A stretch of 64,000 bases of DNA. Source: an uncultured Planctomycetota bacterium (GTDB taxonomy: Bacteria > Planctomycetota > Brocadiia > CAIUPP01). This document shows, piece by piece, positions 1 through 64,000 of the stretch (position 1 is the stretch's first letter; the number at the start of each line of letters is the position of its first letter). The stretch spans positions 1-64,000 of the forward strand of contig CAIUPP010000021.1 of NCBI GenBank assembly GCA_903901045.1, read 5' to 3'. The notes under the pieces were generated by a model. The model was given only the letters and a program-made list of their open reading frames with translations, had not been told where the DNA came from and did not search any database. A program made the position numbers and the translations under genes.

Positions 1-87
1 CCCACGACTCGCTCCGCTCGCCGTGGGCTAAAGTCCGACGGCCGCTTCACGGCCTGACGGACGGAACAGGATGGTTTCAACAGAGCA

Positions 88-183
88 AACTGGTTTCATA
101 ACTGTGGCGCGGGTTATCCAACCCGCGAAATCATTGGCGCGAACGCCGTTGTTCGCGCCCACAAATGCGTTATGAAACCAGTT
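88..183. repeat. Nested palindromic element with 15-bp terminal inverted repeats
   Basis: The 15-base arms AACTGGTTTCATAAC at 88-102 and its exact reverse complement at 169-183 enclose two further palindromes. One is CGCGGGTTATCCAACCCGCG near 107-126, the other is the GGCGCGAAC/GTTCGCGCC pair near 135-159. The whole 96-bp unit looks like a small MITE-like or REP-like element. It has no coding capacity. Bases 1-87 hold a degenerate GGGCTAAAG repeat relic and no gene. Confidence 0.6.
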
Positions 184-249
184 GTACTGATTTCAGAATG
201 GACGGAACCGGCAGAAGACCGTGCGTCGTTCAAATCGCGAATCAGTATT

Positions 250-277
250 CAGTAATCAGTAATCGCAAATCGTCCGT
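250..277. repeat. 28-bp dispersed repeat, copy 1
   Basis: This 28-base stretch, built from CAGTAATCAGTAATCGCAAA plus TCGTCCGT, recurs without mismatch at 6678-6705. Both copies lie just beyond the stop codon of a leftward gene. It is not palindromic. Its function is unknown. Confidence 0.6.
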
Positions 278-283
278 TCCTCC

Positions 284-580
284 TCACACACGCGCTTCGT
301 GCTGCGTGTACTGCGCGGCGGCGTCGACGTGCAACTGCGCGAAGTCGCTGCAGGCGGCGTAGCTGGGGCAGAGATGGCAGCATCCGTACTCATAATGTCC
401 CGCCGGCGCGCGGGCCAACTCCTTGCCGCGCGCCATGCAGCCCTGGCAGTTCAGCGCGCAGGGCGTGGTCCCCTTGCACAGATGGTAGTGCGGGGCCGGC
501 AGCCCGCCGTGGCGCACATCGTGCACACGCAGCGACAGAGAGGTGCGACAGGGAAATGTCGGACAGACGGAGCAGCACAT
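284..580 (-). CDS. Small cysteine-rich protein of unknown function
   Basis: A 98-residue protein. I chose the ATG at 578-580 because GGAGGG lies five bases upstream; the frame is open further upstream but would then run into the receiver-protein gene. It carries about a dozen cysteines in CxxC-like clusters: MCCSVCPTFPC at the N-terminus, LCKGTTPCALNCQGC in the middle and CCHLCPSYAAC near the end. This layout suggests metal or Fe-S binding and recalls small DUF3795-like proteins, but I cannot assign a family. No membrane segment or signal peptide is visible. It lies downstream of and on the same strand as the response regulator, 73 bp away, so the two may be co-transcribed. Confidence 0.6.
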   Translation of the reverse strand: MCCSVCPTFPCRTSLSLRVHDVRHGGLPAPHYHLCKGTTPCALNCQGCMARGKELARAPAGHYEYGCCHLCPSYAACSDFAQLHVDAAAQYTQHEARV

Positions 581-653
581 CTTGCCCTCCTCGGCCGATG
601 GCCAAGTGCTCACGTGTTCGGGGCGCCCCACCCCGCAACGGTACTTCAGCACC

Positions 654-1067
654 CTACAGTTGCCGCCGCGCCTCCAGGACGCGCTTGACCGTGGTGAGCA
701 GGCACGACAGGTCGGAGGACTTGACCACGCATGCATCGGCGGACCAAGCCCTGAAGTCTTCCTGATAGGAAGAATAGGCGGTGTTGAGGATCACCGGCAG
801 GCGGTGATTTGTCGCCAGGATGCGGTTCATCAACTCGATGCCATCCATCCCGGGCATGCTGATGTCGATGACCGCGAGGTCGGGCGATGCGCGCTTCATG
901 AGGTCGAGCGCTTCCAACCCGCTGTGGGCGGAGAAGACGCGATATCCTTCTCCCGTCAACGCTTGCTCATAGAGGATGTTCTCATTGGCGTCGTCCTCGA
1001 CGAGAAGCACTTTGGGCAGCGCTTCGGAATGCTCGGCCTTTTTCGCGGCATCGCGCTCAGCGGTCAT
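654..1067 (-). CDS. Single-domain response regulator (CheY-like receiver)
   Basis: A 137-residue protein that is almost entirely one receiver domain. The strand-beta1 acidic pair is in VLLVEDD, the phospho-accepting Asp is in LAVIDISMPGMDG, the conserved Thr is in ILNTAYSS and the conserved Lys is in CVVKSSD. There is no output domain, so it should act by protein-protein contact like CheY or Spo0F. The frame is open to 1088, but the ATG at 1065-1067 has AAGGAG six bases upstream and is the better start. No kinase gene is adjacent. A sigma70-like promoter lies about 30 bp upstream, and the Cys-rich gene follows it. Confidence 0.88.
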   Translation of the reverse strand: MTAERDAAKKAEHSEALPKVLLVEDDANENILYEQALTGEGYRVFSAHSGLEALDLMKRASPDLAVIDISMPGMDGIELMNRILATNHRLPVILNTAYSSYQEDFRAWSADACVVKSSDLSCLLTTVKRVLEARRQL

Positions 1068-1098
1068 AGGCATCTCCTTCGCCCCCATTCCCCACTTA

Positions 1099-1127
1099 GA
1101 GATAGCTCACGATACGGGCTGTGTCAA
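1099..1127 (-). promoter_or_regulatory. Sigma70-like promoter for the receiver gene
   Basis: On the minus strand TTGACA (1122-1127) is followed after exactly 17 bases by TATCTC (1099-1104). Transcription would start near 1092, giving a leader of about 25 bases before the ATG at 1067 with its AAGGAG. The -35 is perfect and the -10 is weak. Confidence 0.5.
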
Positions 1128-1424
1128 GAAAATTGCTAACAATTTGCAGCATAACTACAGATAGGGGTCGAAACTGCTTTTCCACTACAAGGGATAGAGG
1201 TTCATTTTGGACGAGGCGGGGACTGGGGCAGTCGCGCGCCGGTCATAGCCCGATCGCCCCCCCTGCGTTCCGCAGGTGGCTCTTCGCAATGACGGGGAAT
1301 TTGCCTTGCTCTTCGCGTGAGAATGGAGTGGATTGTCACAATCCGGAACTGCTTGCGGCGGGGGGGGAATTTGCGTATGCTGAACGAGACATGACAGCCG
1401 GATGAACTGCGTCAAGGAGATGGA
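1128..1424. other. Intergenic spacer without a gene
   Basis: Nothing coding is convincing in this spacer between the divergent receiver and protease genes. Around 1285-1320 it has a short stretch, TTCGCAATGACGGGG, similar to the degenerate repeats at 11111-11438. The protease ribosome binding site AAGGAG is at 1414-1419. I see no strong promoter. Confidence 0.5.
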
Positions 1425-2435
1425 ATGCGCACGAGTTATGGCATTGTCGCGGCGCTGCTGCTGGCGCTGCTGATCGCGCTATGGGGCGTTGCGGCCAGGC
1501 GACCGGCCGGGTCGCCGCCCGCGCGGAGCGAAGACAAGCCCGCCGGCGCGGTGACGCTCTGGCTCAAGAACGGCAACATGGTGTCCGGCGACGTGCTGAA
1601 AGAGCGCGCGGATGAGACGGTGCTGGACCTGGGTTTCACCGTGCTGGAGATTCCGGCGGACCAGATCGAGCGGCGCTCGGCCCGCGAGGCGGCTGCGGCC
1701 CCGGCGGCGGAGGCACCCGCGCCGGGGGAGATGTTCGAGACGGCCCCCGCCAATGTCCTGGAGCGCCCGGTGAAGGATCTGGCCAAGGATCTGTGTGAGT
1801 CGGTGGCGCTGGTGTCGACGCCGGACGGGCTCGGCTCCGGCTTCGCCATCGATGCCGAGGGGCATTTCGTGACCAATGCGCACGTGATCCAGGGGGAGCA
1901 GGATGTGAGCATCACCCTGTTCAAGCGCGGCGAGAACACGCTGGAGCGGATCAAGATCGACAAGGTGAAGATTGAGGCGGTGAACCCCTTCCTGGACCTG
2001 GCGCTGTTGAAGGCGGCCGCGCCGGAGGGGCTGCGCTTCAAACCGGTGCCGATCGCCCCGGCCGGGGCGGTGCAGGAGGGGCAGAGCGTCTTCGCCATCG
2101 GGAGTCCGCTGGGGCTGGAGCGCACCGTGTCCGAGGGGATCATCAGCAACCCCCGCCGCGATTTCGAGGGGCAGCTATATCTCCAGACCACCGCGCCGAT
2201 CAACCCCGGCAATTCCGGCGGTCCCCTGTTCAACCTGCGCGGCGAGGTGATCGGCGTCACGAACATGAAGGCCGGCATCTTCACGGAGGGGCTCAGCTTT
2301 GCCATTCCGGTGAGCACGCTGCGCTTCTTCCTCAACAGCCGCGATGCGTTCGCCTTCGACAAGGACAACCCCAACAGCGGGTTCCATTATCTTCCCCCGC
2401 CCCGTAAAGCGTCCGCCGCAAAGGATGCCCGGTAG
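1425..2435 (+). CDS. Secreted trypsin-like serine protease (S1C, DegP/HtrA-like)
   Basis: A 336-residue protease expected in the periplasm. An N-terminal hydrophobic segment (about residues 7-25) is a signal peptide or anchor. Residues 43-85 form a small domain (LWLKNGNMVSGDVLKE) often seen in front of such proteases. The chymotrypsin-fold catalytic triad is visible: His153 in TNAHVIQG, Asp191 in NPFLDLALL and Ser264 in PGNSGGPL. There is no PDZ domain, so unlike DegP or DegS it lacks the usual substrate-sensing module. The start has AAGGAGA five bases upstream. The next gene begins 21 bp downstream on the same strand, so they are probably co-transcribed. Confidence 0.9.
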   Translation: MRTSYGIVAALLLALLIALWGVAARRPAGSPPARSEDKPAGAVTLWLKNGNMVSGDVLKERADETVLDLGFTVLEIPADQIERRSAREAAAAPAAEAPAPGEMFETAPANVLERPVKDLAKDLCESVALVSTPDGLGSGFAIDAEGHFVTNAHVIQGEQDVSITLFKRGENTLERIKIDKVKIEAVNPFLDLALLKAAAPEGLRFKPVPIAPAGAVQEGQSVFAIGSPLGLERTVSEGIISNPRRDFEGQLYLQTTAPINPGNSGGPLFNLRGEVIGVTNMKAGIFTEGLSFAIPVSTLRFFLNSRDAFAFDKDNPNSGFHYLPPPRKASAAKDAR

Positions 2436-2456
2436 CTCTGAGTGAAAGGATGTCTC

Positions 2457-4238
2457 ATGCGACAAATCGCACTGTCGGTTGTGGCGCTCTTCGTGACGGC
2501 CTCGCTGGCGCTGGGCGCGCCCGCCTTCGACAAGGTCATGCCCGAGAGGACCCTCGGTTTCCTGCGGATCAAGAACCTGCCGGAGCTGCAGGCGAAGGCC
2601 AAGGCGCAGCCGGCGTATGCGCTGTGGTCTGAGCCTTCGGTGCAGAAGTTCTTCGAAAAACCGCTGGCGCGTCTGAACGAGGAGTTGGCAAAGGCGGAGG
2701 GGAAGGCGGGAGTGAAGCTGGAGGATTTCGTGGGAATCCTGCGCGGGGAGATTGCGCTGTACGTTGCCATCGACGAGGGAACGGCCAATCCGCAGGTGAT
2801 CCTGCTGGTGGATGTGGGAGACCAGGGCCCCAGGGCGATGGAACTCATCGACGCGGTGGTGACGGCGGCGGCGAAGGCCGACCCGAATGCCGTGGCCCCC
2901 ACGGTGGTCGAGCAGATGATCGATGGAGTGAAGTTCAAGACGGTGCGCGCCGGGGGGGCCGACGCGGCGGCTGAGCCGACGTTGTGCTACGGGACGGTGA
3001 ATGACGTGCTGGTGGTGGGCGGGCCGTTGGCGGCGGTGACGCGGCAGGTCGGCTTCCTCAAAGCGCCGCCGGCCACCGCGCTGGCGGGCAACGCGACCTA
3101 CCAGGCCGCCATGGCGAAGGTGTCCGCCACTTCGGATGTCCAGGGCTTCGTGAATGTGGCGGAGATACTCGCCGTCGTCCAGTTGAAGGCCCCGGACCCG
3201 GCCAAGGCCGCGCAGCTCGTCAACGCCCTTGGGGCCAATGGATTGACCAGCGCGGCGCTGGGGATCGAGCTCGGGAAGGAGTACAACACCACGGCGGCGT
3301 ATCTGGGGAGCCGGGGCGCGCCGCAGGGGATCGTCAAGATTCTCATGCCGGCGTCCGGTCCGCTGCACACTGGCGCGGAAGTTCCCGCGGACGCCTACAG
3401 CTTCATCTCGGCCCGGCTGGACCCGGTCGGCATCTATGACGAAGTGGAGCGGATGCTGAACGGCATCGAGCCGGCGATCATGGCCTCTTTCAACGAGAAG
3501 ATGGCCCAGGCGGCGCAGACGCTGGGGCAGCCCTTCAGCCTGCGCAACGACGTGCTGGCCATTTTCGGGCCGCGCGTGGGCTCCTATGCGCGCGCCGAGA
3601 AGCCGTACAACGTTCCGGAAAATACGCAGCAGGTTTTCATGATCGACATCACGAACAAGGCGGCGGTTCAGGCGCTGATGGAGAAGCTCCAGAAGCTGGC
3701 GCCGGAGGCGTTCGGGATGTTCCGGCCGCACGACTACATGGGGCACCAGGTGTACGTCATGACGCTGCCCCCCGTGCCGGAAGGGGGAGGAATGCCGCCT
3801 GCGGCGCAGATGCCGAAGCCTTCCTTCGTTGCGACCGAGAAGGAACTGCTGATCGCCATGAACCCGGAGAGCTTGGAGGCACACCTGCGGCGTCTCAATG
3901 CCGGCGGCCCCACGCTTCAGGAGCGGCCGGAGTTCCAGGAACTGCTCAAGCTGCTGCCGGCGGAGGGGCGCGTCCTCGTCTCCTTCGGCGACGCGCGCAA
4001 GCCGGTGGAGGGCTTTATGGCCGGGCTTAAGGAGGGGCAGTTCGACCTCGTCCTGAACATGCTCAAGGGGGACCCGGATGTCGCCGAGGTGGTGGACCTG
4101 TTCGATTTCAAGCTGCTGCCCGACCCGGAGGTGGTGACCAAGTACATCAATCCGGCGGCCAGCGTGTGCGTGGTGCAGCCGGACGGCCTGCTGCTGGTGT
4201 CCAAGTCCTCGTCGCGGTTGCCGGCGGCGCTGAAGTGA
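2457..4238 (+). CDS. Secreted DUF3352-like protein
   Basis: A 593-residue protein with a clear signal peptide (residues 1-21, ending ALGAP). The frame is open from a GTG at 2442, but the ATG at 2457 has GAAAGGA six bases upstream and places the signal peptide at the true N-terminus. The rest is a long mixed alpha/beta protein with repeats such as the FVGILRGEIALYVAI and DVLAIFGPRVGSYA segments. This pattern, with paired halves containing an 'F...G..G' strand, resembles the DUF3352 family of exported proteins. The function is not known. It follows the S1C protease closely and may be its partner or substrate, which is inference only. Confidence 0.75.
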   Translation: MRQIALSVVALFVTASLALGAPAFDKVMPERTLGFLRIKNLPELQAKAKAQPAYALWSEPSVQKFFEKPLARLNEELAKAEGKAGVKLEDFVGILRGEIALYVAIDEGTANPQVILLVDVGDQGPRAMELIDAVVTAAAKADPNAVAPTVVEQMIDGVKFKTVRAGGADAAAEPTLCYGTVNDVLVVGGPLAAVTRQVGFLKAPPATALAGNATYQAAMAKVSATSDVQGFVNVAEILAVVQLKAPDPAKAAQLVNALGANGLTSAALGIELGKEYNTTAAYLGSRGAPQGIVKILMPASGPLHTGAEVPADAYSFISARLDPVGIYDEVERMLNGIEPAIMASFNEKMAQAAQTLGQPFSLRNDVLAIFGPRVGSYARAEKPYNVPENTQQVFMIDITNKAAVQALMEKLQKLAPEAFGMFRPHDYMGHQVYVMTLPPVPEGGGMPPAAQMPKPSFVATEKELLIAMNPESLEAHLRRLNAGGPTLQERPEFQELLKLLPAEGRVLVSFGDARKPVEGFMAGLKEGQFDLVLNMLKGDPDVAEVVDLFDFKLLPDPEVVTKYINPAASVCVVQPDGLLLVSKSSSRLPAALK

Positions 4239-4355
4239 GGGAGTAGACGGCCCGGGATTGCCGGGGCGCGGGAGCGGCGGACGCTTCCGCGCCCCGCGCG
4301 TTTTAATGGGCAGAAGCTGTTTCACAGCCGTGGCGGGGTTACTTGCCCTGGGGCC

Positions 4356-4400
4356 GGTGGGGACACAATACTTTCCAAGGGAAAGTTTTGTGTCCCCACC
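4356..4400. terminator. 45-bp hairpin between convergent genes, copy 1
   Basis: Two 21-base arms, 4356-4376 and 4380-4400, pair with one mismatch around a three-base loop. The left arm starts GGTGGGGACACAATA and the right arm ends TTTTGTGTCCCCACC. A near-identical hairpin lies at 58828-58872. Both copies sit between convergent genes, so a bidirectional terminator or a REP-type element is likely. The flanking bases 4239-4355 and 4401-4449 hold no gene. Confidence 0.7.
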
Positions 4401-4449
4401 TCGACCCGTGCGCGCCAACCCATGCCGCCGTGAAATAAACGCGAATGCC

Positions 4450-5121
4450 CTACGACGGCATGACGAGGTTCCGGAAGTACTCGAAGAAGAATACGTACAC
4501 CTGCGGGGCGAAAAGCAGCGTGACGGCGAGGCCGCTGACGGCCCCCCAGAAGTGGCTGTCATGATTGATGCGGCTGAACCGGTCGTGCCGCGCGGCGAAG
4601 TGGCTCCCGACCAGGTACAGCACGGCGAAGAGCGGCGCGGGGAGGGGGATGATGATGAAGTAGATGGTGCTGCTCGGGGCGAAGAGGACAAAGCTGAAGA
4701 TGAGCGCGGTGATCGCCCCGGAGGCGCCCAGGCTCATGTACTCCGGGTCCTTGCGGTGCTTGACGAGCGTCCCCGCGCAACTGGCGACAAGCCCGATGAC
4801 GTAAAGCGCTAGAAAGTAAAGATGCCCGGTCAGCTCGCCGGCCCCCGTGAAGCGGACCGCCCAGCGGACCCAGATCTGCTCCATCCAGAAGGCGAAGAAG
4901 TAGAAGGAGATCATGTTGAACAGGAGGTGGAGTCCGTCGGCGTGGATCAAGCCGTGGGTGATCAGCGTGTGCAGCCGCTTGCCGCGCGCGACGACGTAGG
5001 GCTGGAAGATGAAGCGCTCATAGAGATGCGACTGCCGGTTGAACGCCATGAGGCTTGTGCCGATGGTGAGGATAAAGATGAACAACGCCACCGGCGATTC
5101 GACCATTTCCTGGGGGGACAC
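4450..5121 (-). CDS. Rhomboid-family intramembrane serine protease
   Basis: A 223-residue membrane protein with about six hydrophobic segments. The catalytic pair is visible: Ser134 in the GASG motif (SLGASGAI) and His190 in NHDSHFWGAVSG. The TM2 signature H60...H65...N69 (GLIHADGLHLLFNM) is also present. It should cleave transmembrane segments of membrane proteins. The length is normal for a minimal six-TM rhomboid. I kept the GTG at 5119-5121, which has GAGGTG seven bases upstream; an ATG six codons later is the alternative. Substrates are unknown. A large palindromic repeat separates it from the LPS genes. Confidence 0.88.
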   Translation of the reverse strand: MSPQEMVESPVALFIFILTIGTSLMAFNRQSHLYERFIFQPYVVARGKRLHTLITHGLIHADGLHLLFNMISFYFFAFWMEQIWVRWAVRFTGAGELTGHLYFLALYVIGLVASCAGTLVKHRKDPEYMSLGASGAITALIFSFVLFAPSSTIYFIIIPLPAPLFAVLYLVGSHFAARHDRFSRINHDSHFWGAVSGLAVTLLFAPQVYVFFFEYFRNLVMPS

Positions 5122-5170
5122 GCATGCACCTCATCTGGAAACAGGACAGAAGCGAACCGCCACCTGGCCG

Positions 5171-5257
5171 TGGTGGAGCGCGTTGTCCTCAACGCGCTCG
5201 GAACACGCGTGGCCGGCCGTTCCGACGCAGGCGCGCTGAGGACAGCGCGCTCCACCA
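5171..5257. repeat. Large nested palindrome, 27-bp arms
   Basis: The arms 5171-5197 (TGGTGGAGCGCGTTGTCCTC...) and 5231-5257 pair over 27 bases with two mismatches. Inside, CGGAAC at 5199-5204 pairs with GTTCCG at 5219-5224. The two mismatches are C/T changes. The element lies between the stop of gmhB and the start of the rhomboid gene, both leftward, and could weaken read-through. Confidence 0.65.
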
Positions 5258-5269
5258 TTTGAACAAGCG

Positions 5270-5971
5270 TTATGACGCTGCGGACGTCAGAATAATCCGC
5301 GCGGCCTCGCGCAGGCCAACCGCTTCGAAATCGGCGGGTGTTTCGCCGTCGGCGTTGCGGCCGATGCGAATCGTGCGGCATCCGGCGGCCCGGCCCGCGC
5401 CGATGTCGCAATCGCGGTCTCCCACCATCCAGGAGCGCGCGAGGTCGAGGGCATGGTCCTCCGCCGCGCGCAGGAGCATCCCCGGCTCCGGCTTTCGGCA
5501 GCCGCAGGCGATGGCATATTGCGGCAGCGTCCCCGCCGCGTAATGCGGGCAATAGTACACCGCCGTCAGCATGATGCCGCGCGCGCCAAACCAGCTCACC
5601 ATGCAGTCATGGAAGGCGCGCAGCGACGCCTCATCGAACTTGCCGCGCGCGACGCCGGACTGGTTGGTGATGACGATAATGCGGTAGCCCGCCTTCTGGA
5701 GCAGGCGCAGTCCCTGCAGAGCGCCGGGGAGCGGCTTGAGGCGCGCGGGGTCCACGGAGAACTCGGTATCCACGATCATCGTGCCATCGCGGTCGAGGAA
5801 GACGGCCTTGCCCAGGGGCTCTCGCCCCGCGCGCGCCGTCGTTGTAGGGGCAAGGCATGCCTTGCCCGGAGACTTTCGCTCAGCGCGCGCCCTTGTTGTA
5901 GGGGCGCAGCATGCTGCGCCCTTGCGTTTGAGCCTGGGCGCGCGGTGTTTGTTGCGACCTGGCTCAGGCAA
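5270..5971 (-). CDS. gmhB: D-glycero-D-manno-heptose 1,7-bisphosphate 7-phosphatase with a repeat-derived N-terminus
   Basis: A HAD-superfamily phosphatase that removes the 7-phosphate in ADP-heptose synthesis for LPS. Motif I is FLDRDGT (Asp60, Asp62), followed by the TNQSGVARG loop, the zinc-binding set CPHYAAG...CGCRKPEPGM and the distal MVGDRDCD acidic motif. The catalytic part starts near residue 55, yet the only usable start is a TTG at 5969-5971 overlapping the gmhA stop by eight bases. Residues 1-54 have no counterpart in typical GmhB (E. coli 191 residues, here 233). They are largely encoded by two palindromic repeats: KGAACCAPT at residues 17-25 and PGKACLAPT at 35-43. No other ATG/GTG/TTG is evident between the repeats and motif I, so the extension is probably translated. 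Confidence 0.9.
   Translation of the reverse strand: MPEPGRNKHRAPRLKRKGAACCAPTTRARAERKSPGKACLAPTTTARAGREPLGKAVFLDRDGTMIVDTEFSVDPARLKPLPGALQGLRLLQKAGYRIIVITNQSGVARGKFDEASLRAFHDCMVSWFGARGIMLTAVYYCPHYAAGTLPQYAIACGCRKPEPGMLLRAAEDHALDLARSWMVGDRDCDIGAGRAAGCRTIRIGRNADGETPADFEAVGLREAARIILTSAAS
5843..5869 (-). repeat. GCATGC palindromic element inside gmhB (copy A)
   Basis: This 27-base element, core CAAGGCATGCCTTG, is read as codons 35-43 of gmhB and gives PGKACLAPT. The same variant occurs between genes at 8262-8290 and 18477-18501. The outer edges (GTAGGGG/CCCCTAC type) are partly eroded on one side here. Confidence 0.85.
5897..5923 (-). repeat. GCATGC palindromic element inside gmhB (copy B)
   Basis: This 27-base element, core CGCAGCATGCTGCG, is read as codons 17-25 of gmhB and gives KGAACCAPT. 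All 27 bases are identical to 10033-10059 inside lpxK, where the element is read in the same frame. A non-coding copy of this variant is at 14420-14444. Confidence 0.85.
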
Positions 5972-6542
5972 AGGTCCACTTCTCCACGAGTTCGCAAAGG
6001 ATGTGGCCGGCGGTGATGTGCAATTCCTGGATGCGCGCGGAAGGTTCCGCGGGGGCGACCAGGCAGAGGTCGGCCAGCGTTTTGAGGCGTCCGCCGTCGC
6101 GCCCGCTGAAGCCGAGAGTGACGGCGCCTATGCGTTTGGCCGCCTCGACGGCGTGGTTGACGTTCAGGGAATTGCCGCTGGTGCTGAAGGCGATCAGCAC
6201 GTCGCCGGGACGCACGAGCCCCTCCACCTGCCGCTCGAAGACGCGCTCGTAGGAGTAGTCGTTGGCGATGCAGGTGAGCACGGAGCTGTCGGTGGTCAGG
6301 GCGACGGCGGGAAGCGCGGCGCGCTCCTTCATGAAGCGGCCGACGAACTCCCCCGCGATGTGCTGGCAGTCGGCGGCGGAGCCCCCGTTGCCGCAGAGGT
6401 AGATGCGATGCCCCTGCTGCAGCGCCTTGTGGCAGGCGCGCGCCATTTTCTCCAGCACCGCCGGGCCGCCGGCGGCGATGAAGGCCAGCTTGGTCTCGAT
6501 GCTTTCATGCAGGCGCTGCTCAATTTCGTCCTTGGTGCTCAA
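5964..6542 (-). CDS. gmhA: Sedoheptulose-7-phosphate isomerase
   Basis: A 192-residue SIS-domain enzyme converting sedoheptulose 7-phosphate to D-glycero-D-manno-heptose 7-phosphate, the first step to the LPS inner-core heptose. Seen: the sugar-phosphate loop LCGNGGSAADCQHIAGEFVG, then SVLTCIANDY, the second loop AFSTSGNSLNV and the C-terminal metal/active-site helix with QELHITAGHILCELVE. The length matches the family. It is leftward between hldE and gmhB and overlaps gmhB by eight bases, which implies translational coupling. The ATG has GGAACGACC-type purines upstream. Bases 6543-6677 before it contain only degenerate 'GAGTACTGAATACTG' repeats. Confidence 0.95.
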   Translation of the reverse strand: MSTKDEIEQRLHESIETKLAFIAAGGPAVLEKMARACHKALQQGHRIYLCGNGGSAADCQHIAGEFVGRFMKERAALPAVALTTDSSVLTCIANDYSYERVFERQVEGLVRPGDVLIAFSTSGNSLNVNHAVEAAKRIGAVTLGFSGRDGGRLKTLADLCLVAPAEPSARIQELHITAGHILCELVEKWTFA

Positions 6543-6677
6543 AGGTCGTTCCTTTCAATTCACGGACTCTTCACCACGGAGGACTAACGACGATTACTGA
6601 GTACTGAATACTGAATTATGAATGACGCTGACGCGACACTCAAGCCCCTTTCGCAGAAGGCCGTCCAAATCGCAAGT

Positions 6678-6705
6678 CAGTAATCAGTAATCGCAAATCG
6701 TCCGT
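6678..6705. repeat. 28-bp dispersed repeat, copy 2
   Basis: Identical over 28 bases to 250-277. It abuts the hldE stop codon at 6707-6709. Confidence 0.6.
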
Positions 6706-6706
6706 C

Positions 6707-8206
6707 CTAGCTCTTCCCGCCATACAACTCCAATACACGCTTGACGATGTTCGTGGTTGATGCTCCTTCGACGAACGGGGCGAGGAAGACGCGTCCGCCG
6801 TAGGCTTTGACGATATCCCAGCCGACGACCTCCTGCTCGTTGTGGTAGTCGCCCCCCTTGACGAGGACGTCGGGGCGGATCGCTTTCAGCGCGTTGACGG
6901 GGGTGTCGTCGTCATACACCACGATGCAGTCGACCACTTCGAGCGCGGCGAGGAGGCGGGCGCGCTCGACTTCGCCGGTGATGGGGCGGCTGGGGCCTTT
7001 GAGGCGGCGGACGGAGGCGTCGCTGTTGAGGCCGACGATGAGCATGTCCCCCTGCGCGCGCGCGGAGCGCAGGTACTCGTAATGGCCGATGTGGAAGATG
7101 TCGAAGCAGCCGTTGGTCCAGACCACCTTGCCGTTGCGGCGCTGGGTTTCGCGGGCGAGTTCGGCGGCATCGGCGAGGCTCTTGAGCTTGCGGTTGACCC
7201 CGGCGCCGGCGAGGAGGTCGCCGAGGATTTCTGCGCGCGAGACGGGTGCCGCGCCGATCTTGGTGACTTCGATCCCCGCGGCGACGTTGGCCAGCACCGC
7301 GGCGTCGCGCGCCGGCGCGCCGCCGGCCAGCAGCAGCGCCATGACGCTGACGACCATGTCGCCCGCGCCGGTGACGTCGTACACTTCCTTCGGGCGGGTG
7401 GGGATGGCCAGCCCCGGCTCGTCGCGGCTGAGAAGATACATCCCGTCGCGGTCCAGCGTGATGAGCGCAAAGCGCAGGTCGGCCATGGCGATCAGCTTCG
7501 CGGCTGCCTCGCGCGCCTTCTCGGGGTCGCTCGGGGCGATGCCGGTGGCCAGTTGCGTCTCGTAGCGGTTCGGGGTGATGACGGTGCTGCCGCGATAGAC
7601 CGAATACGGCCGCCCGACCTTGGGATCGGTGATGACGGGGATCCCCTGCTTGCGCGCCAGGGCGATGGTCTCAGAGAGGATGCGCTCGGTGAGCAACCCC
7701 TTGTCGTAGTCGGACAGGACGACGGCCCTCTGGCGCGGCATGAGCGCGCGGATGCGATCCAGGAGGACGTTTTCCACGTCGCGCGCAATCGGCGTGCGCG
7801 TCTCGCGGTCCACCCGCAGCATGTGCTGGATGGCGCGGTGCGCGCTCTGGACGTAACCGATGTAGCGGGTCTTGACGGAGGTGGGGCGGCCCGGGACGCG
7901 CAGGATTCCCTCTTCGGACAGGCCGAGCGCGCGCATGGATTTGACGAGCGACTCTCCCTCGCGGTCCTCCGCGCCGACCACGCCGCAGAGCGTGGGCTTG
8001 GCGTCGAGGTGCGCCAGGGCGCAGGCGACGTTCCCCGCGCCGCCGGGACGCTCTTCCTCGGAGGTGACGTCGAGGATCGGGATCGGCCCTTCGGCGGAGA
8101 TGCGGCTGGCCTGACCCCAGACGTAGCGGTCGAGCATCACATCGCCGATGACCAGAATGCTCGGGTTGCCTGCCTTCTCGATCAGTTGTGCCAGGTGGTC
8201 CGGCAT
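6707..8206 (-). CDS. hldE: Bifunctional heptose 7-phosphate kinase / heptose 1-phosphate adenylyltransferase
   Basis: A 499-residue fusion supplying the kinase and nucleotidyltransferase steps of ADP-heptose synthesis. Residues about 1-335 are a PfkB/ribokinase-fold kinase, with the GGAGNVA substrate loop near the N-terminus and the catalytic DVTGAGDMVV motif near residue 280. Residues about 358-499 are a cytidylyltransferase-fold domain with TNGCFDIFHIGH and the C-terminal GASTTNIVKR signature. The frame continues upstream through a palindromic repeat, but the ATG at 8204-8206 has AAGGAG seven bases upstream and fits the family N-terminus. The domain order is that of HldE (RfaE). It lies between the acyltransferase and gmhA. 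Confidence 0.95.
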   Translation of the reverse strand: MPDHLAQLIEKAGNPSILVIGDVMLDRYVWGQASRISAEGPIPILDVTSEEERPGGAGNVACALAHLDAKPTLCGVVGAEDREGESLVKSMRALGLSEEGILRVPGRPTSVKTRYIGYVQSAHRAIQHMLRVDRETRTPIARDVENVLLDRIRALMPRQRAVVLSDYDKGLLTERILSETIALARKQGIPVITDPKVGRPYSVYRGSTVITPNRYETQLATGIAPSDPEKAREAAAKLIAMADLRFALITLDRDGMYLLSRDEPGLAIPTRPKEVYDVTGAGDMVVSVMALLLAGGAPARDAAVLANVAAGIEVTKIGAAPVSRAEILGDLLAGAGVNRKLKSLADAAELARETQRRNGKVVWTNGCFDIFHIGHYEYLRSARAQGDMLIVGLNSDASVRRLKGPSRPITGEVERARLLAALEVVDCIVVYDDDTPVNALKAIRPDVLVKGGDYHNEQEVVGWDIVKAYGGRVFLAPFVEGASTTNIVKRVLELYGGKS

Positions 8207-8578
8207 TTGTCGCTCCTTAACCAAACCGACGGCGTTCCCATGGGGACGCCGCGCTTTTCCGCAGGGGCAAGGCATGCCTTGCCCCTACAACGGCTTTCGG
8301 GCATGCCGCGCCGGTCGTACGACGACCGCGGACTTGATAGTCCGCGCTACACGCGTCGGCACGGGCTTTAGCCTGCGGCCCCGAGCGCGCCGAGGGGATA
8401 GTCCGCGCCACACAACCATGTAGCGCGGGTTATCAAACCCGCGATATTGTGCGTTCTTTCCGTTTTCAGGGCGCAGCATCCCGCGCCGGTCGTACAACGA
8501 CCGCGGACTTGATAGTCCGCGCTACACGCGCCTGAACGGGCTTTAGACGGCGCAATTTGGACGGGCTTTAGCCCATCC
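8207..8578. repeat. Intergenic cluster of palindromic and direct repeats
   Basis: No gene here. The region contains a GCATGC palindrome (8262-8290), two 50-base direct copies at 8306-8355 and 8481-8530 differing at one base (each with CGGTCGT/ACGACCG and GCGGACTTGATAGTCCGC palindromes), a GCGGGTTATCAAACCCGC palindrome at 8424-8442 and GGGCTTTAGCC repeats near 8366 and 8562. The last overlaps the stop codon of the acyltransferase gene. The region looks like an accretion site for several REP-like families. Confidence 0.7.
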
Positions 8579-9502
8579 CTACATACGGCCCGTCGCCGCT
8601 TTCACATTCGGTACGCGCCAGCGGCGATGCATCCAGAGCCATTGCTCCGGGCAATTGCAGATGAACTTTTCCAGCCGGCGCGAAATCTCCTCGGTCACGC
8701 GGCGCACGTCCTCGTCGCGGTCGGAGCCGGGGATGACGTAGAGCGGCTCATCCAGGAACATCTCGAATCGGTACGTCCCTTCGACCCGGCAGGCGCCGCC
8801 CATGAGGATCGGCGCGCCGGTGCGCAGCGCCAGCAGCGCCGGCGCGGGGGTGGTGCTGGCGGGCCGTCCAAAGAACGGCACCCAGACGCCGTCCCCCTTG
8901 GCGTATTGATCCACCACCAGCGCAATATAGCCGTTCGCCCGGAGGGTGCGCAAGAGGGTCGGGAATGCGCCGACGCGCGGAATGATGCGCTGGCCCAGCA
9001 GGACGCGGCGGCGGCGCAGTTCGCCGTCCATCAGCGGGTTGTGCACCGGGCGGTAGACGCTGATGGGGTCCACCCCGTATTGCCTCAAGACCATGCCGAG
9101 GATCTCCCAGACCCCCAGGTGCGCGGTGACGCAGATGGCCCCCTTGCCGGCGGCGATGACCTCACGCAGGGGACGGTCGTCGCGGATGGTGACGTGGCGC
9201 GCGACGGTGGAGGGCCGGATCATCCGATGCGCCATGGCGACTTCGACGAGGGAGCGGCCGAAATGCTCGTAGACGCGCCGGGTCATCTGCGCGGCCTGCG
9301 CGGGAGTCATTTCGGGGAAGGCGGCCATGAGGTTCTCCGTGGCGGTCCTCACCTGGCCGGGGGTCCAGCGCATCACCTGCCGTCCGCCCCACTCCCCCAG
9401 CCGCAGCGCCGCCGGAAGCGGCAGCGCCTGAGCCAGGAAGAGGAACGCTTTGGTGGCCAGGTATTCGGGAAGATATTCCGGATGTGGGCGGCGTTTCCTC
9501 AC
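8579..9502 (-). CDS. Lipid A lauroyl-type acyltransferase (LpxL/HtrB family)
   Basis: A 307-residue membrane-associated acyltransferase expected to add a secondary fatty acid to lipid A. The catalytic H(x4)E is seen in TAHLGVWEILG, followed by YRPVHNPLMD, VVDQYAKGDGVWVPFFGRPA and the C-terminal PEQWLWMHRRWR, all typical of the LpxL/LpxM family. I place the start at the GTG at 9500-9502, which overlaps the lpxK stop as GTGA; longer reading would run inside lpxK. The stop TAG at 8579-8581 lies within the edge of a GGGCTTTAGCC-type palindromic repeat, so the repeat has set the C-terminus (ends GRM). Confidence 0.88.
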   Translation of the reverse strand: MRKRRPHPEYLPEYLATKAFLFLAQALPLPAALRLGEWGGRQVMRWTPGQVRTATENLMAAFPEMTPAQAAQMTRRVYEHFGRSLVEVAMAHRMIRPSTVARHVTIRDDRPLREVIAAGKGAICVTAHLGVWEILGMVLRQYGVDPISVYRPVHNPLMDGELRRRRVLLGQRIIPRVGAFPTLLRTLRANGYIALVVDQYAKGDGVWVPFFGRPASTTPAPALLALRTGAPILMGGACRVEGTYRFEMFLDEPLYVIPGSDRDEDVRRVTEEISRRLEKFICNCPEQWLWMHRRWRVPNVKAATGRM

Positions 9503-10806
9503 GCGACTGCCCCTTTCAGCATGGCGTCCAGCGTCTCCTCGCCGGAGAGTATGGCCATTTCGACGCGGAGGAATCTGGTTCGATTGAGCAGGGCGGCGGC
9601 GCGGGGGGAGAGGGATGGTGCGGGGTCGTTGAAGGAGCCCTGGCCGGGTGCTGCACTCGGCCTCGGTTGATCGGAAGATGATGTGGCACAGCCGCCCTCG
9701 CCTGTGCGTGAACAGCCGAGGGCGGCTGTTCCACACTTCAAAAGCCCTGCCTTCATGAACGCCACCAGCTTGACGGCGTCCTTCTCGGTCGTCACCGCCC
9801 ACTCGGCGCCGGAGTTCTCCAGGAGCGCCGCGAGCCGGTCCAGGTCGGGCGCGCTGTAGTGGAAATGGTCCGGTAGGGATTGCGACGCGACCACCTCCGC
9901 CTTGAGCCGCCGAACGGTTTCCAGAAATCCCTGCGGGTTGCCGATGCCGCAGAAGAGCATCACGCGCTTGCCGGCGAGGGCGTTGAGGGAATCGGCGTGC
10001 TTGAGCGCGCCGCCACACGTCTTGTCCCCGACTGTAGGGGCGCAGCATGCTGCGCCCTTAGAACCATGAGCGGCTTCCTCGGCGCGCAACTCCAAGAGCG
10101 TGGTCGCGCGGTGCGCCGCTGTGATAATGGGAATATTGGGGGCCAGCGCCGCGATTTCGGCGCGGCGCTCGGCGAGCGTGGCGGCGTCCAGCAAATCCGT
10201 GCGAGTGAGGATGATGGCATCCGCCCGGCGCAGGGCGGAAAGCGGCTCGCGCAGGTCGCCGGCGGGTATGATGCGGCGTCCGAGCAATGGCTTCAGCGCA
10301 TCCACAAGCACGAGGTCGAGGTTCCGGCGGGCGCGCAGGTGCTGGAATCCGTCATCGAGGACGAGGCAGTCCGCTCCTTCGGCGAGGGCGCGACTCGCCG
10401 AGGCGACGCGGTTCGGATCGGCGTAGTGGGGAATGCCGGGGAGCCGGCGCTCGAAAAGCAGCGCCTCGTCATTCCTGGGGCGGCCCTGCGCCCGCTCGTG
10501 CGCGCCGTAGCCGCGGCTGAGGATGGCGGGATGCCGCCCCATCTGCGCGAGGCGGCGGACGACCCACTCGACCATCGGGGTCTTGCCGGTGCCGCCCGCG
10601 CTGAGGTTGCCGACGCTGATGACGGGCACGGCCAGGTCGCGGCTGGGAAGAATCCCTTTGCGATACGCCGCGCGCCGGAGCCGCATGGCCGCGCCGTACG
10701 CGAGGCCGAACGGGCTGAGGGCGCAGCGCAGCCACCGGGCGCCCGCGCAGCGGGTGTCCTCCCTCAGGAACCGAACGCAACAGCCGCGGGAGTCATGGGA
10801 TAGCAT
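9499..10806 (-). CDS. lpxK: Tetraacyldisaccharide 4'-kinase with two repeat-derived insertions
   Basis: LpxK phosphorylates the 4' position of the lipid A disaccharide at the inner membrane. Seen: N-terminal hydrophobic region, SVGNLSAGGTGKTP (P-loop, residues 71-76), SRGYG, LDDGFQH, FCGIGNP, DHFHY and VTTEKDAVKL. The protein is 435 residues against about 330 in E. coli. The excess falls in two places: residues about 248-272 (containing KGAACCAPT, from the palindrome at 10033-10059) and residues about 352-395 (from the palindrome at 9682-9735 plus flank). The reading frame stays open through both, so the gene is probably functional. The N-terminal start (ATG 10804-10806) lacks a clear Shine-Dalgarno and is uncertain. 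Confidence 0.92.
   Translation of the reverse strand: MLSHDSRGCCVRFLREDTRCAGARWLRCALSPFGLAYGAAMRLRRAAYRKGILPSRDLAVPVISVGNLSAGGTGKTPMVEWVVRRLAQMGRHPAILSRGYGAHERAQGRPRNDEALLFERRLPGIPHYADPNRVASASRALAEGADCLVLDDGFQHLRARRNLDLVLVDALKPLLGRRIIPAGDLREPLSALRRADAIILTRTDLLDAATLAERRAEIAALAPNIPIITAAHRATTLLELRAEEAAHGSKGAACCAPTVGDKTCGGALKHADSLNALAGKRVMLFCGIGNPQGFLETVRRLKAEVVASQSLPDHFHYSAPDLDRLAALLENSGAEWAVTTEKDAVKLVAFMKAGLLKCGTAALGCSRTGEGGCATSSSDQPRPSAAPGQGSFNDPAPSLSPRAAALLNRTRFLRVEMAILSGEETLDAMLKGAVA
9682..9735 (-). repeat. Second palindrome type inside lpxK
   Basis: Arms 9682-9700 (TGTGGCACAGCCGCCCTCG) and 9717-9735 pair over 19 bases with one mismatch. The element belongs to a different family from the GCATGC repeats. 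It is translated in lpxK near residues 357-375 (CGTAALGCSRTGEGGCAT), between the conserved TTEKDAVKL and RTRFLRVEM segments. Confidence 0.75.
10033..10059 (-). repeat. GCATGC palindromic element inside lpxK
   Basis: All 27 bases match 5897-5923 of gmhB. It is read in the same frame, giving KGAACCAPT at about residues 250-258 of LpxK, between LLELRAEEAA and LAGKRVMLFCG. Confidence 0.85.
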
Positions 10807-11464
10807 GGTTATTTGAATGTGACATTAGCACAACCGCAACGCGGAGCGCAAGGAAATGAGGACGCGCTAATGACGAAGCCCTAATGCCGAATGACGAAGG
10901 AACCGGACGAAATGCGTCTTCTTGGAAGATGCGCAGGCTTGTTCAGGTGGGGCGTCATGGCGCGCGGCAGCGACCAATTGACTGTCATCGCGAGCCGTTC
11001 GACGTGGCTCACGGCCCCGAGCTTGTCGAGGGGGGAGCGCCGCCAAGAACCATGTTTTCGCGCAAACGGTTCCCGGCGCGACCGCGGCGATCTTCCTTAT
11101 TTCTCGCCCGTCCCCGCGGGCCCCTTCGGCTCGGGGGTGTGGAAAGCGGAAGATTGCCACGTCCGGCGCGGCGACGCCGATTTGGCAAAGGAGGTTCTCT
11201 CCGCGCCGTCCTCGCAATGACGGATTGATTCGCGCTGGCGCGCGTCCGTGGGGCTCCCAATCAGTCAATGCTTCGCATTTCTCACCCTCTCCCCGCGGGC
11301 CCCTCCGGCTCGGGGGGGGGTGGAAAGCGGAAGATTGCCACGTCCGGCGCGGCGACGCCGATTCGGCAAAGGAGGTTTTCTCCGCACCGTCCTCGCAATG
11401 ACGGATTGATTCGCGCTGGCGCGTGCCCATGGGTTTCCATGGCATTTGATGCTCCACCAACGAG
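10807..11464. repeat. Repeat-rich intergenic region with a 148-bp direct repeat
   Basis: No gene is supported here. The segment 11111-11258 is repeated at 11290-11438 with few changes; both contain GGAAAGCGGAAGATTGCCAC and end in TCGCAATGACGGATTGATTC. Near 10869-10900 there is a relic of the AATGACGAAGCCC repeat also found at 12647-12793. Small frames across the repeats are low-complexity and have no plausible start signals. Confidence 0.6.
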
Positions 11465-11503
11465 AAAGCCTTGCGAAGGTCAGACGAACCTTCGCAAGGC
11501 TTT
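11465..11503. terminator. Strong hairpin terminator, probably bidirectional
   Basis: The sequence AGCCTTGCGAAGGT (11467-11480) and its exact complement (11488-11501) form a 14-bp stem, extended by A-T pairs, around a seven-base loop. A run of five T follows on the plus strand and a shorter TTT on the minus strand. It lies about 50 bp beyond the stop of the leftward aminotransferase gene. Confidence 0.75.
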
Positions 11504-11554
11504 TTGATTCCGTTCTCCGCGTCCTCTGTGTCTCTGCGGTGAAAACGCGTTCCC

Positions 11555-12616
11555 TCAGAGCCCCACGATCTCGTCGATCCACTGGAGCAGTTGCCGCATG
11601 TCGCTGACCTGCATGTCTCCCATGTGGGCGATGCGGAAGGTCTTCCCCTTGAGCTCGCCGTAGCCGTCGCTGATGACGCAGTCGTGCTTGGCGAGCAGTT
11701 CCTTGTTCAGCGCGCTGATGTCGGTGTTGCGGGTGTTGGTCGCGCAGGTGAGGGTGTTGGACTCGAACCCCTTCTCGGGGAAGAGGGCGTAGTTCTTGCG
11801 CGCCCAGTCGCGGACGACTTCGGCCATCTGCTTGTGCCGGCTGTAGCGGTTGGCCATTCCCTCGGCGAGCATGGCGTCGAGCTGGTAGTTGAGCGCGTAG
11901 ATGTGCGGCTCGCAGGGGGTGACGAGGGTCTGCCCTTTCTCGGCGTTGGACTTGAAGGCGAGCAGGTCGAAATAGTAGCCGCGGTCCTTGATCTCCTTGG
12001 CGCGGGCGTAGGCGCGGGGGGAGGCGGTGAAGACCGCCGCACCCGGCGGGATGCCGAACGCCTTCTGCACGCTGGCCAGGGCGATGTCGATCCCCAGCTT
12101 GTCCACGTCCAATTCGATGCCGGTGAGGCTGCTGACGGCGTCCACCAGGAAGAGGACGTCCGGGTAGTCGCGCATGACCTCGGCGACGGCGGCGATGGGA
12201 TTGGTGACGCCCGTGCTGGTCTCGTTGTGGCAATAGAGGACGGCGTCCACCTGGTTCTTCTTGAGCGCGTCGGCGACCATGTCGGCCTTGACGGCTTTGC
12301 CCGGCTCGACCTTGATGCGCACCACTTCGCGGCCGTTGAGCTCGGCGACATCCCCCCATTTGTTGCTGAAGGCGCCGCATTCGCAGGAGAGGACGCGCTT
12401 GCGCGCGCAGTTGCGCACGGCCAGTTCCCATACGCCCGAGCCGCTGCTGGTGGACACGTGGACGTCGCACTGAGTGTTGAGCGCCTTCTTGAGCTTCTCC
12501 AGCACGCCCAGGTAAAGCGTGGTGAAGTGCTTGCTGCGGTGGCCGAGGGGCTGCTTGGCCATTTCCTTGAGGACTTCGTCGCGGCACCAGATCGGACCGG
12601 GGATGAACAGCTTCAT
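11555..12616 (-). CDS. Class V aminotransferase (serine-pyruvate / phosphoserine aminotransferase-like)
   Basis: A 353-residue PLP enzyme. Seen: the N-terminal FIPGP signature, GHRSKHF, the phosphate-binding STSSGSGVWE, the PLP-ring aspartate in FLVDAVSSLTG and the Schiff-base lysine in ASVQKAFGIPPG. These place it with alanine-glyoxylate/serine-pyruvate and related archaeal-type phosphoserine aminotransferases. I start at the ATG at 12614-12616, which has GGAGG five bases upstream; an earlier in-frame ATG lies within that ribosome binding site. The DUF1015 gene upstream on the same strand suggests a serine-metabolism pair. The exact substrate is not decided by the sequence. Confidence 0.85.
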   Translation of the reverse strand: MKLFIPGPIWCRDEVLKEMAKQPLGHRSKHFTTLYLGVLEKLKKALNTQCDVHVSTSSGSGVWELAVRNCARKRVLSCECGAFSNKWGDVAELNGREVVRIKVEPGKAVKADMVADALKKNQVDAVLYCHNETSTGVTNPIAAVAEVMRDYPDVLFLVDAVSSLTGIELDVDKLGIDIALASVQKAFGIPPGAAVFTASPRAYARAKEIKDRGYYFDLLAFKSNAEKGQTLVTPCEPHIYALNYQLDAMLAEGMANRYSRHKQMAEVVRDWARKNYALFPEKGFESNTLTCATNTRNTDISALNKELLAKHDCVISDGYGELKGKTFRIAHMGDMQVSDMRQLLQWIDEIVGL

Positions 12617-12646
12617 GACTTCCTCCATTTTTCAAAAAGATGCGGC

Positions 12647-12793
12647 AATGACGAATGACGAAGCCCGAATGACGAATGAATGCCCAAATGACCGAATGTC
12701 CCTATCAACCGATTCTCGCGCCATGTCTCATGCTGCCGCGCATTTCAGCGCTTTGGCGTTTCCTTCGTCATTCGGGCTTCGTCATTCGTCATT
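12647..12793. repeat. 30-bp perfect inverted repeat flanking 87 bp
   Basis: The 30 bases at 12647-12676 (AATGACGAATGACGAAGCCC...) are the exact reverse complement of 12764-12793. The enclosed 87 bases have no coding signal. A decayed relative lies near 10869-10900. The arms could form a long cruciform between the DUF1015 gene and the aminotransferase gene. Confidence 0.7.
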
Positions 12794-12835
12794 TGGCGGG
12801 CCCGACATGAGGAAGTGGCCTCATCCCATAATGCG

Positions 12836-14134
12836 CTAATCCTTCATCCGATAGACTACCATGCCGGTGTACACTTTGGGATAGAAGAAGGTGCTCTTCT
12901 GCGGCATTTTTTCGCGATTGCGCGCGACGGCCTGCACTTCATCGGCGCGGGTGGCGTTGAGCAGGAAGAGCGCCTGGCTGGCGCCGGAGCGCACGCGCGC
13001 GGCGGCCTCTTCGATCGAGTGCGGGAAGTCGTGGATGTACTCGACGTTGGACTCGGCGGCCAGGCGTTCGGCGGTGATCCCCAGCAGGGGTTCGAGGATT
13101 AGGTGGTGCAGGACGGCGACGTCGAGGCGTCGCCAGGCGTCGGAGTGCCCTTGCACGATCTCCATCGCCTTGGGGTCGCGCAGGATGATGGCGCGCTGAT
13201 AGCCGTCGTTCAACTGGAGGACGTAGGCATTGCGCCCGGCGGCCTGCTGCTCGCGGATCTCCTGCAGGGCGGCGTCGCGCGAGGCGGCGGTGTCGCCCGG
13301 GTAGGTCTTGATGTCGAACTGCTTGCGCAGTTTCGCCAGGAACTCCTGCGGCTTGAAGCCGGGGATGTTCTTGATGCCGCGGTGGATGGGGAGGATCACA
13401 AGCCCCGGGTTGCCGGTGTTGACCAGCGCCATCATGCGCCACTTGGCCGCTTCGTTCTCCGGGTGCTCGGCCATGTAGGCCAGGGAGGTTTCGTATCGGT
13501 GGTGGCCGTCGGCGATGAGGATGTCCTTGCTCTCCATGAGCTGCGTGAGGCGCGCGATGGTCGGTTCGTCGGTGACGGCCCAGAGGCGGTGGAGGAGGTC
13601 CTGCCGGTCCGCCGCCTGCGTGGTGGGGGGGCGGCGCTTGACGGTCTCCAGGAGCGTGTCCACCTCGGCGGCGGGGTCCTGGTAAAGTCCGAACACCTGG
13701 CCGAACTGCGTTTCGGTGGCGCGCATGAGCAGCAGGCGGTCGGCGCGGGGGCCGCTGAGGGTGTTCTCGTGCGGCAGCACCCCTTCGCCGTGCGGCTTGA
13801 GGCGGACGCGCGCGATCAGTGCGGTGCGGTTCAGGCGCTGGCCGCGGACTTCGAAGCGCTGCTCATAGACGTAGAGCGCGGGCTGCGCATCCTTCGCCAG
13901 GATGCCCTTGCTGAGCCATTCGGCCCAGAGTTTGCCGGCGGCGTCGTAGGGGTTCGGCGCTTTCTCGTCGCGGTCGGCCCGGGTGACGCGGGAAATGTTG
14001 TACGGGGAGAGGCGCCAAAGCGTGTCGCGCAGCGCCGGGTCGATGACGTCGTACGGCGGGGCGATGAGGCGCGCCACGTCGCCAGCGGCGTCGGCGCGGA
14101 AACGGTACCCCTGAAACGGCAGAATCTGTGCCAT
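12836..14134 (-). CDS. DUF1015 family protein (possible kinase, serine-linked)
   Basis: A 432-residue cytosolic protein. The N-terminus ILPFQGYRF...LIAPPYDVI and the later segments NISRVTR, ADGHHRYETSLAY, PIHRGIK, AVLHHLILEPLLGI, VEYIHD and MPQKSTFFYPKV are the characteristic DUF1015 blocks. The ADGHHR motif is its best-known mark. I chose the ATG at 14132-14134 with GAGGGAAAG upstream; the open frame further upstream crosses repeat DNA. In many genomes such genes sit beside serine-biosynthesis genes, and here a class V aminotransferase follows. The biochemical role is not established by the sequence. Confidence 0.85.
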   Translation of the reverse strand: MAQILPFQGYRFRADAAGDVARLIAPPYDVIDPALRDTLWRLSPYNISRVTRADRDEKAPNPYDAAGKLWAEWLSKGILAKDAQPALYVYEQRFEVRGQRLNRTALIARVRLKPHGEGVLPHENTLSGPRADRLLLMRATETQFGQVFGLYQDPAAEVDTLLETVKRRPPTTQAADRQDLLHRLWAVTDEPTIARLTQLMESKDILIADGHHRYETSLAYMAEHPENEAAKWRMMALVNTGNPGLVILPIHRGIKNIPGFKPQEFLAKLRKQFDIKTYPGDTAASRDAALQEIREQQAAGRNAYVLQLNDGYQRAIILRDPKAMEIVQGHSDAWRRLDVAVLHHLILEPLLGITAERLAAESNVEYIHDFPHSIEEAAARVRSGASQALFLLNATRADEVQAVARNREKMPQKSTFFYPKVYTGMVVYRMKD

Positions 14135-14189
14135 GACGTTGCTTTCCCTCGGTCTCGGTTGCGTTCTAAATCGCCTGATTGAGCGCTCT

Positions 14190-14217
14190 AGGATAAGGTT
14201 TGTACGGAAATTGTCAA
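14190..14217 (-). promoter_or_regulatory. Sigma70-like promoter for the DUF1015 gene
   Basis: On the minus strand TTGACA (14212-14217) is followed after 16 bases by TATCCT (14190-14195). Transcription would start near 14183, about 50 bases before the ATG at 14134. Confidence 0.55.
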
Positions 14218-14486
14218 GTCTGACCGGGGCGCGCGCCTTGGAGTGCGGCGGCATCGACGCCGCTTTGGCTTGGCGGGAGGGCATGCGCGGAGGAGGGGGC
14301 AGCCCGCCTGTGCTGCCATTCCTCGCGCGAGGCAAAGCGCCGCCAGGGGCGGCGCAGTCCAAAGGTCCCGGTTTCCCTCCTAGCACCGGGCGGGTAGAAT
14401 GGGACTCGGCGTATCCCGGGTAGGGGCGCAGCATGCTGCGCCCTGGCGTTCCCTGGCCTGACGCACTCTCTTAACTTGAGGCGGAA
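14218..14486. repeat. Intergenic repeats, including a GCATGC palindrome at 14420-14444
   Basis: The GCATGC element at 14420-14444 (core CGCAGCATGCTGCG) is the non-coding relative of the copies in gmhB and lpxK. Upstream, near 14237-14366, a TTGGAGTGCGGCGGC segment faces an imperfect complement GGCGGCGCAGTCCAAAG, and a GCGCCGCC/GGCGGCGC hairpin lies between. No gene is seen. Confidence 0.6.
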
Positions 14487-15557
14487 ATGCCCGATCAGAA
14501 CCCCGGCGAACACAAGCGGCGGCCCCGTTACCGGGGAACGCACCCGCGCCGTTTCGAGGAGCGGTACAAGGAGCAGGACCCGGAGGCGCACCCGGAGGTG
14601 CAGGAGCGTCTGCGCGCGCGCGGTCGCACCCCCGCGGGGACGCATTTGCCGGTGCTGGCGGCGGAGGTGATGGCGGCGCTCGACCTTCGGCCGGGCCAGA
14701 CGGTGGCGGATTGCACGCTGGGGTATGGCGGGCACGCTTCCGAACTGCTCCGGCGGATCGCGCCGGGGGGCAGGCTGGTCGGCTTCGATGTGGATGCGGC
14801 GACGCTGGAGCGCACGCGCGCGCGGCTGGAGGCGCTCGCGGCGCAGTCCGGGGCGCGCCTCCATGTCTTTCGCAGCAACTTCGCCGGGATCGCCCGTCCG
14901 ATGCGGGAACTGGGGATCGAGGGGTACGATGCGATCCTGGCCGACCTCGGCGTCTCCAGCATGCAGATCGACGACCCGGCGCGCGGCTTCAGCTATCGCC
15001 AGGACGGCCCGCTGGATATGCGGATGGATGACCGCATTACCCAGAGCGCAGCCGATCTGCTGCGGACGTTGTCGGCGGAGGAGCTCTGCGCTGCGCTGAG
15101 CGACCTGGGGGAGGAGCCGGACGCGGAGGGGATTGCGCAGCGGATCGCGGCGGAGCGCGCGGCGCGGCCCATCGCGCGGACGGTGGAGTTGGCGGAGATG
15201 GTGCTGGCTGTGAAGGGGATTACGCGTCTGGAGTGGCGCGAGAGGGCGAAACGCGGCGAGACGCACCCCGCCGCGCTGACTTTCCAGGCGCTGCGGATGC
15301 TGGTGAATGACGAGTTGGGGGCGTTGAATCAGTTCCTTCGCGCGGCCCCCTATTGCCTGCGTCCCGGCGGACGCATGGCCATTATCAGTTTTCACAATGG
15401 GGAGGACCGGCTGGTGAAGAGCAATTTCCGCGACGCGCTGCGCGCGGGGCTCTTCTCCGAGGCGAGCGACGCGCCCATCCGTCCGGGCTCGCGGGAACTC
15501 AACGCCAACCCGCGCGCGGCGTCGGCCAAGCTGCGGTGGGCGAAGCGGACGGGGTAA
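14487..15557 (+). CDS. rsmH: 16S rRNA (cytosine-1402-N4)-methyltransferase
   Basis: A 356-residue SAM-dependent methyltransferase (MraW/RsmH) acting on the ribosomal P site. Seen: HLPVLAAEVM at the start of the domain, the SAM loop DCTLGYGGHASELL, GFDVDAATLERT, ADLGVSSMQIDDPARGFSY, DMRMD, TFQALRMLVNDEL and ISFHNGEDRLVK. About 52 residues precede HLPVL and are rich in Arg, Glu and Pro (KRRPRYRGTHPRRFEERYKE), an extension absent from E. coli RsmH. The usual neighbours ftsL, ftsI and murE are missing, so the gene is outside a division-cell-wall cluster. A GCATGC repeat lies just upstream. Confidence 0.93.
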   Translation: MPDQNPGEHKRRPRYRGTHPRRFEERYKEQDPEAHPEVQERLRARGRTPAGTHLPVLAAEVMAALDLRPGQTVADCTLGYGGHASELLRRIAPGGRLVGFDVDAATLERTRARLEALAAQSGARLHVFRSNFAGIARPMRELGIEGYDAILADLGVSSMQIDDPARGFSYRQDGPLDMRMDDRITQSAADLLRTLSAEELCAALSDLGEEPDAEGIAQRIAAERAARPIARTVELAEMVLAVKGITRLEWRERAKRGETHPAALTFQALRMLVNDELGALNQFLRAAPYCLRPGGRMAIISFHNGEDRLVKSNFRDALRAGLFSEASDAPIRPGSRELNANPRAASAKLRWAKRTG

Positions 15558-15653
15558 CGACAACAGCGCTCACCGCGGAGACGCGGAGAACGGAAGGATG
15601 AGGGCAACGGCAACGGACGTCCCTGCGAATAGCGTGAAAGTGTTCCGGGCCCC

Positions 15654-17243
15654 TTACCACGTTGCGGTGGGTCGGGATGCGTTTTTGCGGGCCATTGCCA
15701 TTAGATTGAGGGCAGTCGTGGTCTGCTCGCGCGCTTCACGCTCCTGCAGCCAGATGAAGAAGGCGTAGCTCACCACCCCCGTCGCCAGCGCCCAGGCGGC
15801 CATGTCCGTCTTCAGGAGCGTATCGTAGAGACCGTGCAGGACCATGGGCACCGCGAGGACCGGAGCAAGAGCGCGAACCCAGTCCATCCAGGCCAACTCG
15901 CCCTGAAGCTGGTCGCGACGCCTCTGAAGCAGAATACACGCCGCGCCTGCCCACGCCGCGTGCATCGCCGCGCAGGAGACGAACCGCACGACGTACATCC
16001 CCAGTTGGCTCTCGCCGTTGTAGTAGCGCGCGGAGTACATGATTCCTTCCGAAATCCCGAAGCCTGCGCCGCTGGCCAGTCCGTAGACGCAGGCGCCTCG
16101 CCAGTCCAACTCCCCCTTGTTGCGATAAACCCAGATAAGCGGCAGGAGCTTGCACAGTTCCTCGATCAGTCCGACGCCGAACGTGAATCCCAGGAAGCTC
16201 AGGAAGAATCCGTTGGAGGGATCATCCGCCGCCGCATAGGAGAAGGCCAGGGCAACGAGAATCAGCCAGATGAGCATGATGATTCCGCCCCCGCGCATGC
16301 GGAGTGCCGTCGCGAGTCCGGCGAGCCATTGTACGGCGAGCAGCATCACGATGCCGATGGTACCCGTGAAGAAGCCCACGCCGAGCAGATGCCCCACCTT
16401 GGCGTTGCCGCGCGGGTAGGCGAAGCAGAAATAGGAGAGGAACAGAATCGCCGCAAGGCCCGCCAGCCCCCAGTGGCCCCAGGTCTTCTTGGGAAGGAAA
16501 GGAGGGGGCTGGAGTCCGCAATGCTTCAGCATGAACGAAGCCTTGATTTCTTCCAGGAGCTGCGTCACGCTGTCCTTGTCCACGGAGACGCTGTGCTGTT
16601 TGCTCAGGGCGGTAATCTGATCGTTCAGTTCCTCAAGATGAGCCTTCAATTCCGTGTCGCTGAATAGATCGGCCCAGGCAATCAACAGGTTGACAGAGAG
16701 TCCTTCTTTCTCAAGCTGCGTCACCCGCTGCTGCATATCCGGTCGGGCCGCGAGTCGTTCTTTGAGCCGCTGCTGAAACGCGGGCGCGACTTGTTTGGGG
16801 TCAATCGCCTTGGGCTTGGGAGCGAAGACGGAGAACGCCAGGGGGATGATCGCCAGCAGGAAGAGCCAACGGAGCCACTGCGTCGAGGATTTGTTCGCCA
16901 GCGCCATGGCCCCCTGCAACTCCACAAGGTCGCCGGTTGCGGCGGAGGCGGTTTTCGGCTTGGGCGGTATGACGGGAGAAGGCGAGGCTGCGGCCGGGCG
17001 CAACGGCGCTGAAACGGCCGGCGGGGGCTTCGGCGTCGCAGAGACGGCTCCCGCCGCGACGGAAGGCGCGGCCTTGACGGGGGCGGGCTTGGGGGCGGCG
17101 GAGGGGGCGATCACAGGAGTTTCCTGCGGCCGCGCGACGTTCACGGTTCCGCATTTCGGGCACTTGAAACGCTTGCCCGCCATGGTCGCCGGCAGACGAA
17201 GCCGCGCTGCGCAGTTGCTGCATTGGACGATCGAAGGTTCCAT
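15654..17243 (-). CDS. PrsW-family intramembrane protease with N-terminal zinc ribbon
   Basis: A 529-residue protein. Residues 8-31 form a zinc ribbon (C8xxC11 and C28xxC31, FKCPKCGTV). Residues about 35-110 are a Pro/Ala-rich linker. One membrane segment follows near 125-145, then a charged soluble segment, then about eight membrane segments. The PrsW motifs are present: EELCKLLPL, GFGISEGIMY, HAAWAG and the late HGLYD. Such proteases cleave membrane-bound regulators (PrsW acts on anti-sigma RsiW). The ATG at 17241-17243 was chosen because it gives the intact zinc ribbon and has GAGGG upstream. No sigma/anti-sigma pair is adjacent. Confidence 0.85.
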   Translation of the reverse strand: MEPSIVQCSNCAARLRLPATMAGKRFKCPKCGTVNVARPQETPVIAPSAAPKPAPVKAAPSVAAGAVSATPKPPPAVSAPLRPAAASPSPVIPPKPKTASAATGDLVELQGAMALANKSSTQWLRWLFLLAIIPLAFSVFAPKPKAIDPKQVAPAFQQRLKERLAARPDMQQRVTQLEKEGLSVNLLIAWADLFSDTELKAHLEELNDQITALSKQHSVSVDKDSVTQLLEEIKASFMLKHCGLQPPPFLPKKTWGHWGLAGLAAILFLSYFCFAYPRGNAKVGHLLGVGFFTGTIGIVMLLAVQWLAGLATALRMRGGGIIMLIWLILVALAFSYAAADDPSNGFFLSFLGFTFGVGLIEELCKLLPLIWVYRNKGELDWRGACVYGLASGAGFGISEGIMYSARYYNGESQLGMYVVRFVSCAAMHAAWAGAACILLQRRRDQLQGELAWMDWVRALAPVLAVPMVLHGLYDTLLKTDMAAWALATGVVSYAFFIWLQEREAREQTTTALNLMAMARKNASRPTATW

Positions 17244-17373
17244 CGGCGCCCTCTCTTGCCGCTCCGCCGGATACCTGTTTGTCCGAGCGTTCTTTCGCTG
17301 ACCGGACGGTGCCCCAGTATCGCGAGAATGGGGGAAAGAGTCAAGGAGGCTGCGAGGTCGTTTCGCAACGGGA

Positions 17374-18111
17374 CTACTTCGCCGCACTCGCCCCTATCGT
17401 ACTCGCCTCATCCCCTCGGACGGCGCATTGGCGGATGTATTTGGAGCAGCGGCGGCAGAGGTCGCGCAGTTGGTCGGGGTTGTAGGGCGCGACGGAATTC
17501 AATTCCGAATTGAGGCAGTTGAGGGGGCGGAATCCCTGGAGGTAGTAGAGGGCGGCGCCGCGGATGCCCAGGGCGGTGGCTTCGACGGCGTCGGGGTCGA
17601 GTTGCGCGGGGCAGAGGGTGGTGCGGAATTCATACGCGATGTCGCTGCTGATGAGCAGTTCGATGCTGTGGCGGATGGAGTCGATGTCCACTTCGACGCC
17701 GGCGATTTCGCTGTAGCGCTGGCCGAGCGGCCCCTTGACGTCCATCGCGACGTAGTCCAGCAATTTCTCCGCTATGAGCCGCTCGATTACTTCGGGGCGG
17801 CTGCCGTTGGTGTCGAGTTTGACCAGCAGTCCGTCCTGGCGGAAGAGGCGGATGAGGTCGGCCAGTTCGGGTTGCAGGGTGGGTTCGCCGCCGCTGATGA
17901 CGATGCCGTCGATCCATCCCTTGCGGCGGCGCAGGGCGCTGCGCACGGCGTCCAGCGGGATGCTCTCGTCGTTCGGGGAGGATTCGAGCAGGTAGCGCGC
18001 ATGGCAGACGCCGCAACGGAAGTTGCAGCCGGGGAGGAACACCTCGGCTGCAATCTTCCCCTCCCAGTCGATCAGGGTGTTCTCGATGAACCCTCTAATG
18101 GGCGGCAGCAC
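17374..18111 (-). CDS. nrdG: Anaerobic ribonucleotide reductase activating protein (radical SAM)
   Basis: A 245-residue radical SAM protein that installs the glycyl radical on NrdD. The 4Fe-4S motif is in FLPGCNFRCGVCHA (CxxxCxxC), followed by the SAM-contact ISGGEPTLQ and LDTNGSRPEV. A Cys pair near the C-terminus (CRRCSKYIRQC) may bind a further cluster. GTG start at 18109-18111 with GGGAG upstream, nine bases after the glutaredoxin stop. It is the longer NrdG type found with the three-domain NrdD of anaerobes rather than the short E. coli type. Confidence 0.9.
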   Translation of the reverse strand: MLPPIRGFIENTLIDWEGKIAAEVFLPGCNFRCGVCHARYLLESSPNDESIPLDAVRSALRRRKGWIDGIVISGGEPTLQPELADLIRLFRQDGLLVKLDTNGSRPEVIERLIAEKLLDYVAMDVKGPLGQRYSEIAGVEVDIDSIRHSIELLISSDIAYEFRTTLCPAQLDPDAVEATALGIRGAALYYLQGFRPLNCLNSELNSVAPYNPDQLRDLCRRCSKYIRQCAVRGDEASTIGASAAK

Positions 18112-18120
18112 GGAGTCTCC

Positions 18121-18390
18121 CTAGAGGACCATCCGGACGGCCTGCGAGTTGGGGACTTCGCCGTCCCAGCGGGCGGCCTGGCGTCCATCTTTCTCGACCA
18201 GGACGACGGGAATGGCGTTGCCGACGTCATAGAAGGCGCCCTCGGCGAGACCGTCGACAGTATCGAGGTCGTGGAACTGCATCTCAACTTCCTGGAGTTT
18301 CCACTCCGAGAGGAAGTGGTTGAGCTTGTTCTTGGTGGTCTTGCACTTGGCGCAACCGTTCTTTCCGAAGAGGCGAATTTTTGTCGCCAT
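18121..18390 (-). CDS. Glutaredoxin-like thiol protein linked to the anaerobic reductase
   Basis: An 89-residue thioredoxin-fold protein with the redox pair C13xxC16 in GKNGCAKCK and a cis-proline in AIPVVLV. It probably supplies electrons for ribonucleotide reduction or keeps NrdD or NrdG thiols reduced, which follows from its place between nrdD and nrdG. The ATG has AGGAG seven bases upstream. The protein is close in size to NrdH/glutaredoxin. Confidence 0.85.
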   Translation of the reverse strand: MATKIRLFGKNGCAKCKTTKNKLNHFLSEWKLQEVEMQFHDLDTVDGLAEGAFYDVGNAIPVVLVEKDGRQAARWDGEVPNSQAVRMVL

Positions 18391-18476
18391 GTCAGGCTCC
18401 TGTTAAGTCCGTTCTATCTGTCAAGCCGCTGAGACGCGGCCACAATTTCATTCCGGTTCGACTGTTCCGTGCGGCT

Positions 18477-18578
18477 GGGGCAAGGCATGCCTTGCCCCTA
18501 CGATGGCTCGCGGGCTAAAGCCCGCGCTACACAGACGGCAAGCGTGCGACGAGTCGCGGGCTGAAGCCCGCGCTACAT
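18477..18578. repeat. Three palindromic repeats between nrdD and the glutaredoxin gene
   Basis: 18477-18501 is a GCATGC element (core CAAGGCATGCCTTG). 18510-18525 (CGGGCTAAAGCCCG) and 18555-18573 (CGCGGGCTGAAGCCCGCG) belong to the GGGCTAAAGCCC family, which also occurs near 8366 and 8562. They split an otherwise tight nrd operon and could lower expression of the downstream genes. Confidence 0.65.
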
Positions 18579-18614
18579 GGGCTGCGCCTGTGTGCGAGGC
18601 CGGCGGCGCATTCC

Positions 18615-21038
18615 TCAGACAACCGCCTTCTGCTCGGCCACGGCGCGCGCGACGCTGTAGTTGCCGCGATGGCGGTCCTTGAGTTCGCCGAGCTTGCTCT
18701 TGTTCCAGTTGTTGATGCGGCTGAAGTACCCGACGATGCGGGTGACTCCGTAGACGTTGGTGGAGTTGCAGAAGTCGCAGTGCTCGGTGAGTTTCTGGCT
18801 GACGCGGTTGCAGGCGTTGCAGATGGTGAATTCCGGCGAGATGGTCAGCTGCGCGGCCTGGGTGTTCTGGAAGGTCTTCTGGACGAGCGCCAGGACGCTG
18901 GCGGTCGCGGGTCGCTCTTCGCCGATGAAGGCGTGGATGATGGCGCCGGACTCGATGAGCGGGTGGAACTTGCTCTGGAGGCGGATGCGGTCGACGATGT
19001 CCACGGGGGCGTCGGCGCGCAGGTGGATGGAGTTGGTGTAGTAGATTTCATCCTGCTGGATGTTCCCCTTGACGATCTTCTCGGCCTGCGGGAAGCGGCG
19101 CAGGTCGATCTTGGCCATGCGGCGCGCGGCGCTTTCGGCCGGGGACTCTTCGAGGGCGAATTTCAGGCCGCTCTTCTTGGTCTCTTCCTTGCAGCGGAAG
19201 TGCATGGCGGCGACGATCTTGAGGCCGAGCTTGTAGATCTCCTCGCTCTCGTGCAGTTCGTGGCCGGTGAGGTACTGGAGGCATTCGTTCAGGCCGATGA
19301 GGCCGAGGATGAAGGTGCACTTGTCCAGGTCGACGTACGGGCGGCCGTCGGCGGCGGCCTTGCCCAGCTGCCAGAGCGGGAGGTGCGGGGCGCTCATGAG
19401 GCGCGCGATGAATTCCTTTTTCTGGTAGTGCGCCTTGAAGGCGATCTCCATGGCGCGGTCGATTTCCTTGTACAGCCCTTCGATGTTTCCCGCGCCGGCG
19501 CGGTAGGCGCACTGCGGGAGGTTGATGGTGATGTTCTGGAATCCGCAGAAGCGCATGCTCTCGAGGTGCTTGAGCATGTAGTTGTCTTCGATGGTGGTGC
19601 GCAGGCGGCAGCAGGCGGAAAGGGTGACTTCGTCGCGGTCGAAGACGAAGTAGGGGCTGCCGTTCTCCGCGGCGATCTGGCAGGCGTATTTGAGGAGTTC
19701 GTACTGCGCGGGGTCGCTGAAGGTTTCCGCGTTGACGTGCAGGTCGCACTTCGGGAAGGCGAAGATGTGGCCGTTGCTGTCTCCCTTGCGCCAGACGTCG
19801 AGCATGGCGCGGGTGAACTTCATGGCGGTCTCGGCGTAGTCGCCGTAGGTGCGGCCGGTTTCCTTGCCGCCGGGGCCGATGGCGGCGACGTTCTGCATGT
19901 AGCGGGGGACGCCGGTGTGCACGTTGAAGTCGAGGAAGAGCGTCTGACCGCCGCGGCTGAACGCGCTCTGCGATCCGCTGAAGATGAGGTGCTGCGCTTC
20001 CTGGCGCATTTCCTTGTCGGACATTCCTTCGACGTACGGGGCGTAGAGGATGTTGATGTAGCCGACCCCGAGCGCGCCGGCGTAGTACGCCTGCATGGAG
20101 GCCAGGAAGGTGTTCAAGTGGCCGGTGAGCGTGCGCGCGTGCTGCGCCGGGGCGGAGTGGGTGTCGAGGTTCTGAAGGGTGAGCCCGTATTTCTTGAGGT
20201 ATTCGAGGGAGTGGCTCGAGCAGTAGACGCGCGTGGGGTAGCCCAGGTCGTGCAGGTGGACCATACCCTGCAGGTGCGCTTCGGCGACGTCCTTGCTGAA
20301 GATTTTGCGCAGCGCGTACTGCTTGAGGGTGGTCTCGGCGATGGCGAGGTTGATCGCCTCGGGGTTGTTCGATGCGATGTTGGAGTTCTCGTTGCTCTTG
20401 GAGAAGATGACCTCTTCGAGGTCGTAGACGGGCATGCCGATGGTGACCTGCTTTTCGAGGTGGGCGCGCAGGCCGCGCTCGAAGAGTTCGTTGTCGACCA
20501 GTTCGCGGATGAGGCTGGTGCTGATGCGCTTCATGCCGCTGGCGATGACGCGGCGCTCGACGGCGGAGGCGACCTCGGCGGAAAGCTGCGCGGGCAGGTC
20601 GGCTTCCTTCTCCAGGGCGAGGGCGATGAGCTGCTTGTTCCAGGGCTGGAGTTCGTCGCGCGTGGCGGGGTCCACCAGCAGGGAGATGTCGGTGGTGTTG
20701 TTCTTCTCGGCCACCTGCTTGCGGACTTTCATCGTCTCGCGCACGCGGGCGCGGCGCTCGCGGTAGAGGATGTACGCCTTGGCGGTTTTCGCGTGGCCGG
20801 TCTCGATGAGCACCTTCTCCACCATGTCCTGAATTTCTTCGATGGTGGGGATGCCGTTGGGGCCGTACTGCTTTTCGAGGAAGAGGACGACGACGTCCGC
20901 AATCTCCTCGGCGAGCTGGCGGTCTTCGCCGCCGACAGCCTGCGCCGCCTTGAAGATGGCGTCGGCGATTTTCTGCTGGTCAAATTGTACGGGCTGCCCT
21001 GAACGCTTGCGCACTTGCTTGATGATGCTGACGCCCAT
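18615..21038 (-). CDS. nrdD: Anaerobic (class III) ribonucleoside-triphosphate reductase
   Basis: An 807-residue glycyl-radical enzyme making dNTPs from NTPs without oxygen. Residues about 5-95 are an ATP-cone (VRKRSGQPVQFDQQKIADAI) giving allosteric dATP control. The central barrel includes HLHDLGYPTRVYCSSHSLEY and FDRDEVTLSACCRLRTTI. Near the C-terminus the structural zinc site is CNACNRVSQKLTEHCDFC and the radical glycine lies in TRIVGYFSRINNW. ATG with AAGGAG six bases upstream. It follows nrdR by 48 bp, so the two share a promoter carrying NrdR boxes. It is the only ribonucleotide reductase in the window. Confidence 0.96.
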   Translation of the reverse strand: MGVSIIKQVRKRSGQPVQFDQQKIADAIFKAAQAVGGEDRQLAEEIADVVVLFLEKQYGPNGIPTIEEIQDMVEKVLIETGHAKTAKAYILYRERRARVRETMKVRKQVAEKNNTTDISLLVDPATRDELQPWNKQLIALALEKEADLPAQLSAEVASAVERRVIASGMKRISTSLIRELVDNELFERGLRAHLEKQVTIGMPVYDLEEVIFSKSNENSNIASNNPEAINLAIAETTLKQYALRKIFSKDVAEAHLQGMVHLHDLGYPTRVYCSSHSLEYLKKYGLTLQNLDTHSAPAQHARTLTGHLNTFLASMQAYYAGALGVGYINILYAPYVEGMSDKEMRQEAQHLIFSGSQSAFSRGGQTLFLDFNVHTGVPRYMQNVAAIGPGGKETGRTYGDYAETAMKFTRAMLDVWRKGDSNGHIFAFPKCDLHVNAETFSDPAQYELLKYACQIAAENGSPYFVFDRDEVTLSACCRLRTTIEDNYMLKHLESMRFCGFQNITINLPQCAYRAGAGNIEGLYKEIDRAMEIAFKAHYQKKEFIARLMSAPHLPLWQLGKAAADGRPYVDLDKCTFILGLIGLNECLQYLTGHELHESEEIYKLGLKIVAAMHFRCKEETKKSGLKFALEESPAESAARRMAKIDLRRFPQAEKIVKGNIQQDEIYYTNSIHLRADAPVDIVDRIRLQSKFHPLIESGAIIHAFIGEERPATASVLALVQKTFQNTQAAQLTISPEFTICNACNRVSQKLTEHCDFCNSTNVYGVTRIVGYFSRINNWNKSKLGELKDRHRGNYSVARAVAEQKAVV

Positions 21039-21086
21039 GAATGACTCCTTCGTTATGATGATCGTCTCAATATATATGACACCGGG

Positions 21087-21542
21087 CTATTGCCGGTCCA
21101 ACATCGGCTTTACTTCGTCGACGAAATCCGCCACGTCCTTGAATTCGCGGTACACCGAGGCGAAACGAACGAACGCCACCTTGTCGACTTCGCGCAACTT
21201 CTTCATCACCAACTGCCCGACCTGGCGCGTCGTCACTTCCTTGTCGTAGTGCGAGTAAATTTCATTCTCGATGTCGGCCACCGTTTGCTCGATCAGGTCG
21301 GTCGAGACGGGGCGCTTCTCGCACGCTTTCAGAATGCCGTTGAAAATCTTCATGCGGTCGAACTCGACGCGCCGTCCATCCTTTTTTACCACGCGGATCG
21401 GCAGCGTCTCAACCTTTTCGTACGTCGTGAATCTTCTTCCACACGCCAAGCACTCCCTGCGACGCCGTATTGTAGCGCCCTCCCCTGACGAGCGGGAGTC
21501 CACCACTTTATCACGATCCTCACGGCAATACGGACAACGCAT
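21087..21542 (-). CDS. nrdR: Transcriptional repressor NrdR
   Basis: A 151-residue regulator of ribonucleotide reductase genes. The zinc ribbon has CPYCREDRDKVVDSR and CLACGRRF, the latter preceded by IRRRREC; the ATP-cone begins PIRVVKKDGRRVEFDRMKI. Length is typical. It binds paired NrdR boxes when loaded with ATP/dATP. Two such boxes overlap its own promoter 75-120 bp upstream, so nrdR-nrdD is very likely autoregulated. The ATG at 21540-21542 has GAGGCG upstream. Confidence 0.96.
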   Translation of the reverse strand: MRCPYCREDRDKVVDSRSSGEGATIRRRRECLACGRRFTTYEKVETLPIRVVKKDGRRVEFDRMKIFNGILKACEKRPVSTDLIEQTVADIENEIYSHYDKEVTTRQVGQLVMKKLREVDKVAFVRFASVYREFKDVADFVDEVKPMLDRQ

Positions 21543-21615
21543 GGGAACGCCTCATTAGAAATGCAGCAAAGAGGCCCATTTTACTGCTTTTTACGCCCCG
21601 AGTACGCCCTGCAAT

Positions 21616-21667
21616 ACACAACATATAGGCGGGAGCCAATCTTAGCTGCACTATATGTAGTTGTCAA
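21616..21667 (-). promoter_or_regulatory. nrdR-nrdD promoter with two NrdR boxes
   Basis: The minus-strand promoter is TTGACA (21662-21667), 17 bases, TAAGAT (21639-21644). NrdR box 2 (21648-21663, core CTATATGTAG) fills the spacer and touches the -35. Box 1 (21616-21631, core CAACATATAG) covers the start site. Each box matches 12 of 16 positions of the family consensus acaCwAtATaTwGtgt, and the box centres are 32 bp apart, the spacing known for NrdR pairs. Confidence 0.85.
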
Positions 21668-21731
21668 GTATTTTTAAGATCAGGTTAGCCCAATGTTTAT
21701 GCGGCGTTTCCCGATATAGGTCATTTTTCCT

Positions 21732-22310
21732 CTAAATACGAGCTTTTCCGGATACGGAAGCACTCTTTTTATTTCCGCGCGGCCCGAGGGGAAAAGAGCG
21801 CGTTTTGTGCCGCTCGAAGTCGAAAAGGTCCACTTTGACTTTCGCCTCGCCGAAAAGCTCCTTGGCCAGCGGATCGGCGTAATCGCTCTGGGCGACGATG
21901 CGCCGGATGCCGCCGTTGATGAGCATCTTGGCGCAGAGTGAGCAGGGGAAGAGCGTGGAGTAGAGCGTCGCGTCCTGGACGCGTATGCCGTGGTTGGCCG
22001 CCTGGATCAGCACGTTCATCTCCGCGTGGAGTCCGCGGCAGAGTTCGTGCCGCGTGCCGGAGGGGACGTTCTGCTGGGCGCGCAGGCAGCCGACTTCGCC
22101 GCAGTGTCGCACGCCGCGCGGGGCGCCGTTGTAGCCGGTGGCCAGAATGCGCTTGTCGAGCACGAGGATGCCGCCCACCTGGCGGCGCAAACAGGTGGAG
22201 CGCCGGGCGACCTCGCGCGTGATGCGCGAGAAATATTCATCCCAACTGGGACGGTCGTGCGGCTCGGAGCAGATGCTTTTCGTTGCGCTTTTCTTGGAGA
22301 TGGTTTTCAT
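21732..22310 (-). CDS. dCMP deaminase
   Basis: A 192-residue zinc-dependent deaminase converting dCMP to dUMP for thymidylate synthesis. The catalytic HAE is in RGLHAEMNV and the zinc-binding PCxxC is in LFPCSLCAKML. The insertion HCGEVGCLRAQQNVPSG, with extra Cys/His, is typical of dCMP deaminases rather than cytidine deaminases. The start overlaps the stop of the lipoprotein gene as ATGA. It lies upstream of the nrd genes on the same strand, with the NrdR-controlled promoter between them. It has a Lys/Arg-rich C-terminal tail of about 20 residues. Confidence 0.93.
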   Translation of the reverse strand: MKTISKKSATKSICSEPHDRPSWDEYFSRITREVARRSTCLRRQVGGILVLDKRILATGYNGAPRGVRHCGEVGCLRAQQNVPSGTRHELCRGLHAEMNVLIQAANHGIRVQDATLYSTLFPCSLCAKMLINGGIRRIVAQSDYADPLAKELFGEAKVKVDLFDFERHKTRSFPLGPRGNKKSASVSGKARI

Positions 22311-23146
22311 GGCTGCGCGGGTTCCTCTTCATTTCCATATTTCATCAGCGCCGTGGCCTCGCTGGTCAGGAGGAAGTTGGAGGCTCCCTCGCTGCGGGAG
22401 GAGGTGCGGATGGTGACGAGGTCGAGAAGCTTCCCCTCGCCGTCATACAGGCTCCAGCTCATGCGGTCGGATTCGGCGCGGAGAATGGCGTAGCGTCCTC
22501 CGCGCGGCGCGGGGTTCAGCCAGAGCGTGTCGACCGGCGCGGCGGCGGGGTCGGTGGGAAGCGCGAGGTAGCGCACAGCGGTCTCCCCAATGGAGCCGAC
22601 CGGCCGGCTGCGCAGGTAGCCCTGGCCCGGCGAGAGCGCGAGAACCACGCCATGCTGCTCCAGGGAGCGCGCGAGGTCGTCGAAGCCGTCGCTGACGCGC
22701 GCCGCCAGGACCGGCTCGGGCAGCAGCGCGACTTTCCATGGGCGCAGCGATGCCGCGGCGTCGGCCAGGTTGCGTTTGCGGAATTCCGGGTCGGAGACGA
22801 ACCGCTGGAGGTCGACGATCTGGCTGACGTGCACGACGCCGACGTCCATGCCGCTGACGCCGCTGGGCGGGGGGATCGCGCCGGGGGCTTCCGCCGACAG
22901 AGTCCGCGAGCTCCAGACGCACTCTTTGTCCGAGGCGTCGGCGATGAAGACCACCGTCGGGGAGAAGGTCATCACCCGTTGGTAGAGCGGGCCGGGGGAT
23001 GTTTCGCCCGGGGCGAGCGCGTAGAAGCCGATGACGGTCTCGCGGCTGAAGAGCTTGGAGGAGCCGAGTTGACGCTGCGTGGAGCAGCCGCCAAGCGTCG
23101 TGAGCAGGAGCGCAGCGCACATTATATATCTTGCGACGGAATTCAT
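22307..23146 (-). CDS. Predicted lipoprotein of unknown function
   Basis: A 279-residue protein with a lipoprotein signal: a hydrophobic N-terminus ending in the lipobox LGGC (MNSVARYIMCAALLLTTLGGC). The ATG at 23144-23146 was chosen because AAGAGG precedes it and because the lipobox is then at a normal distance; the open frame continues upstream without a signal. The mature part has DVGVVHVSQIVDLQRF and GGRYAILRAESDRMSWSLYDGEGKLLDLVTI, with no family I recognise. It overlaps dCMP deaminase by four bases, so the two are co-translated, although a functional link is not obvious. Confidence 0.75.
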   Translation of the reverse strand: MNSVARYIMCAALLLTTLGGCSTQRQLGSSKLFSRETVIGFYALAPGETSPGPLYQRVMTFSPTVVFIADASDKECVWSSRTLSAEAPGAIPPPSGVSGMDVGVVHVSQIVDLQRFVSDPEFRKRNLADAAASLRPWKVALLPEPVLAARVSDGFDDLARSLEQHGVVLALSPGQGYLRSRPVGSIGETAVRYLALPTDPAAAPVDTLWLNPAPRGGRYAILRAESDRMSWSLYDGEGKLLDLVTIRTSSRSEGASNFLLTSEATALMKYGNEEEPAQP

Positions 23147-23369
23147 AACCTCTTCCCGCCCCCCGGGAATGTCAGAGGGGCTGTATAAATTCAGCAAGGT
23201 ACATTGTAGAATGTCTGATGTCCAGTACAAAATCGAAAAGAATGGAGAAAGAGGGAAACCACAGATTCACACAGAGAGACACTGTACGAACGAGAGATAA
23301 GTAACTGCCGCTGACGTACTGTGTCCTTCCGTGTGCGCCTGTGGTTCTCCCCCGTTAAGGAGGTGTTCT

Positions 23370-24650
23370 GTGACTTGGTTAGCCGGTGCGATCGGGCTGG
23401 TGATCGGGTTAGTGATCGGGTACTTGGCGGCGCTGGCGCTGCGGCGCGGGAACAGCGCGGAGGCGGCGGCGCTCCGGCAGGCGGAGGCGCAGCAGGCGCG
23501 CCTGGAGGCGGAACTGGCGGCAGCGCGCCGCGAGGCGCAGGAGAAGCTGGCGCTCCTGGCCGATGCGCGCACGCGGCTGGAGGAAAGTTTCCGCGCGATG
23601 GCCGGGGAGACGCTCAAGGCGAACAGCGAATCCTTCGCCGCGCTGGCGCGCGCGCAATTGGAGGCGGTGCTGGCGCAGGAGGAGAGTAATCTCGAAAAGC
23701 GCCGCGAGGCGATCGAGAAGGTGATGGCCCCGCTGGGGGAATCGCTGCGCCGGTACGAGGAGCAGATCAAGTCGCTGGAGAAGGAGCGCGGGCAGAGCTA
23801 CCACGAATTGCGGCAGCAGACGATCTCGCTGGCGGAGGGACAGGAGAAGCTGCGCAAGGAGACGGGGAACCTGGTGAACGCGCTGCGCCAGCCGCAGGTG
23901 CGCGGGCGCTGGGGGGAGCTGACGCTGCGCCGCGTGGCGGAGCTGGCGGGGATGATCAACTACTGCGATTTCTTCGAGCAGGTCTCCGTGAACACGCCGG
24001 AGGGACGCCAGCGGCCGGATATGATCGTGCGGCTCCCGGCGGGGCGGGAGGTCGTGGTGGATTCCAAGGTCTCGCTGAGCGCCTACCTCGACGCGCTCGC
24101 GGCGGACACCGAGGAGGAGCGCGAGAAGCGGCTGGTTCAGCACGCCGCGCAGGTGCGCGCGCACATGAACCGGCTCGCCTCCAAGGAGTACACGAAGCAG
24201 TTTGAGAAGGCGCCGGAGTTCATCGTGCTGTTCATCCCCGGCGAGTCCTTCCTGACCGCGGCGGTTCAGCGCGACTTGCTGCTGATCGAGGAGGGGCTGG
24301 AGTCCAACGTCATCATCGCCACCCCCAGCACGCTGGTGGCGCTGCTCAAGGCGGTGGAGCACGGCTGGCGTCAGGCCTCGGTGGAGGAGAACGCGCGCAA
24401 GATCAGCCTCGCGGGTGCGGAACTGTACGAGCGGCTGGCGGTGGTGACGAAGTACTATGCCGACCTGGGCGGTGCGCTTCACCGCGCGCTGGATTGCTAC
24501 AACCGCGCCAGCGCCTCGCTGAACACGCGCCTGCTTCCCAGCGCGCGCCGGATGAAAGAGCTCGGGGCCACGAGCGCGCCGGAGATCGAACCGCCCGAGC
24601 CGCTGGATTGTTTGCCGAAGGGGCCGGAAGAGGAGAAGCAGAACGGATGA
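23370..24650 (+). CDS. rmuC: DNA recombination protein RmuC
   Basis: A 426-residue protein with an N-terminal membrane anchor (WLAGAIGLVIGLVIGYLAAL), a coiled coil (about residues 30-150, rich in Ala, Glu, Arg) and a RmuC nuclease-fold domain: VRGRWGELTLRRVAELAGM, RPDMIVRLPAGREVVVDSKVSL, EFIVLFIPGESF and NVIIATPSTLVALLK. The VVVDSKV and ExxF elements match the PD-(D/E)XK-like core. It limits inversions of short inverted repeats in E. coli, notable in a genome this rich in palindromes. GTG start with AAGGAGGTG upstream. Confidence 0.93.
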   Translation: MTWLAGAIGLVIGLVIGYLAALALRRGNSAEAAALRQAEAQQARLEAELAAARREAQEKLALLADARTRLEESFRAMAGETLKANSESFAALARAQLEAVLAQEESNLEKRREAIEKVMAPLGESLRRYEEQIKSLEKERGQSYHELRQQTISLAEGQEKLRKETGNLVNALRQPQVRGRWGELTLRRVAELAGMINYCDFFEQVSVNTPEGRQRPDMIVRLPAGREVVVDSKVSLSAYLDALAADTEEEREKRLVQHAAQVRAHMNRLASKEYTKQFEKAPEFIVLFIPGESFLTAAVQRDLLLIEEGLESNVIIATPSTLVALLKAVEHGWRQASVEENARKISLAGAELYERLAVVTKYYADLGGALHRALDCYNRASASLNTRLLPSARRMKELGATSAPEIEPPEPLDCLPKGPEEEKQNG

Positions 24651-24727
24651 TTTGCGATTACTCGGGAGCGCTTGCGCGCCCCTTTCGATTGGCGATCGGC
24701 GATTGGCGATTTGAACGGCGCGGAGGG

Positions 24728-27304
24728 TTATTGACTGACGGAGAAGTGATGTTTGCCGGCGCTTGCCGCGCGGGGTGGGAGGCCGGGAAGGATGAGGGTG
24801 GCGCGGGTATTGGCGGGAACTTCTATCTGGAGGAGCACGCGCGAACCGCTCAGATGCCAGGCGCAGGCGGCTCGGCCGTAGCGCGTTTGCAGCGAGGCGC
24901 GGGCCCAGCGCAGTCCGCCGCCGGGCTGCGGGCGGAAGATGATGTGCTTGTACCCCGGCTCATTCGGGTCCAGCTCGATGCCCCCCACGGTGTTGTAAAG
25001 CCACTCGCCGATTGCTCCGTAGGCGTAGTGGTTCAGGGAGTTCATGCCGGCGCTGCCGAAGCCATTTTCCCGCGTGTGGCTGTTCCAGCGCTCCCACATC
25101 GTGGTGGCCCCCAGGGAGATCGGGTAAAGCCAGGAGGGGTACGATTTCTGCATGAGAAGCCGGTAGGCTACGTCCGCCCGCCCGAAGCGCGTCAGGACCG
25201 GGGCGAGCAGGGGGGTGCCCACGAAGCCTGTGGAGAGGTGGTTGCCGCGCCGCTCGATGTCCTTGACGAGATTCTCCACGGCCCGCGCTCGCAGCGATTC
25301 GGGCAGGAGGTCGAAGGCGAGGGCGAGGAGATAGCTGGTCTGCGTATCGCCGAGCAGGCGTCCGGCAGGGGTGACGAATTCGCGGTTAAAGGCCGCTCTG
25401 ACCTGTGAGGCGAGCCGGCGGTAGCGAAGGGCGTCGCCCCGGTGGCCGAGAATCCCGGCAATGCGCGCCACCAGATTTGCGGTGTGGGCGAAATAGGCGG
25501 TGGCAATGAGGTCGCGGGGGGTGGGGGAGCGTCCCCAATCGCCTTCGGGCGTGTCGATCGCAAGCCAATCCCCGTAGCAGGCTTCGCCGTTGATGAAGCC
25601 CGGACTGTGCCGGCGGCGCCATTCGACCCAGCGCGTCATGGAAGCATAGCGCCGTTCGAGGATGCGCCGGTCGCCGTAGCAGAGGTAGAGGGTCCAGGGG
25701 CAGATGACGCCCGCGTCGGCCCAGGCGGCTGCGCCGGCGGCGTCGTGAACGGGCAACGTGGGGGAGATGTCCGTGAAGCGCCCATCCTTCATTTGCGAGT
25801 CCTCGACGTCCTGGCTCCATTTCTCGAAGAAGGAAGCGACGTTGCGGTTGAAGCAGGCGGTTCGGATGAAGACCTGAGCGTCGCCGGTCCAGCCGAGGCG
25901 TTCGTCGCGCTGCGGGCAATCGGTGGGGACTTCGAGGAAATTTCCCTTCTGCCCCCAGAGGATGTTTTTCTGAAGCCGGTTGATCAGCGCATTGGAACAG
26001 GCGAAATGGCCGATGGCTGGCGTGTCGGAATGGAGGACGATGCCCGCCAGGTCCGCGGCGCGAGGCCTGCGGCGGAGGCCCGTCACCTCGACATAACGGA
26101 AGCCGTGGAAGGTGAAGGAGGGCTCGAAGCTTTCGATGCCGCGTCCGCGGCAGATGTAGCGGTCCGTGGCTTTGGCGGTGCGGAGGTTCTCGGTGTAGAG
26201 CGTGCCGTCGGCATGCAGCACCTCGGCGTAGCGGATGCGCACGGCGTCGCCGGCTCTTCCTCGGAGACGAAGGCGGACCCAGCCGACCATGTTCTGGCCC
26301 AGGTCGAAGATATAGGTTCCCCGGGAGGGTTCCGTGAGGGCCCTGACAGGCAGTTCCTCCTGGCGGCGGACCGGCGGTCCCTGCCTGGCCCCGAGGCGCG
26401 CGGCGGGCGGGCTGATGAGGGCGGCCCGCCGCCATGCGGAGTCGCTGAAGCCGGGAAGGTCCCAGCCGGGCATTTCGCGCCGGGCATCGCAGGTTTCTCC
26501 GTTGTAGAAGTCGCTGGCGAGAATCGGCCCCAGCGACGTTTTCCAGTCGGGGCTGCTGGAGAGGACCTCGCGCGACCCATCGGGATAGGAGATTTCCAAC
26601 TGGGCCAGCAGCGAAAGCTGCGCGCCGTAGTTGTTGCGGTGCTTTTTCCAGCCGAGGTAGCCGGCGTACCACCCATCGCCGAGGATTGCGCCCAAGGCAT
26701 TGGGACCGGACTGGAGGAGCGAGGCGACGTCGTAAGTCAGGAAGGGGATGCGCTTGTTGTAGTCGGTCCAGCCGGGAGTGAAGTAGTCGTTCCCCACGCG
26801 CCGCCCGTTGAGCCGCACTTCAAAAAGCCCGCGCGCCGTGACGTAAAGGCGCGCGGATGCGGGGGCCTCGCGCAGAACAAACTCATGCCGAAAACAGGGG
26901 CAGGGCTGGCTGTCGCGGTTGCTCGTCAGGGGGCGGCCGATCCATTGCGCGCGCCAGTCCCTGGGCGAAAGGAGCGTCATCTCGAAGAATGCGGCCTGGC
27001 TCCACCGTGTTGGGCGGCGCTGCCGGTCCCAGAGACGCACGCGCCACCAGACGCGCTGGCGCGAGACCAGTCGCTTGCCGGCATAAGGGATGTCGAGACA
27101 CTGGTCGCCGGTAACGCGGCCGCTGTCCCAGAGGTCGGGGGCCGAGAGCTTTGCGCGAGAGGAGGCGGCTGCGATCTGCCAGGCGGTCTGCCGGGCGGCG
27201 GGGGTCGAGTCCGCCACCTGCCAGGAGAGACGCGGGGCGGCCTCGTCGATGCCCAGCGGATTCACCCAGTGCTCACATCGCAGTCTGGCGGCGCGCATCG
27301 GCAC
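24728..27304 (-). CDS. Alpha-L-rhamnosidase, GH78
   Basis: An 858-residue enzyme releasing terminal alpha-L-rhamnose. Domains in order: N-terminal Ig-like (LRCEHWVNPLGIDEAAPRLSWQV), a beta-sandwich with LYVTARGLFEVRLNGRRVG and FTPGWTDYNKRI, then the (alpha/alpha)6 barrel with DCPQRDERLGWTGDAQVF and the C-terminal sandwich with MWERWNS. These are standard GH78 signatures. No signal peptide is visible, so it may be cytosolic and act on imported oligosaccharides. I keep the GTG at 27302-27304, with GGAGGA seven bases upstream; an ATG two codons later is the alternative. It is last in a leftward operon after GH38, 166 bp away. Confidence 0.92.
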   Translation of the reverse strand: MPMRAARLRCEHWVNPLGIDEAAPRLSWQVADSTPAARQTAWQIAAASSRAKLSAPDLWDSGRVTGDQCLDIPYAGKRLVSRQRVWWRVRLWDRQRRPTRWSQAAFFEMTLLSPRDWRAQWIGRPLTSNRDSQPCPCFRHEFVLREAPASARLYVTARGLFEVRLNGRRVGNDYFTPGWTDYNKRIPFLTYDVASLLQSGPNALGAILGDGWYAGYLGWKKHRNNYGAQLSLLAQLEISYPDGSREVLSSSPDWKTSLGPILASDFYNGETCDARREMPGWDLPGFSDSAWRRAALISPPAARLGARQGPPVRRQEELPVRALTEPSRGTYIFDLGQNMVGWVRLRLRGRAGDAVRIRYAEVLHADGTLYTENLRTAKATDRYICRGRGIESFEPSFTFHGFRYVEVTGLRRRPRAADLAGIVLHSDTPAIGHFACSNALINRLQKNILWGQKGNFLEVPTDCPQRDERLGWTGDAQVFIRTACFNRNVASFFEKWSQDVEDSQMKDGRFTDISPTLPVHDAAGAAAWADAGVICPWTLYLCYGDRRILERRYASMTRWVEWRRRHSPGFINGEACYGDWLAIDTPEGDWGRSPTPRDLIATAYFAHTANLVARIAGILGHRGDALRYRRLASQVRAAFNREFVTPAGRLLGDTQTSYLLALAFDLLPESLRARAVENLVKDIERRGNHLSTGFVGTPLLAPVLTRFGRADVAYRLLMQKSYPSWLYPISLGATTMWERWNSHTRENGFGSAGMNSLNHYAYGAIGEWLYNTVGGIELDPNEPGYKHIIFRPQPGGGLRWARASLQTRYGRAACAWHLSGSRVLLQIEVPANTRATLILPGLPPRAASAGKHHFSVSQ

Positions 27305-27470
27305 GGCGAGTTCCTCCGATTTCAGTCATCCGCGCTTGTCCGCAGGATCATGGCGAGATGCCGGTCGCGAACCGCAACATGATATAGAAATGGCGGAACT
27401 TCGTCCACTGTCAGGAGGAGGCGCGGAACATGCGCTTGCGGCGCGGGGACGCCGTGAATTGACGCTGCAA

Positions 27471-30089
27471 CTAGTGAGTCGCGATGGGGCGCTCGATGAG
27501 GTTCGTCTCGCGCGCGGCAAGTTTCCCGTTCTGCCGCGAGAGCCGAAACGTTTTGAGACCATAGGCATCCATGCGCGTACGGACCTCTCCGGCGGCGCCG
27601 CGCACGCGGAGGGTCGCGCGAACCGGACGGCCCGATTGCTCCCAGAGCCTGATGATCAGGCCGTTCCCTTTCTCCTGCTTCTTGAGGGCGGCCACCTGCA
27701 CGCGGGCCGGCGTTACGGAGAGCAGCGGTTCGCCGCCGCTGACGGAGTCCGATTTGCTCCCGCCGGGATAGAAGATCATCCACTCCGGCGGAACATTGAA
27801 CGCCTGCGCGGCGCGCGAGATGCGCGTTTCGCTGAAATCGCGCCCGAAAAGAATCCGGTACCTGATTCCATGCTCCCCCTGATCCTGCCGCGGCCAATAT
27901 CGGCGTTCGTGCGCGTCGGACGTCTGCCTCAGGTTCTGCGAGTTATACGCGGGGGAACGAAGGAGGCTCAGGTAGAGCGTGTTCTTCCAGAGGCTGCTAC
28001 CGTGAAAGGCGTCGTTCACGACCGCCACGTACCGGGCGCTTTGCCCGGAGTTCCCCTGTCCCTCGGCCGCCGCGAGCCACCGCTGGTGGACCTGCTCGAA
28101 GTGGGAAGCCGGAACGGGCCGCACGACCGCGCTATAGGGGGTTTCGGAGATCGTGTTGGCTGCCCGGAAACCGAGGGGCAGCGCCACTTTGAGAATGGCG
28201 TCGCGTTCGTTCCAGTAGACCCGGTCGCGGACTTCCAGCCACTCCTGGTTCTTCGGCAGGACATATGTGCGGATCAGGGTGGAAGCGCCCATGACGAAGA
28301 CCGCCTCGATGATCGTGCGCACGGGTCCGTATTCGACCACGCGCACCGGCGCGGTGCCGCTCTTCCGGCGGGAGTGCGGCTTTCCTGACGGCGGCGAGGT
28401 GATGGCGTCCGCTTCCTGCGGTGTGGCCAGGCGGAATGTCCCGCGAATTCGTTTCCAGGGCAGACTCATCAGGCCTTTCGGGTCCGACGGTTTTCGTCCG
28501 CTCGGGTCGCCGCACTGCCAGGCGTGGTCGAGGTCTTCCCAGACGGTTGGCTTGAGCGCGTTTCGGCCGAGGAAGCTGGCGCGTTCGCCCGCCGGCCCCG
28601 CGAATTCGAGCAGCCCCGTCTTCGTGTTGATCTCCACGCGCAGAGAGCGGCTCCGGAGCGTGGCGTATGGCTTTGCACCCGCGGGGAAGCGCCAGGGTTT
28701 TGGCTTCTTCCTCACCTCCCAGGTCGCCTCGATGCGCCGGATCTGGAACGGCTCCAGTTTCATCGGCACGACCACCCGCACGCGGCAGTCCCAGGAGACG
28801 GGGCTGTGCGTGCGTTCCTCCTGGAAGGGGAGCCGGCGTCCCGTGCGCCCGTCGCGAATGCTGACGCGAATGCCGCCGCAGGTCTCATGCGAGAGGTGCG
28901 AGTAGCTGTAATCGCACTCCACGTCCGCTGAAACCGGGAAGCTGTGCGGGTTCCAGACGAAGAGCGGCGTGACCTCCTCGCCCGCCGGCTTCTCCCCGGC
29001 GAGAAGCCGCACGAACGTGCCGGCCTTCAGGCGGCGCAGAATTTCCGCCGCGTGGTCCAGGCACATCAGCGAATCCTTCTCCCCCGGCTGCGTGGCGGTG
29101 CCGGGGAGAATGTCGTGAAACTCCGAGAAGAGGATATCCTTCCAGGCCACATCGAGGTCTTTGGCGGGGTAGTCCGCCTTGCCCAGCCACCACGCCATGG
29201 CCGCCATGCGCTCCGTCGCCGTCATGAGGTTCTCGCACAGGCGGTGCGCGCGCTTGACGCGGCTCATGGAGGTGTAGCAGCCGGGGAAGCAGTTCTGTAT
29301 CTCGCCGGTGACGACGGGCCAGGGGAGGGCTCTGCGCCGCATCGCCCGGAAGAATCGCTCCGGCGTCGAGTGGACCAGGCGATAGCCCGCGTGCTCCCTG
29401 GCGAAGCGGTCGATCTGGGAAAGCTCCTCGCGGCTCGGCCCGCCCCCATGGTTGCCCAAGCCCCAGAGGATCAGCGTCTCCGGCTCGTCGCGGTAATGAT
29501 CGAGCCACTTCTCAAGATGGGCGTAAGCGGTCTGCGCCGTCAGGTAGTATCCGTCGGAGCGGCGGGCCAGAACCTCCGCGCCGGAGCGGTCGCGCCACCG
29601 GAAGCAGCCGACGGGCAGGCTCCACTGCGTCTGCGCCGGACGGCAGAAGATGTAGGAATCGAACCCGCACCCCGCCAGTATCCGGGGATACCCTTCCGGC
29701 TGTCCGAAGGGATCGAAGTTGTACGCGGTGGTCGGCTCGACGCCGAACATCTCGCGGAACTGGTTCTTGCCGACCAGGAACTGGCGGATGTGGCTCTCGC
29801 CGGAGGGAACATTGAGATCGGGCTGGACGTAGCCACCTCCTGCGATGTGCCAGCGTCCAGCCCGAACGAGCCTTCGGATTCGCCGGAAAAGCTCCGGATC
29901 GTAATCTTGAACCCATTTGTACAGCAGGGACTCGTTGTGGCAGAAGACAAATCCCTTCACGCGTTCGCAGAATTCGCACGCGATCCGGAAGGTGGAGAAG
30001 GCTTCGGTGAAGCCATCCTCCCACTGCCACATGTACACAGGATCCAGATGCGCGTTGCAGACCAGGTGAATCCGTTTCGGCGCGGTCAT
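27471..30089 (-). CDS. Alpha-mannosidase, GH38
   Basis: An 872-residue zinc-dependent glycosidase. The N-terminal catalytic domain has CNAHLDPVYMWQW (His14, Asp16, zinc ligands) and AYNFDPFGQPEGYP, where Asp126 corresponds to the family nucleophile/zinc ligand (DPFG). A helical central region follows, then the large C-terminal beta domain typical of GH38. No signal peptide is seen. The first 35 residues include an unusually aromatic WQWEDG. The start overlaps the stop of the LamG gene by one base (TAATG), so the two are translationally coupled. Substrates other than mannosides are possible in this family. Confidence 0.9.
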   Translation of the reverse strand: MTAPKRIHLVCNAHLDPVYMWQWEDGFTEAFSTFRIACEFCERVKGFVFCHNESLLYKWVQDYDPELFRRIRRLVRAGRWHIAGGGYVQPDLNVPSGESHIRQFLVGKNQFREMFGVEPTTAYNFDPFGQPEGYPRILAGCGFDSYIFCRPAQTQWSLPVGCFRWRDRSGAEVLARRSDGYYLTAQTAYAHLEKWLDHYRDEPETLILWGLGNHGGGPSREELSQIDRFAREHAGYRLVHSTPERFFRAMRRRALPWPVVTGEIQNCFPGCYTSMSRVKRAHRLCENLMTATERMAAMAWWLGKADYPAKDLDVAWKDILFSEFHDILPGTATQPGEKDSLMCLDHAAEILRRLKAGTFVRLLAGEKPAGEEVTPLFVWNPHSFPVSADVECDYSYSHLSHETCGGIRVSIRDGRTGRRLPFQEERTHSPVSWDCRVRVVVPMKLEPFQIRRIEATWEVRKKPKPWRFPAGAKPYATLRSRSLRVEINTKTGLLEFAGPAGERASFLGRNALKPTVWEDLDHAWQCGDPSGRKPSDPKGLMSLPWKRIRGTFRLATPQEADAITSPPSGKPHSRRKSGTAPVRVVEYGPVRTIIEAVFVMGASTLIRTYVLPKNQEWLEVRDRVYWNERDAILKVALPLGFRAANTISETPYSAVVRPVPASHFEQVHQRWLAAAEGQGNSGQSARYVAVVNDAFHGSSLWKNTLYLSLLRSPAYNSQNLRQTSDAHERRYWPRQDQGEHGIRYRILFGRDFSETRISRAAQAFNVPPEWMIFYPGGSKSDSVSGGEPLLSVTPARVQVAALKKQEKGNGLIIRLWEQSGRPVRATLRVRGAAGEVRTRMDAYGLKTFRLSRQNGKLAARETNLIERPIATH

Positions 30090-30754
30090 TACTTGGCGAC
30101 CGCTCCGGCTTTGTACATGGCCGCCACTTCACCCGCAGTCAGGGCGCGGTTGTAGATAGCGACATCCGCCAACTGGCCTTTCAGGAAGCTGCCGCCGCGC
30201 AGGCTCATCATGAGGCTCCCCGTGCAACTGATCGGCTGCGTCAGGTCCTTGCTGGAGATGAGTTTCCCGTTGACGTAGAGGCTCATGCTCTTCCCGTCGT
30301 AGGCGCCGACGAGGTACTGCCACTCTCCGACGATCAACGGCGTGCCCAGATTGTTGCCGCCGTTATTGATGTACCAGTATGTCCGGCCGTCCTTGTAGTA
30401 GGTCAGGCCATAGGAGAGATCGCCCATTACGGCCAGCGCCGGTTCGGCTTCGGGGACGGCATCCGGGCAGAACCACAGCGACACCGTCACCGCCTTGTCC
30501 AGGAGCAGGCTGGGCTTGTTTCCGCAGTCCACGTACGACTTGACGCCGTCGAATTTGAGCGCAAAGCCGTTGCCGCGCTTGACGTATTCGGCGTCGTGGA
30601 TCTGGCCGTCATTCCCGTTGCCGCTGGAATCTTTCGCCACCGCGCCGTTGGCCTGGTCGAACGTCCACTTGGCCACCAGGGACTTGTCCTCCGCTCCCAG
30701 AATGCTCCCGCAGATCAACGCGCAGCCGACCGCGCCCATCAGCACTTTCCACAT
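30089..30754 (-). CDS. Secreted LamG-domain (concanavalin A-like) protein
   Basis: A 221-residue exported protein: signal peptide about residues 1-20 (MWKVLMGAVGCALICGSILG), then a single LamG/pentraxin-type jelly roll with AKWTFDQANGAVAKDSSGNGN, VTVSLWFCPD, GEWQYLVGAYDG, SLYVNGKLISS and the closing GQLADVAIYNRALTAGEVAAMYKAG. It probably binds carbohydrate; no catalytic residues are recognised. ATG with AAGGAG upstream. It heads the leftward LamG-GH38-GH78 operon. Bases 30755-30898 upstream show no clear promoter. Confidence 0.85.
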   Translation of the reverse strand: MWKVLMGAVGCALICGSILGAEDKSLVAKWTFDQANGAVAKDSSGNGNDGQIHDAEYVKRGNGFALKFDGVKSYVDCGNKPSLLLDKAVTVSLWFCPDAVPEAEPALAVMGDLSYGLTYYKDGRTYWYINNGGNNLGTPLIVGEWQYLVGAYDGKSMSLYVNGKLISSKDLTQPISCTGSLMMSLRGGSFLKGQLADVAIYNRALTAGEVAAMYKAGAVAK

Positions 30755-30898
30755 CGTATTGCTCCTTTCTTAACTCGTCATCCGAGACAATATCTCCCCG
30801 CACGAGGGAGTCCCTCGAACGACCGAAGATCAGCCCCGCCGGACCGAGCCGACGAAAGAGGCAGCGCACAGCTTACCTCTGCCGGCTGTCGCTGTGCA

Positions 30899-30936
30899 AC
30901 CGCCCGATGCAGGCGCCCGGGCCTGCATCGGGCGGT
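30899..30936 (-). terminator. GC-rich hairpin after the prepilin gene
   Basis: ACCGCCCGATGCAGGC (30899-30914) pairs perfectly over 16 bases with 30921-30936 around a six-base loop. It lies seven bases beyond the prepilin stop codon and precedes the LamG operon. It has no U-run, so it is either an attenuating hairpin or a weak terminator. Confidence 0.6.
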
Positions 30937-30942
30937 CAGTTC

Positions 30943-32280
30943 TCAGTGGCCGACGTCAACCCCCGCGGCTACATCCAGAAGGTGCCAGACCGCCTGGCTG
31001 CCGTTGGGGAGGGGAAACGTATAGCTGGGCGCGCCGCCGACGGACGAAGCGTAGCTGACCGCGGCCACCGAAAGCGACTGCAAACCGCTGGCGTAGTCGT
31101 TGACGAACGCGCCGAGGGTCGGATTGCGAGGCCACCACATGATTTTCTGTTGCGGGTCGCCGTACCACTTCGCGCTCCAATCCCCGTAGAGCACGTTGTA
31201 GCCGTCCCGATGCGCATAGAATGCCTTGCCGAAGGTCGCCCCGAGGCTGTCGGGGCCGCCGGCGCTGAAGCCTTTGGAGAAGGTATCTGAAATCAGCGCG
31301 CGGCCTCCCAGTATCTTCTGCGTCTTGAATGCCGGGCAGCCGGATGTGACGGTGACGCCCGGATTCGTATCCGCCATCGTGAGCTGGTCCGGCGAAACCG
31401 TGGAGGGGGCGGCGTAGAGTGAATAGAACATCTGTATGTTGAGGGTCACGCTCGCCATGTTGCGGTAATTGTAGCTGCCTTGGACGACTCGCCCCGGGTG
31501 AGCGCCGAACCCCCAGCCGTCATAGAAGCTGTGCGTCCACGGGTCCGAGGTCGTATCGTCGCGCAGCCAGTTCCAGTTGCCGTTGGTCATCGTCTTCGCA
31601 TCGAACCCGCCCGCGCGCTGGAGATCGGTAGGGCTGACGGCCGCGCGTCCCGGCCCCACGTAGGCGCTGGCCCAGCCCAACTGGTCATCCGCCGGCATGC
31701 TCCCGCCGGTCGAAGGACAGAAGAAATTCCGCCCATCGCCCATGTACCCGCAGTGAAGCAGATACCCGGTGCCCACGGGAGACATGACCAGCTTGCCTGC
31801 CGCCACGTTCGCGACGCCGTAGTTGGCGTACGGGACGGTAGCTGGACTGGCGACCTGCCCCATGTAGATCGTCCGAAGGTGGGAGATGGGGTTCGCTGAG
31901 GGACGCCAGCCGAAGCCGCCGGGACATGCCGGACCGGTCCTGACGCGATCCGCCGGGGTGGCGACGGTGCGGTCGGAGACCCATCCGTCGTCGCCCGAGC
32001 CCCTCACGACGCCTGCGTGACCGGAGTCGGCATCGTCGCCGACAGGCGCGCCGCCCCAGGCGGGCGAAGAGGGAAAGTAACTGCTGTAATCGCTGCAGTA
32101 GCTTTCCATGGCGCGCGCCATCTGAGTGAGGTTGTTCAAGCAGGCCGTCCGGCGCGCCTTCTCGCGCGCTGCAGCCAGCGCGGGCAGGAGCATCCCGGCC
32201 AGAATAGCGATGATCGCTATCACTACCAGCAACTCGATCAACGTAAAAGCCGCAACCCAATTCCGACATGATCTCGACAT
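30943..32280 (-). CDS. Prepilin-like (type II secretion pseudopilin) protein with DUF1559-type tail
   Basis: A 445-residue protein with a type IV prepilin N-terminus: a short basic leader [11 protein letters not shown], then [20 protein letters not shown] and an amphipathic helix ([16 protein letters not shown]). The residue before the Phe cleavage site is Ala, not the usual Gly. The C-terminal part ends with the [19 protein letters not shown] element typical of H-X9-DG/DUF1559 proteins of PVC bacteria. The ATG at 32278-32280 has AGGAGGG upstream; the longer frame would run into the regulator gene. No prepilin peptidase or assembly ATPase is nearby. It lies 72 bp downstream of the regulator. 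Confidence 0.88.
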
Positions 32281-32351
32281 AGCCCTGCCCTCCTGTCTAA
32301 AGACCTCGTGGTGACCTGCGCCAACCTTTCCCCTGCGCCCGCTTGCTCCTC

Positions 32352-33512
32352 TTAGACCGTCCCCTTCGTCACCGTGCGATTGACCACCGACCCGCGGTCC
32401 ACGTACGGCTTTGGAATAAGGACCTGATAGACGCGGTGGGGGTTTCGAGCGGCCAGTTTCGCCGTCTCCAGCACCTTCGCCGCCAGCGCCGCGTGCGGCT
32501 CCGCCAACATGCTGTACGGCCCCGCGTCTTCCCGGCAACCCGTGATCAGAAGGCTCACATCCCGCCCGACGATCAATCCGCGTTCGCGAATGGCGCGCGC
32601 GGCTCCATCGGCCACGTAGGTGTTCCAGCAATAGAGCGCCGTCGGCGGCTCCGGCAGGTCCAGGAGCGAAAGGGTTTCCCGGTATGCGCCCTCCTCGCAT
32701 AATTCGGAGGGCTCCTTCGTTTCGTCCGAATGCACGTCGATGATCCGCCAATAGTCATGGTAGGGATACAGGCAGTTCAGCGAGACCAGCGTCTCTATGA
32801 AGAGATTCTTGCAAAGATCCAAATTGCTCGCGACGGATACGGTGATCGCCAGCACGCCGATGCGGCGATGGCCGTTACCGTGAAAGATGCGCGCAACCTC
32901 CGCAAACGCGCCCACCGCGTTGTAGTCCACATAGGAAATGCCCAGGCGCTCCAGTTGGCGGTTGCCGCTGACAAACGTCACGTGGCGCTCGCGCAGAGCG
33001 AAGCAGGTCTCCGGCCTGATGGCCAGCGCGAAGCTGACCACGCAGTCCGGCTCAATTGCCAGGACATGTTCCAGGTTGATCGGCTCGCGCTCGGTGTCCG
33101 GGATCCATGTGATCGTCGTCCCTTGCCGGAGCGCCTCCGCCTGCAAGCTCAGGAACAGCGGATGCCAGTACGTGTCATGGAGGGAAGCCGCCGAGTACAG
33201 ATTGCCCGTGAAGCGCCCGATGACGGCCACTTTGAAGAGAGAAATTCTGGGATTGACCAGAAAGAATCCCTTGCCAGGCACCCATTCCAGGGGAACGTGC
33301 TTGCCCAGCTCGTTAAGGGCAATGCTCGCCGTGCTGTTCGAGACGCCGAACTCCTTGGCCAGCGCCGAGCGCGATGGCAACCGGTCGCCGACGCGAATCG
33401 CCGCCTTGCCCACTTCGTCCAGGAGGAACCGCGTGATCTGTTGGGTCTTCGTAACGACCGCTGTGGACGCTTCGCCCGGCTGCGCCTCCGCGGTATTGAC
33501 ATCAGTGCGCAT
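32352..33512 (-). CDS. GntR/LacI-type transcriptional regulator
   Basis: A 386-residue regulator with an N-terminal winged helix-turn-helix of GntR type ([33 protein letters not shown], shown only to locate it, residues about 24-85) and a C-terminal periplasmic-binding-protein-like sensor ([11 protein letters not shown]... [25 protein letters not shown]... [18 protein letters not shown]). It should bind a sugar and control the neighbouring glycosidase genes. The frame extends to an ATG at 33548, but that codon is inside the operator palindrome and only about five bases from the predicted transcript start, so I place the start at 33510-33512 (33522-33524 is possible). Confidence 0.85.
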
Positions 33513-33524
33513 ACGTGGTACCAT
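33496..33524 (+). promoter_or_regulatory. Sigma70-like promoter for the glycosidase operon
   Basis: TTGACA (33496-33501), 17 bases, TACCAT (33519-33524), giving a start near 33531 and a leader of about 75 bases before the ATG at 33606. The same -35/-10 pair and spacing occur at 52037-52065. It overlaps the 5' end of the regulator gene on the other strand. Confidence 0.6.
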
Positions 33525-33534
33525 CCCGTTCGTG

Positions 33535-33550
33535 TAATGGCTAGCCATTA
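33535..33550. promoter_or_regulatory. 16-bp perfect palindromic operator
   Basis: TAATGGCTAGCCATTA is a perfect 16-base palindrome. It lies a few bases downstream of both predicted transcript starts (near 33531 rightward, near 33553 leftward), the position expected for a repressor site acting on both. The adjacent GntR/LacI-type regulator is the obvious ligand, which is inference. Confidence 0.7.
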
Positions 33551-33559
33551 GCTAGACTT

Positions 33560-33588
33560 ATGATATCACTCGCAGAGGCCACTGTCAA
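33560..33588 (-). promoter_or_regulatory. Sigma70-like promoter for the regulator gene
   Basis: On the minus strand TTGACA (33583-33588) is followed after 17 bases by TATCAT (33560-33565), five of six consensus bases. The start is near 33553. The promoter faces the rightward one, and their transcripts overlap by about 20 bases. Confidence 0.65.
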
Positions 33589-33605
33589 GAGGGGATTCAC
33601 TGATT

Positions 33606-36600
33606 ATGCCCGCCATTGGACTCGCATTCGTCCGGCAGCTATTCCTGATTCTCGCGCTCGCCACGCTGGTTCTCTCGGCGCGTCCCTCCCCGGCGGCTGA
33701 CTTGGCGCCGGTGCCGAACCCCTCCTTTGATAAGGGACCCGCTGCGCCGGGAGACGCCCCCCAGGGGTGGAAATGGATCCTCCAGGGCAACGCGAAGGGG
33801 ACATGGGAATCCGAAGGGCACACGGGCAAATGCATCGCCCTTGAAAACATCGGCCATGACGACCAGGCGATCATCGCTTCCGACAAATTCCCCGTCGAGC
33901 CGAACCAGAATTACCGCCTCACATTCTGGCATCGCAGCCGCGATCCGATCGGACGCATGGCCGAAGTATGGGTCAGCTTCGGGGAGAACAATGCCAATGC
34001 GGGATGCCGGAACTTCACGGTGACCACAACGCGCGAGTGGCAGCAGCGGGTCGTGGAGTTCACCACTCCGAACATCCGAGAGAGTTTCCTCTGGTTCATC
34101 CTCTTTGCGCGCAGCGAGAACAGCAAGTTCTACGTTGACGACATCCAGCTTGAAAAGCTCGGCCCCGCAAAGGTCACGCCGGCGACGATCAAATGGACGA
34201 TGGAGAACACCACCGTCGAGAAGTCCATGGGCGGCATCTTCACGAAAGTAGATGGTCCGAAAACGACCCGGCCGATCACCACGGTGCTGCCGCTCACGGC
34301 ATTGAATGTGGTGAACACCGCCGCGCCGCAGACTCCGGTCGTGGACGGGCTGATTGGCGATTGGGAGTATCTGCCGTGGGCCTCCTCCATCGGTCCGCTG
34401 CGCGCGCTCTCCGACGGCGGCCCCACCGAAGACAAGACGTATGCCTACGTGGCCTGCGACGACAAGAAACTCTACATCGCTTGGAAAGCCACCTATCGCG
34501 GCGATGCCCCGCCCGCCTCCACCAAGCCGGCGGAACGCGACGGCCACGTCAACGTGGATGACAGCGTGGAAGTCCTTTTCGTGCCGCCCGGCGGCCCCTG
34601 GATTCACCTGATCGGCAATTCCGTCGGCGCGCTCTATGATGATAAAGAGGGCGATTTCAACTGGAACGGCAACTGGGAATACAAGACGTCCATCCGGCCC
34701 GGCGAGTGGCACGGTGAGCTGGCCATTGCCTGGGCCGACCTGGGCCTCGCCGGTCCTCCCGCCGACGGCAGCGAGTGGCTCTTCGATGTGTGCCGCTCCT
34801 CCTCCACCTACGCCGAACAGTGCAAATGGTGCTGGCTCAACGGCGTGGGCGGGTTTGTCAGCAAGCAGTTCATGGGAAAGCTCCGCTTCGACTCGAAGGG
34901 GTGGGGATTCTGCCTGAAGCCGCTGACCGCGCACGTGGGAGAGAATGTCGGGATGCTCTATGTCCCCATGTCGCGATTTGGCGGCGGCTCGCTCGTCTGG
35001 GGCCTGAGGGTCCTGGATGAGAGCGGAAAGGTCATCTGCCGGAAGAGCGACATCCTCACGCCGCGCAAAGGAGACCTCTACGAGCATGGTTTCATATACG
35101 ACCTGCCCGGCAAGGCCGTCTACACTTTCTCCATGAGCGTGCAGGACCCTCGCACGGGGGAAGAACTCTTTCAGTTGACGGTTCCCCTCAAGGCGCAGCC
35201 GGATATGGAAGTCAACGCCGAGGTGCTTCCCTTCCAGAAGCGGGTGATCGTCGATGCGGATTCTTCCCGCACGGGCCAGCCCGACGACCCGAAGGGCAAA
35301 CTGCATCTCAGCCTGCTCAATGGCGGAAAGCCGGTGATGACGGCGGATATCCCGCGCACCGCCGCGCACCTGTTTAAAGGGGAGTTCTCCATCAGGGATT
35401 GCGCCCCCGGCACGTATACGCTGCGTGCGGAAGTCGTTGGGGCCGACGGCAAGAGCCGCGCCTCAGCGGAGCAGGAGCTGATCATCCCTCCCCAGCCGGA
35501 GTGGTTCGGGAACAACCTGGGCAAGACCGAGGCGGTCCTTCCGCCGTTCCTGCCGGTGAAGGCCGATGGACTCAAGGTGTCGGTGTGGAACCGCGTGTAC
35601 GAATTCGGTCCGTCCGGGCTGCCCAGCCAGATTCAGTCGGCAGGGGAAGTGCTGCTGGCAGAGCCGGCCTCGGTGCAACTGGTCAGCCAGGGGAAAGCGA
35701 TTCCCGTGGCTTTGCCCGGCAAGGCGCATCTCCTCTCATGCACGGCGACGAAGGCGGTTGTGGAGTCTCTCCCCGCCGGAGCCGGCCCGACGTTCGCCGC
35801 CACCACGACCGTCGAGTACGACGGCCTGATGAAGATTGACTTCGTTCTCGACCCCGGCGCCACGCCGCTCGACCTGGACCGCTTCACCCTCCGCTTCCCC
35901 TTCAAGCAGGAACGCGCGCTCTACGCCGACGCGCCGGTCACTGCGCCGCCGTTCCACCATGTGATTGACAAGGAGGGTTGGCGGCTGGACCGCAGTTTCA
36001 CCGAAGGCACGGGGGAGGTGAACGGACGCTTCTGGCTGGGGGACGATGACCGGGGAATTGACTTCTCCTTCCTCAGCGACCAGGGCTGGCGTCCTTACGA
36101 CCGGCCCGATGCGGTTCAGATCGAACGCAAGGGCGGCCGTGTCACCGTGGACTTCCATATCCTGGGCAAGGTCCGGCTGGACAAGCCCGTCCGCGGCACT
36201 CTGCTGGTGACCGCCACGCCGCTGCGGCCGTTCCCGAAGGAGGCCCGGCATTGGAATACCATTCGGCTGGACCAGCGGCTGATGACCGTGGTGGACGGCG
36301 TCGATTCATACGCCAGCGACACGCTGAAGACCTATGCCGAGCTCGGGACGACGGTTTTCATGATCAGCGACTATTGGTCCAACGGGTATGGCCGGCCCGA
36401 GCCGTTCGATCCGAAGAACTTCGCCAAGTTGGTGAAGACCGCCAAGGGGCTTGGCATGAAGGTGGTCATTTACATCGGTATTGGCGCTTGGGCGGAACGC
36501 TGCGCTGAAACGCCGTACATGGCGGAATGGAAATATGTTCCGGCCATGCGATGCACCAGCGGGCGGCCGGATCAGGCGTTCACCACGGCCTGCCTGACCC

Positions 36601-37469
36601 GCGCGAACGGAGGGCAGGACTGCCTGATCTATCTGCTCGACCGCATGATCCGCGATTACGATATTGACGGCGTCTACGTGGACGGCTCGGGTTGGTCGCC
36701 GAACGCGAACATGGACATCGGCTTCGGCTACGTGGATGAGTCCGGCAAGGTGCGGCCAACGAGCACGATTCTCGAAATCCGCGAGCTTTTCAAGCGGATC
36801 GACGCGCTCTTCGTCGCGCACGGAAAGACGCCGTTCATTGACCACCACTGCTCCTGGATGCTCGCCGCGCCCGTGGATTCCTTCGCGACCACCCATCTCA
36901 CCGGCGAGTACATGGCCTATCGCGCCAACGACAACACGACCTTCCCGGAAGAGTGGTCCCGCATAGAGAACACCGGAATCCAGTTGGGGCTGCCCGTGGA
37001 GGTCCTCTGTTACTATGGCGCCGCGTGGCAACGCTACATCGCCAACACGTTTGTGTACGGCAGCGCGCCCGCGGCGACGCTGAGCAGCCTTGCCGGCTCG
37101 GGCAACATGGCGATCGTGCGCGCGGTGTCGCCGACCTGGAAAGCGTTCCTGGCGTACGACGTGGCCGGAGCGGAGTGGGTCCCGTTCTGGAAGGCGGGGG
37201 CCGCCGTTCAGAGCGAGAACCCCGCACACAAACTGAGCTACTACCGCCATCCGAAGGAGGGTCTGCTGCTCCTCCTGGCGAACATCTCGAAGGACCCGGG
37301 CATCGCCAAGGTCCGCCTGGACCTGAAGAAAATGGGATTTGCCAGGAAGGAAGCTGTTGTGAAAGTGGTCAACAAGAATCAGCAGGCATTCGAGTTCAAG
37401 GAAGGATTGCTGACGATGCCGCTGGCGGCGGATGATTTCATCATGTTGCGCGTCACCAGCGAGCCCTAA
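33606..37469 (+). CDS. Large secreted GH123-like glycosidase with carbohydrate-binding modules
   Basis: A 1287-residue exported protein. Signal peptide about residues 1-30 (LILALATLVLSARPSPAA). Residues about 36-190 are a CBM4/9-type jelly roll (VPNPSFDKG... KFYVDDIQLEKLG). Residues about 240-430 resemble a CBM9/DOMON sandwich (PVVDGLIGDWEYLPWA...). Ig-like and beta-sandwich regions follow. Residues about 890-1200 look like a TIM barrel with GMKVVIYIGIGAW, DYDIDGVYVDGSGW and SFATTHLTGEYMAY, as in GH123/DUF6067 proteins. An Ig-like end closes the protein. The substrate is unknown. It is the first gene downstream of the palindromic operator and heads a rightward operon of five. Confidence 0.78.
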   Translation: MPAIGLAFVRQLFLILALATLVLSARPSPAADLAPVPNPSFDKGPAAPGDAPQGWKWILQGNAKGTWESEGHTGKCIALENIGHDDQAIIASDKFPVEPNQNYRLTFWHRSRDPIGRMAEVWVSFGENNANAGCRNFTVTTTREWQQRVVEFTTPNIRESFLWFILFARSENSKFYVDDIQLEKLGPAKVTPATIKWTMENTTVEKSMGGIFTKVDGPKTTRPITTVLPLTALNVVNTAAPQTPVVDGLIGDWEYLPWASSIGPLRALSDGGPTEDKTYAYVACDDKKLYIAWKATYRGDAPPASTKPAERDGHVNVDDSVEVLFVPPGGPWIHLIGNSVGALYDDKEGDFNWNGNWEYKTSIRPGEWHGELAIAWADLGLAGPPADGSEWLFDVCRSSSTYAEQCKWCWLNGVGGFVSKQFMGKLRFDSKGWGFCLKPLTAHVGENVGMLYVPMSRFGGGSLVWGLRVLDESGKVICRKSDILTPRKGDLYEHGFIYDLPGKAVYTFSMSVQDPRTGEELFQLTVPLKAQPDMEVNAEVLPFQKRVIVDADSSRTGQPDDPKGKLHLSLLNGGKPVMTADIPRTAAHLFKGEFSIRDCAPGTYTLRAEVVGADGKSRASAEQELIIPPQPEWFGNNLGKTEAVLPPFLPVKADGLKVSVWNRVYEFGPSGLPSQIQSAGEVLLAEPASVQLVSQGKAIPVALPGKAHLLSCTATKAVVESLPAGAGPTFAATTTVEYDGLMKIDFVLDPGATPLDLDRFTLRFPFKQERALYADAPVTAPPFHHVIDKEGWRLDRSFTEGTGEVNGRFWLGDDDRGIDFSFLSDQGWRPYDRPDAVQIERKGGRVTVDFHILGKVRLDKPVRGTLLVTATPLRPFPKEARHWNTIRLDQRLMTVVDGVDSYASDTLKTYAELGTTVFMISDYWSNGYGRPEPFDPKNFAKLVKTAKGLGMKVVIYIGIGAWAERCAETPYMAEWKYVPAMRCTSGRPDQAFTTACLTRANGGQDCLIYLLDRMIRDYDIDGVYVDGSGWSPNANMDIGFGYVDESGKVRPTSTILEIRELFKRIDALFVAHGKTPFIDHHCSWMLAAPVDSFATTHLTGEYMAYRANDNTTFPEEWSRIENTGIQLGLPVEVLCYYGAAWQRYIANTFVYGSAPAATLSSLAGSGNMAIVRAVSPTWKAFLAYDVAGAEWVPFWKAGAAVQSENPAHKLSYYRHPKEGLLLLLANISKDPGIAKVRLDLKKMGFARKEAVVKVVNKNQQAFEFKEGLLTMPLAADDFIMLRVTSEP

Positions 37470-37496
37470 TTCCCGGACCCCCATCAAGGAACGATT

Positions 37497-38612
37497 ATGA
37501 ACGGACGAGAAAGATTTCAGCGCGTCCTGCGCTACCAGCCAGTCGACCGCGTGCCGAATTTCGAGGTCGGAGTCATGCGTGAGACGCTCACCGCCTGGCT
37601 CGCGCAGGGAATGCCGAAGAACACCGGCATCACTCGAAAATCGATCATCACATTCAACGGGAACGATTTCTTCGGACAGGATCGGCAGATGTGCCTGGGG
37701 GTCAACCTCGGCCTCATTCCCCGCTTCAGCAGACGGATTCTCCAGGATGACGGCCGTCTCATCACCGTGCGAACACCCAGCGGAATCGTGGTGCGCGCCA
37801 TGCGCGACAACTCCTGCATGCCGCAATACCTCACCTGGCCGGTTCGCAACCGGCAGGATTTCGAGAGCATCCGCAAGCGCCACAACCCCCTGTCGCCGAA
37901 ACGCTACCCCAGCGACTGGCCCGACGTCGTGGCGAAGGCCGCAGCCGCGGACTGCCCCGTGTGGGGGCCGGGCGTCGGCTCCATCGGTTTCTTCTCCAGA
38001 ATCCGCGACTGGATGGGGACGGAGAATGCCTGCACCATCTTCTATGATGACCCGGCTCTGGCCCATGAGATGTGCGGGTTCATCGCCGACTTCGCCCTGG
38101 AAACCCTCAAGAAGGCGTTGGCCGAGGCCCGCATGGACTACTTCTCCTGGTGGGAGGACTTCTCCTTCAAGACCGGCCCGCTGATCTCCCCCGCGACCTT
38201 CAAGGAGTTCCTCGCCCCGCATTACCGGCGCGTGAATGATGCGCTCCGGCGCGCGGGGGTCAACAACATTCTTCTCGACACCGACGGCGACCCGCGCGTG
38301 ATGCTCCGTCCGCTGCTGGACGTCGGCGTCAATGGCACCTGTCCGATGGAACAATGCAACCCCAGCATGAGCCCCGTCGCCCTGCGCCGGGAATTCGGGC
38401 GGGAGCTCTGGCTCCTGGGGGGCATCGACAAGCGTATTCTCGCGCTCGACCGCAAAGCCATTGACCGGGAACTGGAGTCCAAACTCCCGCCGCTCCTGGC
38501 GGAGGGAGGGTATATCCCCACGCTGGACCATCTCGCTCAGCCGGAAATCCCGTATGCCAACTGGCTTTACTATCTCGAACGCAAGAAGCGCTTGCTGGAA
38601 GGAAAAGGCTGA
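37497..38612 (+). CDS. UroD-like protein lacking the zinc-thiol motif
   Basis: A 371-residue protein of the uroporphyrinogen decarboxylase/cobalamin methyltransferase superfamily (TIM barrel). Seen: MNGRERFQRVLRYQPVDRVPNFE, DYFSWWEDFSFKTGPLISPATFKEFLAPHYRR and LLGGIDKR, all standard for this group. Where the methyltransferase members have HxCG, it has LLDTDGDPR, and the later Cys is replaced by Leu (LWLLGGID), so zinc-dependent thiol methyl transfer is unlikely. No other haem gene is near, so a HemE role is unlikely. It sits between two glycosidase genes, 27 bp after the first and one base before the next. Confidence 0.8.
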   Translation: MNGRERFQRVLRYQPVDRVPNFEVGVMRETLTAWLAQGMPKNTGITRKSIITFNGNDFFGQDRQMCLGVNLGLIPRFSRRILQDDGRLITVRTPSGIVVRAMRDNSCMPQYLTWPVRNRQDFESIRKRHNPLSPKRYPSDWPDVVAKAAAADCPVWGPGVGSIGFFSRIRDWMGTENACTIFYDDPALAHEMCGFIADFALETLKKALAEARMDYFSWWEDFSFKTGPLISPATFKEFLAPHYRRVNDALRRAGVNNILLDTDGDPRVMLRPLLDVGVNGTCPMEQCNPSMSPVALRREFGRELWLLGGIDKRILALDRKAIDRELESKLPPLLAEGGYIPTLDHLAQPEIPYANWLYYLERKKRLLEGKG

Positions 38613-38613
38613 C

Positions 38614-40647
38614 ATGGATTCCACCGCGGTCCGCGATAACCCTCTCCGCAACCGGCCCATCCAGGTACTGCATTCCTTCGAAGGGCTTATCAACGAGCAT
38701 GACGGCGTCGACGGGTCGGTGAAATACCGCCGGGGCTGGACGTACACCCTGGAGCGCTTTGACGAGCGTGTGCGGGCCGAGTTGGAGAAACTCGTTGCGC
38801 GCGGCGTTGGAGGAATCTGCGTCAATGTCTCGTATGACGGATATCTGGAAGATGACGAATGCTGGCGGCGGTTCGTTCGCGGGGTGGAACTGGCCGTCGA
38901 GTGCGGACTCCGAATCTGGATTTATGATGAAAGAGGCTATCCCAGCGGCAGCGCCGGCGGATTAGTCGCGCGGAACCATCCTGAGTTTGAAGCCATTGGA
39001 ATAAAGAAGATGCAGTTGGGCCGCACAACCGGGCCGTGCCGCATTCCTCTGCCGCACCCGCGCGCGACGCTGTTCGCGGCGTTCGCCCCGTCGCCGGAGG
39101 GGCGGAGTGAAAGGCTGGACGTCCCGGCCGGCGCCTCAGAGCTGGCGCTGCCGGCGGGACGCTACGAATCCGTCGAGGTCTATTTCATGGCCCCGTGCTT
39201 CGAGGGATCGCATGCGGACTACAAGGAAACGTCCCGCGAACCGTACATGAACCCGTTGGACCGTGACGCGGTGAACCGATTCCTTTCCGTGACGCATCTG
39301 GAGTACTACCGGAGACTTCCTCCTCATCTCTGGCGGCATGTGGAGGCCTTCTTCACGGACGAGCCCTCCCTCATGGCGCACACGCTGCGTCCTCAGCCCG
39401 GCGCGATATTCTATCCCTCCGTTCCGTGGTCGAAGCGCCTGAGTTCCGCATTCTATGAGCGGCAGGGCTATTTCATAGAAGACCATGTTCAGTCCCTCTT
39501 CGGCGGCGGGACGGCGGAGGATCGAAAACACAGGAGCGATTTCTGGGCCGTCGTGGCGGAGGAGTACGAGGAGGCGCTCGGCATGCAAACCAGCGACCTG
39601 TGCGCCGCCCTTAACGTCGCTTCCTCCGGTCACCTCCTGGCCGAGGAAACCCTCTGGCAGCATGCCGTGATTCACGCCAACCTCATCGGATTGCTTCAGC
39701 ATTACCAGATACCGGGAATTGACATTCTGACGTGCGAGCCGGGTTATGTGAACCGGACCTACCCGCTGACGATCAAGACGGGCCTCTCGGCGGCCGTGCT
39801 CGGCGGCAAGCGCGACCTGATGGTTGAGGTGAGCGAGTATTGCGAGTACTGGACTCCCGACAGAATCAAGCGGCTCCAAACGGATGGCGATTTCTGGACA
39901 GGCCCGCGAAACGCAAACCCGCTCGAATACATCAAGTACACCCTCGCCTACTGCTTCCTGGCAGGCGTGCGGGATTTCGGCATGTATTTCATCTGGCGGG
40001 CCTACTCCGAGGCGGAGTACCGTGAGCTCTGCAACTTTGTGGAGCGTCTGAACAACCTCGGAAGGGGGCCCGGCTATAAGCCGACCTGCGCGCTGTACTA
40101 TCCCATCGAGACGATGTGGGAGGAGTATATTCCATCGGAAAAAGACGTCTGGACGGGGGCGCTCGAAGGGCAGTCCGAACGTTGCCGAACCCTCAATCGG
40201 GTCCTGTCCGACACCTGCAAGAGCCTCCTGCTCTCGAACATCCAATTCATCTTCGTTGACCGCCGCCACCTGCCGCAGTTGAAGGATCTCGGGGTTAAGA
40301 CGTTGCTCTACCCCTTGGGGGAACAACCCTCCAGGCAGGCTCGTGACCTCTGCCGCCGGATGGGGGTTGAACTCTGCGAGCTTTCCACGTCAGACGCGAG
40401 CGGCCTGACCGAGCCGCAGCGCTCCGCGCTTTCCCATCCGGCCATCCGCGCAGGGGAGAATGTGATCTTTCACTCCTACGATGGGTTCGCGTTCATCCTG
40501 AATACCGGGAAGCAGCCTTCCTCTTTCGCAGTCACCGGGACGGCGGAGGCCGCCTTTCCTCTGCGCGAAGGCGGGCGGCAGAAGGTGAGCGGCCGGGTGC
40601 CCCTCGACGCGCTCGAATGCGCATTTCTCTTCACCGCGCCGGCGTGA
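38614..40647 (+). CDS. Putative glycosidase, paralogue 1 of a tandem pair
   Basis: A 677-residue protein without a signal peptide. An N-terminal (beta/alpha)8-type region shows GVGGICVNVSYDGYL, LRIWIYDERGYPSGSAGGL and AFFTDEPSLMAHTL; the Asp-Glu in TDEPS is a candidate catalytic acid. A middle region has GLSAAVLGGKRDLMVEVSEYCEYWT, and a C-terminal Rossmann-like part (GVKTLLYPLGEQPS) resembles the trimerisation/glutamine-amidotransferase-like domain of GH42-type enzymes. The combination recalls GH106-related or uncharacterised GH-A proteins, but I cannot name a family. The ATG at 38614 is one base after the UroD-like stop. Confidence 0.72.
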   Translation: MDSTAVRDNPLRNRPIQVLHSFEGLINEHDGVDGSVKYRRGWTYTLERFDERVRAELEKLVARGVGGICVNVSYDGYLEDDECWRRFVRGVELAVECGLRIWIYDERGYPSGSAGGLVARNHPEFEAIGIKKMQLGRTTGPCRIPLPHPRATLFAAFAPSPEGRSERLDVPAGASELALPAGRYESVEVYFMAPCFEGSHADYKETSREPYMNPLDRDAVNRFLSVTHLEYYRRLPPHLWRHVEAFFTDEPSLMAHTLRPQPGAIFYPSVPWSKRLSSAFYERQGYFIEDHVQSLFGGGTAEDRKHRSDFWAVVAEEYEEALGMQTSDLCAALNVASSGHLLAEETLWQHAVIHANLIGLLQHYQIPGIDILTCEPGYVNRTYPLTIKTGLSAAVLGGKRDLMVEVSEYCEYWTPDRIKRLQTDGDFWTGPRNANPLEYIKYTLAYCFLAGVRDFGMYFIWRAYSEAEYRELCNFVERLNNLGRGPGYKPTCALYYPIETMWEEYIPSEKDVWTGALEGQSERCRTLNRVLSDTCKSLLLSNIQFIFVDRRHLPQLKDLGVKTLLYPLGEQPSRQARDLCRRMGVELCELSTSDASGLTEPQRSALSHPAIRAGENVIFHSYDGFAFILNTGKQPSSFAVTGTAEAAFPLREGGRQKVSGRVPLDALECAFLFTAPA

Positions 40648-40695
40648 CCGGCCGAGTTATCTGTCTCCTGTTTCCCACCATGAAGAGGAGTGAGC

Positions 40696-42738
40696 GTGGC
40701 GGCGAATGGCGAGCGTGAGTCCCTGCGAAACAGGCCGATCCAGATTGTGCATTCCTTCGAAGGGCTGGCCAACGCCCTGGACGGCATCGAAGTTATGCCG
40801 ACCTTCGGCCGTCCGAGGCCCTTCGACACGGAGCGATTTGAAGAGCGCGTGCGCGCTGAATTGGGTCGCCTCGCCGCGCGGGGGATCGGCGGCATTGCGG
40901 TCAACGTGGGCTATGACCGATATCTTGAGAATGAGGAAGGATGGCGGCGCTTCATCCGCGGCGTGGAACTGGCCGTCGAGCTGGGTTTTCGGATATGGAT
41001 CTATGACGAGAATGGATTTCCCAGCGGCAGCGCGGGGGGCTTGTCGCTCCGGGGGCATCCCGAACTCGAAGCGCTGGGCATCAAGAGAATGAGGGTCGGC
41101 CCCGTGGCGGGTCCGTGCCGCCTGGCGCTTCCCCACCCCAGGGCCTGCGCCCTGGCCGCGTACGGGCAGAGCTCCGACGGGCGGCGAACCCGCCTCGACG
41201 TGGAGAAGGACGCCGCGGAGATTTGTCTGGACGGCGGCTCGTTCGACGCCGTGGACCTCTATTTTATCGCGCCGAATTTTGAAGGGACCCACGCCGACTA
41301 TCGCGACACCTCGCGCAAGCCCTTCATCAATCCGCTCGACCGCCGCGCCGTGAGCCGCTTCCTCTCCGTAACGCACCTCGAATATTTCCGGCGGCTTCCT
41401 CCGCACCTCTGGCGGCGCGTGCAGGCCGTCTTCACGGACGAGCCCTCCCTCATGGCGCACGTCCTGAGGCCGGACCCCGCAAAACGCTTCTACCCCTGCC
41501 TCCCCTGGTCCGAGGAACTCAGCGCCCGCTTCTGCGAGCGGCACGGTTACTTCATCGAGGAGGGCGTGGAGTCCCTCTTCGGGGGCGACGCGCCGGAAGA
41601 CCGGAAACGCCGGCGCGATTTCTGGAGTGTCGCTGCCGGTCTTTATGAGCAGGCGTTGGGCGGGGTATCCGGCGAAGTGTGCGCCGCGATCCGCGTCGGG
41701 CTCTCCGGACACCTCCTGGCCGAGGAGTCCCTCTGGCAGCACGCGGTGATGCAGGGCAATGCGCTCGGAGTGCTTCAGCATTTCCATATCCCGGGAATCG
41801 ACGTCCTGACCTGCGACCCGGAGCTTGTGAACCGGAGCTATTCGTTCACGATCAAGACAGGACTTTCCGCGGCGGTGCTGGGCGGCAAGCGGGGTCTGAT
41901 GGTCGAGGTGAGCGAATACGGCGAGTACTGGACGCCGGAGCGGCGCAGGCGACTCCAGGAAGTCCGGGAATACTGGGCCGGTCCCCGCAACGCCAATCCG
42001 CCGGAGTATCTCAAGTACACGCTGGCGTATTGCTTCCTCGCCGGGGTGCGGGAATTTGCCTTCTACTTCCCCTGGCGCGCTTTCTCCGAGGCGGAGTATC
42101 GCGAGTTGTGCGACTTCGTCCGGCGCTTGAATGACCTCGGTCGCGGCGCGCCGTACAAGCCCACCTGCGCCTTGTATTATCCCATCGAGACGATATGGGA
42201 GGAGTACGTCCCGTCGGAAAAGGATATCTGGACGGGGGCGCTCGAAGGGCAATCCGAACGTTGCCGAACCCTCAACCGGGTCATGTCCGACACGTGCGAA
42301 AATCTGCTGCTTTCCAATATTCAGTTCATCTTTGCCGACAGGCGCAGTTTGCCGAAGCTGCGCGAACTCGGAATCCGGACGTTGCTCTTCCCGCAGGGAG
42401 AAACGCCTTCGCCGGAGGCGCAGTCGCTTTGCCGCCGGATGGGCATCGAACCGATCGAGCTTTTCGCGACCGACGCCGGCGCCTTGACCGCGCGGCAGCG
42501 GGCCGACCTTTCGCATCCCGCCCTTGAAGCGGGACGAAACGTCATATATCATTCCTACGATGGTTTCATCTTCATCCTCAATACGGGCAAACAGGCCTCC
42601 TCTTTTGACGCAGCCGGGACGTTCGACGCCGTCTTCCCGCAGCGGTCGCTTGCGCGCCAGAAAATCCGGGGCAACACAAGCCTCGGTCCGCTCGAATGCG
42701 CATTTGTCTACGCCACCCCGGCGCCGTCCGGGACGTGA
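40696..42738 (+). CDS. Putative glycosidase, paralogue 2 of a tandem pair
   Basis: A 680-residue protein closely similar to the preceding gene product along its whole length (shared RNRPIQ..HSFEGL, IYDE.G.PSGSAGGL, FTDEPSLMAH, GLSAAVLGGKR and NIQFIF.DRR blocks). It differs in loops around residues 140-200, so substrate preference may differ. GTG at 40696-40698, six bases after GAGGAG, is the likely start; a GTG two codons earlier is too close to the ribosome binding site. The stop overlaps the next gene as GTGA. No signal peptide, so cytosolic action on imported sugars is likely. Confidence 0.72.
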   Translation: MAANGERESLRNRPIQIVHSFEGLANALDGIEVMPTFGRPRPFDTERFEERVRAELGRLAARGIGGIAVNVGYDRYLENEEGWRRFIRGVELAVELGFRIWIYDENGFPSGSAGGLSLRGHPELEALGIKRMRVGPVAGPCRLALPHPRACALAAYGQSSDGRRTRLDVEKDAAEICLDGGSFDAVDLYFIAPNFEGTHADYRDTSRKPFINPLDRRAVSRFLSVTHLEYFRRLPPHLWRRVQAVFTDEPSLMAHVLRPDPAKRFYPCLPWSEELSARFCERHGYFIEEGVESLFGGDAPEDRKRRRDFWSVAAGLYEQALGGVSGEVCAAIRVGLSGHLLAEESLWQHAVMQGNALGVLQHFHIPGIDVLTCDPELVNRSYSFTIKTGLSAAVLGGKRGLMVEVSEYGEYWTPERRRRLQEVREYWAGPRNANPPEYLKYTLAYCFLAGVREFAFYFPWRAFSEAEYRELCDFVRRLNDLGRGAPYKPTCALYYPIETIWEEYVPSEKDIWTGALEGQSERCRTLNRVMSDTCENLLLSNIQFIFADRRSLPKLRELGIRTLLFPQGETPSPEAQSLCRRMGIEPIELFATDAGALTARQRADLSHPALEAGRNVIYHSYDGFIFILNTGKQASSFDAAGTFDAVFPQRSLARQKIRGNTSLGPLECAFVYATPAPSGT

Positions 42739-44777
42739 AATCACTCTTTATTGGGGTAAGCCATCCGATGAGCGCCCACAGCCATTCGGACATTCAAAAG
42801 ATAATCCCCAGGATTGGGGAGGTGAGCGGGTTCTTTGCGGCCGACCTCAATTTCCGGCGGCATCCGCCGGGTGAATCCAACGCGGCGCGGGACTATCCCG
42901 GGCTTACCGCCGAGAAATTGGTCAACTGGAACAAAGCCATCCATGCGGATGAATTGATGTGGGCTTTTGGAAAACTCCAGTCCGGCCACGCCACGTTCCC
43001 CAGCAAGGTGCTTCCGGGAATGGAGCGCCTTTCCCCGGACTTCTTCCGCCGGTGCTGCGAACTCTCCAAGGCGGCGGGGATGTACGTCGTTGCGTACACC
43101 TGCGGAGGAGATGACCTCCACGCCTTTCAGCAGCATCCGGAGTGGTTCCGGGAATATGGCCCCGGCTACGCCTGCCTGAACGCCCCCTTCTGGGACAGGG
43201 AATTCGAAGCGGTTCAAGAGATGCTGCGCCTCTTTCCCTGTGACGGACTCTTCTACGACATGGTCAGGTTCTCGGGCCACTGCACCTGTGAGTTCTGCCA
43301 GACCGCCTACCGGGGATTCTACGGTGAGCGAATGCCGGAAAGGCACGACACGAGAAAATGCCGGGCCGATCTCTGGCGCTGGAAGGAGGAGAAGCGGGAC
43401 GTTCTGAGATTCCGGCAGGATACCTGGAAGCGGTGGGTCGCGCGCGCAACCCGGGCCGGACGGGAGATCGTGCCGCAGGTTGAAATCAGCCTCAATCATC
43501 AATGGCTCCGGCCGGACGGTCTGCCCTATGAATTGCTGGAGCACTTCGACTGGTATTTCTGCGAATTCGGCATGGCGGAATGGGTTGGGGAAATCCTGCG
43601 GGCCTGGGGGGGCGACAAGCCTGTTCTGTGCGGCAACGTGCTCGCCCCGCGGCAGGCGGCGCACTTGTTGGGCCGCCGCATGATCCCGGACGCCTACGAC
43701 ACTTTCGTGGACTATCGGACGGGGAAGCTGGTGTCCCTGGGGGATGCGCGCCTCAGGCCGATCGTGCAGACACTCAACGAGTTGAAGGAATGCAAACCCT
43801 GCACGCGCGACGCCTCCGCCATTCCTCATGCGGCAGTGCTCTTCGCCGCCGCCGGAAATCCGCGCCTCGATCTGTGGTTTGAGGAGAGCGTCTACACCCG
43901 GATTGTCACGGCATGCGTGCGCGAGGCAACGCGGATGAACCTGAGCTGCTGCGCCGTGGAGATTGCGGAGCGGCTGACCCGCGGAACATTGGACCGGCAT
44001 GAGGTGATCTTCGCCCCCGACCTGGGATGCCTGGATCAGGAACTGGCGGCGATGCTCGCGGAGTGGGTCGGCCGGGGCGGCGTCCTCGTGGCCGGCGGAC
44101 TGTTTGCGCTGCTGGACAAGCAGGGGGAGATACTGCCGGCTTTTGCCGATCAGGGTTTGTTGGGAGTCAGGAAGCTGGAAGGTCCCCTGGATACTTTCAG
44201 CGTGCTCACCGACTTCCGCAGCGGCGGCGGGAAACAGATGATGGCCGATCTGGCGGCCCTGGATGATGTCATTCTGTGCGCCCCCACGACGGCGGAGCCG
44301 GTGGCGTTCGGAAACGTGGGCGCGGACGAGAACGTCCCGCTGATCTGGCGAAACAAGGTGGGCGAAGGCGTCGTCCTCTACCTTGCGGGCAGGACGGGAA
44401 GGCGGATTGAAGAAGACCCCGAGAAGAGCGCCGCCGCGATGCGAAATTGCCTGCGAACGCTGCTCTTACCGCATATCAAAAGAGCGCCCTTTCGCACGGG
44501 CATGGAATATCCAACGGAAGTGTGGCTGAACGAACAACCCCGCGAGAAACGACTGGTCATGCACCTCGTGGCCTTTGAAAAGCCGCTCCTGGGCCAGCAT
44601 GTATCCGTGCGGGCCGATTTGATTGCGGCCGACACTCTGGAAATTGTGCATCCCGCATCAAAGAAAGCGGTGGTGCGGGGGGAACGAAAGGACGGGTATG
44701 TGCAATTTCCTCTGGCCGAAGTGCATGAACACATGATCCTCACCTTCAAGCGCTTTGATCAGGCGAAGCAGGTATAA
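42735..44777 (+). CDS. GH42-like putative glycosidase with beta-galactosidase trimerisation-type domain
   Basis: A 680-residue protein. The N-terminal TIM barrel has FFAADLNFRRHPPG, GMYVVAYTCGGDD, LFYDMVRFSGHCTCEFCQTAY (shown to residue 20 only as a marker of a CxCxFC cluster) and VPQVEISLNHQW. The central/C-terminal part has LDRHEVIFAPDLGCLDQELAAML and GGVLVAGGLFALLD, as in the trimerisation domain of GH42 beta-galactosidases. The CTCEFC cysteines suggest a structural metal, as in several GH42 relatives. The GTG at 42735 overlaps the preceding stop; an ATG at 42768 is the alternative. It closes the rightward glycosidase operon. Confidence 0.75.
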   Translation: MKSLFIGVSHPMSAHSHSDIQKIIPRIGEVSGFFAADLNFRRHPPGESNAARDYPGLTAEKLVNWNKAIHADELMWAFGKLQSGHATFPSKVLPGMERLSPDFFRRCCELSKAAGMYVVAYTCGGDDLHAFQQHPEWFREYGPGYACLNAPFWDREFEAVQEMLRLFPCDGLFYDMVRFSGHCTCEFCQTAYRGFYGERMPERHDTRKCRADLWRWKEEKRDVLRFRQDTWKRWVARATRAGREIVPQVEISLNHQWLRPDGLPYELLEHFDWYFCEFGMAEWVGEILRAWGGDKPVLCGNVLAPRQAAHLLGRRMIPDAYDTFVDYRTGKLVSLGDARLRPIVQTLNELKECKPCTRDASAIPHAAVLFAAAGNPRLDLWFEESVYTRIVTACVREATRMNLSCCAVEIAERLTRGTLDRHEVIFAPDLGCLDQELAAMLAEWVGRGGVLVAGGLFALLDKQGEILPAFADQGLLGVRKLEGPLDTFSVLTDFRSGGGKQMMADLAALDDVILCAPTTAEPVAFGNVGADENVPLIWRNKVGEGVVLYLAGRTGRRIEEDPEKSAAAMRNCLRTLLLPHIKRAPFRTGMEYPTEVWLNEQPREKRLVMHLVAFEKPLLGQHVSVRADLIAADTLEIVHPASKKAVVRGERKDGYVQFPLAEVHEHMILTFKRFDQAKQV

Positions 44778-44876
44778 TCCCTCCTCGTCGACTCCGGACG
44801 CTGACGCAGGACGTCTTCTTGAAGAAGACGTTCATGGTCGGCGACATCAGGTTCGAACAGGACAAGGATCCGGCAC

Positions 44877-45158
44877 ATGAGCATCTTCGAAATCACAATG
44901 CTGGTCTGTTTTGGCGTGGCGTGGCCGTTTTCGATCCTGAAGTCCTGGCGGTCGCGAAGCAATGCGGGCAAGAGCGTTGCCTTCCTGATCGTCATCCTCA
45001 TCGGATACGTCTCCGGGGTCATTCACAAACTGCTCTACAGCCGCGACCCGGTCATTGCCCTCTACCTGCTCAACGGGGTCATGGTCCTGACGGACATCCT
45101 GATCTACGTTCGCAACCATCGCTTGCAGAGTTCCCTCACGGAAGAGAGCGGCAAGTGA
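44877..45158 (+). CDS. Small PQ-loop-like membrane protein
   Basis: A 93-residue protein with three hydrophobic helices: about residues 4-20 (EITMLVCFGVAWPFSIL), 33-52 and 62-78, then a polar tail. The first helix contains the WPFSILKSWRS element similar to the PQ-motif of SWEET/SemiSWEET half transporters. A SemiSWEET-like sugar carrier dimer would fit the neighbouring glycosidase operon, but the match is by pattern only. It begins 99 bp after the GH42-like gene on the same strand. Confidence 0.65.
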   Translation: MSIFEITMLVCFGVAWPFSILKSWRSRSNAGKSVAFLIVILIGYVSGVIHKLLYSRDPVIALYLLNGVMVLTDILIYVRNHRLQSSLTEESGK

Positions 45159-45243
45159 AGGCGGGCGCTTGGGTTCGGCAGCGCCGCTGGATCGGCAGGT
45201 TGTTGCGCGGGCCAGCGTGACGCAGCGCGGACCCGTGCCGCGG

Positions 45244-46368
45244 CTACTTGGTCACTGCGATGGACTTCCGGAAGAGCGCCAGGCTGTACACGAAGAACCC
45301 CACCCCGATTACGCTCACCATCAGGAATTGAGGCCAGACCGTGGCAATGCCGCCGCCGCGGTAGATGATCACCTGCGAGAAACTGACGAAATGGCGCGAC
45401 GGCATGAAGAACGTGATGTACTGTAGCCATTGCGGCTGGCTTTCGATGGGCGTCGAGCCGCCCGAGAGCAACTGCATCGCCACAACGAGCAGGATGACCA
45501 GAAGCGCGAACTGCGCCATGGACCGCGAAATCGTCCCCAGGAATATCCCCAAGGCGGTCGTAAAGAACAGATAGAGAATCACGCCGCAGAACCAGAGCGT
45601 GACCGAGCCGGCAAAGGGCACCTGCAGGGCCATCCTCACCACCAGGAAGAGCGATAGGGCCGTCGCAACGAGAATCACCAGGCCGTTGGCCCATACCTTC
45701 GCCATCGCGATCTCGAAGGAGGTCAGCGGCATCACCAGAAGATGCTCCAGCGTTCCATGCTCGCGTTCGCGCAGCACCGCCGCGCCCGTCAGGATCATCG
45801 TGAGCAGCGTGATCTGGTTGATAATGGCCACGATGCTCACAAACCAGGAAGTCTCGCCGTTCGGATTGAACAGCTTGCGGATGACCAGATTGGCGGGATA
45901 GCTTGGCGGCGCATCCGTGCGCGTCAGGAAGTTCCTGATGCGCGCGTCGACGATGTTCTGAATGTAGTTCGCGCCGATGCTGGCCTGCTGCATGGCCGTC
46001 GCGTCGATATTCAGTTGGATATCCGGGTTGCGGCCGGCGCGAAGATCGTGTTCGAACATCGGCGGGATGACCACGACGAACATGAACCGGCCCTCGTCCA
46101 TCGCGCTTTCGATCTCATCGGCCGCGATGGCCTCGGGCAACTGGAAATAGGGGCGGTAGAACGCATTGGCCAGTTCCTTGGACAAGGCCGAGTGGTCCTC
46201 GTCCACGAACGCAATGGAGGCGTTGTGAAGCTCGGAAGAGGTGCCGGTCGCCTGCATGTAGATGGCCGCCGTGAACGCGTAGGCGACGAACAGGATCAGC
46301 ACCACATCGCTTCCCAGGCTGCGAAGTTCCTTGATCCCCAGCCAGAAAATATTCAGGAACGACCGCAT
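45244..46368 (-). CDS. ABC-2 type permease (YhhJ-like)
   Basis: A 374-residue membrane protein: one N-terminal helix (LGSDVVLILFVAYAFTAAIYM), a periplasmic domain of about 140 residues, then five or six helices with EREHGTLEHLLVMPLTSFEIAMAK, the typical ABC-2 coupling motif. It matches the YhhJ/DrrB-like partner of RbbA. ATG at 46366-46368 with AGGAGAAG upstream, two bases after the upstream stop. Last gene of the four-gene leftward efflux operon. Confidence 0.9.
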   Translation of the reverse strand: MRSFLNIFWLGIKELRSLGSDVVLILFVAYAFTAAIYMQATGTSSELHNASIAFVDEDHSALSKELANAFYRPYFQLPEAIAADEIESAMDEGRFMFVVVIPPMFEHDLRAGRNPDIQLNIDATAMQQASIGANYIQNIVDARIRNFLTRTDAPPSYPANLVIRKLFNPNGETSWFVSIVAIINQITLLTMILTGAAVLREREHGTLEHLLVMPLTSFEIAMAKVWANGLVILVATALSLFLVVRMALQVPFAGSVTLWFCGVILYLFFTTALGIFLGTISRSMAQFALLVILLVVAMQLLSGGSTPIESQPQWLQYITFFMPSRHFVSFSQVIIYRGGGIATVWPQFLMVSVIGVGFFVYSLALFRKSIAVTK

Positions 46369-46370
46369 CG

Positions 46371-49163
46371 CTACTTCTCCTGTTTTCTCATCCCCAGCGC
46401 GCTGATCGCCCACAGACACGGAATGCAGCAAGCGAGGAATATCGCGTCAGTCAGCATGAAGCTCGGGCCGAGTCCCTTGGTGAACGCGCCCAGGCTGGCA
46501 TGCATGTAGTACGTCGTCGGCCAGGTCAGACCGATGATCCGGGCCTGCCCTTCCAGCGTCGAGACCGGCTGCAGCAGGCCCGAGAACTGGATGCTGGGCA
46601 GAACCGTCACGATCGCGGTGATGAAGACCGCCGCGACCTGGCTGCTGGTGAAGGACGAAATGGCCATGCCGATGCCCGTGGTCACGATGACATACAGCAC
46701 CGTGCAGGCCGTCAGCATGAGGAAGCTGCCCTTGATCGGGATGTCGAAAATCACCAGCGCCATGCCGATCAGAATGAAGTAGTTCATCATGGCGATGACC
46801 ACGTAGGGCAATTGCTTCCCGAGAAGATATTCCAGCTTCCTCGTCGGGGTGACGTAGAAGTTGATGATCGACCCCAGTTCCTTTTCCCGCACGATGCTGA
46901 TCGCCATGAGAATCGCCGGTATCAGCACCAGCACCAGGGCCGGGACGCTGGGCACGATGGCATAGAGGCTTTCAAAGGTGGGGTTGTACATGTACCTGGT
47001 TTGAATATTCGCGGTATTCTTCCTCGGGCCGGCGTACAGTCCGCTGCCGGGGTCGTTCAGGATGGTGTAGCCGACCCCCTGGACGTACTGCCCGAGGGTT
47101 TCGGCGCGGAATGCGTTGGCGCCGTCCACCTGCGCCTGAATCTCCGGGCCGTTGTTCTTGAGAAGGTCCCTGCCGAAGTTCGGCGGGACCTCCAGAATCA
47201 GCGAGACGTCGTCCGATTGCAGCCGCTCCAGCGCCTCCTGCGTGCTGTGGGCCGGAGGCATCTCGGTGAAGTACCGGGGCGCCCCCGAGAACTGCTCCAG
47301 ATAATAGTGGCTTTGCGGCGACTGATCGAGATCGAGCGCGGCATATTTGACATGTTCCACGTCGAAGGAAATCCCGAAGCCGCAGCCGAGCATCAGCAGC
47401 GCCGAACCGACGAAGGCGAACGCCAGACGCACGGGATCGCGGCGGATCTGCACCGCCTCGTTGTTGGCGTAAGCCAGCATCCGGCCGAGGCTGAACCAGC
47501 TTCTGCGGCGCGGCGGCGCGGGAGGCGCGCTCGGCGGCGGGGGGGCGGGCGCGCTCACGGGGGCGGCCTCCTTCTCCTTGCCGGGGGGCGCGCCGGAGGC
47601 AATCGCATCCTCCATGTAGCCAATGAAGGCCTCCTCCAGGCTGCCGGCTTTCCGCGCCTCGATCAATTTCTGCGGCGCATCGCAGGCCAGCACCTTGCCC
47701 GCGTTCATCAGCGAAATCCGGTCGCAGCGCATCGCCTCATTCATGAAGTGCGTCGTCACAAAGATCGTCACCCCTTGCCGCCGCGACAGGTCGATCAGCA
47801 GTTCCCAGAAACTGTCCCGGGCGACCGGATCAACGCCCGAAGTCGGCTCGTCCAGAATCAGCATTTCCGGCTCGTGCAGAACGGCCACCGCCAGCGAAAG
47901 CCTCTGGCGTATGCCCAGCGGCAGGTCTTCGGCCAGCGTATCCAGATGCGGGCCCAGCCCGAATTTCTCGGCCAGTTCCTTGATCCGCGACTCGGTTTTC
48001 TCGGGCGTCATGTGATACAGGCGGGCGTCCAGAATCAGGTTCTGCCGGACGGTCAATTCGGTGTACAGCGAAAAGGCCTGCGTCATGTAGCCGATGTGAT
48101 TGCGCACTTCCAGGCTTCCGGCTTCGACGGACTGTCCGAAGAGCGTGGCGGTTCCCTCGGTGGGAGGCAGGAGCCCGGTCAGCATCTTCATGGTCGTGGA
48201 CTTGCCGCAACCGTTGGAGCCGAGGAAGCCGAAGATCTCGCCGCGCTCGATGGACAGACTGACATGGTCCACCGCGACGAATTTGCCGAAGCGCCGCGTC
48301 AGGCCTTTGGCCTCAATGGCAATGGCCGTCTGGGTGGCCGCGCGAGGCGGGATAATCACCTCGTTGTGCCCGGCGCGCTTTTCCTCCGGGAGCAGGGCGA
48401 TGAAGCATTTCTCCAGATCGGGCGTGCCCGTCCGCTGCATCAACTCCGAGGGGGTTCCCGTCGCCAGGACGCGCCCGGCATCCATCGCGACGATCCAATC
48501 CCACTTCTGCGCCTCGTCCATGTAAGCGGTGGAAATCACCACGCTCATGCCGCGGCGCTTCGCTCGAATATCGTCAATCAGCGTCCAGAACTGCCTTCGG
48601 GAAAGGGGATCAACCCCGGTGGTCGGCTCATCGAGGACCAGGAGGTCCGGCTCATGGACCAGCGCGCCGCAAAGCCCCACTTTCTGCTTCATTCCGCCCG
48701 AGAGCTTCCCGGCGGGGCGTTCGGGAAAGGGGCCCAGCCCGGTGGCGTCGAGCAGTTCTTTGACGCGGACGGGACGCTCCTCGGCGGACAGGCCGAAGAG
48801 CCTGGCCATGAAGTCGACGTTCTCGTTGACGCTGAGTTCCAGGTAGAGGTTCTTGCCCAACCCCTGGGGCATGTAGGCGATTTGCGGACAGACGGTATTG
48901 CGATGCCGCGCCTCGGCGATGTTCCCGCCCAGGACCGTCACGCTTCCCTGCTGCAGCGTCTTCGATCCGGCGATCAGCGCCATCATCGTGGACTTGCCCA
49001 CGCCGTCGGGCCCGATGATGCCGACCATGCAGCCGGTGGGAATATCCAGGGAGATATTGTCGAGCGCTGCGACCTTGCCATAGCGGTGGGTCACGTTCTT
49101 GATCGAGACCACCGGAGGGCCGGCGGACGCGCTCGAAGACTCCCGAGTTGCACATGGCTGCAT
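46371..49163 (-). CDS. rbbA: RbbA-like protein: two ABC ATPases fused to an ABC-2 permease
   Basis: A 930-residue fusion. ATPase 1 (residues about 20-250): Walker A GPDGVGKST, signature LSGGMKQKVGLC, Walker B LLVLDEPTTGVDP. ATPase 2 (about 285-515): Walker A GSNGCGKST, Q-loop GYMTQAFSLY, a degenerate signature LPLGIRQRLSLA, Walker B MLILDEPTSGVDP. A Pro/Ala linker (about 540-565) leads to a permease (about 575-930) with one helix, a periplasmic domain and ABC-2 helices with SIVREKELGSIINFYVTPT. In E. coli the homologue binds ribosomes and sits with YhiI and YhhJ. The first P-loop has Asp-Gly-Val where Asn-Gly-Ala/Cys is usual. Confidence 0.92.
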   Translation of the reverse strand: MQPCATRESSSASAGPPVVSIKNVTHRYGKVAALDNISLDIPTGCMVGIIGPDGVGKSTMMALIAGSKTLQQGSVTVLGGNIAEARHRNTVCPQIAYMPQGLGKNLYLELSVNENVDFMARLFGLSAEERPVRVKELLDATGLGPFPERPAGKLSGGMKQKVGLCGALVHEPDLLVLDEPTTGVDPLSRRQFWTLIDDIRAKRRGMSVVISTAYMDEAQKWDWIVAMDAGRVLATGTPSELMQRTGTPDLEKCFIALLPEEKRAGHNEVIIPPRAATQTAIAIEAKGLTRRFGKFVAVDHVSLSIERGEIFGFLGSNGCGKSTTMKMLTGLLPPTEGTATLFGQSVEAGSLEVRNHIGYMTQAFSLYTELTVRQNLILDARLYHMTPEKTESRIKELAEKFGLGPHLDTLAEDLPLGIRQRLSLAVAVLHEPEMLILDEPTSGVDPVARDSFWELLIDLSRRQGVTIFVTTHFMNEAMRCDRISLMNAGKVLACDAPQKLIEARKAGSLEEAFIGYMEDAIASGAPPGKEKEAAPVSAPAPPPPSAPPAPPRRRSWFSLGRMLAYANNEAVQIRRDPVRLAFAFVGSALLMLGCGFGISFDVEHVKYAALDLDQSPQSHYYLEQFSGAPRYFTEMPPAHSTQEALERLQSDDVSLILEVPPNFGRDLLKNNGPEIQAQVDGANAFRAETLGQYVQGVGYTILNDPGSGLYAGPRKNTANIQTRYMYNPTFESLYAIVPSVPALVLVLIPAILMAISIVREKELGSIINFYVTPTRKLEYLLGKQLPYVVIAMMNYFILIGMALVIFDIPIKGSFLMLTACTVLYVIVTTGIGMAISSFTSSQVAAVFITAIVTVLPSIQFSGLLQPVSTLEGQARIIGLTWPTTYYMHASLGAFTKGLGPSFMLTDAIFLACCIPCLWAISALGMRKQEK

Positions 49164-49240
49164 GAATCAGGTCTCCTGCGCGTGTTCTATCAGCGCCCCG
49201 GCGACGGCCGGGCTTCCGTGGGGAGCCGAGGATCGGCCGG

Positions 49241-50260
49241 TTACTTAGTCCGCTTTTCGCCCGCTTTTTCAGGTGGCATCATGGGGGTCTGCAGCCATGC
49301 CGGCCAGACAGTGGCGTCATCCATCTTGACATACCCCACGCCGCGGACTCCCGTCTTGATGAGCTCGATGCGAGCGGCCACCAACTGCTCGGGCACCTGG
49401 ATCTTGACGCGGAACATCAGCAATTCGCGTTCGCTGCGCGTCTCGACCTGCTTGGGAGTGAACTGCGCTTCGGGCGAGACGAAGCTCACGTATCCCGCGC
49501 CCGAGCGCCCCGGCAGGAAGTCGACGGTCATGCGCGCCTCGGCGCCGATCTTGATCCTGGCGGCCTGCTCGGCCGGCAGATAAATCTCCATATAGACGTC
49601 CTTCAAGTTCACCAGGGTGAGCACTTTTCCGCCGGAGCCGACCACCTCCCCCGGTTCGGCGAGGCGATAGAGCACCCTGCCATGGACGGGGGAAAAGAGC
49701 GTCGCGTCGTCAATGCGGGACTGAACCACTCCAACGTTCGCCAGGGCGACGGTCACCTCGGCTTTGGCGGTCTGCAGGCGGGCCTTCTCCTCCGCGAGCG
49801 AGGCGGTCGTCGTTGCCAGCGAGGTCTTGCGGACGTCGTAATCCCGCTGGGAGCCGGCGCGCTCCTCCACCAGCTTGCGGGAGCGCTCCACCTCGATCTT
49901 GGCGAGGTCCAGTTCGCTGTTCCAGCGGACGATGGAGGCCTCGGCGATCGCCAGGCGTTCCTCCGCGGCGGCGACGCTCGCCTTGGCCTCGGCCATCTGG
50001 GCGTTCAGCGTGGTCGGGTCCATCCGCACGAGCACCTGGCCCGGCTCGACGAGATCCCCTTCATCCACGAGGATTTCGGTGACTCGCAACGCTTCCTTGG
50101 AGGTGACGTCGACCAGCTTGGCCTCGATCCGGCCGTTGCCGGACGCGATCCCCCTGGGCAAGGCAAATTGCTCTGCCTTCCAGTGCTTGTAACCGGCGAA
50201 CCCGGCAGCGGCGACGGCGATCGCCAGAATGCTCAGCGTCAGAGACTTTGTCCTTGACAT
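49241..50260 (-). CDS. HlyD-family periplasmic adaptor (YhiI-like)
   Basis: A 339-residue membrane-fusion protein: one N-terminal helix (LTLSILAIAVAAAGFAGY), a lipoyl-type half motif (VTEILVDEGDLVEPGQVLVRMD), a coiled-coil hairpin (about residues 88-185) and the second lipoyl half plus barrel (DATLFSPVHGRVLYRLAEPGEVV, VNLKDVYMEIYLP). It links the inner-membrane permeases to the outer-membrane factor. ATG with GGGAG five bases upstream; 14 bp from the outer-membrane factor gene. Confidence 0.92.
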   Translation of the reverse strand: MSRTKSLTLSILAIAVAAAGFAGYKHWKAEQFALPRGIASGNGRIEAKLVDVTSKEALRVTEILVDEGDLVEPGQVLVRMDPTTLNAQMAEAKASVAAAEERLAIAEASIVRWNSELDLAKIEVERSRKLVEERAGSQRDYDVRKTSLATTTASLAEEKARLQTAKAEVTVALANVGVVQSRIDDATLFSPVHGRVLYRLAEPGEVVGSGGKVLTLVNLKDVYMEIYLPAEQAARIKIGAEARMTVDFLPGRSGAGYVSFVSPEAQFTPKQVETRSERELLMFRVKIQVPEQLVAARIELIKTGVRGVGYVKMDDATVWPAWLQTPMMPPEKAGEKRTK

Positions 50261-50274
50261 GGAAGACTCCCTGG

Positions 50275-51885
50275 TTACCAGCTGGGACTAGGCAGATACG
50301 GCAAATCGCCGGCCGGCGGTGGCGGCTTCAAATCCTCCGGCTCCGGCGGCGACAACAGACGGCCCCAATCAGTGCGTTTCCGCATCTCCGCAAGAGTGCT
50401 TTCCGCGACCACGGGCTGGCTCTGCTGCAGCTCCCATCCTCCGCCCAGAGCTTTGTACAGGGCGATCAGATCGGTGGCGATGGCCGAGCGCGTTTGAGCC
50501 AGTTGGTTCTGCTCCGTCAGCAGGAAGCGCTGCGTATCCAGCACGCGCTGATAGTCCACCGCGCCTTCCCGGTATTGCGTCAGCGCCAGTTCCACCGACT
50601 CCTTGGCGTCCGCCACGGAGTTCTGGTCAAAAACCGCGGACTCCTGGCCTCTGAGGAAGCCCGTCAGGGCGTCCTCCACTTCCTGCGCCGCTTTCAGCAC
50701 CGTGTCCTGGTAATGGACCAGCGACTGCTGGAATCGCGCATCCTGCACGCGCACGTTGTTCTTGATGCGGCCGTAATTCAGGATGGGCCAGTTAATCCCC
50801 GGGCCGACGCTGTAGGCAATGCTGCCTCTGTCAAAGAGATTGTTCCAATTGGCGGACTTGCTGGTGGTGGTCTCAAACCCGAGGTTGCCGACCAGCGAAA
50901 AACTCGGATACAGGTCCGCTTTGGCGATGCCGATGCGCGCGCTCTGTGCGACCGCCGCAAGCTCCGCGCTGCGGATGTCCGGACGCCGGCGCAGCAACTC
51001 GGCCGGCATGCCCACGGCCACGTCCGAAGGAGCCGTTGGAATCACTTTCGGTCCCTCCAGCAGCGCCTTCAACTTGCCCGCCGGCTGTCCCAGCAGCGTG
51101 CACAGGGCATTTTGCGCCCGCTGGAGACTGATCTGCAATTGCGGGATGGTCGCTCGGGTGCTCTCCAGTTGCGCGCGCGCCTGAGTGACGTCCAGTTCCG
51201 TCGTGACGCCATTCCTCAAGCGAGACTCGGCAATCTGAAGCCCCTCTTCCTCCAGCGCGACGTTTTCGCGGGCCAGCTCGATGAGCGTCTCATAGGTGCG
51301 AAGCACCGCATAGGTGCGGGCGGTTTCCGCGGTGAGCGAGACAAGCGCGTCATCGTAGTCGGCCATCGAGGCGACCAGACTGGCGGCTTCCGATTCCGTG
51401 CCGCGCCGGTACTTGCCCCAGAAGTCCAACTCCCATGCCGCGTCGAAGCCAACCTGATAATCCCGGAAATTGTGCTTGAGGGGTGCGCTGTTGGGCGCAT
51501 TCTCGCTCACGCGGACGAGCGCCTCGCTTCCGGTGAGCGCCTGGGTCTGGGGATACTGCTGGCCGATGGCAATGCCCAACTGAGCCCGGGCTTCCAGGAT
51601 TCTTAGTCCGGCGATCTGCAAAGGAAGATTCTGCCGGCAGGCCAGTTGGACCAATTGATCGAGCGCCGGGTCGTTGAAACTCTTCCACCACTGCTCGCAC
51701 GCGGCGGCCTGAGTGCTGACCCGCTTGTCGCCCCGCTCGGACCACTCACTGTTGAGGTTGGTCTGGGGTTTGACGAAGTTGGGGCCTACCGTGCACCCGC
51801 AGAGCGTCAGCAGGAGGCCCACCAGTGAGGCCGCGCCGGCAATAGCGAAAGAGCCCATCGAGGGGCTATCGCCATGACTGAGCAT
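50275..51885 (-). CDS. Outer-membrane efflux lipoprotein (NodT/TolC family)
   Basis: A 536-residue outer-membrane factor. The lipoprotein signal ends LLTLCGC, followed by TVGPNFVKP, the standard start of RND/ABC-linked NodT lipoproteins. Two repeats of the long helical hairpin/beta-strand unit follow (ARTYAVLRTYETLIELARENVAL; DALTGFLRGQESAVFDQNSV). ATG at 51883-51885 with AAGGAGG seven bases upstream, which rules out the longer reading. It is the first gene of the leftward operon and has a good promoter about 60 bases upstream. Confidence 0.92.
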   Translation of the reverse strand: MLSHGDSPSMGSFAIAGAASLVGLLLTLCGCTVGPNFVKPQTNLNSEWSERGDKRVSTQAAACEQWWKSFNDPALDQLVQLACRQNLPLQIAGLRILEARAQLGIAIGQQYPQTQALTGSEALVRVSENAPNSAPLKHNFRDYQVGFDAAWELDFWGKYRRGTESEAASLVASMADYDDALVSLTAETARTYAVLRTYETLIELARENVALEEEGLQIAESRLRNGVTTELDVTQARAQLESTRATIPQLQISLQRAQNALCTLLGQPAGKLKALLEGPKVIPTAPSDVAVGMPAELLRRRPDIRSAELAAVAQSARIGIAKADLYPSFSLVGNLGFETTTSKSANWNNLFDRGSIAYSVGPGINWPILNYGRIKNNVRVQDARFQQSLVHYQDTVLKAAQEVEDALTGFLRGQESAVFDQNSVADAKESVELALTQYREGAVDYQRVLDTQRFLLTEQNQLAQTRSAIATDLIALYKALGGGWELQQSQPVVAESTLAEMRKRTDWGRLLSPPEPEDLKPPPPAGDLPYLPSPSW

Positions 51886-51947
51886 CAGGAAACCTCCTTG
51901 GATGAGCCACTCGCCGCGTTGATGTCCTAACATCCAGGCAAGACGGC

Positions 51948-51976
51948 ATGTTACGTTGTGTCGAGGCAAGTGTCAA
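51948..51976 (-). promoter_or_regulatory. Sigma70-like promoter for the efflux operon
   Basis: On the minus strand TTGACA (51971-51976), 17 bases, TAACAT (51948-51953). The start is near 51941, giving a leader of about 57 bases. The first 12 bases (TTGACACTTGCC) match the divergent promoter at 52037 except for one base. No other features are seen in the 321-bp divergent spacer 51886-52206 apart from these two promoters. Confidence 0.65.
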
Positions 51977-52036
51977 GGAGGGGGCCGTCGCCGCTCAGGC
52001 GCGGCGGAGAGCGCTGCGCGGCGGTCGAAAAGCATC

Positions 52037-52065
52037 TTGACACTTCCCACCGGGGGGTATACCAT
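52037..52065 (+). promoter_or_regulatory. Sigma70-like promoter for the signalling operon
   Basis: TTGACA (52037-52042), 17 bases, TACCAT (52060-52065). The start is near 52072, giving a leader of about 135 bases before the ATG at 52207. The -35 and -10 hexamers are the same as for the glycosidase promoter at 33496-33524. Confidence 0.6.
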
Positions 52066-52206
52066 TCAACCCAAGCGCATCGTGCGCGGAAGTTCGCCTG
52101 CGCGGCTCATCCCTGCGCGCCGCCCGAACCTTATTTCGGGAAAATATGGCCCCTCCCGGACAACGAGAAACTGAAGAGCGCGCTGAGACTTTCGGAAAGG
52201 GAACCC

Positions 52207-53325
52207 ATGACGGACGCCGCTGACGGGGCGCGGACTCAGACCATTCTGATCGTGGACGATACCCCGGCCAACCTCACGCTTCTCTCGAAGATGCTCCAGG
52301 GGCAGGGCTATCGGGTCGTGGCGTTTCTCCGCGGCAGGATGGCGCTGGAGGCGGCCGCAAAGACGCCCCCGGACCTGATCCTCCTCGATATCAATATGCC
52401 GGAGATGGACGGTTTCGAGGTGTGCCGGCGGCTGAAGGCCGATGCGAGCCTCAAGGACATCCCGGTGCTCTTCATCAGCGCCCTGACCGAGACCATGGAC
52501 AAGGTCAAGGCCTTCTCCCTGGGCGGAGTCGACTACGTATCCAAACCCTTCCAGCCCGAGGAGGTCACCGCGCGCGTGGAGACCCACCTGCGCCTGCGAA
52601 GGCTTCAACTGGAACTGATGAAGACCAATCTCCACCTGGAAGACCGGGTCAAGGAACAGGTTCGCGAAATCTCCGACTCCCAGTTGGCGACCATCCTCGC
52701 CATGTCGAAGCTGGCGGAATGCCGCGACGACGATACGGGGCGGCACATCGAGCGCACGCAGGCCTTTTGCGTGCTTCTGGCCGGAGAACTGCGCAAAAAT
52801 CCCCGGTATGCCGAAAGCATCGGGGAGGCCTTTGTGGAGAACATCGGACGCGCCGCGCCCCTTCACGACATCGGCAAGGTCGGCATCGCCGACCAGATCC
52901 TCCTCAAAGCCGGCAAACTCACTCCGGAGGAATTCGAGATCATGAAGGGCCACACGCTGATCGGGGCAAGGACCCTTCAAGTCGTGCGCGACAGATATCC
53001 TCGGAACGCCTTTCTCAACTTCGGCATCGCCGTGGCCCGCTCTCACCATGAGAAATGGAATGGCAGCGGCTACCCCGACGGCCTCAGCGGGGAGGAGATT
53101 CCGCTGCCCGCCCGCATCATGGCCGTGGCCGACGTTTATGACGCCCTGCGCTCCAAGCGGCCTTACAAGGAGGCCTTCAGCCACGAAAAGAGCTTCTCGA
53201 TCATTCTGGAAGGCGTCGGGCGGCACTTTGAACCGGCCGCAGTAGAGGCCTTTCGCGCAGCTGAGGCGCGGTTCGCCGAGACCTGCGCGCAGATGGGCGA
53301 CGGCAAACGCCCGGACGGCGAATAG
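52207..53325 (+). CDS. Response regulator with HD-GYP domain (cyclic-di-GMP phosphodiesterase)
   Basis: A 372-residue protein. Residues about 12-130 are a receiver (ILIVDDTPANL, phospho-Asp in LILLDINMPEMDG, Lys in DYVSKPF). A short coiled coil leads to the HD-GYP domain, about residues 165-360, with RDDDTGRHIERTQ, HDIGKVGIADQIL, EIMKGHT, HHEKWNGSGYPDGLSG and PARIMAVADVYDAL. All metal ligands and the GYP are present, so it should be an active c-di-GMP phosphodiesterase. ATG at 52207 with AAAGGG upstream. First of three signalling genes. Confidence 0.93.
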   Translation: MTDAADGARTQTILIVDDTPANLTLLSKMLQGQGYRVVAFLRGRMALEAAAKTPPDLILLDINMPEMDGFEVCRRLKADASLKDIPVLFISALTETMDKVKAFSLGGVDYVSKPFQPEEVTARVETHLRLRRLQLELMKTNLHLEDRVKEQVREISDSQLATILAMSKLAECRDDDTGRHIERTQAFCVLLAGELRKNPRYAESIGEAFVENIGRAAPLHDIGKVGIADQILLKAGKLTPEEFEIMKGHTLIGARTLQVVRDRYPRNAFLNFGIAVARSHHEKWNGSGYPDGLSGEEIPLPARIMAVADVYDALRSKRPYKEAFSHEKSFSIILEGVGRHFEPAAVEAFRAAEARFAETCAQMGDGKRPDGE

Positions 53326-53360
53326 CTTCCACCTGGCCGCCTCAATTGGAGAAGGAACCG

Positions 53361-54540
53361 ATGATGGACGCGGCTGCCGCCGAACGAAAACAAACCGTCT
53401 TGATTGTGGATGACGCCCCCGAGAACATCGCCGTCATCAGCTCGCTTCTGAAGGGAGTGTGCCGCGCGCGCGTCGCCACGAGCGGGGAAAAGGCGCTCGA
53501 AATGGCGTACTCCGCCGACCCGCCGGACCTCATCCTTCTGGATGTCATGATGCCCGGCATGGACGGATACGAAGTCTGCCGCCGCCTCAAAGCGGACAAC
53601 CGCACCCGCAACATCCCCGTCATCTTCCTCACCGCCAAGTCCGAGGTGGCGGACGAGCAAAAGGGCTTCACGCTGGGGGCGGTGGATTACATTACGAAGC
53701 CCATCAGCCCGCCCATCGTCCTTGCGCGCGTCAAGACGCACTTGAATTTGCGTCGGGCGTCGGAAGAACTCCGCGCCGCGTACGAGGATCTCGACCGGGA
53801 ATTCCGCAGCGTCGGCGACGTCCAGGCCAGCCTGTTGCCGGAGCGGCTGCCCGGCATTCCCGGCTTTGAAGCCGCCAGCCACTACCGCCCCGCGCGCCGC
53901 GCGGGGGGCGACGCGTTCGACCTGATTCCGCTGCCGAAGGGCTGCTGGGGCGTGGGGGTGTCCGATGTCAGCGGCCATGGCGCGCCCTCCGCGGTGATCA
54001 TGGCGATGGCGCACATCCTGCTATACACGGCCCCGGCGCAAATCTCCGCCGGGCAGGTGCTTTCCTATCTGAACGACGCGATGGTCAGCCACATCCGGTC
54101 GGATCGTTTTGTCACCGCCTGCTACGGGATCCTGGACCCGGCGGCGCGAGCTTTCACATTTTCCAGCGCGGGGCACCCGCCGCCTCTCCTCTGGAAAGCC
54201 GGAAGCGGCTTGGTCGAGGAGTGCGTCGCGGAGGGGGGGCCGCCGCTGGCCATGCTCGCCTCCTCCACCTACGGGGAGGCCGCCGTCGCCATCGCGCCGG
54301 GCGACGTGCTCGCGCTGTACACCGACGGGATCACCGAGGCCGCGAACTCCGCCGGCGAGATGTTCGGCGTTTCCCGGCTCAAGAAGGCGCTCGAGTCCTC
54401 CGCGCCGCAGGGCGCGCACGCTGCGCTCAGCGCCATCCTCGGCGCGCTCGACGCGCACCGCGGAGCCGCCGAGCTTGCGGATGACGTGACCCTGCTCGTT
54501 CTGCGCTCAAAGGGGTCCGCTCCCACGGAAGGGAAAGTCC

Positions 54541-54557
<17 letters not shown>
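53361..54557 (+). CDS. Response regulator with PP2C phosphatase domain (RsbU/SpoIIE type)
   Basis: A 398-residue protein: an N-terminal receiver ([36 protein letters not shown]), a short helical linker with [16 protein letters not shown], then a PP2C/SpoIIE domain with [36 protein letters not shown] and the metal-binding [11 protein letters not shown]. It should dephosphorylate an anti-anti-sigma-type protein, none of which is nearby. I start at the ATG at 53361 with GAGAAGGA upstream. It overlaps the kinase gene by 17 bases. Confidence 0.92.
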
Positions 54558-58794
<4,237 letters not shown>

Positions 58795-58827
58795 TCCGTC
58801 CGGCCGAGTTGGGGCTGGTGGGGGGCT

Positions 58828-58872
58828 GGTGGGGACACAATACTTTCCAAAGGAAAGTTTTGTGTCCCCACC
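58828..58872. terminator. 45-bp hairpin between convergent genes, copy 2
   Basis: Two 21-base arms (58828-58848 and 58852-58872) with the same single mismatch as copy 1 at 4356-4400, differing from it only in the AAA loop (AAG in copy 1). It lies between the rightward kinase gene and the leftward UroD-like gene. Confidence 0.72.
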
Positions 58873-58944
58873 TCGGCCCATAAGTCACTGCAACCTAACG
58901 AGGTATGAAACAGCCTCCAGCAACGTCCGTCCGCGCCCGTGCGG

Positions 58945-60012
58945 CTAAACCCTGCCGCTCGAACGGTACGTTGCGGCGGTCTCATACATCATCAGGATAT
59001 TCTCCAGGGGGGCGTCGACCTGGATATAGGTGTGGCCGGGGCCAAGCACATATCCGCCGTCCTGGCCGAGGCAGTCGATCAAGTTCTTCACTTCAGCGGC
59101 GACCTGCTGCGGCGTCCCCCTGCAGAGGAGTTGCTGAAGGTCCACCCCGCCATAGAAGCACAGATCTTTGCCGAAGTCCCGTTTCAGGAGCGCGGGATTC
59201 ATCCCCTCGGCGCGCACCTGGATCGGTTCGAGCATATCCACCCCCGCCTCGATGATCATCGGGAGAAGCGGCCGCACCGCCCCGCAGCAGTGCAGCAGGA
59301 ACTTCTTGCGCCGCTTGTGCGTCGCGTCCACCACCTTGCGCAGGTAGGGCAGAACGAATTGCCTGAACGTCGCCGGGCTGAACAGCGGCCCCTGTTGCGA
59401 GCAGTAGTCGTCGGCCATATAGATAATGTCGATTCCTTCGCCATAGGAGGTCAGCATGCGCTCCAGCGCCTCCAGGCTGATCTCGCTGATCGTGCGGATC
59501 AACGTTTCGGCATACGCCGGGCGTTCGGCAAAATCCATCAAGAGGTGCTCCAGCCCGCGGACGTAGGAGGCGATGAAGTACGCTCCCCAGGTGAAGACGC
59601 CGATCACCGCGCGGTCGGAGTGCGCCCGGGCCTCCTGCGGAAAATGAGTAAAGTCCAAGTGATCCGCGGTCGGCCAGCGGTGCGCCTTGAGGTCGGCCAG
59701 GGAATCCTTCTCCGCCAGGGGGTTCAAACATACCTCGTCGTAGGAGCCTCCGGAGTACGCCACGCGGCGCAACTGATAGCCCCAGGGGGTGTTCTTCTGC
59801 TCTTTCCGGCTCTCTTCGGGGGTGCATATGAAGGATTCCGGCAGGATCATCCAGGTATCCACATGCAGGGCGTCGAAGAGCGCTTCTTTGGACTTCAGTC
59901 CCAGGCGCTCGTAAAGCGCGGAATAGACCTCCTTCTCGGCGTCGAAAGTGATCGGAGTGAGATCGGATTCGCGGTGGGCGACCGCGGCGAGCACACGCTC
60001 TTTGGAGGTCAT
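58945..60012 (-). CDS. UroD-like methyltransferase candidate
   Basis: A 355-residue UroD/MtaA-superfamily TIM barrel. It has MTSKERVLAAVAHRESDLTP, DIIYMADDYCSQQGPLFSPATF, FLLHCCGAVRPLLP and DLCFYGGVD. The HCCG followed by a Cys before YGGVD gives the HxC...C zinc pattern of corrinoid- or thiol-dependent methyltransferases, so methyl transfer rather than porphyrin decarboxylation is likely. No corrinoid protein is in the window. The start overlaps the stop of the esterase gene (ATGA), placing it last in the leftward operon. Confidence 0.82.
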   Translation of the reverse strand: MTSKERVLAAVAHRESDLTPITFDAEKEVYSALYERLGLKSKEALFDALHVDTWMILPESFICTPEESRKEQKNTPWGYQLRRVAYSGGSYDEVCLNPLAEKDSLADLKAHRWPTADHLDFTHFPQEARAHSDRAVIGVFTWGAYFIASYVRGLEHLLMDFAERPAYAETLIRTISEISLEALERMLTSYGEGIDIIYMADDYCSQQGPLFSPATFRQFVLPYLRKVVDATHKRRKKFLLHCCGAVRPLLPMIIEAGVDMLEPIQVRAEGMNPALLKRDFGKDLCFYGGVDLQQLLCRGTPQQVAAEVKNLIDCLGQDGGYVLGPGHTYIQVDAPLENILMMYETAATYRSSGRV

Positions 60013-61034
60013 GGGCGTTTTCTCTTCTCAATCGGCTCGGCGCGCCGGCCGATGATCGGCTTGAGCGCCTCAAGCCACCCCTGCGCGTGGGCGGCCAACC
60101 CCTTCTCGTTGAAATGCACCGAGTCGCACAGAAAGCCCCGCTTGCTGTAAGTGTCCGTCTCCGGGCCCTTGAACACTCCCGGCGTCTCGGCAATCACTTT
60201 CCTCTGGCCGGCGATGATCCCGGCCATGTATTCGGCGGTGGCGGTGACGGCCGGGTGATAGGAGGCCAACGCCACGCCCCAGGGAACGTCGAACCCGGCT
60301 TCCTTCCGCGATTGCAGGATCACGCTTTTCAGCATCTTCGCGTAGTCATCCGCGGAGGTTCCGGCGATGGAGTCCGACTCTCCCTGGTGCCAGAGCACGG
60401 ACCGGACGCCGCGGGGAGCGACGCGTTGCAGCGCCGCCTTGATGCGTTCCGCCCCCTCATGAGCCTGCGCCGTCCAATAGACAACGGGAGTGCCCCCGAC
60501 GCCGACGCAGAAGAACCCCACCGGCACTTGATATTCCTCCGCGAGCAGGTCGCCCAACGCCGGCCAGGGTGAACCGCCCTCGCCGCTCGCGCCGGGCTGG
60601 GGATCGTCCGCATGCCGCCAGCGGCCGGTTGCGAAGTCGCAGGAGGAAACCCGGTCATCCCCGGCTTTCTGCGGGGGCTGGCCGTGATTGGCGGAGTTGG
60701 ACTGCCCGCAGGTCAGAAGAACTTCCCCGACCCCGACGCGCGAAACCGCCGCCGATCCAACCACTTCCCCGTGGCGCAGCGCGCGCACTTCAAGCCGATA
60801 CCAGCCGCCGGCAAGGTCCAGGGCGGCGCGAAAGGAATCCTTCTCCTTTGCGCGCGGAACAACGGTCCACTCCAGCACCGTTGCGCGAGACCGGCAATCC
60901 AGCACCCTCGCCTCAACCCTGTCCACCTCGCCGGCGCAGAGGCACAGCAAAGGCGCCTTCGCGCGATGCTCCTCTCCGCGCTGGAAGATGGCGCGCTCGG
61001 ACGGCTCGTTGATCTCCAATTTCACTGCGTCCAT
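60009..61034 (-). CDS. SGNH-type carbohydrate esterase (sialate O-acetylesterase-like)
   Basis: A 341-residue protein. An N-terminal beta-sandwich (about 1-105) precedes the SGNH hydrolase part, which has LLTCGQSNSANHG (nucleophile Ser), VGVGGTPVVYW, VLWHQGESDSI and the catalytic Asp-His in CDSVHFNEKG. These are the marks of the sialate O-acetylesterase group, members of which also act on other acetylated sugars. No signal peptide. ATG at 61032-61034 with AAAGGG upstream, five bases after the upstream UroD-like stop. Confidence 0.85.
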   Translation of the reverse strand: MDAVKLEINEPSERAIFQRGEEHRAKAPLLCLCAGEVDRVEARVLDCRSRATVLEWTVVPRAKEKDSFRAALDLAGGWYRLEVRALRHGEVVGSAAVSRVGVGEVLLTCGQSNSANHGQPPQKAGDDRVSSCDFATGRWRHADDPQPGASGEGGSPWPALGDLLAEEYQVPVGFFCVGVGGTPVVYWTAQAHEGAERIKAALQRVAPRGVRSVLWHQGESDSIAGTSADDYAKMLKSVILQSRKEAGFDVPWGVALASYHPAVTATAEYMAGIIAGQRKVIAETPGVFKGPETDTYSKRGFLCDSVHFNEKGLAAHAQGWLEALKPIIGRRAEPIEKRKRP

Positions 61035-61039
61035 GATGA

Positions 61040-62212
61040 TTACCCTTTCAGTTGCCTTGTTGAAGCCGCCGCGTCGTCCCGTGCCTGGACCATCGCGAGG
61101 ACATGCTCCCGCGGAGTTCCGCGCGGTATCTGCTCGGTGGAGAAGATGAACCCGCCGGGGCCGGCCGCCTCGATCGCTTCGCGCGCAACGCGGTACACCT
61201 CCTCGGCGGGACCGGGAAGGATCACGTGGACGGCATCCAGGTTCCCCTTGAGGCAGCGGCGTTTCCCCACGCGCCGCTTCGCATCGCCCAGAACAACGTC
61301 GCCGCCGGCCGAGGCCGGATCGAGCCCCTCGATGATGTCCGCGCCGGTCTGGCTCATCCAATCGAGGATCGGGCTCACCCGGCCGCAGATATGCAGCGTG
61401 GCTAGCAGTCCTTGCTCGTGAATGAAGTCGATGGCCCGCTTGTGCGCCGGGAAGAACAGGTCGCGGTAGGTGTTCGGCGAGAAGAAGCTGCACGAGGCGC
61501 ACGCGTCGCCGGTCGTGACGCCGTTCACGCCGACCGCCCGGGCGGCCTGGATGCGTTCCTTGAGCTGTTCGAAATGCCGGTCAATGATCGCGCGGCAGAG
61601 GTCCGGTTCGATCAGGGCGGCGATGAGCGCGCGCTCGGTTCCCAGGTACATGTCGAGCAGGTTCGCCGACGTGGCACCCACCCCGACGTTGATGAAGCGC
61701 TCGCCGCCGAAGAGCTTCACGTAACGCGCGATGATGCTCCACCGCGGACGCTGAACCAGTTCCTGCCAGGGGACGATGAGGATCTTCTCGATGTCCGCGG
61801 CGGACTGGACGAGTGGCGGGGGCCTCTTCAAGGGGATCGCCGTCTTCGAGTCGAACGAAACGCGGCCTAATTCCTCTCCCGTTCGCTTCCGGTGGATGAC
61901 GAGGCCATCCACCCCTGATGTGAACCGCAACTCATCCAGGGACTCGAGGTCGCGGCTTTCATACGAGTGCGTCAGTTGCTCGGCGATGAGATACGGGTCC
62001 AGGCGGACGCCGACGTAGTCCTCCTGGTACAGCCGATGCGACGCGACCATGGACTCGAAGAACATCTCCGGGTCCAGGTACATCTCGTGGACTTTATGAC
62101 CCGCCTCCTGCATCACCAGTTCCGGCGAGGCGTAGGAATGAAAGGGGACCTTATCCGGTTTCTTCAGCGCAATCGCGTCCAACACTCGCTGCAAGCTGCT
62201 GGCCATGGCCAT
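61040..62212 (-). CDS. UroD-like methyltransferase candidate with HxCG zinc motif
   Basis: A 390-residue UroD/MtaA-superfamily protein: MASSLQRVLDAIALKKPDKVP, NVGVGATSANLLDM, GVTTGDACASCSFFSPNTY, TLHICGRVSPILDWM and the later RCLKGNLDAVHVIL. HICG plus the Cys before LKGNLD form the HxC...C zinc site of methylcobalamin:thiol methyltransferases. The CASCS pair is unusual. It precedes the esterase gene. Either ATG at the start (MAMASS) is possible; the first is kept. No corrinoid partner is visible. Confidence 0.82.
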   Translation of the reverse strand: MAMASSLQRVLDAIALKKPDKVPFHSYASPELVMQEAGHKVHEMYLDPEMFFESMVASHRLYQEDYVGVRLDPYLIAEQLTHSYESRDLESLDELRFTSGVDGLVIHRKRTGEELGRVSFDSKTAIPLKRPPPLVQSAADIEKILIVPWQELVQRPRWSIIARYVKLFGGERFINVGVGATSANLLDMYLGTERALIAALIEPDLCRAIIDRHFEQLKERIQAARAVGVNGVTTGDACASCSFFSPNTYRDLFFPAHKRAIDFIHEQGLLATLHICGRVSPILDWMSQTGADIIEGLDPASAGGDVVLGDAKRRVGKRRCLKGNLDAVHVILPGPAEEVYRVAREAIEAAGPGGFIFSTEQIPRGTPREHVLAMVQARDDAAASTRQLKG

Positions 62213-62291
62213 GTGACCTCATCAAAGGGCGCCCTGCGCAGAATGCGGGGCTTCGTATGCTACTCCGTGGCAGACCTCTGCGGCGCTTTCG

Positions 62292-64000
62292 TCAGAGTAT
62301 CCGGTTTATGATCATCGCAGACAACGTCCACCGGGTCCGGGGCGCACCGGAGGAGACCCGGAAAGTCGCCGTCCCGTCGCGCCGGTGGTTCAACAAGACC
62401 GTCCCGACGGAGAACCGGCCGGCCGCCAGAGCCCCGGACTCCCATGACGTGCCGTTCGCCACACTCACGCGCGTGGCGCTGGGGGCTTTCTGGTCGCCGC
62501 ACACGATCCATATCTCGTACCGCCCGGCCCGCAAATCGACGAGGAAATCCGCCGGTGCGCCGGAGCAGAGGAAGTCCCGGCGCAACTCGTCGGGCGCCTT
62601 GCGGTCGGCGTACGCCAGCTTTGCGCCGCCTGACCAGCCTCGCCCTGCGGTGCTGTTATACCGGCTGTCGGTCGAAATGGGAACGAACGCGCCTCCCTGT
62701 TTGCCGCAGAGGTGCCACTGCCAGGAGACCACCTTGAAATAGTCCTTCGTCCGCTTCGGATTCGTGAAGTCGAACTTGTACACGGACAGCTTCGACTGGG
62801 GCACGTATCCGGCATGGAAATCCAGCAGCGCGGCGTCCAGCGCCCGGTAGAACTCGGTGTCCTGATCCTTGCCCAGGAAGACGCGCCGCCGCGTGAGCGC
62901 CGTCGCGACCAGCGGGCTTGATGCCGCGCGCGCCTTCGCCTTGGGAATTGCCTTTCCGGCGGAGATATCGTAAGTCTCCCCGGGGCGCGTCGCCCATGAG
63001 AGTATCCTGCCGTTCCGCCGAAGCGCGATCTTCGTCCCGTTGCATCTTACGGTCACACCCCGGCGTCCGGCGAAGGGGTTCACAAGGCGGATCGGTCCCC
63101 CCTTGAGGCTCTTCACGCGCACCGCCGCCGTCCGGGCGTCGCGAAGCCAGGCGGAGACTTCGAACGCCCCCTCGGCCAGCAGATTCTCAAAGGAGGCCTC
63201 CTCCCACTTCTTCACCGGCGCGGGCGCCAGGTGACGCGGGTTGATCCGGTCCTCCTGGTAGCGCACCGTCGGCGCGCCGATGGGAATGGCCGGGAAGACC
63301 TCGATCAGCCCATCGTAGCTTTGCAGCAGCATCTCGTTGATCGTAGCGACCACCGTGCTTCCCCCTTCGATCAGCGGTGGATTATAGGCGGGATGGCAAT
63401 TGATCAGGCAATCCTGCAGCCAGCGGTCCGTTTCCTCCGAGAACATGCCGTTGGCGGACATCAGGAAAGAGATGCCGCGGTCGTAGAGCATCCGCGCCGC
63501 CTCGTCTCCCATGCCCATGACCGCGGCGGCCGCCGCCGGCCACATATTGTGCGTGCCGTACGTTTGGAGCGCGTCGGCGTAGCGCAGCGTGCCCATGGCC
63601 ATCTTCCGCACACGGCTCGGACTGCGTTTCGTCATCTCGCGCAGGGGGTATATCGGCTTCAGGATGCCGCTATGCACGAGGAACAGCAGCCCCTCCGCCC
63701 AGTCCGAATCCTTGTAATGCTTCCCGAAGCGCCGCGACGTCGCCCAGGCATATTCCCCGCACTCGTCGAGCATCTTCTTCCATCGCCGGACCCGATCGGC
63801 CTCGCCCCCCAGGAGCTCTCCCGACCGAATCCCCATCTTGAGCAGGTACTTCAGGCAACTGATCGTGCTCATGGAGTTGCGCGTCAGCGGCCCCTGCTCG
63901 GGCGCAACGTCGGGGAACATCAGGAGCTTGCCGCTCCTGGTATCGCGCTCAGCGAACCCCTCGTAGAATTGCAGGAGCTCCTTGAAGAGCGGGAAGGCCG
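62292..64000 (-). CDS. GH95-like glycosidase, 5' end cut by the window
   Basis: The frame is open from the right edge, so at least 568 residues are present and the true N-terminus lies outside. The (alpha/alpha)6-type part shows YGTHNMWPAAAAAVMGMGDEA and the GH95-like segment HPAYNPPLIEGGSTVVATIN, then EMLLQSYDGLIEVFPAIP; the usual GNFGGTAG of GH95 is replaced by IEGGSTVV. A beta-sandwich follows (RVKSLKGGPIRLVNPF), and the last 170 residues look like a galactose-binding-type module (RAGRYEIWIVCGDQ). It is upstream of the UroD-like gene, 79 bp away. Confidence 0.72.
   Translation of the reverse strand, partial: AFPLFKELLQFYEGFAERDTRSGKLLMFPDVAPEQGPLTRNSMSTISCLKYLLKMGIRSGELLGGEADRVRRWKKMLDECGEYAWATSRRFGKHYKDSDWAEGLLFLVHSGILKPIYPLREMTKRSPSRVRKMAMGTLRYADALQTYGTHNMWPAAAAAVMGMGDEAARMLYDRGISFLMSANGMFSEETDRWLQDCLINCHPAYNPPLIEGGSTVVATINEMLLQSYDGLIEVFPAIPIGAPTVRYQEDRINPRHLAPAPVKKWEEASFENLLAEGAFEVSAWLRDARTAAVRVKSLKGGPIRLVNPFAGRRGVTVRCNGTKIALRRNGRILSWATRPGETYDISAGKAIPKAKARAASSPLVATALTRRRVFLGKDQDTEFYRALDAALLDFHAGYVPQSKLSVYKFDFTNPKRTKDYFKVVSWQWHLCGKQGGAFVPISTDSRYNSTAGRGWSGGAKLAYADRKAPDELRRDFLCSGAPADFLVDLRAGRYEIWIVCGDQKAPSATRVSVANGTSWESGALAAGRFSVGTVLLNHRRDGTATFRVSSGAPRTRWTLSAMIINRIL

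Follow-up and report, generated by a model that had tools for sequence, protein, structure and literature searches.

Known cases of palindromic repeats within genes

REP elements with a GTAG tag are palindromic stem-loops of 20-40 bp that carry an unpaired GTAG at one end. They are non-autonomous, and a Y1/HUH transposase of the TnpAREP (RAYT) family is believed to mobilise them in single-stranded form. According to the accessible text of Di Nocera et al. (2013; PMC3733652), the members of the GTAG superfamily combine a short palindrome with a one-sided GTAG, are present in high copy number and lie mostly between genes, with some copies in frame within genes. The same text reports GTAG REPs within the ORFs of several species, most of all Opitutus terrae, the in-frame cases outside Rickettsia including Opitutus and Thauera, and lists genes for DNA repair, DNA ligase and pseudouridine synthases among their targets. 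It also cautions that many N-terminal REPs are probably non-coding, and it assigns a CGTC tag to the intragenic Rickettsia repeats RPE-4 and RPE-6. REPs have further been described inside tnpAREP genes of subclass 2.4, where the frame is unbroken and the repeat generally falls between HuH and Y (Quentin et al. 2018; PMC6006769, in its accessible text).

Judging from these parts of the two papers, the behaviour of translated REPs is already in print, for in-frame intragenic copies since 2013 and for copies inside TnpAREP genes since 2018, and the gmhB gene analyzed here is a well-supported further case. What is new is an N-terminal insert that, on the comparison of related sequences presented below, appears to meet the 2013 caution through the conservation of the start codon ahead of it and the empty site of a relative, together with a host genome that is rich in the REP and is without its typical transposase.

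Two GTAG-type REPs at the gmhA-gmhB junction

The window, that is, the whole stretch of 64,000 nucleotides that was analyzed, contains on its minus strand the gene gmhA (5964-6542, SIS domain), the TGA stop of which overlaps the TTG start of gmhB (5270-5971, minus strand, 233 amino acids) within TTGCCTGA (5964-5971). The product of gmhB belongs to the D,D-heptose 1,7-bisphosphate phosphatase family (top PDB match 3l8e, E 7e-34), and matches in Pfam, NCBIfam and PDB concordantly place its GmhB/HAD-IIIA phosphatase domain from about residue 55 onwards. The DxD and CPH..CGC sequences of this domain, which we take to be catalytic and metal-binding, are intact. A search of viral sequences for relatives of GmhB returned none.

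In all, 54 residues precede the HAD motif KAVFLDRDGT, and they include the peptides KGAACCAPT (residues 17-25) and PGKACLAPT (residues 35-43), which our reading of the minus strand confirms to be encoded, as the initial annotation had proposed, by two repeats lying in frame between the coupled TTG start and the HAD motif. These repeats had been described as palindromes of 27 bases; they are real and in frame, and the perfect palindrome of each spans 20 bp (about 24-27 with the tag), namely GGGCAAGGCATGCCTTGCCC at 5848-5867 and GGGCGCAGCATGCTGCGCCC at 5902-5921, with TTGTAG directly before both. Counted as GTAG plus the 20-bp palindrome, the elements occupy 5844-5867 (AAG subtype, encoding GKACLAPT) and 5898-5921 (GCA subtype, encoding GAACCAPT) of the plus strand, antisense to gmhB.

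The palindromes are GTAG-type REP elements of a large family. In the host genome, which consists of 154 contigs, TGTAG followed by GGGCnnnGCATGCnnnGCCC has 120 exact copies distributed over many contigs, and the reversed control has none; the window itself contains 12 matches with up to three mismatches vs 0.14 expected, most sites matching on both strands. Further copies lie in the window at 14420-14443 (plus strand) and 18478-18501 (minus strand). Of the 120 exact copies, 100 were located individually. For a closer comparison we extracted 129 REP cores, copies without the full tag included, from 61 regions totalling 467,371 bases. The GCA subtype accounts for 66 of these cores and the AAG subtype for 56; GTAG is found at exactly one end in 116 of them, at both ends in two and at neither end in 11.

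The suggested parallel with the Rickettsia palindromic elements holds for position, palindromic elements lying in frame within genes in both cases (genes of functional proteins in Rickettsia, of putatively functional ones here), and is not supported for kinship. The accessible text of Di Nocera et al. (2013) gives the Rickettsia repeats a CGTC tag or longer elements; the tag found here is GTAG, and identity with a Rickettsia element is therefore rejected. That text, as noted above, also places in-frame REPs outside Rickettsia. The stem GGGCnnnGCATGCnnnGCCC, with its GCATGC, was not found in the same text, its figure of family consensuses aside, and a literature search with the exact string of the repeat gave no relevant paper among the matches listed.

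The gmhB locus of a relative that lacks the insert

The decisive comparison is with genome G001. Among the relatives searched, it is the sole other member of the same family, and its gmhA-gmhB locus (L091) has an identical overlap of the gmhA stop with the gmhB start, TTGCCTGA. Its gmhB begins with MPESPLR followed by KAVFLD, seven residues ahead of the motif, vs the 54 of the window gene, which begins with MPE, continues with about 47 extra codons and reaches KAVFLD through EPLG. Given the same overlap and this difference in length, about 141 nt (47 codons; 5822-5962, minus strand, with junctions uncertain by about one codon) were inserted downstream of the conserved TTG without any frameshift. 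The insert is known from one genome and the relatives compared belong to other genera. If G001 is taken as the ancestral state, the shared overlap implies that the start codon of gmhB predates the insert. An empty site at the DNA level behind a conserved start is what this case adds to the GTAG REP superfamily as characterized in the accessible text of Di Nocera et al. (2013).

Of the 47 extra residues, the two REP-encoded peptides contribute 18. Contrary to what had been supposed, the repeats therefore do not explain most of the additional length of GmhB; the other 29 residues derive from sequence without a second copy in the genome regions examined. Within the first 60 codons of gmhB, ATG, GTG or TTG occurs only at codon 1, the next ATG (in DGTM) being situated in the HAD motif. 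The sole alternative start between the repeats and this motif is thus a non-canonical one, CTG codon 53 (5813-5815, minus strand), which aligns with the internal CTG codon 6 of the gmhB of G001. As far as sequence can tell, both signs that the initial annotation had named as speaking against its proposal are absent: no canonical start separates the repeats from the catalytic motif, and the comparison with G001 shows no shift of frame.

We consider it highly likely that two GTAG REPs were inserted 3' of the gmhB TTG and are translated within an N-terminal extension of 47 residues. Both would have arrived together with the unique spacer, immediately 3' of the TTG that overlaps the gmhA stop. Because the net insertion has a length divisible by three and contains no stop codon, ribosomes initiating at the old TTG would read through both REPs before reaching the intact HAD domain. 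The insert is in frame, lies downstream of the ancestral start codon and is very probably translated.

In-frame copies in other conserved genes

Of the 129 REPs of the 61 regions, 17 lie in frame in 13 Pfam-supported genes, gmhB and 12 further conserved genes. The full series comprises GmhB, LpxK, LigA, MnmA, MutL, MutY, an AddB-like protein, a RluD-like protein, OppC, TIGR02757, a Ddl-like protein and two PMT proteins. Candidate ORFs that had no Pfam support were left out of the 17; in one set of six that was scanned they numbered five, of which one is glycosyltransferase-like by eye.

The REP-encoded segments of LigA (L161:9744-12086), MnmA and LpxK are absent from the orthologues of all five relatives aligned (G001, G003, G004, G016 and G085), and the flanks align on both sides. 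The REPs of these three lie inside conserved protein, and reading through them is therefore unavoidable. The LigA insert is a pair of REPs in opposite orientations. In LpxK, encoded within the window at 9499-10806 (minus strand), a REP of the GCA subtype (10034-10057, plus strand) specifies the same peptide KGAACCAPT that occurs in GmhB. LpxK has by eye a second extra stretch, of low complexity, near its C-terminus (around residues 365-400). The copies in MutL (L176:1920-3875) and MutY (L143:1903-3180) fall in interdomain linkers, and another lies in the AddB-like protein (L148:1675-5100). With LigA, these make four of the 13 REP-bearing genes that function in DNA repair or replication, and a bias of in-frame REPs towards DNA-repair genes, of the sort noted in 2013 for other species, is possible.

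REP peptides are read in several frames and belong to unrelated proteins. The sense phase 0 of the core, in which the tag supplies TAG, is used by none of the 17 in-frame copies; the antisense phase 0, in which the frame is open, is used by none of nine, a count too small to interpret. We also searched the 126 non-edge copies for genes broken by an out-of-frame REP, whose two flanks should look coding (score >=0.2) on the same strand but not in the same frame, and found none, same-frame cases that pass the same cut being only six. The frame caller was correct in 247 of 360 control windows, and the power of this search is limited for that reason. Intragenic REPs of the host may persist only where they are in frame and in termini, linkers or loops, the others having presumably been removed by selection.

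Alternative readings of the gmhB insert

The REPs could instead form an untranslated intercistronic spacer, with GmhB starting at CTG codon 53 and the hairpins tuning or protecting the gmhA-gmhB message. This codon sits where GmhB usually begins and would yield a protein of normal length; moreover, the mRNA across the insert has strong predicted folding (z -3.3), and, in the accessible text of PMC3733652, REPs close to a 5' end often do not code. However, in G001 the same CTG is an internal codon preceded by the TTG, and an untranslated spacer requires neither a stop-free frame nor a length divisible by three, a coincidence that a rough estimate puts at about 1 in 12. The REPs within LigA, MnmA and LpxK, besides, indicate that REPs are translated in the host genome, and we regard such a spacer as unlikely.

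Recruitment of the extension to some role in GmhB, such as regulation, binding or targeting, would fit the fact that a conserved LPS gene has kept it in frame, but the occurrence of REP peptides in unrelated proteins and several frames is what tolerated inserts are expected to show, and most of the extension (29 of 47 residues) is not REP-encoded, which makes recruitment very improbable; the segment may well be neutral. An artefact of assembly or binning, for which one could invoke the 154 contigs and many short repeats of the genome, is hardly credible, considering that the spacer is unique, that the overlapping gene order is intact on both sides, that the two REPs are short and of different subtypes, and that independent in-frame REPs occur in 12 other genes. 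Insertion of translated REPs behind the old TTG thus remains the preferred reading. It would provide a clean example of mobile DNA turned into protein sequence, in which start codon, empty site and in-frame insert are visible together and the same element can be traced in LigA, LpxK and other core enzymes. It becomes testable in this way how frequently, outside Rickettsia, proteins gain tolerated or useful segments from selfish repeats.

Distribution of the REP and its transposase

The exact 27-mer GTTGTAGGGGCGCAGCATGCTGCGCCC occurs in 53 sequence stretches attributed by their record labels to many phyla, and the REP pattern is present in 10 genomes among 147 relatives, the host counted. A scan of viral contigs found 10 stretches with the REP. 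G085, which belongs to another family, has 95 pattern matches (most of the listed places are double-footed and counted on both strands), and G001 has no exact copy; this patchy distribution suggests horizontal spread.

Two transposase genes, one of a gemmatimonadete (L069) and one of G025 (L183), contain a REP in frame directly after the HUH motif; this REP is identical to that of the host in L069 and near-identical in L183. In L064 the REP falls within the open frame but ahead of the point where the transposase gene probably starts. All six members of the alignment of these transposases, called A1, match the NCBIfam model of REP-associated tyrosine transposase. The A1-type set consists of 25 intact ORFs from 32 loci, the other seven having no intact ORF by the motif test. 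In 19 of the 25, which come from relatives and L069 and not from the host genome, a GTAG hairpin follows HUH and precedes the next conserved motif; codon shuffles gave 0.05 such cases on average. A1-type genes (L254-L283) have their own REP stem translated after HUH (VGAGLRPA, VGAIHELPLQ, RGGSRTAPT and others). These genes resemble TnpAREP subclass 2.4 as described in the accessible text of Quentin et al. (2018), and are likened to it by their GTAGGGGC-type REPs, single- or double-footed, which in L069, L183 and many relatives occupy an in-frame position between HuH and Y. A strong A1-type match was found in nine of the 10 REP-bearing genomes vs 43 of the 137 without the REP (Fisher p 0.0004, phylogeny ignored).

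Unlike these genomes, the host has the REPs without a close TnpAREP of that type: the search for a close relative of the REP-bearing TnpAREP gave a best match with E 3.4e-7 only, and no GCATGC REP lies near any of its six Y1 matches within the loci examined. Two of the six, the RAYT-like genes on contigs C7 and C139, have a different REP family close by (GTGGCGCGGACTATCC.. and GTAGCGCGGGCTTTAGCC..) and are for that reason not linked to movement of the GCATGC REP. Mobilisation in this lineage may have been due to a TnpAREP since lost, or missing from the assembly. A more ambitious proposal would be that a transposase-carried, translation-ready REP lineage invaded a host without the transposase and supplies linker peptides to at least a dozen core enzymes, preferentially those of DNA repair and RNA modification, some of these peptides, including that of GmhB, being functional; we find this distinctly doubtful.

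hldE and other repeats of the window

One further REP, of the AAG subtype (8265-8288, minus strand), lies at the predicted 5' end of hldE (6707-8288), its GCATGC supplying the ATG. The situation is the reverse of that in gmhB: this REP-derived start is followed, 23 codons on, by another ATG, so that the hldE REP need not be translated, and the true start is likely ATG codon 24. Gene callers place starts inside REPs and will over-extend genes such as hldE.

Several copies of another REP family (GTAGCGCGGACTATCAAGTCCGCG, minus strand) occupy 8301-8552, and near-identical hairpins adjoin the RAYT-like genes on C7 and C139 (L035, L036). Between gmhB and the next gene, the region 5165-5260 contains a GTGG-tagged inverted pair (GTGGTGGAGCGCG...) that resembles a further REP pair. 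A palindrome-like unit of 58 nt, GGTGGGGACACAATACTTTCC..GTGTCCCCACC, is present at 4350-4407 and again at 58822-58879, with 95% identity between the two copies.

What the first reader, a model, noticed from the sequence alone, without database searches (positions are those of the whole stretch)
10033..10059. The same repeat in the same frame inside lpxK
All 27 bases equal copy B in gmhB, and the encoded KGAACCAPT is the same. Of three reading frames on either strand, the same one is used in all three coding copies. That suggests selection for a frame that has no stop codon and gives a tolerated peptide.
Basis: seen in the sequence. Interest (0 to 1): 0.85.

Follow-up and report, generated by a model that had tools for sequence, protein, structure and literature searches.

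The report
Mobile palindrome lodged inside lpxK
A 24-base palindromic repeat, present about 100 times in this bacterium and normally found between genes, has lodged in reading frame in a floppy loop of the lipid A kinase LpxK and in about two dozen other genes; this is a new example of a known kind of genome parasite, and it does not always use the same reading frame.

Summary
Window 10033-10059 equals the gmhB copy base for base and encodes KGAACCAPT in lpxK. The repeat is a GTAG-tagged REP: GTAG plus a perfect 20-bp palindrome, with sharp ends and no conserved flanks. There are 94 exact 23-mer copies, plus 87 of a sister family with another core. I placed 182 copies with a home-made gene finder: 143 are intergenic, 10 overlap gene ends and 29 lie in genes (83% of this DNA is coding, so genes are strongly avoided). 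Twenty-six copies in 22 genes have good coding signal on both sides, including ligA, murD, mnmA, ileS and mutY. The claim of one shared frame fails: four of the five open frames are used (10, 8, 5, 3). By palindrome core, two frames are used equally (13:13) and the third, containing ATG, never (0 of 26; p about 0.003, post hoc). LpxK is the only one of 110 homologues with a REP insertion here (+27 residues) and has a second REP insertion near its C-terminus. An AlphaFold model (pLDDT 85) matches Aquifex LpxK, and its two lowest internal stretches are these inserts. Intragenic GTAG REPs are already published, so this is a new family of a known kind.

The parts
10034..10057 (+). REP family A, GTAGGGGCGCAGCATGCTGCGCCC, inside lpxK; read on the - strand as (K)GAACCAP(T), LpxK residues 250-258
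9499..10806 (-). lpxK, tetraacyldisaccharide 4'-kinase, 435 aa, uninterrupted; only match in this genome
   Evidence: PF02606 E 5.6e-80; one match in own genome; fold match to Aquifex LpxK
10009..10086 (-). approximate extent of insert 1 in LpxK (about 26-27 aa, residues ~241-266) absent from relatives
   Evidence: alignment of 110 LpxK; pLDDT < 50 at 251-261 and 263-265
9683..9734 (.). second REP insertion in lpxK: inverted dimer of family E (GTGGCACAGCCGCCCTCG...)
9616..9753 (-). approximate extent of insert 2 in LpxK near the C-terminus, disordered in the model (362-389)
5898..5921 (+). REP A copy in the open frame at the N-terminus of gmhB (KGAACCAPT)
5844..5867 (+). REP family B copy (GTAGGGGCAAGGCATGCCTTGCCC), same frame (GKACLAPT), N-terminus of gmhB
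5270..5971 (-). gmhB-like HAD phosphatase ORF; only in-frame common start before the catalytic FLDRDGT motif is TTG at 5971
14420..14443 (+). REP A copy, intergenic
8265..8288 (-). REP B copy, intergenic
18478..18501 (-). REP B copy, intergenic

Best explanation
The repeat is a GTAG-tagged REP element, a tiny non-autonomous mobile palindrome that normally sits between genes. A copy inserted into lpxK and was kept because the net insertion preserved the frame and fell in a flexible surface loop between two strands, so the kinase should still work. Across the genome, copies persist inside genes only where they are stop-free and tolerated; insertions elsewhere in genes were removed by selection. 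Shown: sequence, copy number, sharp ends, depletion from genes, open frames, absence of the insert in relatives, low model confidence (a sign of disorder) at the insert. Inferred: movement by a RAYT-type (HUH tyrosine) transposase, retained LpxK function, and purifying selection as the filter. The same reading frame in the window is coincidence plus the fact that two of three core frames are usable.
For: 94 exact 23-mer copies with zero in the reversed-pattern control. Flank consensus falls away at both ends of the 24-mer. The 24-mer folds as GTAG plus an 8-bp stem and CATG loop (-10.4 kcal/mol, z -3.9). 29 of 182 A+B copies lie in genes against 151 expected from 83% coding density (P about 3e-87), with 26 in 22 genes having coding signal on both sides. 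Frame counts are 10/8/5/3/0/0. LpxK has 43 residues where 92 of the 110 aligned sequences have 16-17. ligA, mnmA and murD have about +35, +12 and +41 residues against the same-family relative. The AlphaFold model has pLDDT 85.1 and pTM 0.85, with internal stretches below 50 only at 251-265 and 362-389, the two REP inserts; the best fold matches are Aquifex LpxK, TM up to 0.84 by target length. All 30 invariant columns of the LpxK alignment are kept. Two transposases score as REP-associated tyrosine transposases (NF047646, above cut-off).
Against: No RAYT gene flanked by family A or B was found; the two RAYTs sit beside family C REPs, and the genome is 94% complete. No relative is close enough to show an exact empty site at base level. 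The LpxK insert is about 26 aa while the REP codes for 8-9, so extra sequence came with it or accrued later. Low pLDDT in an insert with no aligned homologue is partly expected. Gene calls come from my own script, not a published caller.
Confidence: 0.87

Rival explanations
1. One frame is actively selected: the peptide KGAACCAPT or KACLAPT itself is useful or uniquely tolerated.
For: All three coding copies in the window use it; it also holds 8 of 26 copies in one orientation, and 13 of 26 counting both orientations of the palindrome.
Confidence: 0.04
2. The REP is a functional RNA or DNA signal (mRNA hairpin, gyrase or IHF site, translational pause) kept in lpxK for regulation.
For: The lpxK mRNA forms the hairpin (87-nt fold z -2.4); REPs elsewhere have reported RNA and gyrase roles (PMC3733652).
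Against: The insert is absent from all other LpxK examined, positions in genes are unrelated, and copies avoid genes; no element-specific conservation could be tested.
Confidence: 0.06
3. Assembly artefact: short repeats joined unrelated reads inside lpxK.
For: The genome is a 154-contig assembly and the element is repeated.
Against: A wrong join at the REP would not leave LpxK sequence in frame on both sides; the contig is 216 kb with a coherent lipid A and heptose cluster; the same pattern recurs in 22 genes.
Confidence: 0.02

Closest known systems
GTAG-tagged REPs, including intragenic ones (Opitutus terrae and others; PMC3733652)
   Same: Terminal GTAG, short perfect palindrome, high copy, mostly intergenic, supplies TAG stops to neighbouring genes, several families per genome, some copies in frame inside DNA ligase, tRNA synthetase and pseudouridine synthase genes; two insertions in one gene are reported there too.
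   Different: I did not match the core to any of the paper's 24 families (the sequences are in a figure that is not held). lpxK is not among the genes named in the text I read. Frame use by palindrome core was not reported in that text.
Rickettsia palindromic elements (RPE; reviewed in PMC10969869, also discussed in PMC3733652)
   Same: Palindromic repeats inserted in frame in unrelated housekeeping genes, giving a shared peptide.
   Different: RPE-1 type elements are longer (about 150 bp) and enter genes more often; related short RPEs carry CGTC, not GTAG. Here 16% of A/B copies are in genes.
REPIN/RAYT systems of Pseudomonas (PMC3116915) and TnpA-REP of E. coli and Stenotrophomonas (PMC8266576)
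   Same: GTAG plus hairpin as expected substrate; REP-associated tyrosine transposase genes are present in this genome.
   Different: Family A rarely forms REPIN pairs (one A-A pair with GTAG outermost) and no A/B-flanked RAYT was found.

Membership tests
GTAG REP | GTAG at one end of a short palindrome | tested here: met
   GTAG then GGGCGCAGCATGCTGCGCCC; no symmetric CTAC end in 98 home copies
GTAG REP | many dispersed copies, mostly intergenic | tested here: met
   94 exact A and 87 B; 143 of 182 intergenic
GTAG REP | TAG of the element serves as stop codon of flanking genes | tested here: met
   7 of the 10 overlaps with gene ends are 3' ends in the same orientation
GTAG REP | RAYT gene in the genome | tested here: met
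   two proteins above the NF047646 cut-off
GTAG REP / REPtron | RAYT flanked by the same REP family | tested here: not met
   RAYTs flanked by family C hairpins, none by A or B; assembly 94% complete. This lowers a REPtron claim for A/B, not the REP claim
REPIN | two inverted REPs with a short spacer as the mobile unit | tested here: not met
   one A-A and two B-B pairs with GTAG outermost; commoner in family C, 20
GTAG REP | single-strand cleavage by the cognate transposase | not testable with these tools
   biochemical property
Rickettsia palindromic element | CGTC-tagged or ~150-bp palindrome of Rickettsia | tested here: not met
   24-nt GTAG element in a different bacterium

The most novel reading that the evidence does not exclude
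The A/B families, stop-free in five of six frames, therefore survive in genes far more readily than family C (odds ratio 10.7), making REPs a natural in-frame insertion mutagenesis of essential genes.
Probability: 0.35. Interest if true: 0.5.

Novelty: new member of a known kind. Interest (0 to 1): 0.35.

Why it matters
It adds an essential lipid A gene, and murD, mnmA and mutY among others, to the short list of genes carrying in-frame REPs. It also gives a set of 26 natural insertions in which frame use can be counted. The count shows that the impression of a single frame was a small-sample effect, and leaves a testable weaker bias.

Tried and rejected
My first pattern was typed wrongly and found nothing. 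Rfam has no match. I looked for a copy of the 139-bp repeat lacking the REP, to read exact insertion ends; none was found. Copies of the palindrome in other genomes of the phylum gave almost no intragenic cases: one (G068, L337) had a positive but weak score on both sides. The frame model trained on the home genome was used there, so that test is weak. The viral contig scan gave 23 hits, not followed up. A second Rickettsia element paper (PMC186582) is not held.

Full report
Observation. The 27 bases at 10033-10059 are identical to 5897-5923, and the reverse strand of each reads KGAACCAPT. The host gene at 9499-10806 (-) is lpxK (PF02606, E 5.6e-80), the only match in its genome, lying among the lipid A and heptose genes of the window (gene names there are by my reading of the translations apart from the Pfam-tested lpxK and gmhB). 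The copy at 14420 is intergenic. The copies at 5844 and 5898 are both in the N-terminal extension of gmhB, whose only in-frame common start before the catalytic motif is a TTG overlapping the gmhA stop.

The element. The pattern GTAGGGGCGCAGCATGCTGCGCC occurs 94 times exactly and 119 times with at most one mismatch in the 4.77 Mb genome, with none for the reversed control. Aligning all exact copies, conservation drops at both ends of GTAGGGGCGCAGCATGCTGCGCCC; only weak preferences for T just outside remain. The palindrome is 20 bp, preceded by an unpaired GTAG, and folds as an 8-bp stem with a CATG loop. A sister family differs in the core (GTAGGGGCAAGGCATGCCTTGCCC, 87 exact copies), and further GTAG or GTGG palindrome families are present. 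This is the anatomy of GTAG REPs (PMC3733652).

Where it sits. I trained a dicodon gene finder on the fetched DNA. Of 182 distinct A and B copies, 143 are intergenic, 10 overlap a gene end and 29 lie within genes, although 83% of the DNA is coding (expected 151; P about 3e-87). Seven of the ten overlaps are 3' ends in the same orientation as the element, where its TAG can end the gene, as described for GTAG REPs (PMC3733652). Twenty-six copies in 22 genes have good coding scores on both sides. Named hosts include ligA (two copies), mnmA, ileS, mutY, a RluA-family pseudouridine synthase (two copies) and mevalonate diphosphate decarboxylase, and murD (Pfam Mur ligase domains with a MurD-like N-terminal domain).

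Frames. In the 26 copies the four used frames hold 10, 8, 5 and 3. The fifth open frame is empty, and so is the sixth, which contains TAG. Because the core is a palindrome, the frames pair up: core frame X (AACCA or KACLAP) has 13, Y (AQHAAP or ARHALP) 13, and Z (with ATG at its centre) 0. With openness of each frame measured on the intergenic copies, the chance that Z is empty is 0.003 to 0.009, and the overall fit to equal use gives p 0.01 to 0.03. This test was formed after seeing the data, and four genes hold two copies each (by gene, 0.8^22 = 0.007). Family C, open in four of six frames by my reading, has only 2 of 130 copies well inside genes, against 26 of 182 for A and B (Fisher p 4e-5); part of that difference may be the age of the families, which I did not test.

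LpxK. Among 110 aligned LpxK, the window protein alone is long at the REP site: 43 residues where 92 of the 110 have 16 or 17, the next longest being 35. A second insert near the C-terminus holds an inverted dimer of another REP family at 9683-9734. The AlphaFold model from 65 sequences has pLDDT 85.1 and pTM 0.85; apart from the first four residues, stretches below 50 are 251-265 and 362-389, the two inserts. The model matches Aquifex LpxK (4ehy, TM 0.84 by target length), and all invariant columns of the alignment, including the P-loop and the DD motif, are present. Retained activity is inferred, not shown. Comparable in-frame inserts absent from relatives are seen in ligA, mnmA and murD.

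Mobility. Two Y1 transposases pass the NCBI cut-off for REP-associated tyrosine transposases, but both lie next to family C hairpins. No such gene next to A or B was found in this 94% complete genome. That a RAYT moves A and B is an inference from known systems (PMC8266576). The same 23-mer occurs in 5 of 392 genomes of the phylum (home included), and once more in a genome of the same class, elsewhere mostly as a full 28-bp palindrome with CTAC at the other end, a form absent from family A at home.

Known or new. In-frame REPs inside genes, two in one gene, and even the same classes of host gene are published for other bacteria (PMC3733652), and Rickettsia elements are the older parallel (PMC10969869). 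This is a new family and a new host gene of a known kind.

Noticed in passing
L075 9720-9860 region; also L067, L079, L087, L105, L108, L109, L110, L115, L122, L126: A 138-139-bp MITE-like repeat with imperfect terminal inverted repeats (CTAGAGC...GCTCTAG) carries a REP A copy inside it; about 11 copies, 8 complete, none without the REP found.
   Followed up: partly
window 9683-9734: Second REP insertion in lpxK: inverted dimer of another family (GTGGCACAGCCGCCCTCG...), also in frame.
   Followed up: partly
L074 9198-10379 (-): A RluA-family pseudouridine synthase holds a duplicated stretch (DEGKSAHAERKGKACLAPT / DEGKSVHTERRGAACCAPT) whose two units carry different REP cores, B then A, as if cores can be exchanged.
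   Followed up: no
L131 and L137 (contigs C7 5598-5873, C139 4198-4428): Two REP-associated tyrosine transposase genes beside GTAG/GTGG CGCGGG...CCCGCG hairpins: candidate REPtrons for family C.
   Followed up: partly
L333-L338 (G068) and L339-L347: The same palindrome in distant genomes of the phylum, mostly as a symmetric 28-mer; one copy (L337) may be intragenic.
   Followed up: partly
L257-L279: 23 stretches of contigs filed as viral carry the exact 23-mer.
   Followed up: no
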